From Ignavibacteriales bacterium (GTDB lineage: Bacteria; Bacteroidota; Ignavibacteria; UBA10030): a DNA stretch of 38,733 nt. The notes below the pieces were generated by a model. The model saw only the letters and a program-made list of their open reading frames with translations, was not told where the DNA came from and searched no databases. This document shows, piece after piece, positions 1-38,733 of this stretch (position 1 is its first letter; each line of letters begins with the position of its first letter). The DNA lies in contig JAPLFP010000305.1 in assembly GCA_026390585.1 (NCBI GenBank), positions 1 to 38,733 of the forward strand, written 5' to 3'. A program made the translations under genes and the position numbers.

Positions 1-1635
1 CGAGTTTGTGTAAAAACTCAGGAACCTTTTTGGAACAAGTACGTTCTACGTCGAGAAGACCGAACTGCCAGTATTCAGGATAGCTCATGGAACATGTCAA
101 CGGCACCCCACGCGATCAAATAGCTTTGTTTCCAGAAGCGGTTGAAGACTATATCAGCGCCGACAATCCTGTGCGGTTCCTTGATGTTTTTGTTGATAGC
201 CTCGATACAGTGAGCTTGGGCTTCCAGCATGCGAATCTCAACGAGACTGGCAGGCCAGCGTACAATCCGAAAGACTTGTTGAAGCTGTACCTGTATGGCT
301 ATCTGAATCGCATCCGTTCCAGCCGGATGTTGGAACGGGAGACAAAGCGCAATCTGGAACTGCTGTGGCTTCTCAAGCGCCTGACACCAGATCACAAGAC
401 CATCAGCGACTTCCGCCGCCGCAATGCCGAAGCACTGCGGGCCGTATTCAAACAGTTTGTGCTCTCCTGCTCTAAGCTCGAGTTGTTTGGCGCAGAACTG
501 GTGGCAATCGATAGCACCAAGTTCAAGGCCTCCAATGCACGGGACCGAGTCAAAGACAGAGAGCAGCTCGACAACACCATTGTTCGCATCAGTGAATCGA
601 TCGGTCAGTATCTTGCACAATTGGAAGAGAGCGATCAGCGCGAGAAGACAACCGCCTCACCGTCTGTGACGAAAGAAGCACTCCAAGCGAAAATTGCTCG
701 GCTGCACAACCAGAAAGCACAGCTCCAAGAGGCTCGTCAGGGCTTAGATGAAAATGGTGCCAAGTATACATCGCTCACTGATCCAGACTGTCGGCTCATG
801 AAGAACGAACATCGCATCGCACCAGCGTATGCCATGCAAGCAGCTGTCGATGCAAAGCATTCTCTGATCATCGACTATGAACTAACCCAAGATGCCGCCG
901 ACAATAATCATTTGTCGTCTGTTGCAGCCGCGGCCAAAGAGATGCTCGGAGTTGAAACCCTGACCGTTTGTGCTGATGCGGGCTATTATGATACCGTCGA
1001 CCTCAAGACGTGCGACGATCAGGGCATCACAACCTATGTGTCCATCCCAGCTCCGAAGATCCCCAAGCACACAAACGTTCCCACACCCGATTACTATCAC
1101 GACCGCTTTGTGTATGATGAAGCGACCGACACGTATCGATGTCCGGCGGAGCAAACGCTAGGCTATTATTGCACTACCGACAAGAGTGATGCACGGCGCA
1201 TCCGCATCTACCGCACCGAGGCTTGCATCGCTTGTCACTTTAGGAGTGCCTGTACCACCTCCCCGCGAGGTCGCTATATCAATCGCTGGGAACACGAGGC
1301 TGTGCTGGATCGTTTGAAGCAGCGCTTGGCCAGCCAGCCCGAGATAATCAAACACCGCAAAGCGATCATTGAACACATCTTTGGTACGATCAAGAAAATC
1401 TGGGGCTACAGTGCCTTGCTGCTCCGCGGGCTTGCAAACATTGCAGGTGAAGTAGCCTTGATGAACCTCAGCTACAATATCAGGCGTGTGCTGAACATCG
1501 TGGGCACTAGGAAGTTAATCCTGGCCCTTCAGCACACCTAGACGGCACGGAAATCTTTTCTCTGGATCGATGGTTGGCCAGTTCCTCAGCCACCGTTCTT
1601 GTCAAAGAACATTGCACACTTATTACACGGTCTCG
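1..1635 (+). mobile_element. IS1182-family insertion sequence (ends approximate)
   Basis: The element is defined by the transposase gene at 87-1541. Bases 1-19 (CGAGTTTGTGTAAAAACTC, itself a small palindrome) match the reverse complement of about 1617-1635 at 13 of 19 positions, sharing the CGAG and GTGTAA blocks, so these may be the imperfect terminal inverted repeats. The left end lies at the window edge, so the true boundary and any target duplication cannot be confirmed. A length near 1.6 kb is normal for the family. Confidence 0.5.
87..1541 (+). CDS. IS1182-family DDE transposase
   Basis: A 484-residue transposase that would catalyse cut-and-paste movement of the surrounding element. 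Residues about 15-115 form the N-terminal DUF772-type helical domain (FPEAVEDYISADNPVRFLD, then the ISDFRRRN motif). The DDE catalytic core follows, with likely acidic residues D142 (AIDSTKFKA), D297 (VCADAGYYD) and E429 (IIEHIFGTIKKIWGY). A long charged helical insertion lies between the first two acidic residues (about 155-225). A Cys-rich segment (C352, C380, C383, C389) precedes the last block, as in IS1182 relatives. The reading frame is intact and of full family length, so the enzyme may still be active. No second element gene is present. Confidence 0.93.
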   Translation: MEHVNGTPRDQIALFPEAVEDYISADNPVRFLDVFVDSLDTVSLGFQHANLNETGRPAYNPKDLLKLYLYGYLNRIRSSRMLERETKRNLELLWLLKRLTPDHKTISDFRRRNAEALRAVFKQFVLSCSKLELFGAELVAIDSTKFKASNARDRVKDREQLDNTIVRISESIGQYLAQLEESDQREKTTASPSVTKEALQAKIARLHNQKAQLQEARQGLDENGAKYTSLTDPDCRLMKNEHRIAPAYAMQAAVDAKHSLIIDYELTQDAADNNHLSSVAAAAKEMLGVETLTVCADAGYYDTVDLKTCDDQGITTYVSIPAPKIPKHTNVPTPDYYHDRFVYDEATDTYRCPAEQTLGYYCTTDKSDARRIRIYRTEACIACHFRSACTTSPRGRYINRWEHEAVLDRLKQRLASQPEIIKHRKAIIEHIFGTIKKIWGYSALLLRGLANIAGEVALMNLSYNIRRVLNIVGTRKLILALQHT

Positions 1636-1684
1636 AGTTGCTCATCCCGACGCTATCATAATCGCCTCGGGACAACGGCACTGC

Positions 1685-1733
1685 CCGCCTTCGCTCCGCT
1701 ACGGCGGACAGGCGGTTTTCCTAGACGTTAGGC
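1685..1733 (+). repeat. Compound GC-rich hairpin with T-tract, followed by GTTAGGC
   Basis: Nested arms CCGCCT (1685-1690)/AGGCGG (1710-1715) and TCCGC (1695-1699)/GCGGA (1704-1708) form a two-step hairpin followed by TTTT. It could terminate transcription leaving the IS element. Immediately after it, GTTAGGC (1727-1733) fits the GTTRRRY core consensus of integron attC sites, but no partner RYYYAAC box is seen upstream within the window. The stretch 1542-1751 has no gene. Confidence 0.4.
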
Positions 1734-1751
1734 GCAAGTTGGTGTGAGAGT

Positions 1752-2255
1752 ATGCCTATGAACTTTGCTTTGAAGCAGTTGTTCTCATTGATACTACCTT
1801 TTATTGTTTTGGTAGTCGTGCCCTTTGCCATTGAGAGTAGCTTGGTCGTCGTGGTCGATATTGTGTTTGTCGTTGGAGCTTTATTGGCTGGTGTCGGGCT
1901 GGTTTTTCTTGCTACTACAGCATCAATGTTTATTCGGTTTGGGAGAGGATCGCTCGCACCGTGGAACCCGACAAGAAAGCTCGTTGTCAGCGGGCTTTAC
2001 TCGTATGTTCGAAATCCTATGATCACCGGCGTGCTCACTGCTTTGCTCGGAGAAACGCTGATTTTTCATTCATTCTGGATCTTCATCTGGCTCATTACGT
2101 TCTTTATCATCAATAGTATCTATTTTGTATTATTGGAAGAGCCGGGCCTGGTGAAGAGATTCGGCGAGGAATACCTTGAATACAAACGGAACGTTCCAAG
2201 GTGGATCCCGAGGCTGAAACCTTGGAAGCGCAATAGTAAAGATGCTATCTGGTAA
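1752..2255 (+). CDS. Isoprenylcysteine carboxyl methyltransferase-like membrane protein
   Basis: A 167-residue integral membrane protein of the ICMT/phospholipid-methyltransferase (PEMT-like) superfamily. Two hydrophobic helices (about 8-28 and 35-58) are followed by the family core: a GLYSYVRNP motif near residues 84-92, a further hydrophobic hairpin (about 95-125), and an acidic C-terminal block EEPGLVKRFGEEYLEYKRNVPRW that completes the SAM and acceptor site in this family. Likely SAM-dependent methylation of a lipid or small hydrophobic acceptor; the real substrate cannot be read from sequence. An alternative ATG lies two codons downstream. A second, unrelated-in-detail family member follows 100 bp later. 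Confidence 0.8.
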   Translation: MPMNFALKQLFSLILPFIVLVVVPFAIESSLVVVVDIVFVVGALLAGVGLVFLATTASMFIRFGRGSLAPWNPTRKLVVSGLYSYVRNPMITGVLTALLGETLIFHSFWIFIWLITFFIINSIYFVLLEEPGLVKRFGEEYLEYKRNVPRWIPRLKPWKRNSKDAIW

Positions 2256-2357
2256 ACACCGAGCACCACACACAAATATGCTGCTGACAAACGGCAACCC
2301 GCCCCCGAACGAGAACGTATAGGGGGGATGCCCGCCATACGAGGAGGCATTCAAGCA

Positions 2358-2879
2358 ATGGACAATGGCTATTTCATTTTAATCGTTCTCTTTCTCCTTT
2401 CTTTGGCGATCCGATCAGGCTATGAACTTCTCAAAGAGGCTGGTAAGGTCAATCCAGAAAGCAAGCTCGTTTTTGCATTCATCTTCACAACAATGTGTAC
2501 TCTCTGGGTCTGTTGGTTTGCCCTCTGCCCGTTGGATCCATTTCAGGTCAACTTGCCGGATGCTGTCCGATGGAGTGGACTTGCCCTTTTCGTCGTTGGA
2601 ATGATACTCGCGATAGGAGCGTTACTCCAACTCAAAGGTTTGGAGAACATCGATCATCTCATTACGACTGGATTTTTCACCGGGATCAGACATCCGATGT
2701 ACACTGGTTTCGGTTTGTGGATTCTCGGTTGGAGTATCTATCACGGTGCGATCGCCAGTCTCTCCGTCGGTCTGATAGGTATCGCAAACATACTTTTCTG
2801 GAGACGACTTGAGGATGCCAGACTTGCAGTGCGGTATGGAGATACGTATCAGAAATATCGGCTAAAGACCTGGTTTTGA
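2358..2879 (+). CDS. Second ICMT/PEMT-like methyltransferase, membrane
   Basis: A 173-residue membrane protein, also of the isoprenylcysteine methyltransferase-like superfamily. The start at 2358 is preferred because GAGGAGG lies 10 bp upstream; an in-frame ATG at 2328 has no such site. Hydrophobic segments span about 5-20, 35-55, 62-85 and 115-145. The conserved core is GIRHPMYTGFGLWILGW, followed by the C-terminal RYGDTYQKYR block that matches the EFGEEYxxYx motif of the family. The TGA stop at 2877 is directly followed, in the same frame, by the remnant of a different, soluble methyltransferase (2880-3050). Confidence 0.78.
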   Translation: MDNGYFILIVLFLLSLAIRSGYELLKEAGKVNPESKLVFAFIFTTMCTLWVCWFALCPLDPFQVNLPDAVRWSGLALFVVGMILAIGALLQLKGLENIDHLITTGFFTGIRHPMYTGFGLWILGWSIYHGAIASLSVGLIGIANILFWRRLEDARLAVRYGDTYQKYRLKTWF

Positions 2880-3050
2880 GAAACCAGGAAGAGAAGGCGG
2901 GTGGGCGAGACTAAGACTCTCTTTCCGTCGGAGATTCAAATGCTCCTTCACTACAATGGCTTTCAAGTGTCGAAGATCTATAGTGACTATACCCAGAGCG
3001 ATTTCAACTCAGAGCACTCGAGGTATGCAGTCATCGCCAAGAAGCGTTAG
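2880..3050 (+). pseudogene. C-terminal remnant of a class I SAM methyltransferase
   Basis: Reading from 2880 in the frame of the preceding gene gives 56 codons to TAG at 3048-3050. From about 2922 the product is FPSEIQMLLHYNGFQVSKIY, then SDYTQSDFNSEHSRYAVIAKKR. This is the typical end of class I Rossmann methyltransferases (FP-x-E-x-x-LL-x-x-GF, then a final strand ending in K/R). The SAM-binding domain that should precede it is absent, so the piece is a deletion remnant. The rest of the gap (3051-3209) shows no recognisable coding or RNA feature. Confidence 0.6.
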
Positions 3051-3209
3051 CAAACTCCGGGACAGCTGCGCAATCCCGACAGAGCTACACACGCTCGACA
3101 TTGCTGACCAGCGTCTCACAATAGGCAAAATCGCCTCCAAGCCATCAACGAAGACTTCATAAACCGCAGAACGCTGATCGCCGTCTCCGGCGGCGGAAAG
3201 AGACTGAGT

Positions 3210-3569
3210 ATGGATACAATGATCGCCTACTGCGGCTTGGCTTGCGACACGTGCCCCATTCATTTGACGACTTTGGAGCAAGATCTTTCAAAACGTCAGA
3301 CGATGAGGATCACTATAGCTCAAATGTGCCGCGAGCAGTACGGCATGAATCTGCAACCACGAGATATCACCGACTGCGATGGATGCCGTTCGGGAACAGA
3401 TCGGCTGTTCTCTGGCTGTGTGAACTGCAAGATAAGAGAGTGTGCAATCGATAAAGAACTCGCGAGCTGTGCTTTTTGTGCTGACTACGCCTGCCAGGAG
3501 CTCCTGAAGCATTTCGAGACCGACCCATCTGCTCGAGCTCGGCTTGACATACTCCGGAGTGTCAGTTAA
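3210..3569 (+). CDS. DUF3795 Cys-rich protein
   Basis: A 119-residue cytoplasmic protein of the DUF3795 family, function unknown. The N-terminus carries the family signature AYCGLACDTCPIH (C8, C12, C15). Two further Cys groups follow (DCDGCRSG, then GCVNCKIREC and CAFCADYAC), so more than ten Cys could bind zinc or an iron-sulfur cluster. The length is normal for the family. An alternative ATG lies three codons in. It stands alone between intergenic gaps, so context gives no hint of a pathway. Confidence 0.8.
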   Translation: MDTMIAYCGLACDTCPIHLTTLEQDLSKRQTMRITIAQMCREQYGMNLQPRDITDCDGCRSGTDRLFSGCVNCKIRECAIDKELASCAFCADYACQELLKHFETDPSARARLDILRSVS

Positions 3570-3710
3570 TTTTCAAAGCAAGTGTCGAGCATCGCCGTCA
3601 GAAACGGGCACATGACAAACCGCCATCTGTGAGGTGTACAGGGGGGAAGGGCAGCTTTGCTGGCTCACTCACCCGCCATTGCTTTCGTTCCGTTGAAAGG
3701 AATCGGCCTT

Positions 3711-4307
3711 ATGTCATTTTCCGGCAATCATATTTTCCGTACAGTTTATCGCGCTCTTTTTGTCATCGTCATCGGCATGGCGACTGGCTTTCTTTTCTAT
3801 GGTTCTTTGATCTTTGTCCCAACAAAACCGCCTTTTCAGTTCACCCTTAGCAGTATCTCTGCAGGTCTCTTCTATGGTATCTCGAAGAGCTCGTCCTACC
3901 GAAATGCTCTTGCCGTAGCTCTCATCTGGAATGTTGTTAGCACACTCATTGCTGTCCACAATTGGTGGATGTTCATCGTTTTCTTAATCTACATCGCCGG
4001 CATTTCAGCCGCGGTCTATGTCTACATGATCGTCGTCAAGCGGCCTTTGTTCAATGGGATACTACAGCGCGTTGTTACGGCCTCACTCTTGACTGGAACG
4101 TTCAATGCTCTCGTCATATTGCTTCTGTCAGTACTCCAATTTACATTCAGCCACTTCCGCCTGAGTGCGGTCCCGAACGCCGCGGTGGACAATTTCCAAC
4201 TTGGCACTCTCATTGGACTTGGAGTTGGAGTGGGCATTGAGATCGCTGAGTATACTTTGAGACTGAAGTCCTTCCGGCGGTTCATCGAAGCGGCAAAAGC
4301 TCAGTAA
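3711..4307 (+). CDS. Hypothetical integral membrane protein
   Basis: A 198-residue protein that I do not recognise. The start at 3711 has GAAAGG about 10 bp upstream; an upstream in-frame ATG at 3657 lacks a ribosome site. Hydrophobic stretches suggest about five membrane helices (residues about 13-33, 38-55, 62-80, 85-105 and 120-145, with a further one near 160-180). The C-terminus ends in a basic helix (RLKSFRRFIEAAKAQ), probably cytoplasmic. No catalytic motif is visible. The next gene starts 21 bp downstream, so the two may be cotranscribed. Confidence 0.6.
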   Translation: MSFSGNHIFRTVYRALFVIVIGMATGFLFYGSLIFVPTKPPFQFTLSSISAGLFYGISKSSSYRNALAVALIWNVVSTLIAVHNWWMFIVFLIYIAGISAAVYVYMIVVKRPLFNGILQRVVTASLLTGTFNALVILLLSVLQFTFSHFRLSAVPNAAVDNFQLGTLIGLGVGVGIEIAEYTLRLKSFRRFIEAAKAQ

Positions 4308-4328
4308 CATTCTATAGGGAACGCGATA

Positions 4329-4740
4329 ATGTCCGCAACCGACAACAAGCTGCTCGTTCGTAAGTATATTGAGGAAGTGATCAACACCGGCAACGTCAGC
4401 GGAATCGAACAGTACATATCAACTAATTACATTAAAGTCTTCGAAGGAAAACGATACCCCAAGGGGCGTCGACGGAGCCAAAGAGCACATTCTCGAAGTT
4501 CGTCAGACCTATCCGGATTTAACCCTCACTGTTGAGCGTCAGATTGCTGAAGGTGAATACGTTGCCACATCCATCACGGCACAAGGCACTCATCGCGGCA
4601 CATGGCTTGGCATCAAACCGACAGAACAGATCGTTAGGTATACGGGAGTAAATATCGACAGAGTTGTTGATGGCCGGATCGTTGAGCATGGTGGTGCTGC
4701 GAATCTTCTTGGTCCGTTGCTTGAGATCGGCGCTGTTTGA
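4329..4740 (+). pseudogene. SnoaL-like (ester cyclase) protein, frameshifted
   Basis: The first frame encodes MSATDNKLLVRKYIEEVINT and about 26 more residues, the N-terminal helix and cone of the SnoaL/NTF2 fold. The continuation GAKEHILEVRQTYPDLTLTV and onward to GRIVEHGG...GPLLEIGAV is one frame away. Deleting one G from the GGGG run at 4463-4466 restores a single 136-residue reading frame of normal family length (KRYPKG-VDGAKEHI). Either a true +1 frameshift or a homopolymer error. SnoaL-like proteins of this subtype are small-molecule cyclases or hydrolases of unknown substrate. Confidence 0.8.
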
Positions 4741-4837
4741 GTGGTCAGTGGCGAGGACTCAAAGTGAAAGAGACAGAGCCGCTCCTTTTGATCACATCTG
4801 AGCTTGCTTGCCCTCCCTCTAACTGCGGAGCACAATC

Positions 4838-5209
4838 ATGAACGTTGGCGACGTCATCACATACAAACGCACCTTCACGGAAGAGGATATCCGGCTGTTT
4901 GGTAAACTTTCCGGAGATGAAGGTATTCATCACGTCCAGACCGATGAGCAAGGCCGGCTTATGGCGCAGGGGCTCTTCACCGGTACATTGCCTACAAAAA
5001 TCGGCCGCGATCTCAATTTTGTCGCACAGGAAATGACGTTCAACTTTCTCCGACCCGTGTACGCCAATAATACCATCGAATGCCGGGTAACCATAACAAA
5101 TCTCCACGAGGACCGAGGGCTCATGAAAGCATCTTCCGACTGGATATGCCTGAATCAGCGCGGCAAAGAAGTAATGAAAGGACGCGCTGTGGGCTTCATC
5201 CGTCGCTAA
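4838..5209 (+). CDS. MaoC-like hotdog dehydratase
   Basis: A 123-residue single-hotdog protein of the MaoC/(R)-specific enoyl-CoA hydratase family. The family's overhanging-segment motif is present as FTEEDIRLFGKLSGDEGIHH. The spacing of D27 and H32 matches the catalytic Asp/His pair of PhaJ-type hydratases, though the usual N-P between them is changed to G-I. GLFTGTLPTKIG forms the hotdog helix region. Likely hydration or dehydration of an acyl-CoA or related thioester; the natural substrate is unknown. GGAG lies about 7 bp before the ATG. No beta-oxidation or PHA gene is nearby. Confidence 0.75.
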   Translation: MNVGDVITYKRTFTEEDIRLFGKLSGDEGIHHVQTDEQGRLMAQGLFTGTLPTKIGRDLNFVAQEMTFNFLRPVYANNTIECRVTITNLHEDRGLMKASSDWICLNQRGKEVMKGRAVGFIRR

Positions 5210-5267
5210 GATCGCGGTCTCTTCGCGGCAAATCGCCACCACAACAACACATCGCGCGATTGCAACC

Positions 5268-5831
5268 ATGCACACGTACATCTCTATGCTTCGAGGCATC
5301 AATGTCAGCGGACAGAAAATGATCAAGATGACCGAGCTGAAAGCCTTGTACGAATCGTTGCGCTTGAAGAACATGGCGACATACATCCAGAGCGGCAACG
5401 TCGTCTTTCAGTCCAAAGACAACGACCCGGTTTTGATTGGCACATCGATTGAGAAGGCCATCGAGAAGTCTTTCGGGTTCCCGGTTACCGTTGTCCTCAG
5501 ACAACCCGCTGATTTTCGCAAGGTCATCAGTAAATGTCCATTTCTCGGCACGACAAGAACGGACGAAAGTAAACTTTATGTCACCTTTTTGAAATCCCGA
5601 CCTGCACTGGCCCTCGTCAAAGCGATGGCATTGGTAGCGGACAAAAGTACTGACACATACCAGATATCCGGCATTGAAATCTATCTGCATTGCCTGAACG
5701 GCTACGGAAAGACCACGTTCTCAAACGTCTTTTTTGAAAAGCATCTAAAGGTTGCGGCCACAACGCGAAACTGGAAGACTGTACAAACTCTCCTTGCGAT
5801 GTCCAGTGCATCAGGTCGAAATGATATCTAA
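5268..5831 (+). CDS. DUF1697 protein
   Basis: A 187-residue protein of the DUF1697 family. It shows the diagnostic N-terminus (MHTYISMLRGINVSGQKMIK), the ATYIQSGNVVFQS segment near residues 43-55, and the C-terminal KTTFSNVFFEKHLKVAATTR NW pattern. The family is widespread in bacteria and has no established biochemical role. The protein is soluble with no signal peptide. The gene is free-standing, 58 bp after the hotdog gene and 41 bp before the next one, on the same strand. Confidence 0.85.
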   Translation: MHTYISMLRGINVSGQKMIKMTELKALYESLRLKNMATYIQSGNVVFQSKDNDPVLIGTSIEKAIEKSFGFPVTVVLRQPADFRKVISKCPFLGTTRTDESKLYVTFLKSRPALALVKAMALVADKSTDTYQISGIEIYLHCLNGYGKTTFSNVFFEKHLKVAATTRNWKTVQTLLAMSSASGRNDI

Positions 5832-5872
5832 CGTCGTGATACACCCATTGACCACCGAAAACGAGGTACGAT

Positions 5873-6355
5873 ATGAACGAGACTAAGGATTGCTGCCCAA
5901 AATTCGATCCGCAGCCATGGCAACAGGTGACGCATCAGTGGACCGACAAGTTGTTCATCACCGAGACGATTCCGCAGTTTCTCCATATGCCCTTGCCTTT
6001 GATGTACGCGAAAGCGGTCAGCCGCATGTGGAAGAAGGCACAGGACATGGGGATTGCCCCCGACATCAAAGACTTTCTCCTTCTGGCTTATGACCCTTCG
6101 CCGTGGAAATCTGAACTCTACATCGCAGTGAAGAAAGACGCCCCAGGAGCGAATGCTGTGAGATTATCCGGAACCTACGTGAGCATGGTGTTTGATGGAC
6201 CGTACTCAGGAGTACCGAAATACATCAAGGAAATGGAACGCTATCTCGACACGATGAAGCAGAAATCGAAGAAGTACTACTTCTACTATACCACCTGTCC
6301 AAAGTGCGCAAAGAAGTATGGGCATAACTACATTGTTGCACTCTGTGAAGTCTGA
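5873..6355 (+). CDS. Conserved CCPKFDPxPW protein, often annotated hydrolase
   Basis: A 160-residue soluble protein. It matches a small family I recall from Clostridia and Bacteroidota. The family has a CCPKFDPxPW N-terminus (C7, C8), a central block with KWxxDLYxAV-like spacing (here PWKSELYIAVKKD), LSGTYVSMVFDGPYSG, and the C-terminal YYTTCPKCAKKYGHNY. Databases often label it hydrolase, but I know of no demonstrated reaction, so function is left open. The four conserved Cys could bind metal. Confidence 0.6.
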   Translation: MNETKDCCPKFDPQPWQQVTHQWTDKLFITETIPQFLHMPLPLMYAKAVSRMWKKAQDMGIAPDIKDFLLLAYDPSPWKSELYIAVKKDAPGANAVRLSGTYVSMVFDGPYSGVPKYIKEMERYLDTMKQKSKKYYFYYTTCPKCAKKYGHNYIVALCEV

Positions 6356-6538
6356 CCCTCAACAACGACTCCAGCGCCAAATCTACCGGCAAAAGGACAA
6401 TCTCCTCCTCCCCCCAAGAGTACCTGGGGCTCCAGCATACTGCATTTGCCTTCCGTCTTCCGCTGGTTTTGATCGTCGGATTTTGCTGAAAACAGCCATC
6501 CTGCGCCATTTTTTGTGATTCGCCAGTACTTGGGAACT

Positions 6539-6590
6539 TATCTTGAATTCAAATAGTTTAAGTTTGAAATACTCCATCATAAACTATTTG
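6539..6590 (+). promoter_or_regulatory. Palindromic operator region of the marR operon
   Basis: Two palindromes lie just upstream of the MarR start. TTGAATTCAA (6543-6552) is preceded by TATC, so TATCTTGAA resembles the half-site I recall for Bacillus MhqR (TATCTCGAA). CAAATAGTTTA (6550-6560) and TAAACTATTTG (6580-6590) form a perfect 11-bp inverted repeat around 19 bp that ends 17 bp before the ATG. This placement fits autorepression by the first gene product. The rest of the gap 6356-6538 shows nothing else clear. Confidence 0.6.
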
Positions 6591-6607
6591 GCATAGAGAC
6601 ACAGATC

Positions 6608-7066
6608 ATGAGGACGACGGAACAGTACGGAAGGAAAGCTGAGCTTGCTCTCACAATGTGGGTAAAGCTCGCAAGGGCCAGCACGACATTCGGCCGACTG
6701 ACGGGAAAGGACATTGAGCAGCATGGTTTGACACAACCACAGTTTGGCGTGCTCGAGATGCTTGGGCACTTGGGACCACTGACGATCGGCGACATCGGAA
6801 AGCGAATGCTTGTCACCGGCGGTTGTGTCACCGTCATACTCGACAACCTTGAGAAAGAAGGACAGGTTGAGCGCATACGCAGCAGCGAAGACCGACGCGT
6901 CATCAAAGTCCAGTTGACACCCAAGGGCGAATCCACATTCAAAACCACTTTTCGAAAACACGCTGAACGGGTTGCAGAATTGTCTTCCGTACTGTCGGAA
7001 GAGGAACAAATCCAGCTTTCAACATTGCTCAAGAAACTAGGACTCTCACTAAGGGACAAACAATGA
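6608..7066 (+). CDS. MarR-family repressor, MhqR-like
   Basis: A 152-residue winged-helix regulator. The N-terminal helix leads to LTQPQFGVLEMLGHLGPLTI, helix-turn-helix residues GDIGKRMLVTGGCVTVILDNLE, and the wing EGQVERIRSSEDRRVIKVQLTPKG. The LGPLTIGDIG-x-x-MLVTGG wording is close to MhqR-type MarR proteins, which sense quinones and electrophiles and repress nitroreductase, DoxX and dioxygenase genes. That is the gene order here. C-terminal helices supply the dimer interface. Its stop overlaps the nitroreductase start (ATGA at 7063-7066), indicating translational coupling. The palindromes upstream are probable binding sites. The inducer is inferred, not shown. Confidence 0.85.
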   Translation: MRTTEQYGRKAELALTMWVKLARASTTFGRLTGKDIEQHGLTQPQFGVLEMLGHLGPLTIGDIGKRMLVTGGCVTVILDNLEKEGQVERIRSSEDRRVIKVQLTPKGESTFKTTFRKHAERVAELSSVLSEEEQIQLSTLLKKLGLSLRDKQ

Positions 7067-7740
7067 CATTTCAAACCGAAGACAATAAAACAGATGTAGT
7101 TGTTCCTGCGCGCCTCAACACACAGGCACCTATTCATGAATTGCTCGCCAATCGCAGGAGCCCGCGTGCCTTTTCGGAACAACCCATTGATTCAGAGAAA
7201 CTCGCCAGCTTGTTTGAAGCAGCGCGTTGGTCTCCGTCGTCCGCCAACGAGCAACCGTGGCGGTTCATCGTTGCCACAAAGGATGACTCACGAGTCTTTT
7301 CCGCTCTGGTTGAATCGTTGATGGAAGGCAACCGCCGCTGGGCAGCGCGAGCTCCCATGCTTGTCCTTGCACTGGCGCAGTCTACGTACACCAAAACAGG
7401 AACGCCATATCAGCATTCGTGGTACGATCTTGGACAGTCGGTCGCCCTGCTCTCAGTCCAAGCAAGTGCTCTTGGGCTTGCTGTTCATCAGATGGGCGGC
7501 TTTGACGCGGACAAGGCTCGGCAGCTTTTATCCATTCCTGAGGGATTTGAACCCGTCATTGTTTTTGCTGTCGGATATCCCGACCAGCCGGCGACGTTGC
7601 CGGACGATTTGCGGAAGCGGGAACAGGCTCCACGCTCGAGAAAGCTGTTGCAGGATTTGGTCTACACTGAAGAATGGGGAAAACCCTCATACCATATTCG
7701 AACCCAGAATTCTTTACTCACTCAACCATCAACAAACTAG
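7063..7740 (+). CDS. Nitroreductase-family FMN oxidoreductase
   Basis: A 225-residue nitroreductase-fold flavoprotein, a relative of MhqN/NfsA-type enzymes that reduce quinones or nitro-compounds with NAD(P)H. FMN-binding signatures are visible: RRSPRAFSEQPID near the N-terminus (about residues 31-43), ARWSPSSANEQPWRFIVAT (54-72), and the Gly-rich LGLAVHQMGGFD with the later VIVFAVGYPD. Length and motif order are normal. Its start overlaps the repressor gene by 4 bp, and DoxX begins 14 bp after it. It probably detoxifies the compounds sensed by the repressor. Confidence 0.88.
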   Translation: MTFQTEDNKTDVVVPARLNTQAPIHELLANRRSPRAFSEQPIDSEKLASLFEAARWSPSSANEQPWRFIVATKDDSRVFSALVESLMEGNRRWAARAPMLVLALAQSTYTKTGTPYQHSWYDLGQSVALLSVQASALGLAVHQMGGFDADKARQLLSIPEGFEPVIVFAVGYPDQPATLPDDLRKREQAPRSRKLLQDLVYTEEWGKPSYHIRTQNSLLTQPSTN

Positions 7741-7754
7741 AAGGGAGATCCCTC

Positions 7755-8144
7755 ATGGAATCTACCATTTTCATCATCGGCCGTATTTTGCTCGGAGGTT
7801 TCTTCATCAACAGCGGTATCAATCACTTCAAGGGCATCGCAATGATGTCTGGGTATGCACAGATGAAAGGCGTTCCTATGCCAAAAGCCTCTGTTGCATT
7901 CAGTGGTGTGTTGTTGCTCGTGGGGGGACTCAGCATTCTCCTCGGCGTTTATCCTACCGTTGGAGTAGTGTCGCTTGCTTTATTCCTCATTCCGACAACG
8001 TATATGATGCACGCCTTCTGGAAGGTACAAGATCCGATGGCCAAGATGGGAGAGACGGTGAACTTCACCAAGAACGTGGCTTTGCTCGGTGCTGCTTTGA
8101 CCCTGCTCGCTATTCCGCAGCCCTGGACAGTGAGCTTGTTTTAA
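7755..8144 (+). CDS. DoxX-family membrane protein
   Basis: A 129-residue protein with four predicted membrane helices (about 4-22, 45-66, 70-90 and 105-125). It shows the DoxX signature GRILLGGFFINSGINHFKG near the N-terminus. The start at 7755 is chosen because AAGGGAGAT precedes it and the protein then begins at the first helix. DoxX proteins, including MhqP of Bacillus, occur in thiol- and quinone-stress operons and are thought to act with membrane redox components; their exact chemistry is unsettled. Third gene of the marR operon. Confidence 0.85.
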   Translation: MESTIFIIGRILLGGFFINSGINHFKGIAMMSGYAQMKGVPMPKASVAFSGVLLLVGGLSILLGVYPTVGVVSLALFLIPTTYMMHAFWKVQDPMAKMGETVNFTKNVALLGAALTLLAIPQPWTVSLF

Positions 8145-8193
8145 TTGCCAAAACAGATTTTGCAGCTGAATAACCTCAAGAGAGAGAAATCTT

Positions 8194-8490
8194 ATGGCCC
8201 AGTTCATGATCGATATATCGCTCCCCTCGGACCCGAACACGGAATTCTTTGCCTTGATTCCGCTTCAACAGTCCCACATCGAGAAGCTACTCGAACAAGG
8301 GGTCGTCATGGGGTATTCTCTTTCCCTTGACCGCACAAAACTCTGGATTGCCCTGAACGCTCACGATGAACGCGAAGCGGTGGAGATCCTTTCGGCATTC
8401 CCGCTCTTCGAGTATTTTGAGCCGACGATTTACCCATTAATGTTTCACAACACATCCTTGATGTCTCTCATCAAGGTTTCAATGAACTGA
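8194..8490 (+). CDS. YciI/muconolactone-isomerase-like small protein
   Basis: A 98-residue protein with the dimeric alpha-beta barrel pattern (MAQFMIDISLPSD, then a helix, then a strand-helix-strand ending in YPLMFHN). Best resemblance is to the YciI and muconolactone isomerase-like families, which often sit beside ring-cleavage enzymes. That would fit the next gene, an extradiol-type dioxygenase. No catalytic residue can be assigned with certainty. AGAGAGAG precedes the ATG. It lies 49 bp after doxX and 11 bp before the dioxygenase. Confidence 0.6.
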   Translation: MAQFMIDISLPSDPNTEFFALIPLQQSHIEKLLEQGVVMGYSLSLDRTKLWIALNAHDEREAVEILSAFPLFEYFEPTIYPLMFHNTSLMSLIKVSMN

Positions 8491-8501
8491 GGAACAACAC
8501 A

Positions 8502-9392
8502 GTGAAACCTGTATCTCAGCACGCGTCATCGGTGATAGAGGTCGCAAACCGGTTGCCAGATTCTACCCGAATCGAGTATGCCCAGTTTCTGGTACCCGAT
8601 GCATCCGACTCGCTGCAATTCTACACGCATCTGGTAGGTTTGAGCGAGACCTGGTCTCGTGGCAATACGATTGCCCTATCTGCTTCGAAGGATGGAACTC
8701 CTCTCGTTTTGCTGACAGAAGACAGGACCGCCAAACTCCCGCCAGCCCATTCCGCCGGCCTTTTTCATCTGGCACTCCTCTATCCAACGCGTCGAGATTT
8801 GGCCGCAGCCTTCAAGCGGCTCCGTGAGTATGGCTGGCAATTTCACGGTTTCGCGGACCATGGAGTGAGCGAGGCTCTTTATATGGCAGATGCGGATGGC
8901 AACGGGATCGAACTTTACGTCGACCGGAGTCCCGAACAATGGCCGTACAGGAACGGTGAACTCGAGATGATCACCGAGCCACTCGACCTCGAGAGCCTGT
9001 TGTCCGAGCTCAAGAGTCCTTCCCAACGGCAATCGGGAAGTGGACTCACCATCGGGCACATACACCTTCAGGTCACCAGTCTGCAATCCGCGGAAGAATT
9101 TTATCGCGAGACGCTCGGTTTCGACGTCACACAACGGTCATTTCCTGGAGCCCTTTTCGTTGCCGCCGGGGGGTATCATCACCACATCGGGTTGAATGTC
9201 TAGAACAGCAGAGGCGGATCGCCGTCAGCAGATGGGATAGTTGGACTTGCACGGTTTGGTATTCGCGTGGGCTCTGGCGATGCGGGTCAGGTTCTTGCAG
9301 CCCGTCTTCGAAAGACACCGTACTGGTCGAATGAGTCCGAACAGGGAATTATGGTCCACGACGCAGACGGCATTCAAATAGAGATTATCTAA
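8502..9392 (+). pseudogene. CatE/MhqO-type ring-cleavage dioxygenase with in-frame amber stop
   Basis: Two VOC modules (about residues 24-140 and 182-296) of a catechol-2,3-dioxygenase-like enzyme. It starts at GTG 8502 with GAGGA upstream. The frame is interrupted by TAG at 9201-9203 (codon 234) and then continues without shift to TAA at 9390-9392, giving 296 residues in all. The context YHHHIGLNV-stop-NSRGGS corresponds to the family motif YHHHxGLNTWNSRGG, so the stop replaces the conserved Trp (TGG to TAG). Likely Fe ligands are H186 (IGHIHLQV), a His of HHH 226-228, and E294 (DGIQIEII). The truncated 233-residue product lacks the Glu ligand and should be inactive. Confidence 0.85.
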
Positions 9393-9428
9393 CAACTCAA
9401 CATTTCTCAATGTTTAACTGGAGATAGC

Positions 9429-10022
9429 ATGAAACGTTTCATTCTTTTCTTCGCATTAACAATCCTCAGCGTAGGATCTCTGATGGCACAGAAATCCGGA
9501 TGGACGCTGGACAAAGCGCATTCGAGCATAGGCTTTTCAGTGCGTCATATGGTCATTTCAGAGGTGACCGGCAATTTCAAGGACTTTGATATCACTTTCA
9601 CGTCGGTCAAGGATGACTACTCCGACGCAGCGGTTGAGGCAACAATCAAGGTTGCCAGCATCAACACGGACAACGAACGTCGTGACGGACATTTGAAGAC
9701 CGATGACTTCTTCAATGCCGAAAAGTTTCCGCAGATCAAGTTTAGGAGCACTTCGTTCGAGAAGGTCGGAGAAAACAAATACAAGATCACCGGTGATCTG
9801 ACGATCCGCGACGTCACAAAGAAGGTGACGTTTGATGCCACGTACAACGGCACGATCAAAGCTCCCTGGGGTGCTACCGTCAGTTCGTGGAAGGCAACCT
9901 CGTCTGTGAACCGATTCGACTATGGTCTGAAGTGGAACAAAGCGATTGAGACCGGTGGGTTGATTGCGGGGGATATCGTGACCATCACCTTAAACCTTGA
10001 ACTGAACAAGCCGTCGGCGTAG
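9429..10022 (+). CDS. YceI-family secreted lipid-binding-like protein
   Basis: A 197-residue protein with a clear Sec signal peptide (MKRFILFFALTILSVGSLMAQ, cleavage after about residue 20). A lipocalin-like YceI beta barrel follows: WTLDKAHSSIGFSVRHM, GNFKDFD, DDFFNAEKFPQIKFRSTSF, LTIRDVTKKVTFD and the terminal GLIAGDIVTITLNLEL. YceI proteins bind polyisoprenoid or quinone-like lipids in the periplasm, which suits the quinone-stress theme of the operon. It is last in the unit, 36 bp after the dioxygenase, and is followed by a strong terminator. Confidence 0.9.
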   Translation: MKRFILFFALTILSVGSLMAQKSGWTLDKAHSSIGFSVRHMVISEVTGNFKDFDITFTSVKDDYSDAAVEATIKVASINTDNERRDGHLKTDDFFNAEKFPQIKFRSTSFEKVGENKYKITGDLTIRDVTKKVTFDATYNGTIKAPWGATVSSWKATSSVNRFDYGLKWNKAIETGGLIAGDIVTITLNLELNKPSA

Positions 10023-10042
10023 TATCCACGTTTGTCAAATAT

Positions 10043-10083
10043 CAAGGCCCGCCTCCTTCGCAGGAAGCGGGCCTTGTTGTTTC
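10043..10083. terminator. Intrinsic terminator between convergent genes
   Basis: CAAGGCCCGC (10043-10052) pairs perfectly with GCGGGCCTTG (10067-10076), with an inner TCC/GGA pairing, followed by TTGTTTC. It ends the plus-strand operon after yceI. With no matching long T-tract on the other strand it probably serves the plus strand best. The minus-strand acyltransferase gene ends 20 bp further on. Confidence 0.85.
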
Positions 10084-10102
10084 TGCGGCCACTGATTGCT
10101 CG

Positions 10103-11263
10103 TCAGACTTTCAGGATGATGTTGTACTTGTACATCACCCAGGCGATGAGGTACAGCCCGAGCATGAACGCCACCGAATGCAGGAAAGAGGCGAACATCG
10201 GGTCGCCGATCCATAAGAAGAACGTCTGATAATACCATGTTTTGAGAGCAACGGGATTGCCGTCTGCACCAGTCCATTTAATGAGTACTGTCAGGCGACC
10301 AACAAGTCCTGCGATCGCGAACATCGTGATCGCATTCAATCCATAGATCTGGAATGGCTTCGTCCACCCCTTGTAACCCTTGACGTCGATGATCCAGTAG
10401 CAGAACGCAAAGATGTTCATTGCCAGACCGGCCATGAAGACAGAATACGTGCTCGTCCAGAGATTCTTGTTGATCGGCAGCCAGTTGTCCATCAGCAGGC
10501 CCATGAAAATCAGTCCGCTTCCGAAGACAAACATCCAGGCCGTTTTCTCATGTTGCGTCCTGTCAGACCTGATGAAGTGACCGGTCAAGACGCCAAAGAG
10601 GGTCGTTGCAATGGCTGGAAGCGTGCTGAAAATTCCCTCGGGATCGAATCCAGGTGCGGGGGCACCCGCCCACGTGTGACCACTCAAAAGTATAGAATCG
10701 ATGTACCACGCCAGACTTCCTTTTGGTTCGAGCACACCCGGCCCAAAGTCTGGAACAGGGACGATTTTGATGAGAATCCAATACACAACGAGGAATATGA
10801 CCGTCCATCGTATCTGCCAGAGTCGATTGGTGTATAGCACGATCGATCCGGCGACGAGATAGCAGATGGCGATGCGTTGGAGAACGCCCGGAATCCGGAT
10901 GGCCGCCCAGCTGAACTGATGTCCAAAAATCAAGCCAAAGGGAAACCCGTTCAGGAACAGTCCAATCGCGAATATCGAGAGCGCTCTCTGGAGTGTATGC
11001 ATCATCAGCTTGTTGCGATCGGCCCCTTGCTCGACACGCTTCGAGAAGGAGAACGTCATTGCAACGCCGACGATCCAAAGAAAGAAGGGAAAGATGAGAT
11101 CGGTGAAGGTCCAGCCGTTCCAGGCCGCATGTTTGAAGGGTGGATAGATATTCGACCAGGAACCGGGGTTATTGACCATCATCATGCCAGCAACGGTGGC
11201 ACCCCGAAAGACATCCAGGGAAAGCAAGCGGCCGCTGGTTTTGGCGGTAGCCGATTCTGTCAT
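10103..11263 (-). CDS. NagX/HGSNAT-like membrane acyltransferase (DUF5009)
   Basis: A 386-residue polytopic membrane protein (about ten helices) of the heparan-alpha-glucosaminide N-acetyltransferase-like family. The signature RLLSLDVFRGATVAGMMMVN opens the protein, followed by WTFTDLIFPFFLWIVGVAM and IPGVLQRIAICYL. In eukaryotic HGSNAT and bacterial NagX the family moves an acetyl group across a membrane onto an amino sugar. Here the acceptor is unknown but is likely a cell-wall or imported glycan. AAGGAG lies 7 bp upstream of the start. It is the last gene of the minus-strand block and converges on yceI. Confidence 0.85.
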   Translation of the reverse strand: MTESATAKTSGRLLSLDVFRGATVAGMMMVNNPGSWSNIYPPFKHAAWNGWTFTDLIFPFFLWIVGVAMTFSFSKRVEQGADRNKLMMHTLQRALSIFAIGLFLNGFPFGLIFGHQFSWAAIRIPGVLQRIAICYLVAGSIVLYTNRLWQIRWTVIFLVVYWILIKIVPVPDFGPGVLEPKGSLAWYIDSILLSGHTWAGAPAPGFDPEGIFSTLPAIATTLFGVLTGHFIRSDRTQHEKTAWMFVFGSGLIFMGLLMDNWLPINKNLWTSTYSVFMAGLAMNIFAFCYWIIDVKGYKGWTKPFQIYGLNAITMFAIAGLVGRLTVLIKWTGADGNPVALKTWYYQTFFLWIGDPMFASFLHSVAFMLGLYLIAWVMYKYNIILKV

Positions 11264-11349
11264 GGGAAGCTCCTTGAGTTAGTCAGTCATGAAACGACAA
11301 TCCAGAGCGTTGAACGAAGCTCGCGAACGGCGCCGTTGAGCTCGTGCTT

Positions 11350-11448
11350 CTACCCCCACGATGTTCCCGACCTAAGAAAAAAAACAATGAACCAACCCAC
11401 GAGAAGCGCGACGACGATGAGAATGCGGAGTTTATTTTGTGATGACAT
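11350..11448 (-). CDS. Possible 32-residue single-span membrane peptide
   Basis: The 279-bp gap between the thioredoxin and acyltransferase genes holds a short frame, MSSQNKLRILIVVALLVGWF and 12 more residues. It has the polar-start, 19-residue hydrophobic helix, Arg-end layout of a small membrane peptide. No convincing ribosome site is seen, and an A/T homopolymer of eight lies within it, so the frame could be wrong. Offered as a candidate only. Nothing else is visible in the gap. Confidence 0.25.
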   Translation of the reverse strand: MSSQNKLRILIVVALLVGWFIVFFLRSGTSWG

Positions 11449-11542
11449 CGAGAATCTGTCAGTGAGAGTTTGTTGAATGAAAAGATAGCCACTTTTGACT
11501 GGACAAGCAAAAGACCTCATGTACGGGCAACCGCACCTCCGG

Positions 11543-12343
11543 CTATTTTGCGACAAGCTCCGTCAACTTGTTCGCAAGGGCGGTCCTGTTGAACTCCATT
11601 TGACTGTCGATTCGAAAGCGTCCAACCTCTTTGCGGTCACTTTCCAAAACAATGACTTCGCCCATACCTTCCTGTCCTGTCGATCCGAGCTGTTCAATCG
11701 CGGTACGATCTGAACTGTTGCTCTTCACGAGGAGTGTCGGAACAAAATGCTTCCCGATGATTTCGCCCACCTTTTGTTCTTCGAACATATCGTTCGCCGA
11801 CTCGATCTCTTCACTGGAATTCAGGACAAGAATCATGACTCGACGTTTTTGAAGAGACGCTTCCATCACCACCTTGTCAAGTTCCTGCCATTGGAGAATC
11901 TGGACACCAGTCGAGTCATTCAACCACTCGATAAAGGGCGATCTCGGATAGAAGCCGACATGGCGCTTTCGTTCTCTGCCTGTTGGAGTCAACACAATGT
12001 AGGTTGGGTATGCCTTGATGTGGAATTGTTTTCTGAGGGTATCACCAAGAACGGGATCATCGCCATTGATCTTCGCGAGAACATACCTTGATTTCAGAAT
12101 GAGCTGCACAGAATCATCCGGAAAAACGTTCTTGTCCATACTCTTGCACGGACCGCACCATTCCGCGTAGACATCGACAAGTACGGGCTTTCGCTGACGT
12201 AGAGCTACCGCCTTTGCCTCATCGATGTTAAGCCACTGCAATGCAGTACTCGAAGGCCAATACTCCAACGCTGCCGCAACAATCAGCAAGATACACCCGA
12301 CGACTGCAAACCGTTTGGCGTATGTGATATCGCGTTGATTCAT
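11543..12343 (-). CDS. Membrane-anchored thioredoxin-like protein
   Basis: A 266-residue protein with one N-terminal membrane helix (RFAVVGCILLIVAAALEYW, about residues 11-29) and a periplasmic thioredoxin domain at about 38-150. The active site is AEWCGPCKSMD (C63, C66). A cis-Pro region AYPTYIVLTPTGRE follows, similar to the C-terminal domain of DsbD and to thioredoxin_7 proteins. Residues about 160-266 form a second, less recognisable alpha/beta segment without a CxxC. ATG 12343 is preferred over an upstream TTG that would overlap the permease gene. It starts 4 bp after the ABC permease stop and is probably cotranscribed with it. Confidence 0.8.
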   Translation of the reverse strand: MNQRDITYAKRFAVVGCILLIVAAALEYWPSSTALQWLNIDEAKAVALRQRKPVLVDVYAEWCGPCKSMDKNVFPDDSVQLILKSRYVLAKINGDDPVLGDTLRKQFHIKAYPTYIVLTPTGRERKRHVGFYPRSPFIEWLNDSTGVQILQWQELDKVVMEASLQKRRVMILVLNSSEEIESANDMFEEQKVGEIIGKHFVPTLLVKSNSSDRTAIEQLGSTGQEGMGEVIVLESDRKEVGRFRIDSQMEFNRTALANKLTELVAK

Positions 12344-12347
12344 GATA

Positions 12348-13112
12348 CTATTCAGAGCCTTTGTCAACCTGTATCACAGAAATACTCCAGAACGCAAGAG
12401 CCAGAAAGATCGCCAATGCTCCGAACCCCCAGGAGAGTTCGGCAACGGGCGTCCCCGTCCTCGCCATAACCACATCGATCGAATCCCAGAATCCGCTGGG
12501 AAAGAGATATTCTTTCAGGATGACGAGCCACTTGTCCATCCAGTGGACATATTGGATGTAGGAGCTGATCGAAGATGCAAGAATTGCCCAGAATGTCAGC
12601 GCAATGACATTGAAGACGCCAGGAAGCCAACACGAAAGGAAAAGCAGGATCACCACATAGAGAAATCCCTGAAGGAGAATCAACGCATGAATGTAGAGGA
12701 CCCGGGCAAGATCAAATTGCACTGGCGTCTTTGAGAAGAAAACAGCGAAAGCCACGTTGGGAAGAATACCGGCGACAACGATCGTTATGACGAGAGAGCA
12801 ATACACCGCAGCCAGCTTGACAGCCATGTAGCGCTGCCGGGTGATGGGGCGGATCAATAACGTTCGGAGCCATCCATCTTTGACATCGTTGCTCACCGAT
12901 CCGATCGCGAAGATTGCTGATGCCAGTGGAACCACAAAATTGAGATTTAACATGATTGCTTGTTGGGCGACATTGTACTGCCGCTGCATCCTGCCCGTTG
13001 CAAATGTCATAAGAACAGAGAGCGATGCAAGCATCACCGGTACGAAATACGCAGCGATGGGCCATAGTCGATGCAGCTCAATCAGAAAGAGTTTTCGGAT
13101 TGCGCCCTTCAC
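12348..13112 (-). CDS. ABC-2 type transporter permease
   Basis: A 254-residue permease with six predicted membrane helices (about 14-34, 50-72, 99-121, 137-158, 163-182 and 230-248). The pattern is that of ABC-2 exporters of the NatB/CcmB-like kind (IGSVSNDVKDGWLRTLLIRPITRQRYMAVK between helices 2 and 3). It starts with GTG, overlapping the ATPase stop by 4 bp (GTGA), so the two are translationally coupled partners. Substrate unknown. The thioredoxin-like gene directly follows, so the transporter could serve an envelope redox process. Confidence 0.82.
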   Translation of the reverse strand: MKGAIRKLFLIELHRLWPIAAYFVPVMLASLSVLMTFATGRMQRQYNVAQQAIMLNLNFVVPLASAIFAIGSVSNDVKDGWLRTLLIRPITRQRYMAVKLAAVYCSLVITIVVAGILPNVAFAVFFSKTPVQFDLARVLYIHALILLQGFLYVVILLFLSCWLPGVFNVIALTFWAILASSISSYIQYVHWMDKWLVILKEYLFPSGFWDSIDVVMARTGTPVAELSWGFGALAIFLALAFWSISVIQVDKGSE

Positions 13113-13849
13113 GTCCGTTTCCTTTCCACCAGGTGCTTCCGGAATGCCTCTTCGAGGAAGCCTTGCGGAGTATTCACGAGTGAGTGTTCTGCAACCAGTG
13201 CTCCATCCAGGATGAAGAGAACACGATCACACACGTTTTCCACTTCCGTCAAGTTGTGAGAACTGAAGAACACCGTTGTCCCTTTTCCCTTTTGCTGAGT
13301 CAGATATTCACGCAATTCGAACACTGACGGGGGATCCATCGAAGCGGTCGGCTCATCCAGAAAGACGACTTTTGGCGAACCGATGAATGCGACGGCCAGT
13401 TCGATTTTCTGCCGCATTCCCTTTGAGAGCGCAGAGAGCTTTCGCCCCGCTGCATTCGTCAGACTGAAGTGCTCCAACAATCCGGCAACTTCTTCAGACG
13501 GACGCGGGCAGCCAACAAGAAGAGCGTGGAGATCAAGAAAGGATTGAGTCGAAATTGTGCCCGACCGGAACTGCGAATCGGCCTGATAGCCGATCTGTTT
13601 TCTTGTCTCCAGTGATTCAGGGTGATTCCCAAGAATGGATGCAGAGCCACCCTTATCGGCGCCGAGAAAACCCAGAAGGATACGAAGAAGTGTCGATTTT
13701 CCTGCGCCATTCGGACCAATGAGCCCGACGATCTCCCCTTGCCGTACCTGAAAGCTCACGTTGTTGAGCGCGTGCACAGGAGTCTTTGAGCGAGGATTGT
13801 ACGTTTTGCTTATGTTCTCGGCATGAATCGCCGGAATCGCTGATTCCAT
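13109..13849 (-). CDS. ABC transporter ATP-binding protein
   Basis: A 246-residue ATPase partner of the permease that follows. Walker A is GPNGAGKST (residues 45-53), the Q-loop region IGYQADSQFRSG, the signature LSKGMRQKIELA (a variant of LSGGQ), and Walker B VVFLDEPTASMD with the switch-His region FFSSHNL. It resembles ATPases of ABC-2 drug, sodium or polysaccharide exporters. ATG 13849 is preferred because the domain starts soon after; an in-frame extension to 13906 would add 19 unconserved residues. A 70-bp gap separates it from the CDF gene upstream. Confidence 0.88.
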   Translation of the reverse strand: MESAIPAIHAENISKTYNPRSKTPVHALNNVSFQVRQGEIVGLIGPNGAGKSTLLRILLGFLGADKGGSASILGNHPESLETRKQIGYQADSQFRSGTISTQSFLDLHALLVGCPRPSEEVAGLLEHFSLTNAAGRKLSALSKGMRQKIELAVAFIGSPKVVFLDEPTASMDPPSVFELREYLTQQKGKGTTVFFSSHNLTEVENVCDRVLFILDGALVAEHSLVNTPQGFLEEAFRKHLVERKRT

Positions 13850-13919
13850 GTCAGGGGAATTGTTGATCGAAAAGAATGAAGGCAAAATTACGCAGGAACC
13901 CGCCAATTATCAACACAAA

Positions 13920-15305
13920 TCAGCTCGGCCCGACGGGCTCCGCGTGAATGGTGAACCGACGAACCTGTCCAAACACCTGATAGAGTTTCGCTTCCACCTC
14001 AGCGATAATTTGATGCACTTCCTCCAACGTTTTCCCGCTGTCCAACCGGCACGTCAGAGTGACGTGGTACTCGGAAGCGTGTCGTAAGACAGAGATGTCC
14101 GCGCAAGCAAGAACACGTCGATCGCGCAGAACAAGCTTTTCGATGGCGCTACAGAGCGCTCGTTCGTCCTCGGTTGCATGCATGGGTTCTCCCGGATCGG
14201 CGAGATATTCTTCGAGGTGAATTGTAACCTTTTCCACCGACGATATCTCTTTCCGGATCTGCTGCTCGATTTCGGATGCCAGTGTGTGAGCTTCGACAAA
14301 CGTGTTCCCTTTTTTGTATTCCGCATCGAAGTCGATGAAATACCCTCCGGTTGAACGATGGACTTCGAGATTGTGCGGCGGAGGAAGCCCTTTCTCGATA
14401 ACGATCATCCGGACTCTGTCGAGGACCGATTCATCTTGCGTCTGCATGGGTTCCGGGTGAACCGTGACATCAACCTGAGGATGCACCGCCTGGATCGTGC
14501 GCTCAATCTCGTCGACAATCTGATGAGCCCGTTCAAACGGCATCGTCCGGCGAAGCCCTACGGTAGCATCCACAAATGCTTTCGATCCCGACATGCGGAC
14601 ACGCAGCAACCTCACTTCTTGAACCCCGTCAACGGCTTTGATCTTTTCTTCAATCTGTTGAGCCAGTCCGTCAGGCACACGGTCCATCAGCGCATCGATC
14701 GTGCGACGGCCAAGCCGGTAACTGACCCCTAAGACCATAACGGCAACTGCCAAAGCCGCGACCGCATCGAAACTGGTGTAGCCAAATGACACGAAAATCA
14801 ATCCGGCGAGAACGGTCAACGACGACCAGATGTCACTCGAAAAGTGAAGCGCGTCCGCTTCCAGTGCCTGGCTCCGGTATTTCTTCGCAACTCGTGTGAG
14901 TGCACGAGACCTGCTGAAATCAATTGCAATCGAAACCACAACGACGCCAAAACTCCAGACGGTTGCCTCGACGTGAGCAGAACCGGTTATGAGGCGCTCG
15001 ACGCCCTCCCAGATGATCCATCCACACGTCGCAACCAGAAGCATCGTTTCAAACAAGGCGGAGATATTCTCCGTCTTCCCATGCCCGTACTGATGGTCCT
15101 TGTCTGCCGGTTTATCGGAGACACTTACGGCAATATAGGTGATAATAGCCGCGAGCAAATCCAACCCTGAGTGTGCTGCTTCGGACAGGATTCCGAGACT
15201 GTTCGTGGAAAGACCGACGATCAGTTTCATTCCTGTGAGTGCAAGACCGGCCATCACGGAACTGAGGGCTATCGATTTCTTTTCACGAACTCCAGATTCG
15301 TCCAT
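13920..15305 (-). CDS. Cation diffusion facilitator with three ZT_dimer domains
   Basis: A 461-residue metal/proton antiporter. Residues 1-205 are the six-helix CDF membrane domain with the transport site SEAAHSGLD (H45, D49) on helix 2 and ADALHFSSD (H154, D158) on helix 5. The H/D-H/D arrangement usually goes with zinc or cadmium. Instead of one cytoplasmic ZT_dimer domain there are three tandem ones (about 210-285, 297-370 and 380-457), each with a helix-strand-strand layout ending in VTxHxEP or a variant. Ordinary members are about 300 residues. The start codon overlaps the stop of the dipeptidase gene (TAATG). Confidence 0.88.
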   Translation of the reverse strand: MDESGVREKKSIALSSVMAGLALTGMKLIVGLSTNSLGILSEAAHSGLDLLAAIITYIAVSVSDKPADKDHQYGHGKTENISALFETMLLVATCGWIIWEGVERLITGSAHVEATVWSFGVVVVSIAIDFSRSRALTRVAKKYRSQALEADALHFSSDIWSSLTVLAGLIFVSFGYTSFDAVAALAVAVMVLGVSYRLGRRTIDALMDRVPDGLAQQIEEKIKAVDGVQEVRLLRVRMSGSKAFVDATVGLRRTMPFERAHQIVDEIERTIQAVHPQVDVTVHPEPMQTQDESVLDRVRMIVIEKGLPPPHNLEVHRSTGGYFIDFDAEYKKGNTFVEAHTLASEIEQQIRKEISSVEKVTIHLEEYLADPGEPMHATEDERALCSAIEKLVLRDRRVLACADISVLRHASEYHVTLTCRLDSGKTLEEVHQIIAEVEAKLYQVFGQVRRFTIHAEPVGPS

Positions 15306-16378
15306 TAGTGCATCATCTCAAACGTGATCGTTCCGATAGGATAGTGTCTCCAGTCTTCATAGTCGAAGTGCCACCACTCCGATTCAAAGGCTCTGAAACC
15401 TTCCGCCTCCATGCCTTGCCATAACACGAACCGATGCCATCGCTGCAGTGACGTTCCTCCCGAATATTCCGGATAGGCCCGGTGGGAGAATTCGTCATAG
15501 CCGCTTGTCATTTCGACCGGCTGTCCCGTTTTCAGATCATACAGTGAGAGGTCAACGGCACACCCCCGGTTGTGGCGGGACCCCTTCAAAGGATCTGCGA
15601 CAAACTCCTTTTGCTCAACCGGCGTTGCATCCCAAAACATCTTGGTCACATACCACGGACGATAGGCGTCGTGGATCAGAAGCCCGTAGCCCATTTGTCG
15701 CAGCGAACGGTGAACGCGCACCAGCGCTTCGGCTGCCGGACGCTGAAGAAATGCTCTCGCCTGTGAATAGAACTTCTCTCCCACAAAATTGTTCGTCGTT
15801 GCGTACCGAATATCGAGATGAATCGTCGAATCAAGACGCATCAACTCCACGAGATCCGAATGAAGGAATTCGCCAACTTCTTTCGGAGGGGTCGCCCGTA
15901 TCGCATTCTCCCGCAGCACGTCAACCGGTTTCAACGGCGTGATACGAAAGGACCTTCCATTCTCCTCTCCGAAGAACACCCTCTTGTACGACTTGTTGCC
16001 GGCTTCAATCGAGATTCCTGCACCAGCCTGGTTCCTTTTGAAAATACAAACTTTTTCTTCATACGGCCAGCCTTGCCCGATGGCAAAAGCGTCGCTCCCG
16101 TTCGGGCTCAGCTGAAAGAGATGATTCAATTTCGCTAGCAGGCACAGAGTTCCTTCGCGTTCAAGAACACACAGCGTATCGCTGCCGAGCACGTACTCGC
16201 CGACAAGCCCCTTCCATTGTGACGGAACGTCTGATGGTTTCTCCAGAGTTCGTTCTTGTGGGAGAATCTGAGAAGCATCAACCCTGATCCAAGAAAATGG
16301 TGCGAGCTGCACACAGCTCATCACCAAAAGGATCGCAATCGTAGATGTGAACTTCATCAAACCATTTCGGGGTCGCAT
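15305..16378 (-). CDS. VanX-like D-alanyl-D-alanine dipeptidase (M15D)
   Basis: A 357-residue secreted zinc dipeptidase. The start has AAAGGA 5 bp upstream. A signal peptide (FTSTIAILLVMSCVQLAPFSW) is followed by an unassigned beta-rich segment (about 40-160). The M15D catalytic domain spans about 170-350, with HDAYRPW, the zinc ligands H269 and D276 (SRHNRGCAVD), base E334 and ligand H337 (ESEWWHFD). Intrinsic enzymes of this family hydrolyse D-Ala-D-Ala in the periplasm for peptidoglycan turnover. There is no vanH/vanA/vanS gene nearby, so glycopeptide resistance is not indicated. It lies between an esterase and the CDF gene. Confidence 0.88.
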   Translation of the reverse strand: MRPRNGLMKFTSTIAILLVMSCVQLAPFSWIRVDASQILPQERTLEKPSDVPSQWKGLVGEYVLGSDTLCVLEREGTLCLLAKLNHLFQLSPNGSDAFAIGQGWPYEEKVCIFKRNQAGAGISIEAGNKSYKRVFFGEENGRSFRITPLKPVDVLRENAIRATPPKEVGEFLHSDLVELMRLDSTIHLDIRYATTNNFVGEKFYSQARAFLQRPAAEALVRVHRSLRQMGYGLLIHDAYRPWYVTKMFWDATPVEQKEFVADPLKGSRHNRGCAVDLSLYDLKTGQPVEMTSGYDEFSHRAYPEYSGGTSLQRWHRFVLWQGMEAEGFRAFESEWWHFDYEDWRHYPIGTITFEMMH

Positions 16379-16391
16379 CGTATCCTTTGGA

Positions 16392-17246
16392 TTAGAACTT
16401 CAGCACTTCGCGCATTCTCTTCAGCAGGGGCTGGATCTCCGCATCCCAATACTGCCAGCTGTGTCCTCCGGGCGTTTCGTGGTACTCATAAGGAACCCCA
16501 GCCCCACGAAAAAGATCAGTCAGCGCTCTGTGGGCGGGAAGAAAACTCCTGTAAGCATCCTGAGTCCCCATGGCCATGTAAATATACGGCATCGAGTCTT
16601 TTGATGTTTGTCGATAGAGGAGGAAGAGATCGTACGCCGTGCGCGGAGCGCCGGGCTTCTCCCCGAACGCACGCCGAAGGCTTGGAAGCAGCGAGTGTTC
16701 AGGCTGGCGGGTCGTATCGGTCATACCGCGAGGAAAAGCGATTGCTCCGCTCAATGAACCCGCGAACCGGTACTTGGTCGGGTGTCGCAATGCGAGCACC
16801 AACGCTCCGTATCCCCCCATGGAGAGACCGGCGATCCCTTGTTTCGTTGTGTCGATGGAATACGCCTTTTGGATGTAGTTCGGCAGATCGTTGACCATGT
16901 AGTCTTCGAACCGATCGCTTGGCTCCATGGCTGAGTTCACGTACCAAGAATTCTCTCCGTCTGGCATCACAATGATCATCGGAATGTCGCGGACATACTC
17001 TGCGATTTTTGTTTTCGAGCCCCAATTGTCGTAACCACCGCTGTACCCATGGAGAAGATAGAGAACTGGATAGCGCAGTCGTGGATCATACTTCGCCGGC
17101 ATTAGGACGGACAATTTCTTCGTCCTGCCGAGACTCGGCATGTAGAAACTGTCGACCCTGGTGATCGACTGTGACGGGAGATCGGAGCAGGAAAATGTCA
17201 GACATAAAAACAGCGCACATCTCACAAAGCGAAGGTTTGTTTTCAT
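16392..17246 (-). CDS. Secreted esterase D-type alpha/beta hydrolase
   Basis: A 284-residue hydrolase of the esterase D/PF00756 (antigen-85-like) family. It has an N-terminal signal sequence (FVRCALFLCLTFSC, possibly a weak lipobox at C20), an oxyanion segment YLLHGYSGGYDNW, nucleophile S142 in GLSMGGYG, and probable D230 (GTQDAY) and H262 (PGGHSWQYW). The intact triad and normal length suggest an active carboxylesterase, for example on acetylated polysaccharide or short-chain esters. Substrate unknown. It is 24 bp after the VWA gene and 13 bp before the dipeptidase gene, so likely one transcript. Confidence 0.85.
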   Translation of the reverse strand: MKTNLRFVRCALFLCLTFSCSDLPSQSITRVDSFYMPSLGRTKKLSVLMPAKYDPRLRYPVLYLLHGYSGGYDNWGSKTKIAEYVRDIPMIIVMPDGENSWYVNSAMEPSDRFEDYMVNDLPNYIQKAYSIDTTKQGIAGLSMGGYGALVLALRHPTKYRFAGSLSGAIAFPRGMTDTTRQPEHSLLPSLRRAFGEKPGAPRTAYDLFLLYRQTSKDSMPYIYMAMGTQDAYRSFLPAHRALTDLFRGAGVPYEYHETPGGHSWQYWDAEIQPLLKRMREVLKF

Positions 17247-17270
17247 AGTATCGTTATGATAGTGTGATGA

Positions 17271-19424
17271 TTAGAGCATTCCGTAACGTTTCCGGAGAAT
17301 CCACTCTAGAGCCAAGAGACCGATGAGCAAGCCGAGCATCCAGGTCTTGTTCCACAACTCCAGCTGCTGTGACATGTTCACTTCCCGAACCCTGTACCCG
17401 GCGAGCGACGCCAGATCATCCGGGAGCCGATGGAGATCCTCGGGTTCATAGTATCGCCCACCGGTACGGAGTGCTATTTGCTGGAGCAGATGCTTGTTGG
17501 CCTTTGTATCGAGAAACTCCGCATTCAACCCGCCGACAGAAAACGTCCCCTTCTCTTCAGCGAGCTGCCGACCGCCGGCCACAACTCTGGCGGTGTAACG
17601 GTAGTCTCCTTCAGGCAAGGGATCAATTACCCCTTCAAAACGCCCGTTTCCCAGTGACATGAGGGTGAGCTGGCTTGATTGGTCCTTCTTCGTTACAGAA
17701 AGAGAAACTTCCCCTGCTTCGATCGGTTTGTAGTTGTCGTCGTAGACTTGTGCCGTAAACTCAACGGGATCCGATCCGCCAAAGACCTCCTTTGTCGGGC
17801 GCACCTGCACAGGCCTCTCATCGTCACGAGTCACCAGCCACCGGACGCTGTTACTCATGAAGTTCTCAAGAACCGGTTCAGCCCCAGTGATCCCCTCCGA
17901 GTATGTTTTCCAGCGCCAGATCCCGTAGCAGGCGAGGGCGAGAGATTTCGATCGATTTACGCGACGACTAAGAAACAACGGATCGTTTGTCGTCACGTTT
18001 TGAATCCTAGCATGAGCAAGAACTTCCGCCTCAGGTTTGGCATGAAAGGAGAGTCCGGCAACGAACACTGGCGGGAGTTTGCTCGACACATCCGCAATCG
18101 ACGTACGAAAAATTGGGTGATTCCGTTGATCATCTGACAATGAGAAGAACAGCTGCCCTTCCTCCTCCGTTAGTGCCGTCACGACAAACGGCAGGTATGG
18201 TTCGAGAGTCTTGAGCTTCTGAAAATCGATCGAACGACTCGGAATGAAAAACAATCCCTTGCCCAGCTCCGCCGCACGAGCAATCGCTATCAGCGCAGGT
18301 GCAGAATCACCGACTCTGGGATAGCCGACAAGAATCACACAATCGGCGTCCCGCAGCACCTGGTCGGTGAGAAGCCCTTCGTAGAATTGCCCGCCCCCCC
18401 GTCCGATGAACGTCTTCACCTCTATATTCTTATCGTCCTGAAGTGCCCGGCGAATTGCGCTCACATCGGCGCTGGGAGCCCCTGCAACGAGCACCACCTG
18501 CATCTTGCTCTTGAGCACTTTCACGAAGAACGAAGAACGGTTGTTCTGATAGCTGATTTCTCCTGCAAGGTGAGAGACCTCGACTGCGAACTTCTGTGTC
18601 CCTTCCTGATCAGGGGTAAACGAAAGCGGAACATCGTACTCCCGTGTACCGGACTCGAGTGTGATCGTCTTGCGGTCGAGTGTTTTCCCTCCCTCGAGAA
18701 GCGTCACCTCAACACGTTCGTTTGATGTTCCCGAGCTCTTTATTGTTGCGTCGACCGGCACTCTGTTCCCGACATACGTGATGGTGTTGGCAGCGACTCT
18801 GCGGACAAGCACATCGTGCGGTTCGCTGCTGTCCCCGATGCCAACGGCGAAGACCGGGATTCCGAGCTCTTCAGCTTCGTAGAGGGGGCTGGGTCCGGCG
18901 GTGACTGTCCCATCGGTAAACAAAAGAACGCCTTGCAGGTTTCGTTCGGCCATCAGGCTCTTCAATTGCTTCAAGGCTCCGCCGATGTCCGTTCCTTCAC
19001 CCGCGAAGGTGAGTGAATCTCTGGAGATTGCCTGAAGAAGATGGAGCTTCGTATCAAATGCCCCAAAGAGCATATCGCTTGTGGATGATATCGTTTTGAA
19101 CGCTGGCGCATCCACCGCCTTCAACAAGCGTTCCTTTCGGTCCCCGGACCTGTCCTGAATTGTCATGCTTTTTGACTGATCGACGAGAACTGCAAAGACC
19201 GGTTTCTCAGAGTGATGATACACCAAGGAGAGAAGAGGTTCGCCCAGAAGCAGGAAAAGCAAAAACAGGCTCAATCCCCGGAGTGTTGTCAGAGTGGAAC
19301 GAAGCAGACGGGAAACAGGTGGAAGAGTGACGCGGTAGGAAACATACGCAAAAGCGCCGGCTCCGATCGCCGCCAAGAGTATCAGGAACGTATTGAGAGA
19401 CGTGGCGAGGTGAAGATCGGGCAT
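17271..19424 (-). CDS. Membrane VWA-domain protein
   Basis: A 717-residue protein with two N-terminal membrane helices (about 10-28 and 46-68). A von Willebrand A domain follows with a complete MIDAS start D82-x-S84-x-S86 (VDQSKSM), the Thr of GEGTDIGGAL and LLFTDG. Next come an Ig-like region, a GATase1-like alpha/beta segment (about 335-450), a second beta-rich segment and a C-terminal membrane helix (WMLGLLIGLLALEWIL). The layout matches large BatA/YegL-like proteins that accompany MoxR ATPases. Such pairs are thought to act as chaperones in envelope metal insertion or complex assembly. The MoxR gene is two genes upstream, separated by a subtilase. Confidence 0.8.
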   Translation of the reverse strand: MPDLHLATSLNTFLILLAAIGAGAFAYVSYRVTLPPVSRLLRSTLTTLRGLSLFLLFLLLGEPLLSLVYHHSEKPVFAVLVDQSKSMTIQDRSGDRKERLLKAVDAPAFKTISSTSDMLFGAFDTKLHLLQAISRDSLTFAGEGTDIGGALKQLKSLMAERNLQGVLLFTDGTVTAGPSPLYEAEELGIPVFAVGIGDSSEPHDVLVRRVAANTITYVGNRVPVDATIKSSGTSNERVEVTLLEGGKTLDRKTITLESGTREYDVPLSFTPDQEGTQKFAVEVSHLAGEISYQNNRSSFFVKVLKSKMQVVLVAGAPSADVSAIRRALQDDKNIEVKTFIGRGGGQFYEGLLTDQVLRDADCVILVGYPRVGDSAPALIAIARAAELGKGLFFIPSRSIDFQKLKTLEPYLPFVVTALTEEEGQLFFSLSDDQRNHPIFRTSIADVSSKLPPVFVAGLSFHAKPEAEVLAHARIQNVTTNDPLFLSRRVNRSKSLALACYGIWRWKTYSEGITGAEPVLENFMSNSVRWLVTRDDERPVQVRPTKEVFGGSDPVEFTAQVYDDNYKPIEAGEVSLSVTKKDQSSQLTLMSLGNGRFEGVIDPLPEGDYRYTARVVAGGRQLAEEKGTFSVGGLNAEFLDTKANKHLLQQIALRTGGRYYEPEDLHRLPDDLASLAGYRVREVNMSQQLELWNKTWMLGLLIGLLALEWILRKRYGML

Positions 19425-19479
19425 CGGAGTTTGTCCAAAACCTATGAGGTGCGAAGTCTAGAACTCATCTCAAAATTAC

Positions 19480-19549
19480 TCACGCAAAGTCGCAGAGAAC
19501 GCAAAGGGAAAAATATTAATAAGTTTTGCGCCTTTGCGTCTTTGCGTGA
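19480..19549. repeat. REP-like double palindrome
   Basis: TCACGCAAAG (19480-19489) pairs with CTTTGCGTGA (19540-19549), and ACGCAAAGG (19499-19507) pairs with CCTTTGCGT (19531-19539). The result is a long imperfect stem around an AT-rich loop. The CGCAAAG word also repeats directly within each arm. It lies just downstream of the subtilase stop. Similar CTTTGCGTCTTTGCGTG units occur as dispersed repeats in many environmental genomes as I recall. It may protect the 3' end or act as a weak terminator. Confidence 0.7.
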
Positions 19550-19566
19550 CATTTTTGAAATGGCTT

Positions 19567-21339
19567 CTACTTAAGGTAGACGATCTTCTGCGAGAACACG
19601 CCACCGGCAACGTTCAGCCGGCAAATGTAGATCCCTGTTGCCACATGGTTGTTGGCATCATCCACACCATCCCGCCAGTAGAACGTGCTCGAGCCCGGAG
19701 TCGACTTCCCCTCATAGATGGTGCGGACTTTTTGCCCCAAGAGGTTGTAGATGGCGAGTTCCATTTTCTGTTCGGTTGGAGCATCGACAACGATGGCCGT
19801 CGAGCCATTGAATGGATTGGGGTAGTTGTTGTGAAGAACAAACTCGGTCGGGATGACGCCATTGCCGTTATTGCCACCTGATGAAGTACCCTGAACGGCA
19901 TTCAACGCATCGACCATTCCCCAGCCAAAGAAGTTGTTCGGCCGAGCCGTCATACCAGCGGCGTTGTCGAACAACCCTTTTGCTGTCTGGATCAGTCTCT
20001 GGCGAACCTGCATTGGAGTCCACGTTGGGTGTGCCGAAAGCACAAGTGCAGCAACTCCCGCTGTCAAGGGCGTGGAGAAGGAGGTTCCATTCGAGTATTG
20101 ATAGCCGCCGGACCCGCCCGCTACATACACGCTCACTCCCTGGGCAACAACCTCCGGCTTTGTCCGACCGTCGGAGGTGGGGCCTGTCGAGCTGAAGTAG
20201 GCAATTACTCCATTGCTAGATACAGCACCGACAGAGACAATGCTGTCCGCATCAGCCGGAGCAATCAGTGTACCTGTGGAGCTACCAGACTGATAGTTCC
20301 CCTCGTTACCCATCGCTGTAACCAGTAGTACACCCTTGCGTGCTGCAACCCGCGCTGCCTTTGTTGTAGTGGCAGTACGGCCATTCATGTCCTGATAGCT
20401 GTAACTTGGCCCGTCGAGAAAAACATTGTAGCCGAGGGATGATGAGACTATCTCTGCACCGAGACGCTCCTCCCACTCCAGACCTTCAACAAAGAGATCC
20501 TCTTCTACCCGGAAATCAATCGATGATCCGCTGCTATCTATTTCCGTTTTGGCCAGGACAAATGATGCCCCGTATGCCACACCGATCAATTTTCCATTTT
20601 CAAAGCCGCCGATCGTAGAGAGCGTCCACTCTCCATGGTCCTCCAGAGGATCAGAGTACTCCCCCGGAGTGATGCTCGTATTGCTATCCCGATACACGAA
20701 GTCGTATTCCGCAATGACCTTGATGTTTTTCAACGCCGGATGGGTCTTGCGATTGTTGAAGCCGTTGTCCAGCATACCGATGACCACTCCGGCGCCATTG
20801 ATCCCAAGATTGTGCACCGCCACAACATTGATATTGGAGAGCTGAGTCAGTGATGGACCATAGGTTAAGTCAGCGGTGGTCGCTTGTTTCGACAACGATT
20901 GCGTTGCGGTCGATGTGGAGACTTCAGGCTCGTGCCTTATGAATACCGCAACAGGTCCAACGGAAGCAACGAACGGGAGCGATGAAACTGTCGTTTGCTG
21001 GGTTGGCGTGAGTTCAGCGGAGACGGTGTTGAACCAACGCGATGTCGATCGGATTTTTATTCCCGAGGCCTGGAGTTGATCGAGATAAGCTTGGTTAATG
21101 GGGAGATCGAGTTCATCGACCAGTTTGTCAGCCGGAAGAACTTTGGCGCGTCTCCATAACGCATGGTCCGAAATCCCGAGGGCTTGGGCGCTCACTTCTG
21201 AAAGCTCAACGTGAGGGCCGCGGTCGCTCAGAGTGATCCAGTAGCGTTGCGTTTGTTGGGCAAATGCGGAAACGCTGACTGCCGTAATTAGGAGCGTGAG
21301 CCAGAGAACTACGTTGTGCCTCTGCTTTCCTTGCTTCAT
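19567..21339 (-). CDS. S8 subtilisin-like protease with T9SS sorting domain
   Basis: A 589-residue secreted serine protease. ATG 21339 follows GGAGGAGAGG closely. A signal peptide (VVLWLTLLITAVSVSAFAQ) is followed by an inhibitor-like prodomain (about 30-155). The subtilase domain has D191 (GMLDNGF), H235 (LEDHGEW), oxyanion N345 (GNEGN) and S420 (NGTSFSTP). A Gly/Asn linker near 485-493 leads to the type IX secretion C-terminal domain: NNYPNPFNGSTAI, LAIYNLLGQKVRTIYEG, GIYICRL and FSQKIVYLK. The protein should cross the outer membrane by T9SS and be surface-attached or released. It sits between moxR and the VWA gene, an unusual insertion in that pair. Confidence 0.93.
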   Translation of the reverse strand: MKQGKQRHNVVLWLTLLITAVSVSAFAQQTQRYWITLSDRGPHVELSEVSAQALGISDHALWRRAKVLPADKLVDELDLPINQAYLDQLQASGIKIRSTSRWFNTVSAELTPTQQTTVSSLPFVASVGPVAVFIRHEPEVSTSTATQSLSKQATTADLTYGPSLTQLSNINVVAVHNLGINGAGVVIGMLDNGFNNRKTHPALKNIKVIAEYDFVYRDSNTSITPGEYSDPLEDHGEWTLSTIGGFENGKLIGVAYGASFVLAKTEIDSSGSSIDFRVEEDLFVEGLEWEERLGAEIVSSSLGYNVFLDGPSYSYQDMNGRTATTTKAARVAARKGVLLVTAMGNEGNYQSGSSTGTLIAPADADSIVSVGAVSSNGVIAYFSSTGPTSDGRTKPEVVAQGVSVYVAGGSGGYQYSNGTSFSTPLTAGVAALVLSAHPTWTPMQVRQRLIQTAKGLFDNAAGMTARPNNFFGWGMVDALNAVQGTSSGGNNGNGVIPTEFVLHNNYPNPFNGSTAIVVDAPTEQKMELAIYNLLGQKVRTIYEGKSTPGSSTFYWRDGVDDANNHVATGIYICRLNVAGGVFSQKIVYLK

Positions 21340-21368
21340 GACCTCTCCTCCATGTGATGCATCCCCAA

Positions 21369-22346
21369 TCACGACTCGGTCACGAGTCTTTCGATGATCT
21401 GAATCGCAGAGACCCCTTCTGCCTCAGCGTTGAAACTTGTTACAAGGCGATGCCTGAGCACAGGTGCTGCCAGAGCTTTCACGTCGTTGATATCCGGCGT
21501 ATGACGGCCGGAGAGAATCGCCCTGGTCTTCGCTCCGAGAATGAGATATTGTGAAGCCCGCGGTCCGGCTCCCCACCGGATCCAGCTCTTGATATATGAT
21601 GGAGATCCGGGAACAGAAGGTCGCGTTCGATTCACCAACGTCACAGCGTACTGAATGACATTGTCGGCCACTGGCACCCGCCGGACAAGATCCTGGAATG
21701 CGCTGATTTCCTTTGCACTGAGAATCCGTTTTAGGTCAGGCTTGTAGGGACTTGTCGTCGATTTTACAATGGCAACCTCCTCATCGAATGACGGATATTC
21801 CAGCCACAGGTTGAACATGAACCGGTCGAGTTGCGCTTCCGGAAGCGGGTAGGTTCCCTCCTGCTCGATGGGATTCTGGGTTGCAAGGACAAAGAAGGGT
21901 TCCTGCAACATATAAGTCTGACCTGCAGCCGTTACATGGTGCTCCTGCATAGCTTCGAGCAGAGCTGCCTGGGTCTTGGGGGGAGTGCGGTTGATTTCAT
22001 CCGCCAGGAGAATGTTAGCGAAAACAGGTCCGTGAACAAACTTGAACGATTTTTGACCTGTTGCGACATTTTCCTCGATGATTTCCGTGCCGGTGATGTC
22101 GCTCGGCATGAGATCAGGCGTGAATTGGATACGACTGAACTTGAGATCCAACGCCTCGGCGAGCGTCTTGATCAGCAGTGTCTTGGCCAGGCCCGGTACA
22201 CCGATGAGCAGGCAATGTCCCCGGGAGAGAAGAGAAACGAGGAGATGCTCGATAACCTGGTCCTGTCCAACAATGATCTTCGCGATTTCCGCGCGGATGT
22301 CACTGTACGCTTTGGAGAGCTTACCTACCGCTTCGACGTCGTTCAT
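21369..22346 (-). CDS. MoxR-family AAA+ ATPase
   Basis: A 325-residue AAA+ ATPase. Walker A is GVPGLAKT (residues 49-56, with K55), Walker B is LLADEINR (113-120, D116 and E117), and sensor 1 is FFVLATQNPIEQEGTYPLPEAQLDRFMF. A C-terminal helical lid carries sensor 2 (YIKSWIRWGAGPRASQ). MoxR ATPases act as chaperones with VWA-domain partners. The usual DUF58 gene is missing here. A subtilase gene starts 30 bp downstream and the VWA gene comes after it, so the partner is probably the VWA protein at 17271-19424. Confidence 0.92.
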   Translation of the reverse strand: MNDVEAVGKLSKAYSDIRAEIAKIIVGQDQVIEHLLVSLLSRGHCLLIGVPGLAKTLLIKTLAEALDLKFSRIQFTPDLMPSDITGTEIIEENVATGQKSFKFVHGPVFANILLADEINRTPPKTQAALLEAMQEHHVTAAGQTYMLQEPFFVLATQNPIEQEGTYPLPEAQLDRFMFNLWLEYPSFDEEVAIVKSTTSPYKPDLKRILSAKEISAFQDLVRRVPVADNVIQYAVTLVNRTRPSVPGSPSYIKSWIRWGAGPRASQYLILGAKTRAILSGRHTPDINDVKALAAPVLRHRLVTSFNAEAEGVSAIQIIERLVTES

Positions 22347-22409
22347 GAGTTTCTGAGCCTGTTAGCGTTGACGGATACACCGCTGCATGAAGTCTGTGAT
22401 GCTCGACCG

Positions 22410-23714
22410 TTACTCCTGGGTCCGAATTTCACAGTAGATGCTCTTCTTCAGTTCTTCGAGCCACGCAGCGTTCATCTTGTTGCGCTTGACGTACAGGGCC
22501 ATTTGTTCTGTCCGTCTGTAGTCATCTGTAAGATTGACAGAATGCGCCGCGACGCGTTTCTTCAGAAGGACAATCTGATAGCCATACGAATTCTTCATCG
22601 TTATGCGATGAGGCTGACTGATTTCCCCCGGTTTCAGATTTTTGACCACGGACGAGAAATCTGCTTCCAACTGATCAACGGAAATCTGGCCAAGATCTCC
22701 GCCGATGGATTTTGTGTCCTCGTCCTCAGAATACCTGCGCGCAAGCTCGGCCAACGATTTTCCTTGTAGAATACTGTCCCGAAGGGCACCCAGCAGGTGA
22801 ACCGCGGCTGAATCGCTGGCAGGACCTTTTTCTGTTCGCAGAAGGATGTGCCGTGCGTGAACCGACTCGCCTCTCCGCTCAAACAGTTGGATGAGGTGGA
22901 AACCGAATTCCGTTTTCACCACCGGGGAGATTTCCTTTTCCTTCAAAGCGAAGACAGCCTCTTCAAACTCCGGCACGAACGCGACGCCTCGTTTTGCCCA
23001 ACCAAGATCGCCGCCAGTGGCACCATTGGGGTCCTGGGAGTACCGGCGGGCAAAACCGGCAAAATCGCCGCCGGCAACGATACTGTCGCGAAGAGCATTC
23101 AGCAGAAGCCGTGTCTTGTTCTCCAGCGATGTGTCGGCCTTCGGAACGATAAAGATATGACTGATGTCGACCTCTTCCGGCACTTTAGGGAGACTGTCTT
23201 TGTATGCTTCGAAAAACTCCTCAACCTCCCTCCGGGCAACCGAGAGATTTTGCTCGCGTTGCTGGCGAAGTCTTTGGATGAGCAACTGTTTCCGCATTTC
23301 CGGACGAAATTCTCTCTTCATCCTGGAGACCGGCTTTCCGTAGACCTTTTCCAGCTGTTGCTCCGATCCCGCTTGTTTCACGAAATTTTGGAATTGCTGA
23401 TCCAGGGATCGTGTGACCTCTTCTTCCGTCACTGCCACGCTATCGAGGATCGCCTGAGCAAGCATCAGTTTCTCGGCGATCAGGTTTTCCAGTACCTGGC
23501 GACGAAGGTCAGGTGATTTTGGATCGAGTCGATTTTGCAGGGCAGCATAGGTGATACGTTCCTGGACATCGGATTCCGTAATGATCTCTTTGTCAACGAC
23601 AGCGACAATCCGATCGACGACGTTCTGCTGCGCCTTCAACGGGCCGAGGGCAAGCATGGTGAGGAATGTTGCCCGGGCGATGGATGAAACGAATGATGAC
23701 TGTCGACCCTTCAT
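22410..23714 (-). CDS. surA: SurA-like periplasmic peptidyl-prolyl isomerase
   Basis: A 434-residue periplasmic chaperone. A signal peptide (FLTMLALGPLKAQ) is followed by the SurA N-terminal domain (VVDRIVAVVDKEIITESDVQ, about residues 33-165). Two parvulin domains follow, at about 180-275 (DISHIFIV, then GGDLGWAKRG) and 288-390 (HARHILLR, then IGGDLGQIS). A C-terminal helix completes the fold. This is the E. coli SurA architecture, escorting outer-membrane proteins. It is the third of three adjacent PPIase-type genes, 11 bp after the previous one and 63 bp before moxR. Confidence 0.88.
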   Translation of the reverse strand: MKGRQSSFVSSIARATFLTMLALGPLKAQQNVVDRIVAVVDKEIITESDVQERITYAALQNRLDPKSPDLRRQVLENLIAEKLMLAQAILDSVAVTEEEVTRSLDQQFQNFVKQAGSEQQLEKVYGKPVSRMKREFRPEMRKQLLIQRLRQQREQNLSVARREVEEFFEAYKDSLPKVPEEVDISHIFIVPKADTSLENKTRLLLNALRDSIVAGGDFAGFARRYSQDPNGATGGDLGWAKRGVAFVPEFEEAVFALKEKEISPVVKTEFGFHLIQLFERRGESVHARHILLRTEKGPASDSAAVHLLGALRDSILQGKSLAELARRYSEDEDTKSIGGDLGQISVDQLEADFSSVVKNLKPGEISQPHRITMKNSYGYQIVLLKKRVAAHSVNLTDDYRRTEQMALYVKRNKMNAAWLEELKKSIYCEIRTQE

Positions 23715-23725
23715 TGAACCTTCTC

Positions 23726-24589
23726 CTATTTCACAGAACGTGATGAGCTTGAATCGGGTTCCTCACTCAACAGGTACTCTACCGTATGCTTCGATCGCAG
23801 CGTCTCGACGAGCGATGTGAGGGCGCGTCGACGGCGTTCAATCGTCAATCGACTGCGGATGTCGTTTTCCACATACGCAAGATCGGCAACCTGTCCCTGG
23901 CGGCCGAACTTCCAGACAATCAAGACGTAACTGCCTTCGTTCGTACGAATGGGAAACGATGGCTCCGGCTTTACAGAGGCAGCTGCAACACGCCAGAGTT
24001 CAGCGGGCAGCAGCGTGTTCTGGTTGTAGTAGGCGGAATCGATCCTCGCAACGATCTGAGACGATTGCTGGGGATCCGCGAGCACCTGACTGATGGCTTG
24101 CTTCCAGAGAGTGCCCTTCAGGACTGTTGTGCGGAATGCATTCGCAGCGTCGCGGTCGCGAAAGAGAACATAACTGACGAGAGATACATCCGCGGAGAGT
24201 GTGAACTCTTTACTGTGGGCACTGTAGTACTGAGCAATTTCCTCTGCTGTGGACTGCTGCAATTTGTCGGAGTAGATTTCTTCCTGCAACAGAGCATTGA
24301 TCGCAAGCTGTCGGCGGACTTCTTCGAGTTGAGCACGCACGCTTTCTGAGTTATCCAGTCCCTTTCGCACTGCCTCCCGATAGAGAATCTCATCATTGAT
24401 CCAGCGACGCGTGTATTCACCAACCTGGGCAGCCGTCACACCTCGCGAGGAATCGAGCCTGGCCCTGACATCTTCAAGAGTCAATGTCCGGTCATCGATG
24501 CGCGCCAGCGGCTGCTGCGACGAGTCCTTTCGGGCGCAACCGATGAACAACAGCAGGCAACCAATGAAAACAAAGCTACTGCTTGGCAA
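23726..24589 (-). CDS. SurA N-domain-like lipoprotein (degenerate PPIase)
   Basis: A 287-residue lipoprotein. The signal ends in LLLFIGC (lipidated Cys 18). It has the SurA/PpiC N-terminal helical domain (ARIDDRTLTLEDVRARLDSS, then YTRRWINDEILYREAVRKGL). The region where a parvulin domain should follow (about 135-250) is divergent, without the HASHIL and GGDLG motifs, so it is likely a chaperone rather than an active isomerase. The first codons overlap the end of the upstream PPIase gene by 14 bp, showing tight coupling. Probably assists outer-membrane protein biogenesis with its two neighbours. Confidence 0.75.
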   Translation of the reverse strand: MPSSSFVFIGCLLLFIGCARKDSSQQPLARIDDRTLTLEDVRARLDSSRGVTAAQVGEYTRRWINDEILYREAVRKGLDNSESVRAQLEEVRRQLAINALLQEEIYSDKLQQSTAEEIAQYYSAHSKEFTLSADVSLVSYVLFRDRDAANAFRTTVLKGTLWKQAISQVLADPQQSSQIVARIDSAYYNQNTLLPAELWRVAAASVKPEPSFPIRTNEGSYVLIVWKFGRQGQVADLAYVENDIRSRLTIERRRRALTSLVETLRSKHTVEYLLSEEPDSSSSRSVK

Positions 24590-26576
24590 CAGGTGTCTTC
24601 TTAAACGCTTCAGAGAGAACCTCTTTTTTCAGAACAACCGGATACCGGTTTCTCAATTCCGTGAGCCACTCGTCTTCCCGGACCTTTGACGCATGTTCCT
24701 GGTACGCGCTGAGCAGTTCAGGCGTTGCTTCCGTAAATGTCTTTGCATGCGCGCTATCCTTCGCTATTGTTTTGATGATGGACCATCCGGTCGGATATTG
24801 GAAGGGCCGAGAAACGCTGTCGATTGGCACCGAGAACGCTCGGCGTGTCACCTCATTTGTCTCTATTGGAGTCAGTTCCCACACCCCTTTCTTCTCCTTG
24901 TATCCAGGGCGCATGGTGTACCGTTCAGCGACATCGCTGAAATTCTTGCCCGACTTGATTTCCTTGTATGCAAGATTCGCGACGCTGTCGGTTGTGACAT
25001 AAACCTCGGCGAAACTTACACGCGCCGGCCATCGGAACTTCTCCTTGTTCTCGCCGTGGAAGATCTTAAGAAGGGAGTCGTTCACGACAATCTTTTTCCA
25101 TATCTCGTCCTGCTCAATGCGATAGAGTAAAATGCCATCCTGATATTCTTTCAACAACTTGCTGAACTCGGGGTAGCGGTCGGGAATCTGCCGGGCATGT
25201 TCCTCAACAATCTTCGCGTCCGCCATCCGGTTGATCATCTGCTGGACATTATTCGATTGCAGAAGCATCGATTTCAATTCCGCCGCTGCATTGACATGCT
25301 CTACAAAGTCTCCCACAGTGTAAGGCCGATCCTGGCACACCAAAAGGACTTTCTTTTGCAATTCAGGCGCCAGGGTGTCGCTCCACGAGAACGATGCGGG
25401 TGTCGTCGTTGAGTCGAAGGAGTGCGAAAGTTGCGCGACGATCGCATCGTCAAAGGAGAGCTTGTATCGCTTTTTCAGGCCACGTACGAAATTCTCATAG
25501 TCTGCATTGTACCTGGTATCTTTATACGACTGACGCAGGTCTTTCTCAATCTCTTCAAACGGCTGAACGCCACTGTAACCTGTGATCCTGAAAATATGAT
25601 AGCCATAAGGCATCCGGAAGGGCTTCGTCACTGAATCCAACGGCGTGGCATAGAACAGATTCTCGATCTCGCGCATGACCTTGCCGCGCTCATAGTAGCC
25701 AATATCCCCGCCCTTCATGTTGCTTCCCGGATCCTGACTGTACTGATTCGCGGCGGCCGCAAAATCCAGGCCGGACTTGAGTCGATTGTACACCATCCAA
25801 ACAGTGTCTTTGAGGCCGAGTGAATCATTCGCGGTATTGGTGAATCGCCATACAATATGGCTCACCCGCACCGATCCCTTGCTCTTTTGGCGTTCGAGTA
25901 CCTTTATGACATGGTACCCGTACTGTGATCGCACAGGAACGAGCGTGTACTCTCCGGGCTTCAATCGATAACACGCATCTTCAAATTCCGGCACCATCCG
26001 ACCCGACGCAAAGTATCCGATGTCTCCCTTGTTGAGCACGGCGCTCTGATCATCCGAATATGCCACGGCGAGCGTATCAAAAAGACTCTTTGGGATCAGA
26101 TCAATGACCTTCATCGCTTTCTGATATGCTGCAAGTGTATCAGCAGGACTTGCGTCACGATCTACCCGAATGAGAACATGGCTTGCGTGGATTTCTTCCT
26201 TCTTCCTTTCGTAGAGTTCCCGGATCCGCGGCTCAACAATTTCTCTTTCCAGCATATAGGATGTTGCCACCGCGATCTTGTATCCCTCCATCTCGCTCTT
26301 GATGGCAGAATCTGCCAGCAATCCCCTCTCAGTCGCTTCCTTGACTTTCAGATGGAATTTCACCAGTAAATCCAGAAAACGTTCACGGTCTTCTTGTGTC
26401 GACGCAACGCCTTTGTCCCAACCGCCGTTGTTCTTTGCGTAGCTCGCTTCGAAATCCTCAAGTGTCAGGGGGTCTTTGCCAATGGTGGCAACAACCGCAG
26501 ACCCTGATCCCGCACAACCCGCCAGCATCAATCCCAACCCGAGAATTATCCACGTCAACTGAGAGAATCTATGCAT
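24576..26576 (-). CDS. Lipoprotein peptidyl-prolyl isomerase with two parvulin domains
   Basis: A 666-residue lipoprotein with a perfect lipobox LAGC (Cys 21). An N-terminal SurA-like helix block (about 28-125) is followed by parvulin domain 1 (about 128-235: HASHVLIRV, then GDIGYFASGRMVPEFED). Parvulin domain 2 (about 240-345: RVSHIVWRF, then GGDIGYYERGKVM) is followed by a long region with a third, weaker parvulin-like end (about 540-640). GGAGG lies 13 bp before the ATG. A TATAGT word at 26608-26613 on this strand could be a -10 box, but I see no good -35. First gene of the PPIase group. Confidence 0.87.
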   Translation of the reverse strand: MHRFSQLTWIILGLGLMLAGCAGSGSAVVATIGKDPLTLEDFEASYAKNNGGWDKGVASTQEDRERFLDLLVKFHLKVKEATERGLLADSAIKSEMEGYKIAVATSYMLEREIVEPRIRELYERKKEEIHASHVLIRVDRDASPADTLAAYQKAMKVIDLIPKSLFDTLAVAYSDDQSAVLNKGDIGYFASGRMVPEFEDACYRLKPGEYTLVPVRSQYGYHVIKVLERQKSKGSVRVSHIVWRFTNTANDSLGLKDTVWMVYNRLKSGLDFAAAANQYSQDPGSNMKGGDIGYYERGKVMREIENLFYATPLDSVTKPFRMPYGYHIFRITGYSGVQPFEEIEKDLRQSYKDTRYNADYENFVRGLKKRYKLSFDDAIVAQLSHSFDSTTTPASFSWSDTLAPELQKKVLLVCQDRPYTVGDFVEHVNAAAELKSMLLQSNNVQQMINRMADAKIVEEHARQIPDRYPEFSKLLKEYQDGILLYRIEQDEIWKKIVVNDSLLKIFHGENKEKFRWPARVSFAEVYVTTDSVANLAYKEIKSGKNFSDVAERYTMRPGYKEKKGVWELTPIETNEVTRRAFSVPIDSVSRPFQYPTGWSIIKTIAKDSAHAKTFTEATPELLSAYQEHASKVREDEWLTELRNRYPVVLKKEVLSEAFKKTPVAKQ

Positions 26577-26617
26577 AGGTTGAACTCAGCCTCCATTTGT
26601 TACTCTGACTATAGACG

Positions 26618-26640
26618 AAAAAAAACGGCGCAAGTGCGCC
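26618..26640 (-). terminator. Intrinsic terminator of the gld-like operon
   Basis: On the minus strand the sequence reads GGCGCACTTGCGCC followed by G and eight T. This is a 5-6 bp GC stem with a minimal loop and a strong T-tract. It lies about 95 bp past the DUF4340 stop and 42 bp ahead of the next gene, so it ends the gldA-gldF-gldG-DUF4340 transcript. The stretch 26641-26733 holds nothing else. Confidence 0.85.
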
Positions 26641-26733
26641 AGAACGTTGAAAATTAACCAAATTTGGAGCGCCAAGCAAGGAATTAATGCCCCCCACCTG
26701 CCCGAAATGGGCCGTTTTGCAAAGTGTGCAATT

Positions 26734-27627
26734 TTATCGAGCGGGCTTTTTGAGGTCTTGCTTCCGTTTGAGTATTTCGTTCGCGTGCCAGCTCAGCATT
26801 TCAAACCACTGAGGTGATGCGAACGATTGAACGAGGTACTTCTCCCCTTGCTTCAGGAAGGAGAAACTCAATTGCGTACCTGCGTACGCAACCTGTGCGG
26901 TGATTCTTGGCGGGCGCTGCATAAGCGTGTCGACAAAATCATCAGCCTGAACATTCGAAAGAGACGAGAGGAGATTGTTTACGACCGACTCCTGCGTGGA
27001 GTCCTTTCCGATGGTCCATGCGCTGTCTTTGAATGCGAGAACAAATGTCGTGTCGCCGTATTGATAACGGACTTCTTTGATGAGGTCCCGGGCCGCGCTA
27101 AAGATGGTCTTGTCGCGCCACTCCTTCACGGGGCGAGAAAAGGCAGAGGGGGACGTGCCACTCAAGATGAGAACGTCGTTAGACCCGGAGCGACGTGCAT
27201 ACATTTCTGAGTAAGTGCTCGTTGGCTTTCCCAGCACGAACGCTACTTTCTCTACCCCTTTTTCAAAGATCGTTATCAGCGTCCCCGTGGAGTCGACCTG
27301 AAACACCGAGTGCTTTTCCGGCTTATTCGAGACCACGTTCTTCACTTCCAGAGCCTTGCTCTCGTGTAGGAACCCCGCCACCGCCGATTGGTCCGCTCGA
27401 TAGGTGACCGGTGATTGAAGATACCACTCCACGCCATTCTTCTGCAAGACGATGCAGCTCGCAGGAGCTTTGATTTCTATCTTGTCAACAGCGAGGGAGT
27501 CGATCGATGCCAACACCGCGCCCGTCTCGCCCGACAAACTGCGTTCTCCGGGTTTCTGCATGACCAGCACAGCGACGATGAGCAGGACGACGAGAAGGCC
27601 CGAAAGAAGAATGGTATTCCGCGTCAT
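26734..27627 (-). CDS. DUF4340 membrane-anchored protein
   Basis: A 297-residue protein with one N-terminal membrane helix (ILLSGLLVVLLIVAVLVMQ). A large extracytoplasmic beta-rich region follows, made of two DUF4340 repeats (KIEIKAP...VEWYLQSPVTYRADQSAV; then VRYQYGDTTFVLAFKDSAWTIG). ATG 27627 overlaps the gldG-like stop by 4 bp (ATGA) and has GGAGG upstream; a longer frame to 27675 is not supported. DUF4340 genes commonly follow GldG-like genes, so it is probably an accessory subunit of the same transporter. Ends the operon before a terminator. Confidence 0.82.
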   Translation of the reverse strand: MTRNTILLSGLLVVLLIVAVLVMQKPGERSLSGETGAVLASIDSLAVDKIEIKAPASCIVLQKNGVEWYLQSPVTYRADQSAVAGFLHESKALEVKNVVSNKPEKHSVFQVDSTGTLITIFEKGVEKVAFVLGKPTSTYSEMYARRSGSNDVLILSGTSPSAFSRPVKEWRDKTIFSAARDLIKEVRYQYGDTTFVLAFKDSAWTIGKDSTQESVVNNLLSSLSNVQADDFVDTLMQRPPRITAQVAYAGTQLSFSFLKQGEKYLVQSFASPQWFEMLSWHANEILKRKQDLKKPAR

Positions 27628-29171
27628 GAGAGTTGTGCCTCCATGAGTTTCTTGAATGCAACTCGCCGCCGCCACCGGAACAGCCCATAGACAACAATGA
27701 GAAGCGGCGGGCCAATGAGATTTGTGTACTTGATGATTTTTTTCGATCCGTCGGAGACCTGGTCCAGTGGCGGTGTGGCCACATTTTTCGACCGGATGGT
27801 AATCAAACCCGCGTCATCTGCAAGGTAGTCGATGATGTTCGCAAAGAATGTGATGTTTCCGCGACTTCCGAGGAACTCATCCTTCATGAAGTCTCCGTCG
27901 CCGATCACGATAATCCGTGTCTCGGGGCTCGCTGTCAGAACGGGAGCAGGCTGTTTACCGACAAAAGAACTCTTGAACGAGCCGTTCACCATGATGCCGA
28001 GAGGAATTCCCGATTCGGCAAGATCAGCAGGTGTATAGCGCTGGAACGGATCCATCATGAAGAATCCCGTCTGCCGCCCGCTGCGTTTGGAAGACCGGAT
28101 GAGAACTTCCGCTTTCAAACCCTGGGCGGAGGCACTCCCCGTGTCGATCGAACTCACAAACGGAAACACAATGCTCTGAAGATCTTTGACAATAGGATTG
28201 TTCGGATTGAAGTCCGAAGCGATGGGGATGTACGGGAACGGCACCTGGCTCTGGAAGGTCATACCCCCCTGTTGTTGCATGACCGAGATGTTGGCGCATT
28301 GAACGTCTCGTACAAGGTCCGGGTTCACCCGGGCACCATACTGCCGCAGCAGGGCATCAAGTCCCAGGTCAAGCGGCTGGCCCGTGCGATTCTGCAGATT
28401 TGCATTGATGCGATTCAGAAGGAACGCAACCTTTCCGCCGCGCATGAGGAATTGATCTATTTGGTACTTGGCGCTATCCTGGAACCGGGTCTGAGGCGAG
28501 ATCACAAGCAGCGCTGCGACATCATTCTGCACAGGCTCACCCTTGCTGAGATCGACAGGCAGAAGATCATATTGAGGGGCGAGAACCTGGTACGCCTGAT
28601 GGAGAGTTGACAGGTCTGATTCTCCGTGTCCTGTTGTGTAGCCGATTTTCTTTTTCGCCTTCGATGTGAGGCGTTTCATCGCGCTGCTGATGTCATATTC
28701 CAGCGAGCTCAGGTTCTGGACGACAGGAATGACCTCTTTTCGGTCTTCGAACAACATCACCAGACCCAGGTATCCTCGCTTCACCTCGAGTTTGTCTTCG
28801 TTCACGACCTGAACCTCAACGGGCGCGACACCCTGTCGCTGTGCGTCCTCTTCTCCTTTTTCTCCCTGAGGGTTGATAAACTCGTACTGGAGGTTTCCTT
28901 TCGCGAATGCCTTGTATTCGTTGAGGATATCAAGCACAGCGCGGCGGTTGTTGTTGTACGGGGAAGGGAGTTCTTCCGTGAAGTACGCTTTGACCGTCAC
29001 CCGATCGTCGAGCGAGCCAATGAGTTTCTTGCTCGCTTCCGACAATGTGTAGACCCCTTGGGATGTGAGATCCAGCCGCCCGAATAGCCGTATAGAGATG
29101 AAATTGACGAGAATGAGGATCCCCGCCACGACGGCAAGACGGACCAAAATTTGAATTTTCCGATCTTTCAT
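27624..29171 (-). CDS. gldG: GldG-like ABC transporter auxiliary protein
   Basis: A 515-residue protein with an N-terminal helix (ILVRLAVVAGILILVNFISIR), a large periplasmic ABC_transp_aux region (typical start LDLTSQGVYTLSEASKKLIGSL, then VKAYFTEELPSPY) and a C-terminal helix followed by basic residues (YGLFRWRRR). This is the GldG/PF09822 architecture. In gliding Bacteroidota GldA, GldF and GldG form an ABC transporter linked to motility. Outside gliders the same set is an exporter of unknown cargo, so motility is not implied here. It is 52 bp after gldF. Confidence 0.85.
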   Translation of the reverse strand: MKDRKIQILVRLAVVAGILILVNFISIRLFGRLDLTSQGVYTLSEASKKLIGSLDDRVTVKAYFTEELPSPYNNNRRAVLDILNEYKAFAKGNLQYEFINPQGEKGEEDAQRQGVAPVEVQVVNEDKLEVKRGYLGLVMLFEDRKEVIPVVQNLSSLEYDISSAMKRLTSKAKKKIGYTTGHGESDLSTLHQAYQVLAPQYDLLPVDLSKGEPVQNDVAALLVISPQTRFQDSAKYQIDQFLMRGGKVAFLLNRINANLQNRTGQPLDLGLDALLRQYGARVNPDLVRDVQCANISVMQQQGGMTFQSQVPFPYIPIASDFNPNNPIVKDLQSIVFPFVSSIDTGSASAQGLKAEVLIRSSKRSGRQTGFFMMDPFQRYTPADLAESGIPLGIMVNGSFKSSFVGKQPAPVLTASPETRIIVIGDGDFMKDEFLGSRGNITFFANIIDYLADDAGLITIRSKNVATPPLDQVSDGSKKIIKYTNLIGPPLLIVVYGLFRWRRRVAFKKLMEAQLS

Positions 29172-29223
29172 AGTTCAGTCACTTTTTAAGGTTTCCAATG
29201 TTCATAGCTGATTGGCACAACGA

Positions 29224-29976
29224 TCACCACTTCCTTCGTCCAAGCGACAGGACCGTCAGATACAGCATGAAGCCCAACAAAGACAAAAAGTAGATGATGT
29301 CACGACTATCGATCACGCCGCGAGTGATATTGGCGAAGTGATAATCAATTCCCAGAAACTCCACAATACTTGTCAGAGATTCCGGAACATAAATGAGAAT
29401 TTTGTCCAGCATGAAAAGGGCAAACACAAACACAAATCCAATAATGAAAGCGATGACTTGATTCTCCGTCAGGCTCGATGCGAACAATCCAATCGCAACG
29501 TACACTCCCGCCATCAACATAAGTCCACAGTATCCGCCAATCACCGGCCCGTTGTCGATCTTCCCCAGGAGTGCAATCGTCATATAGTAGACGAGCGTCA
29601 AGAGGAGAGCGATCCCGATCAAAGCCCATGCCGCCAGAAATTTCCCCAAAATGATCTCGACGTCGTGCAGTGGTTTTGTTGTCAGCAGTTCGATGGTGCC
29701 CGATTTCTTTTCCTCCGACAGCAACCGCATCGTGATCGCGGGGATGACGAAAAGAAATATAGCAGGGACCATCTCGAACATCAGCCGAAGCGTTGCCATG
29801 TTTGCCAGAAAAAGGTTGTTGGTGTGGAACCAGCCGATGATGGCCAGGAACACCACGATGACAACGTAGGCAATCGCCGAGTTGAAGTATGATTGCACCT
29901 CCCTGCGGAAGATTGTCCGAACATTCATCCAGGAACCGGAGAGTTTATTTCGTTTGAGTGCTATTGTTGAGCTCAT
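29224..29976 (-). CDS. gldF: GldF-like ABC-2 permease
   Basis: A 250-residue six-helix permease of the ABC-2/GldF type. The conserved opening is VRTIFRREVQSYFNSAIAYVVIVVF. The loop after helix 2 carries RLLSEEKKSGTIELLTTKPL and the final helix ends in SLGRRKW. Neither ATG 29976 nor the in-frame ATG 29928 (MNVRTIF) has a clear ribosome site. The shorter form would match the usual family N-terminus. A 109-bp gap separates it from gldA, containing only a 7-bp hairpin (TCCTGCA/TGCAGGA at 30001-30020). Confidence 0.85.
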   Translation of the reverse strand: MSSTIALKRNKLSGSWMNVRTIFRREVQSYFNSAIAYVVIVVFLAIIGWFHTNNLFLANMATLRLMFEMVPAIFLFVIPAITMRLLSEEKKSGTIELLTTKPLHDVEIILGKFLAAWALIGIALLLTLVYYMTIALLGKIDNGPVIGGYCGLMLMAGVYVAIGLFASSLTENQVIAFIIGFVFVFALFMLDKILIYVPESLTSIVEFLGIDYHFANITRGVIDSRDIIYFLSLLGFMLYLTVLSLGRRKW

Positions 29977-30085
29977 AGTATTTCGATTGTGGGTTTTTGT
30001 TCCTGCACCTTCATGCAGGATTCATGTTCATTGGATAGTGACGGAGTCCGCTGAAGATCGAAGCATGACGATTTCCATCTCCTTG

Positions 30086-31030
30086 TTACGCCTGCGTCAA
30101 CTTGTGGAATACCTCTTCAAGGCTGGTTGCCTTTTGCGACATCTCGAGGAGCACCCACTTCTCTGATACCGCCTGTTGGAACAGCGCCTCCCGGATGTCA
30201 ACACCGTGTGCGGAGAACACGGAGAACCTGTGAACATCGCCGTCAGCTGCTCCATACTCCACAGACTCAACCCCAGGGAGCGCTTTGATTTTCGGAAAGA
30301 TATCTGTCATCGCGTTCGGAACGGCCGCTTTGAGTTCGAGACTCACGGACTCAGAGCTGTGAAACTTCTGCTGCAGTTCGGTGGGTGTTCCGTCAGCAAC
30401 GATAGATCCTTCGTTGACAATGATCACGCGATCGCACGTCGCCTGCACTTCCGATAGAATATGTGTCGAAAGAACAACCGTTTTGGCTCTTCCGAGCTGC
30501 TTGATGAGGTTGCGGATTTCGACAATCTGATTCGGATCGAGGCCACTCGTCGGCTCGTCCAGGATCAGCACGTCCGGGTCATGAATCATAGCCTGCGCCA
30601 AACCAACGCGCTGGCGATATCCTTTCGACATCTCGCCGATATCCTTGTGTCGGACCTCCTTGAGACCACACACCTCGATCATTTGACCGAGTTGTTGTCT
30701 CATTCTCGCGGTGTCCAGGCCATGGAGTCGTGCCGCATATTCGAGATATTCCATGACATTCATGTCGAGATACAATGGATTCATTTCAGGCAGATATCCG
30801 ATTTTCCGTCTGACTTCGATCGAATGATCAGCGATAGAGCAACCGTCGACATCCACGGTTCCGGAACTCGGCGGCATGAAGCAGGTAATGATCTTCATCG
30901 TGGTGGTTTTGCCGGCTCCATTGGGACCCAGAAATCCAAGAATCTCACCCGTCTTCACGTCGAACGAGATATTGTTGATTGCTTTTTCCTGACCATAGAA
31001 TTTGGTCAGATTGCGGACTGTAATTGCCAT
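30086..31030 (-). CDS. gldA: GldA-like ABC transporter ATP-binding protein
   Basis: A 314-residue ATPase. Walker A is GPNGAGKTT (residues 35-43), the Q-loop region IGYLPEMNPLY, the signature MSKGYRQRVGLAQA, Walker B VLILDEPTSGLDPNQ and the switch His in LSTHILSE. After residue 215 a regulatory alpha/beta domain of about 100 residues ends in TSLEEVFHKLTQA, as in GldA/NatA-type ATPases. It leads the operon and is preceded by a good promoter. It drives the GldF-like permease. Confidence 0.9.
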   Translation of the reverse strand: MAITVRNLTKFYGQEKAINNISFDVKTGEILGFLGPNGAGKTTTMKIITCFMPPSSGTVDVDGCSIADHSIEVRRKIGYLPEMNPLYLDMNVMEYLEYAARLHGLDTARMRQQLGQMIEVCGLKEVRHKDIGEMSKGYRQRVGLAQAMIHDPDVLILDEPTSGLDPNQIVEIRNLIKQLGRAKTVVLSTHILSEVQATCDRVIIVNEGSIVADGTPTELQQKFHSSESVSLELKAAVPNAMTDIFPKIKALPGVESVEYGAADGDVHRFSVFSAHGVDIREALFQQAVSEKWVLLEMSQKATSLEEVFHKLTQA

Positions 31031-31118
31031 GGGCGCTCTTTAGTATGTAATCATGAACCAGGGAATAATGAAAACCGCAGACTTCACGAGGTGCTCCCCC
31101 TCCGAAAGCGGCGGTGCA

Positions 31119-31147
31119 ATTGTATAAAGAAAGTGTGAAAAAATCAA
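31119..31147 (-). promoter_or_regulatory. Sigma70-like promoter of the gldA operon
   Basis: On the minus strand TTGATT (31142-31147) and TACAAT (31119-31124) are separated by exactly 17 bp and match the sigma70 consensus at 4 of 6 and 5 of 6 positions. Transcription would start near 31112, leaving a leader of about 80 nt before the gldA ATG. The leader contains no clear structure. Confidence 0.55.
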
Positions 31148-31197
31148 GAATTCAGGGAAATGAGGGAGGCGATCTTCAGGAATTCGGCAAGAGCCTA

Positions 31198-32676
31198 CTA
31201 ACGACTGCCAGCCAGGGATGCCAGCGGCCTGGCCATTTCTGTGGTAATTGCCAGCATCATTTGCGCACAATGGCGCAAAAGATCTGCATTAAGCTTGTCC
31301 GAAGTATCAAATGATGAATGATAATAGGGATCCATTCCATTCCATATTTCGAATGCGGTCCCTTCGGAAATATCCACAGCAGGATAGCCAGCCTCGATGA
31401 ATGATTCATGGTCACTCCCCCCCAGACCACCGATTTGACCGTCAACAAGAAAGTTGAGATTGTATCGTCTATTGTAGACGAGGGCGGAATCCATGAACGC
31501 AGCGCATTTGCTTCCGGCACTGATATAGATCCTGTTGATGTCACCCACGATGGGATACCCCAGCATATCACCGTTGACCGCCACCACGATATTCCGTCCT
31601 TTCGCTTTCGCATCCTGAGCGTAGTGGTAGCTCCCAACCAGTCCTATTTCTTCCGCGCCAACGGCAAGAAATCGAATTGTGTACGCAAATGTGTAGCGAC
31701 TGCAGATCCGTGCCGCTTCAAGGACCGCCGCCACCCCGCTCGCATTGTCGTTGGCACCGGGGACGCTGGGATTCACCGAATCGAAGTGCGCCACGATGAT
31801 GCATTCGGCGTTCGATGGACCAATTCACCTGAGTGTCCCGCAGATGTTTCTTGAAACGAAGCGGGACGCAGCCCCATCAGCAGATGTATACATCGGAGCC
31901 GGGGACTCGAACGGCATCGACTCGACCTCAAGACCGTACCGCTTCATCGCATTCGCGATATAGTCGGCTGCCGAATCGGCTTGCGGAGAATGGTTCACCC
32001 GCGTTCCAAATCGTTCCAACACATGGACATGGTGCATGAGGGAATCCGACGATATGGAGTGTATCATCTGTTCAACGTGTCTATCGGGCAACCCCGGGGG
32101 ACGCGCATTGATCAGTTCCGCTCTGTATTGTTGGGCCGGACTCTGAAGGAGCTGCACTCTGTAGCTGCGTTGTCTCAGTCGCGTGTAATCGCGTTTCGAT
32201 AGTTCAACGCGAGATGCCTTCGCGTTCCCGCTCAGAACCTTCAGAGTCGCTGCCACCTTTTGCGCGTCTTGAAGCTTTCGACCATCGATGAAGCCAATGC
32301 TCGCAACATAGATGTCATCATCCCCCCGCAGGTACTCGATCGCCGGGTAAAAGACATACAAAGCAACGAGGCCTGCGATCAAGTAGAGAGCAAGCTTTTT
32401 TCCCACCCGGGCGACAATACCTGGAAGCAAGTATCGCTCCAAAACAATCCCGATCACAGTAAACACAACAGCTCCGACGAAGATAGTCCAACGGAGACCT
32501 CGTGCTCGCACCGACACGAGCTGCATCATCCTGACCATGAAAATCCAGACACCGATGATATCCAGGAGGACGAAGGCAGCAACGATCTTCCGCAAGCTTA
32601 CATTGCCGCTCTCAGAGCGGTTGGTAGAAGACGGAGATTCGTCAAGTGGTTGTTGCCTATCCCTGTCGTCCATCAT
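31198..32676 (-). pseudogene. M28 metallo-aminopeptidase interrupted by in-frame TGA
   Basis: The frame opens at 32676, reaches TGA at 31825-31827 (codon 284) and continues in the same frame to 31198, 492 sense codons in all. The first part has three membrane helices (about 27-47, 58-78 and 92-112), then the M28 cap (HVHVLERFGTRVNHSPQADSAADYI). The second part holds the two-zinc core: IIVAHFDS, GANDNASG, VGAEEIGLVGS, VNGDMLGY and DPYYHSSFDTSDKLN. All ligands lie beyond the stop, so the truncated product would be inactive. A distal product could arise only by reinitiation or read-through. Flanking alignment gives no sign of a frameshift. Confidence 0.85.
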
Positions 32677-32827
32677 TGTCTTATCGCCAAATGATTGATG
32701 AGATTCGAATAGAGAGAAACACTGTGAAGGTCAAGGTCGGCTTCAGAGTTTTGAAAAATGATTCTTCCTGCAGAAAGCGTAACGCAAAACTACGCCATTC
32801 TATTGGCAATATCAATGCCTGATGGCA

Positions 32828-33898
32828 CTAGAACAGATTGATTTGGGGAGTAGTGGTGCGGCGGAACAACGAAGTTGAAAGTGTGAGTTTCGACTCATTG
32901 AGGCTGAGCCGTTTACAGCTGGTTTGAAACAGCTGCTCGATTGTTTCGGCAAGTTGTCCTTCTCCATTGAGACGCTTACCAAAATCGGCGCAGGTCAGTT
33001 TACCGTTGCGCACCTCACGAATGCGATTGAGAATGGTTGATGCCCGATCGGGCAACTCGCGCTTGAGCCAATCGACAAAGAGATCTTTGACGCTGTTCGG
33101 AAGACGGACGATGGCGTACCCCGCATGGCGAGCGCCACATCGTGAAGATGCCTCAAGAATGGAAGGAATCTCCACATCATTCAATCCGGGAATGATCGGG
33201 CAGGCATTGATCGCAACTGGAATACCTTGCTTCGTCAGGGTGTTGATCGTTTCCAGACGCTTCGCGGGTATAGACGTTCGGGGTTCCATCTTCCTGATGA
33301 GATCGTGATTGAGTGACGTGATGCTGATCGTCACGGTGACGAGATTCATGGAGGCGAGTTCTCTGAGGATGTCGGCATCACGTTGGACGAGGGCATTTTT
33401 CGTGACAATCGAAACCGGATTCCGGTGTTCCAGAAAGACCTCGAGGCATCGACGCGTGATCTGCAGTTTCTTTTCTATCGGCTGGTAACAATCCGTGTCG
33501 CCCGATAACATAACGGTCTGCGGTTGCCATGAAGAACGGCTGAGTTGTTCGTCAAGCAAAACCGCTGCAGCCGGCTTCACCATGATCTTTGTCTCGAAAT
33601 CAAGTCCGGAGGAAAAGCCGAGATACTCGTGAGTTGGACGCGCATAGCAATAGATGCAGCCGTGCTCGCATCCACGATATGGATTGACGCTGTAGGTAAA
33701 GCCGATGTCGGGACTGTCGTTCTTTGCGAGGATCGAACGGCTCTGGTCGACGTAGAATTTCGTCAGAATGCTTCGCCCCTCTTCAGGGTCTTCGAAGTAC
33801 TCTGAGAAGCCTTCTGGGGCTTTTTCGAGCGCCAGTGTTTCAAACCTGTTCTTCGGATTGAACGATGCCCCGCGACCTTTAACCGTTGCGCGGGTCAT
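32828..33898 (-). CDS. PA0069-family radical SAM protein with C-terminal clamp-like motif
   Basis: A 356-residue radical SAM enzyme related to SplB-like proteins (PA0069 family). The cluster motif is C77-x3-C81-x2-C84 (NPYRGCEHGCIYCYARPTHEY), followed by VMLSGDTDCYQPIEKK, SIVTKNALVQRD, ISITSL and INACPIIPGLND for SAM and barrel strands. The reaction is unknown; spore photoproduct lyase relatives repair DNA. The last five residues are QINLF, a QxxLF beta-clamp-binding type motif. Its ATG overlaps the polymerase stop by 4 bp (ATGA), so the two proteins are probably made together. The gap 32677-32827 has nothing notable. Confidence 0.87.
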   Translation of the reverse strand: MTRATVKGRGASFNPKNRFETLALEKAPEGFSEYFEDPEEGRSILTKFYVDQSRSILAKNDSPDIGFTYSVNPYRGCEHGCIYCYARPTHEYLGFSSGLDFETKIMVKPAAAVLLDEQLSRSSWQPQTVMLSGDTDCYQPIEKKLQITRRCLEVFLEHRNPVSIVTKNALVQRDADILRELASMNLVTVTISITSLNHDLIRKMEPRTSIPAKRLETINTLTKQGIPVAINACPIIPGLNDVEIPSILEASSRCGARHAGYAIVRLPNSVKDLFVDWLKRELPDRASTILNRIREVRNGKLTCADFGKRLNGEGQLAETIEQLFQTSCKRLSLNESKLTLSTSLFRRTTTPQINLF

Positions 33899-36237
33899 CG
33901 CTCCCTCTCCTGCTCGGTGCGCATGCGGAACAGCGGAATTTGCCTTGCCGATTCCGATGAGGGCGCGTGAAGCTGGCGTGTTCGCCGGGTGGATTTTTTG
34001 GGGGCAGGGGGTGTCAATCCAAGTTCGTCCTTGAGCGACTGGACATCATATCCAAGCGGAAAGAGCAGCGTCTCGGCGGCTTTGAGTGTGAGCTCTGTGT
34101 ACTGCTCGATATCGTACCCGTCTTCAAACGCATACAGAGCAAGCGGTTTTGCTTTCTCGGGTTTTTTCTTTCCCGATTGATCGATGATAATGAACTCAAT
34201 CGACTCTCCGGCCGCAAGCGACACACCCATCTCCTGAACCAGCTTTGCCACCACAGCACTGATGCTGTTGTTAGTATACTCGTCCGCTTCTTTGGTGATG
34301 TGGCGGCGAAGAACGAGGTCCATCGGGTTTGCCTTTCCGGTGCGCAACAACGCAACGGCACCGCGCACAATCTCCAACAGGTCGGGGGCCAGTGCGCGTA
34401 CTTCTTCAACGTTGTGCGCCCCCGACATCCGGTCGAGCATCGTTATCTGCATGGTTTTGATAAACTTCGGCGTATCACGCCGGCGGGCCTCGATGCCGCG
34501 GATCTTGATGTCGCCGTGCTGGTACCACCCAACATACCGGTTCGCCGTGGTAATATCGGGATCCATTTTCGAGGCCGGGAACAAAATCCAGTTGTAAATT
34601 CCTTCCAGAGAGATGTCGATACCAACCCGCCGTGAAATATCGCGGGCGAGCGTTTCGTAGTCGCTTTCGGTCGCCCCCTCCTTCTTCAACCACACGCAGT
34701 CGATGATCGCATGAAGCAGGTGAAACCCGTGCTCTTCCGCAACCTCTTTCGCCATCAGGATGGCATCGCGGGAGAACGCGTTAACCGATTCATGTGCTTC
34801 GATCTTGCCAAACCGTGCGTTTTTGTAGCCGAGATATCCGAAGCAGCTCACGAGCATCCACTTCAGCGCATTCTGCCGGCGGTCGTACTTGCGAAACAGA
34901 ATTTCGTCTTTTCCTTTATACTTTTTTTTCATCGCTTTATAGTACGCCCGCTTCTTCACAACGGCCCGCAGCGTTGCCGGCACAATGCCTTCGCGTTTCT
35001 CGCAGATCGAATATCCAAGTTCCGGCACGCTCTTGTTCGTGCAGCACCGGCAGTTCACTGTTTCCGGCGAGACATTATGCGTTACCATGATGGTCGGATA
35101 CATCGACACGAAATCGAGCTCGGCAATTTCTTCGTGATACCCCAGGGGCGGATTGAAGATGAGGCCGCCGCGATCGGCGAGCAGGAGTGTTGCAGCTGAT
35201 TTGAAATCTTCCGGTTCACGCTTCTTGGAAGGGATCAGAATGCCTTTCTGGTATGCCCACGACAACTGAAGCGACGACATGGACGTGCCGATGCTCGCGC
35301 GCCCCTGCCGTTGTCCGCACATTTGCGTGAGCCGCGCCATCTCAAAGAGACCGTCAAGATCCGCCTCTGCCACCGTCATGGAGTTGGTGGCATCGATGTG
35401 CCACCGGCCGGCGAGCTCAAACGCACCGTCTTTATGAACGATCTTTCCGTACTGAAAGAAGCTCGATTCTTTCGTTGTTACGTAGTTTGCTTGCTCGTCG
35501 CGGTTCAGGAGAAGCGGGACCTTGTACCGCTGTGCCATCGCCGTTAGTTTCGGCATCAGAACCGCGTCCCCGTAATCCGTCACAATAATATCCGGGTCGC
35601 AGCGATGCAGGTGCCAGTTGAGCGCTTCCAGGACGTCTTGCGGAGTTTCCTGCTCAAGAGCATACGTGCGGTCATCATACGTCACTTCGAGCTGAAGATG
35701 CTTCTGGTATTTCGGCGGTACGAAATCGTTCGCATTCCTGAGCAGCAGAATCGAAAACGGGGGGAGTTGATAGTCTGTCGCCTCACGGGAATCGTTCAGC
35801 GTCCAACCGACCAGGGCGCCTTGATCATCGAACTCATAGTCTCCAAACGCGAGCGGAAAGAGCTGTGTTGCATACAGGAAAAGCTGTGCAACGAGAATAT
35901 CGGAATTGAAGAACGCAAAATGTGGGAAGAACCGCTCGTAGTACCACACCACCTCCCGAAACCGCATGGGATCGTGGACATGCACTTCGAGCACGTCCAG
36001 CGGGTCACCGGAATAGATCTCCGTCTTTACTGTTCGCGTGATCGTCACGGGAACGGGACATTGAGCGGCAAGATTCTCCGCACGCCGCGCATCGGACGGA
36101 CTGAGATGCAGAAAGAACGAGGGCGTAAACTTGTAAAAGCGCCGATGCTTGTCGCCATTCTGGTCGATCAGCCAGAGTGTGATGCCCTGGGGAGAAGGAT
36201 AACAGTCAAACAACCAGCCGGTGAGCGTGTGAGCCAT
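33895..36237 (-). CDS. Divergent family-B DNA polymerase (PolB2-like)
   Basis: A 780-residue polymerase. Residues 1-170 form the N-terminal domain and 175-330 a 3'-5' exonuclease-like domain that has lost its acidic motifs: the DxE of Exo I is not found (LQLEVTYDD), and Exo II reads IIVTDYGDAVLMPKL with Leu for the Asp. The palm has motif A ELDFVSMYP (D375), a Cys group C396, C398, C399, C412, motif B ALKWMLVSCFGYLGY with K459, and motif C IIDCVWLK where D513 aligns with the second Asp of DTDS while the first is Ile. QIPLF (766-770) near the C-terminus matches the beta-clamp motif also found at the end of E. coli Pol II. AAGGACCAGG precedes the ATG. Confidence 0.85.
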   Translation of the reverse strand: MAHTLTGWLFDCYPSPQGITLWLIDQNGDKHRRFYKFTPSFFLHLSPSDARRAENLAAQCPVPVTITRTVKTEIYSGDPLDVLEVHVHDPMRFREVVWYYERFFPHFAFFNSDILVAQLFLYATQLFPLAFGDYEFDDQGALVGWTLNDSREATDYQLPPFSILLLRNANDFVPPKYQKHLQLEVTYDDRTYALEQETPQDVLEALNWHLHRCDPDIIVTDYGDAVLMPKLTAMAQRYKVPLLLNRDEQANYVTTKESSFFQYGKIVHKDGAFELAGRWHIDATNSMTVAEADLDGLFEMARLTQMCGQRQGRASIGTSMSSLQLSWAYQKGILIPSKKREPEDFKSAATLLLADRGGLIFNPPLGYHEEIAELDFVSMYPTIMVTHNVSPETVNCRCCTNKSVPELGYSICEKREGIVPATLRAVVKKRAYYKAMKKKYKGKDEILFRKYDRRQNALKWMLVSCFGYLGYKNARFGKIEAHESVNAFSRDAILMAKEVAEEHGFHLLHAIIDCVWLKKEGATESDYETLARDISRRVGIDISLEGIYNWILFPASKMDPDITTANRYVGWYQHGDIKIRGIEARRRDTPKFIKTMQITMLDRMSGAHNVEEVRALAPDLLEIVRGAVALLRTGKANPMDLVLRRHITKEADEYTNNSISAVVAKLVQEMGVSLAAGESIEFIIIDQSGKKKPEKAKPLALYAFEDGYDIEQYTELTLKAAETLLFPLGYDVQSLKDELGLTPPAPKKSTRRTRQLHAPSSESARQIPLFRMRTEQERER

Positions 36238-36250
36238 GATCCTGGTCCTT

Positions 36251-36274
36251 AAGTGTTGGCCGTTGCCAACACTT
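36251..36274 (-). promoter_or_regulatory. Hairpin just ahead of the polymerase ribosome site
   Basis: AAGTGTTGGC (36251-36260) and GCCAACACTT (36265-36274) form a perfect 10-bp stem with a 4-base loop. In the minus-strand mRNA it directly precedes AAGGACCAGG and the polymerase ATG, and begins at the stop codon of the small upstream gene. There is no T-tract, so it is not a classical terminator. It may set the level of polymerase translation or mark an mRNA processing site. Confidence 0.6.
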
Positions 36275-36546
36275 CACGAGTGTTGATGGAGTTGCTCTTC
36301 CAGCCGGACGATCCGATCCTGCATCTGTTTGATCAACTTCCGCTGCTCGACAGCAATGGATACCATGATGCTTTCAAACGGGATGGTCCGCATCGCATAG
36401 AAATTCTCCGCGAGGTGAAGCCTCGCCGCGCGGAACACATCGTCGAACACTTCCTGATCTTCTTTGCGAAGTCCCCGCCGGTATTTCGACCAACTTGCCA
36501 GCTCGCTGTCGATGATATTGGTAAATGTCGGGACCGTGCGCCCCAT
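36274..36546 (-). CDS. Small MGRT protein with C-terminal helix, upstream of PolB
   Basis: A 90-residue protein. The N-terminus MGRTVPTFTNIIDSELASW then SKYRRGLRKEDQEVFDDVF is followed by a helix-rich middle and a heptad-like C-terminal helix (VEQRKLIKQMQDRIVRLEEQL). It resembles short proteins beginning MGRTNPT that I recall from haloarchaeal genomes (DUF8156-like). If that holds, a polymerase-linked partner has been shared between Archaea and Bacteria. No catalytic residues are apparent. A role as a polymerase accessory or oligomerisation subunit is inferred from position only: 36 bp before the polymerase and 47 bp after the VOC gene. Confidence 0.65.
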   Translation of the reverse strand: MGRTVPTFTNIIDSELASWSKYRRGLRKEDQEVFDDVFRAARLHLAENFYAMRTIPFESIMVSIAVEQRKLIKQMQDRIVRLEEQLHQHS

Positions 36547-36593
36547 ACTCGATCGCTCCTTTCAATTCCACCGCTGAGGAAGTTTTTTCGTGA

Positions 36594-36971
36594 TTACTGC
36601 TCGTCTTCAGCAAATGTCAGGAGAAAGCCGTTGTTGTCTTTGATCGAGAATTCCGTTGCGCCATAGAACGTTTTCTCAAGCCCCTGAATGACCGTGACCT
36701 TGTCTTTTACACTGTCAAACAATGCTCTGATGTTTTTGAGTTTGATGTACAGCAAGAGTGAGCCGCCCCCCGTTCTGCTCACATCAGGCAGGGTGTCACC
36801 AAGACTGGCAAACGTTTGAAACATAAAGGAAACGCTGCCGCATGTCATCATCGCCCACACAAAGTCCCCGGCCTCGGGAACGTTCATCACAAGGTTGAAG
36901 CCGAGCGCTTTATAGAATTCAATAGTTTCGTTGATGTCTTTGACGAACAGGTTTGGTGACAGGCTTTCCAT
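36594..36971 (-). CDS. VOC (glyoxalase/bleomycin-resistance-like) protein
   Basis: A 125-residue protein of one double beta-alpha-beta-beta-beta VOC unit: LSPNLFVKDINETIEFYKALGF, then FVWAMMTCGSVSFMFQ, then GGSLLLYIKLKNIRALFDSV, ending TEFSIKDNNGFLLTFAED. ATG 36971 has GGAGGA 7 bp upstream; the longer frame to 37049 is not supported. Several expected metal-binding His are missing, so it may bind a ligand without metal or sequester a drug. It lies inside the RecA-like/PolB operon, and its first 53 bp overlap the end of the RecA-like frame. Confidence 0.8.
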   Translation of the reverse strand: MESLSPNLFVKDINETIEFYKALGFNLVMNVPEAGDFVWAMMTCGSVSFMFQTFASLGDTLPDVSRTGGGSLLLYIKLKNIRALFDSVKDKVTVIQGLEKTFYGATEFSIKDNNGFLLTFAEDEQ

Positions 36972-37737
36972 CGGAGCTTCCTCCATTCTTTGATCGTGCG
37001 ACGTAGGGTTTGACATCGTGTTGAAGAGAATGTTGTTGGGATATTCCACTCGACTCCAATATCAATGATGGCTTGTTGTTCTGGTCCGCCGTCAGCCGGT
37101 AAATGCTGTCCATCCCCGTCTTGAGTGTCGCAAACAACTGATTGCGTTCTTTCGGCAGGACGTTCCATTCAGTGCAAGCCAGCAGTACGGAAACTCCTCC
37201 CCGCTTGACCTCCTGCAGCGCCACGAGCAGCCGTTGCAAAATCTGCTGCACTTCGCGGAAGGAAGCCTGTTCGTCGTAGAATGTATCGAGCAAACCGAAA
37301 ATCATAGCGACGTTGGAGCCGATAGACTCGAGAAACAGCGGCAAGCGATTGCCGACAGCCTGCTCCATCTGGTAGCACGTGAAACCGCGGGAGATGTAAA
37401 TCCGGTGAAGAAATTCATCCGGGTCGATCCGCCGTTCACGGGCGAAGCGCGACAGAAGATGCACGTTGAACCGGTTGCAGCCGTCAACCACAGCAACAGA
37501 TGTTCCCTGCGTCATTGCGTACGCTGCCATCCTGAGTGAAAGCTGATAAATAAGATGATCGCCGTACAAAAGACAGAGCTTCCCCGGAGGTGCAACGAAC
37601 GATTGCACCAGCGACTGAGAGGAAACTGGACCTGGAAGATGTTCCGCCTCGGGTAGAAGTCCGACATCTACCCCGAATTTCCTCTCGAAGATGTCGGACT
37701 TCTTTCTTATATCGGACATCTCATGAGATAATTTCAT
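36919..37737 (-). CDS. RecA/Rad51-like protein with degenerate Walker A
   Basis: A 272-residue protein (if the ATG at 37737 is used; ATG 37719 is equally possible). The RecA-fold region has LLPEAEHLPGPVSSQSLVQS, a strand and turn LCLLYGDHLIYQLSLRMAAY where a P-loop is expected but with no GK[ST], then SVAVVDGCNRFNVH and ISRGFTCYQMEQAV. A Walker-B-like strand (NVAMIFGLLDTFYDE) and LLACTEWNVLPKERNQLF follow. It probably does not bind ATP normally. Position suggests a role like ImuA, a RecA-like partner of a damage polymerase. The last 45 residues are basic and low-complexity and overlap the VOC gene, so the native stop may have been lost. Confidence 0.65.
   Translation of the reverse strand: MKLSHEMSDIRKKSDIFERKFGVDVGLLPEAEHLPGPVSSQSLVQSFVAPPGKLCLLYGDHLIYQLSLRMAAYAMTQGTSVAVVDGCNRFNVHLLSRFARERRIDPDEFLHRIYISRGFTCYQMEQAVGNRLPLFLESIGSNVAMIFGLLDTFYDEQASFREVQQILQRLLVALQEVKRGGVSVLLACTEWNVLPKERNQLFATLKTGMDSIYRLTADQNNKPSLILESSGISQQHSLQHDVKPYVARSKNGGSSDGKPVTKPVRQRHQRNY
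37655..37717. promoter_or_regulatory. Candidate operator: 15-bp inverted repeat and three TCGGAC words
   Basis: AGAAGTCCGACATCT (37655-37669) and AGATGTCGGACTTCT (37689-37703) form a perfect inverted repeat around 19 bp. TCGGAC occurs at 37694-37699 and 37712-37717 on the plus strand and at 37659-37664 on the minus strand. The copy at 37712 lies next to a GATAAT (37727-37732) that could be the -10 of the SRAP gene. On the other strand the repeat falls in the first codons of the RecA-like frame. It looks like a shared regulatory site for the divergent genes. Confidence 0.5.
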
Positions 37738-37772
37738 ATTTTTCAATCATCACGTTCTCCGGAGGTTCTTCT

Positions 37773-38495
37773 ATGTGCGGCCGCTACGCTCTTATCGACG
37801 GCAAAAGGGTTCTCGTCTCCTTCACCGCTCTTAACAAAACGAAGCCCACAGAGCAGGCATTCCAGGAGCTTCCCCGGTACAACGCTTCACCCATGCAACG
37901 ACTCCCTGTCTTCGCCATCCGGCATGACGAACTCATCGCCGAATCGATGCAATGGTGGCTAATCCCCCACTGGTCGAAAGACGGAAAGCCGGGCTTTTCT
38001 TCCTTCAACGCCAAAGCCGAGACGCTGGACCAGAGCAAACTGTTCGCACCATACTTCAAAGGCAGCCGCTGCCTTATCCCCGCTGATGCGTTCTACGAAT
38101 GGCAGCGGGTGATAACGACACAAGAGGTTCGCGGCGGGCAAAAAAAGGTCGAAGAGAAACACCCCATGTGCGTTCGGATGAACGACGACGCCCCGTTTTT
38201 GTTTGCCGGATTGTTCTCGATCTGGAAGGATGCAGAGGGGAACGAGCGCCCCACCTTCACCATCATCACCACAGAACCAAACGAGCTGATGGCCCCCATC
38301 CATCGCCGCATGCCCGTCGTGTTGCCCGAACAGCACATCGAGCAATGGCTCGACCGGTCGTATAAAGACACCGACCATTTGAAAAAACTCCTCGTCCCCT
38401 ACCCCGCCAAAAAAATGAAAGCCTACCGCGTCTCTTCCCTCGTCAGCAATCCCCGCAACGACGCGGCAGAATGCATGCGGCCGGTGGAAGGCTAA
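37773..38495 (+). CDS. SRAP-domain abasic-site protein (YedK/HMCES type)
   Basis: A 240-residue SOS response-associated peptidase family protein. After Met removal the catalytic C2 (MCGRYAL) would form a thiazolidine crosslink to abasic sites in single-stranded DNA, shielding them from error-prone bypass. Other active residues are N37 (RYNASP), E109 (PADAFYEW) and H177 (APIHRRMP). GGAGG lies 7 bp before ATG 37773. The gene is divergent from the RecA-like/PolB2 unit, with the inverted repeat between them, so shared control by DNA damage is likely. Length is normal. Confidence 0.93.
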   Translation: MCGRYALIDGKRVLVSFTALNKTKPTEQAFQELPRYNASPMQRLPVFAIRHDELIAESMQWWLIPHWSKDGKPGFSSFNAKAETLDQSKLFAPYFKGSRCLIPADAFYEWQRVITTQEVRGGQKKVEEKHPMCVRMNDDAPFLFAGLFSIWKDAEGNERPTFTIITTEPNELMAPIHRRMPVVLPEQHIEQWLDRSYKDTDHLKKLLVPYPAKKMKAYRVSSLVSNPRNDAAECMRPVEG

Positions 38496-38593
38496 CAACG
38501 CCTTCCTCGCTCAGATCCCACGCCTCCTTGCCCGTTGAACGACACAGGTGTTCAGGCGTTGCTCCCCTCTCGCTATTCACCCGCCACACGGAA

Positions 38594-38689
38594 AAACTCT
38601 AAATCTCAATCCCGAAATCGAAAGATGAAACCCAAACCGTTGGAAAATTTGGTTTTTGCTTTTTCGAATTTCTCTAGGATTTAGAGTTT
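38594..38689. repeat. AT-rich inverted repeat in the terminal gap
   Basis: AAACTCTAAATC (38594-38605) pairs with GATTTAGAGTTT (38678-38689), enclosing AT-rich sequence with the smaller inverted words AAACC and GGTTT. It looks like an intergenic repeat of the AACTCTAAAT type. A wider pair CAACGCCT (38496-38503)/AGGCGTTG (38554-38561) lies just after the SRAP stop, but its loop of 50 bases makes termination doubtful. No gene is visible from 38496 to 38733. Confidence 0.55.
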
Positions 38690-38733
38690 AGAATTTCGGA
38701 TTTGTGTTTATGCCACCTCCGCAAACAACGGAT

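Follow-up and report, generated by a model that had tools for sequence, protein, structure and literature searches.

The locus at positions 32828-38495 of the window (the whole stretch of 38,733 nucleotides analyzed here, from an Ignavibacteriales bacterium) probably encodes a damage-inducible PolB2-iRadA-PPB2 translesion complex that belongs to an SOS-type regulon run by an S24 repressor, and the adjoining radical SAM protein (rSAM) of the PA0069 family most likely performs direct reversal of a base lesion. In archaea, PolB2 is a damage-induced extender in translesion synthesis (TLS). Judging by its sequence features, the core of the locus is the bacterial PolB2 mutasome that has already been published (Timinskas, Timinskas, and Venclovas 2025, PMC11791011). 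What looks new is the joining of an rSAM, similar to spore photoproduct lyase (SPL) and ending in a clamp-like tail, to this mutasome in one bacterial family and, in relatives, the apparent placement of mutasome and rSAM under the same LexA-type operator. The best explanation is a regulon that comprises the repressor, DUF72, the mutasome and, in the window's family, the PA0069 rSAM. This reading draws on gene content, motifs, folds, the operator and operator distribution, from which we infer that repressor and operator pair, what rSAM acts on, that the clamp is bound, and that operators beyond the window edge regulate the locus in its own genome. The bacterial mutasome is known only from prediction; with an operator and a repressor defined, its control by damage can be tested directly in this class.

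Upon DNA damage, RecA filaments would trigger self-cleavage of the S24 repressor, a CI/LexA-like protein predicted to bind ACGACA-N4-TGTCGT, and the cleavage would release expression of the mutasome. PolB2, with its decayed proofreading domain and altered active site, would be held by iRadA and the PPB2 trimer, and the complex, tethered to the sliding clamp via the PolB2 tail, would extend past lesions, with SRAP expected to guard abasic sites. The rSAM, also at the clamp, may reverse by SPL-like chemistry a lesion for which bypass would otherwise be required, so that bypass and reversal would be switched on together.

Gene content and comparison with the published mutasome

All six open reading frames of the preliminary description are present in the window, and its family identifications hold. 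On the minus strand, the order of transcription is iRadA, VOC, a 90-residue MGRT protein (PPB2), PolB2, and rSAM; the SRAP gene is divergent. The features are as follows:

37773-38495, plus strand: abasic-site protein SRAP of the HMCES/YedK family, transcribed away from iRadA (PF02586, E 2e-62)
36919-37746, minus strand: iRadA, predicted inactive RadA/Rad51 paralogue and PolB2 mutasome subunit (RadA profile and model matches)
36594-36971, minus strand: VOC/glyoxalase-fold protein, an insertion within the mutasome operon (PF00903, E 1.5e-8)
36274-36546, minus strand: PPB2 (arCOG07300-type), a small helical partner protein that bears an MGRT arm at its N terminus (MGRT start, identity to homologues)
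33895-36237, minus strand: PolB2, predicted translesion polymerase (PF00136, E 2.9e-33)
34699-34707, minus strand: PolB2 active-site motif IID, residues 511-513, replacing DxD (alignments)
33928-33942, minus strand: beta-clamp-like motif QIPLF near the PolB2 C terminus (sequence)
32828-33898, minus strand: PA0069-family radical SAM protein (rSAM) with an SPL-like fold (NF033668, 480 bits)
33647-33670, minus strand: rSAM CxxxCxxC [4Fe-4S]/SAM motif, C77, C81, and C84 (invariant in the rSAM alignment)
32831-32845, minus strand: C-terminal beta-clamp-like motif QINLF of rSAM (count of Qxx[LMI]F tails)

The polymerase belongs to the B family (its profile matches B-family structures with E 1.6e-56), and none of the six genes matches a C- or Y-family polymerase. 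Its orthologues share 62-94% identity, many of them with tails of the QIPLF/QELPLF type. In the alignment, IID faces the DTD triplet of 5mdn, so that the first Asp of DxD is substituted, and the exonuclease motif is lost, the DIE region of 5mdn being aligned to a stretch around RNAN. PPB2 begins with MGRTVPTFT, in which GRT is invariant in the alignment; its homologues (51-96% identity) also start with MGRT and are placed between iRadA and PolB2. The iRadA protein has no Pfam match; a profile search finds RadA (E 1.3e-5), its AlphaFold model matches RadA/DMC1 (E 8.7e-11), and the Walker A motif GxxxxGK[TS] was not found in the iRadA alignment, so it appears to have a RadA fold devoid of an intact ATPase site, as in the mutasome subunit. 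No clamp motif was found in its tail. The iRadA start codon is uncertain, the conserved part beginning near VSSQSLVQSF. The variable N-terminal coding part contains a perfect 14-bp inverted repeat, AGAAGTCCGACATCT...AGATGTCGGACTTCT (37656-37702), which was rejected as an operator, being missing from L001 and other relatives; the 14-mer has one further copy in the genome, in apparently coding sequence.

The three-gene core iRadA-PPB2-PolB2 is intact in nearly all of the 27 related loci whose sequence extends far enough (these come from named genomes, the nearest record being an Ignavibacteriae MAG with 94% PolB2 identity), and this arrangement is recurrent and hence not due to chance. In L027, PolB2 lies ∼5.5 kb away from iRadA-PPB2. 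Neighbor clustering gives a fuller layout for the window's family, namely S24 repressor, DUF72, SRAP, iRadA-PPB2-PolB2, rSAM, and an ABC-transporter block. In the same phylum outside the window's class, no PolB2 match at E 1e-40 was found among 395 sampled genomes. The plasmid PolB2 matches listed are from halophilic archaea at ∼32% identity and were set aside as uninformative about the operon.

In the parts of PMC11791011 drawn on here, bacterial PolB2 operons have the single gene order iRadA-PPB2-PolB2, into which other genes are interspersed in some cases; PPB2 carries an N-terminal MGRT arm, PolB2 has a substituted DxD motif (in S. islandicus, the same substitution as the IID of the window) and a decayed exonuclease domain, clamp motifs occur in PolB2 or iRadA but rarely in both, and the neighborhoods are enriched in lexA, SRAP, and DUF72. 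The locus shares the three genes and their bacterial order (VOC is interposed, as "interspersed" allows), the MGRT arm, the IID motif, the decayed exonuclease, the clamp motif in PolB2 but not in iRadA, and the SRAP and DUF72 neighbors, with a LexA-like repressor nearby in relatives. Each testable sequence feature agrees, so the "parallel mutasome" centered on PolB2 that the preliminary description put forward appears to be correct but had already been proposed. Compared with the system as given there, the window differs in the rSAM gene that overlaps the operon end and in the VOC gene that separates iRadA from PPB2. In addition, relatives show a defined operator, ACGACA-N4-TGTCGT; the term "radical SAM" does not appear in the main text of that paper.

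The ImuA-ImuB-DnaE2 system, to which the locus had been likened, is likewise an SOS-controlled pairing of a RecA-like accessory protein and a mutagenic polymerase. The locus has neither DnaE2 nor ImuB, its polymerase is of another family, PPB2 has no counterpart, and the analogue drawn in the cited parts of PMC11791011 is Pol V.

The expectation that all six families would be conserved as a neighborhood failed: VOC is confined to one genus, SRAP to a subset of the loci, and rSAM lies beside PolB2 in a single family. The VOC gene probably spans 36594-36971, given that the longer frame runs into iRadA. Among the related loci, it is present only in the window, L001, L002, and L089, all of one genus; it is a genus-level insertion in the mutasome operon and was rejected as a mutasome component for this reason. 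The SRAP gene starts at ATG 37773, not at GTG 37590 of the longer frame, and is divergent at the same place in L001, L004, L005, L007, L012, and L089; no operator of its own was found. Between SRAP and iRadA, a MazF-like toxin gene with an antitoxin-like gene, or a remnant of these, is seen in L089 (10330-10960) and L004 (960-1400).

The operator and the S24 repressor

The palindrome ACGACA-N4-TGTCGT was found by looking for dyads upstream of the genes of the locus. It is located upstream of iRadA in families f1, f2, and f5 (in f4, with two mismatches), upstream of the split-off PolB2 genes (L008, L009, and L027), and upstream of the divergent S24/DUF72 pair. With no more than one mismatch and an A/T spacer, it is present in 16 of 33 iRadA upstream regions, compared to a mean of 0.005 and a maximum of 1 in shuffled sequences. 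In family f3, the operator is absent from all five iRadA regions, and no S24 orthologue was detected at the threshold used. Exact sites with an A/T spacer number 11 in 12 genomes of the window's family, and every one is found at a repressor, DUF72, iRadA, PolB2, or rSAM gene; the eleventh stands at the head of a DUF5131-S24-iRadA-PPB2 cluster. In that cluster (L159 of genome G126, positions 3719-4471 and 4492), DUF5131 comes first after the exact operator and is followed by S24, iRadA, and PPB2; the DUF5131 protein has a CxxxxxxCxxC motif and may be a further cluster-binding enzyme of this regulon.

The S24 repressor consists of an HTH_3 (CI-type HTH) domain and a Peptidase_S24 domain in L001 and L006 and retains the G-G/A-G cleavage site and the Ser/Lys pair, as does the protein from the window's own genome. 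Its co-location and co-occurrence with ACGACA-N4-TGTCGT suggest that it pairs with this operator. Non-canonical (CI-like) LexA proteins run the SOS response of Bacteroidetes through the motifs GGA-N5-TCC and CTAA-N5-TTAG, and their regulons include the radical SAM protein SplB and SRAP (PMC8565304). The regulon described here resembles these in having a repressor with an XRE/CI-type HTH and an S24 domain that would control a TLS polymerase; however, the operator is neither of the two motifs, and the polymerase is PolB2 rather than DinB/UmuC. Ignavibacteria are not named in PMC8565304.

The window contig ends just beyond SRAP. Judging by synteny with L001, the sequence beyond its right edge continues on contig C146, which carries DUF72 and an S24 gene (C146, 28539-29186), 96% identical to that of L001, with two operator-like sites between them that have two mismatches each. 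The window itself shows no prominent operator: sites with three or fewer mismatches number 16, versus 18.3 expected, and none was found between the SRAP and iRadA starts, which are only some 30-40 bp apart. The closest relatives (L001, L004, L005, L007, and L089), which have the divergent SRAP, likewise lack an operator at iRadA. Switch control of the iRadA operon of the window is thus something we infer from neighbors, and the genus would use either an unseen promoter or transcripts that come from the direction of DUF72 and read through SRAP, which lies antisense.

Position and regulation of the rSAM gene

In the window, the rSAM gene is followed by an ABC-transporter block (30086-31030 and onward). 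Directly after the rSAM gene lies a peptidase-like gene (31198-32676) split over two frames of 198 and 283 amino acids; the single 771-amino-acid frame in L089 (1869-4181) points to a frameshift and a probable pseudogene. A 484-amino-acid transposase-like open reading frame is located at the left contig end (87-1541).

Among 98 genomes of the order, PolB2 is found in 74, rSAM in 48, and both in 36. The two genes are less than 6 kb apart in 9 of the 13 genomes of the window's family that have both but in none of the 23 elsewhere in the order; in a tenth case (G224), a contig end probably interrupts the linkage. All linked rSAMs fall into one part of the rSAM tree, and the adjacency looks like a single event followed by inheritance; confined to one family and of apparently one origin, it led us to reject rSAM as a conserved PolB2 partner on the strength of neighborhood alone. 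Co-occurrence of the two genes was likewise rejected as evidence, since the effect seen in the class (p 4e-4, with phylogeny ignored) vanishes within the order (odds ratio, 0.95).

These data bring up the possibility that the PolB2 mutasome is real and the rSAM is a mere syntenic neighbor from the ABC-transporter block that shares no function with it. The single-origin linkage in one family and the lack of co-occurrence in the order fit such an arrangement, as does the behavior of the block itself: rSAM keeps its position there in G196 (L101), which has no PolB2, and in G184 (L090), where PolB2 lies elsewhere, and in L002, which has PolB2 but no rSAM, the block still adjoins. Adjacency alone is weak evidence, as rSAM stays beside an unrelated transporter block when PolB2 is gone. 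However, the start codon of rSAM and the stop codon of PolB2 overlap as ATGA in the window, L001, and L020, the SPL-like fold and clamp-like tail described below point to work on DNA, and the mutasome operator is present at rSAM genes of the family that are unlinked. The latter holds for 3 of 3 informative genomes (L090, L094, and L101), i.e., genomes of the family with an unlinked rSAM and covered upstream DNA, and for none of 28 rSAM loci outside the family, a split that simple counting, ignoring relatedness, puts at 1 in 4495. The three operator-bearing genes sit on three separate branches of the rSAM tree. For a link between rSAM and the mutasome, the shared operator appears to be stronger evidence than position, and the neighbor-only explanation looks rather unlikely.

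The rSAM genes of L005 and L013, 1.7 and 5.1 kb from PolB2, have no operator of their own. In two sister genomes, an endonuclease IV-type gene (PF01261) lies between PolB2 and rSAM (L013, 11686-12573). In four genera of family f4 (L149-L152; G136, G146, G203, and G204), rSAM is ∼3 kb from the same S24 repressor and convergent, and PolB2, where present, is on a different contig; this proximity was not used as evidence, given the convergent orientation and the intervening two-component pair and YchF-type GTPase.

Fold, C-terminal tail, and candidate function of rSAM

The rSAM protein matches NF033668 over its full length with a score well above the cut-off of 360 bits, which places it in the PA0069 family, but scores only 11.8 bits against the SPL equivalog TIGR04070, for which the cut-off is 400. 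Its structural model (pLDDT 71, with low values near the cluster loop) has spore photoproduct lyase (4fhg/4fhc) as the best match, with E 1.9e-8 over most of the chain. The radical-SAM fold is thus shared with SPL, from which the protein differs in its low identity (∼15%), an additional invariant Cys137, and the C-terminal clamp-like tail. The motif Qxx[LMI]F is found within the last 15 residues of 34 of the 48 family members, compared to 3 of 272 background open reading frames. Such tails extend to Alphaproteobacteria, Gammaproteobacteria, and Rv2578c-type Actinobacteria, genomes without PolB2 among them, so the tail marks the enzyme family and not membership in the mutasome. The suggestion that a clamp-binding radical SAM enzyme is a new component of the mutasome thus survives in part: the C terminus is clamp-like and the operator is shared in relatives, but the tail also occurs where PolB2 is absent.

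The rSAM could instead act on RNA, a cofactor, or a peptide, the LF-type tail not being a clamp motif at all. Radical-SAM folds serve many substrates, the protein also matches NifB and SkfB, more weakly, in fold and in sequence, and the low SPL equivalog score would fit such a role. We regard this as unlikely, given that SPL is the best fold match over most of the chain, that the Qxx[LMI]F tail is conserved across phyla, and that SplB-type genes are known SOS targets (PMC8565304 and PMC3765255). A physical mutasome subunit, for example one that feeds lesions to the complex or modifies PolB2/iRadA at the clamp, is suggested by the operon position and by the clamp-like motifs of both PolB2 (QIPLF) and rSAM (QINLF) but is highly improbable, as the tail is family-wide and includes genomes without PolB2, most PolB2 mutasomes of the order have no neighboring rSAM, and the AlphaFold-predicted complex models in the parts of PMC11791011 drawn on here need just PolB2, iRadA, and PPB2.

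Returning to lesion reversal as the preferred function, an intriguing if tentative possibility is that the PA0069/Rv2578c rSAMs are widespread direct-reversal DNA repair enzymes tethered to the sliding clamp, one of which was recruited into the PolB2 translesion regulon in the window's family. If so, lesion reversal and lesion bypass would reach the same clamp under one SOS switch. In the literature searched, no paper joining a radical SAM protein with a clamp-binding motif and no functional paper on PA0069 or Rv2578c was found. The clamp-like tail, which occurs in Proteobacteria, Actinobacteria, and the window's class, provides a hypothesis of function (clamp-tethered lesion reversal) for a family listed in NCBIfam as a "hypothetical equivalog." On a Sphingomonas plasmid (L109), a VOC-family gene is located divergently beside the PA0069 radical SAM gene, possibly by coincidence.
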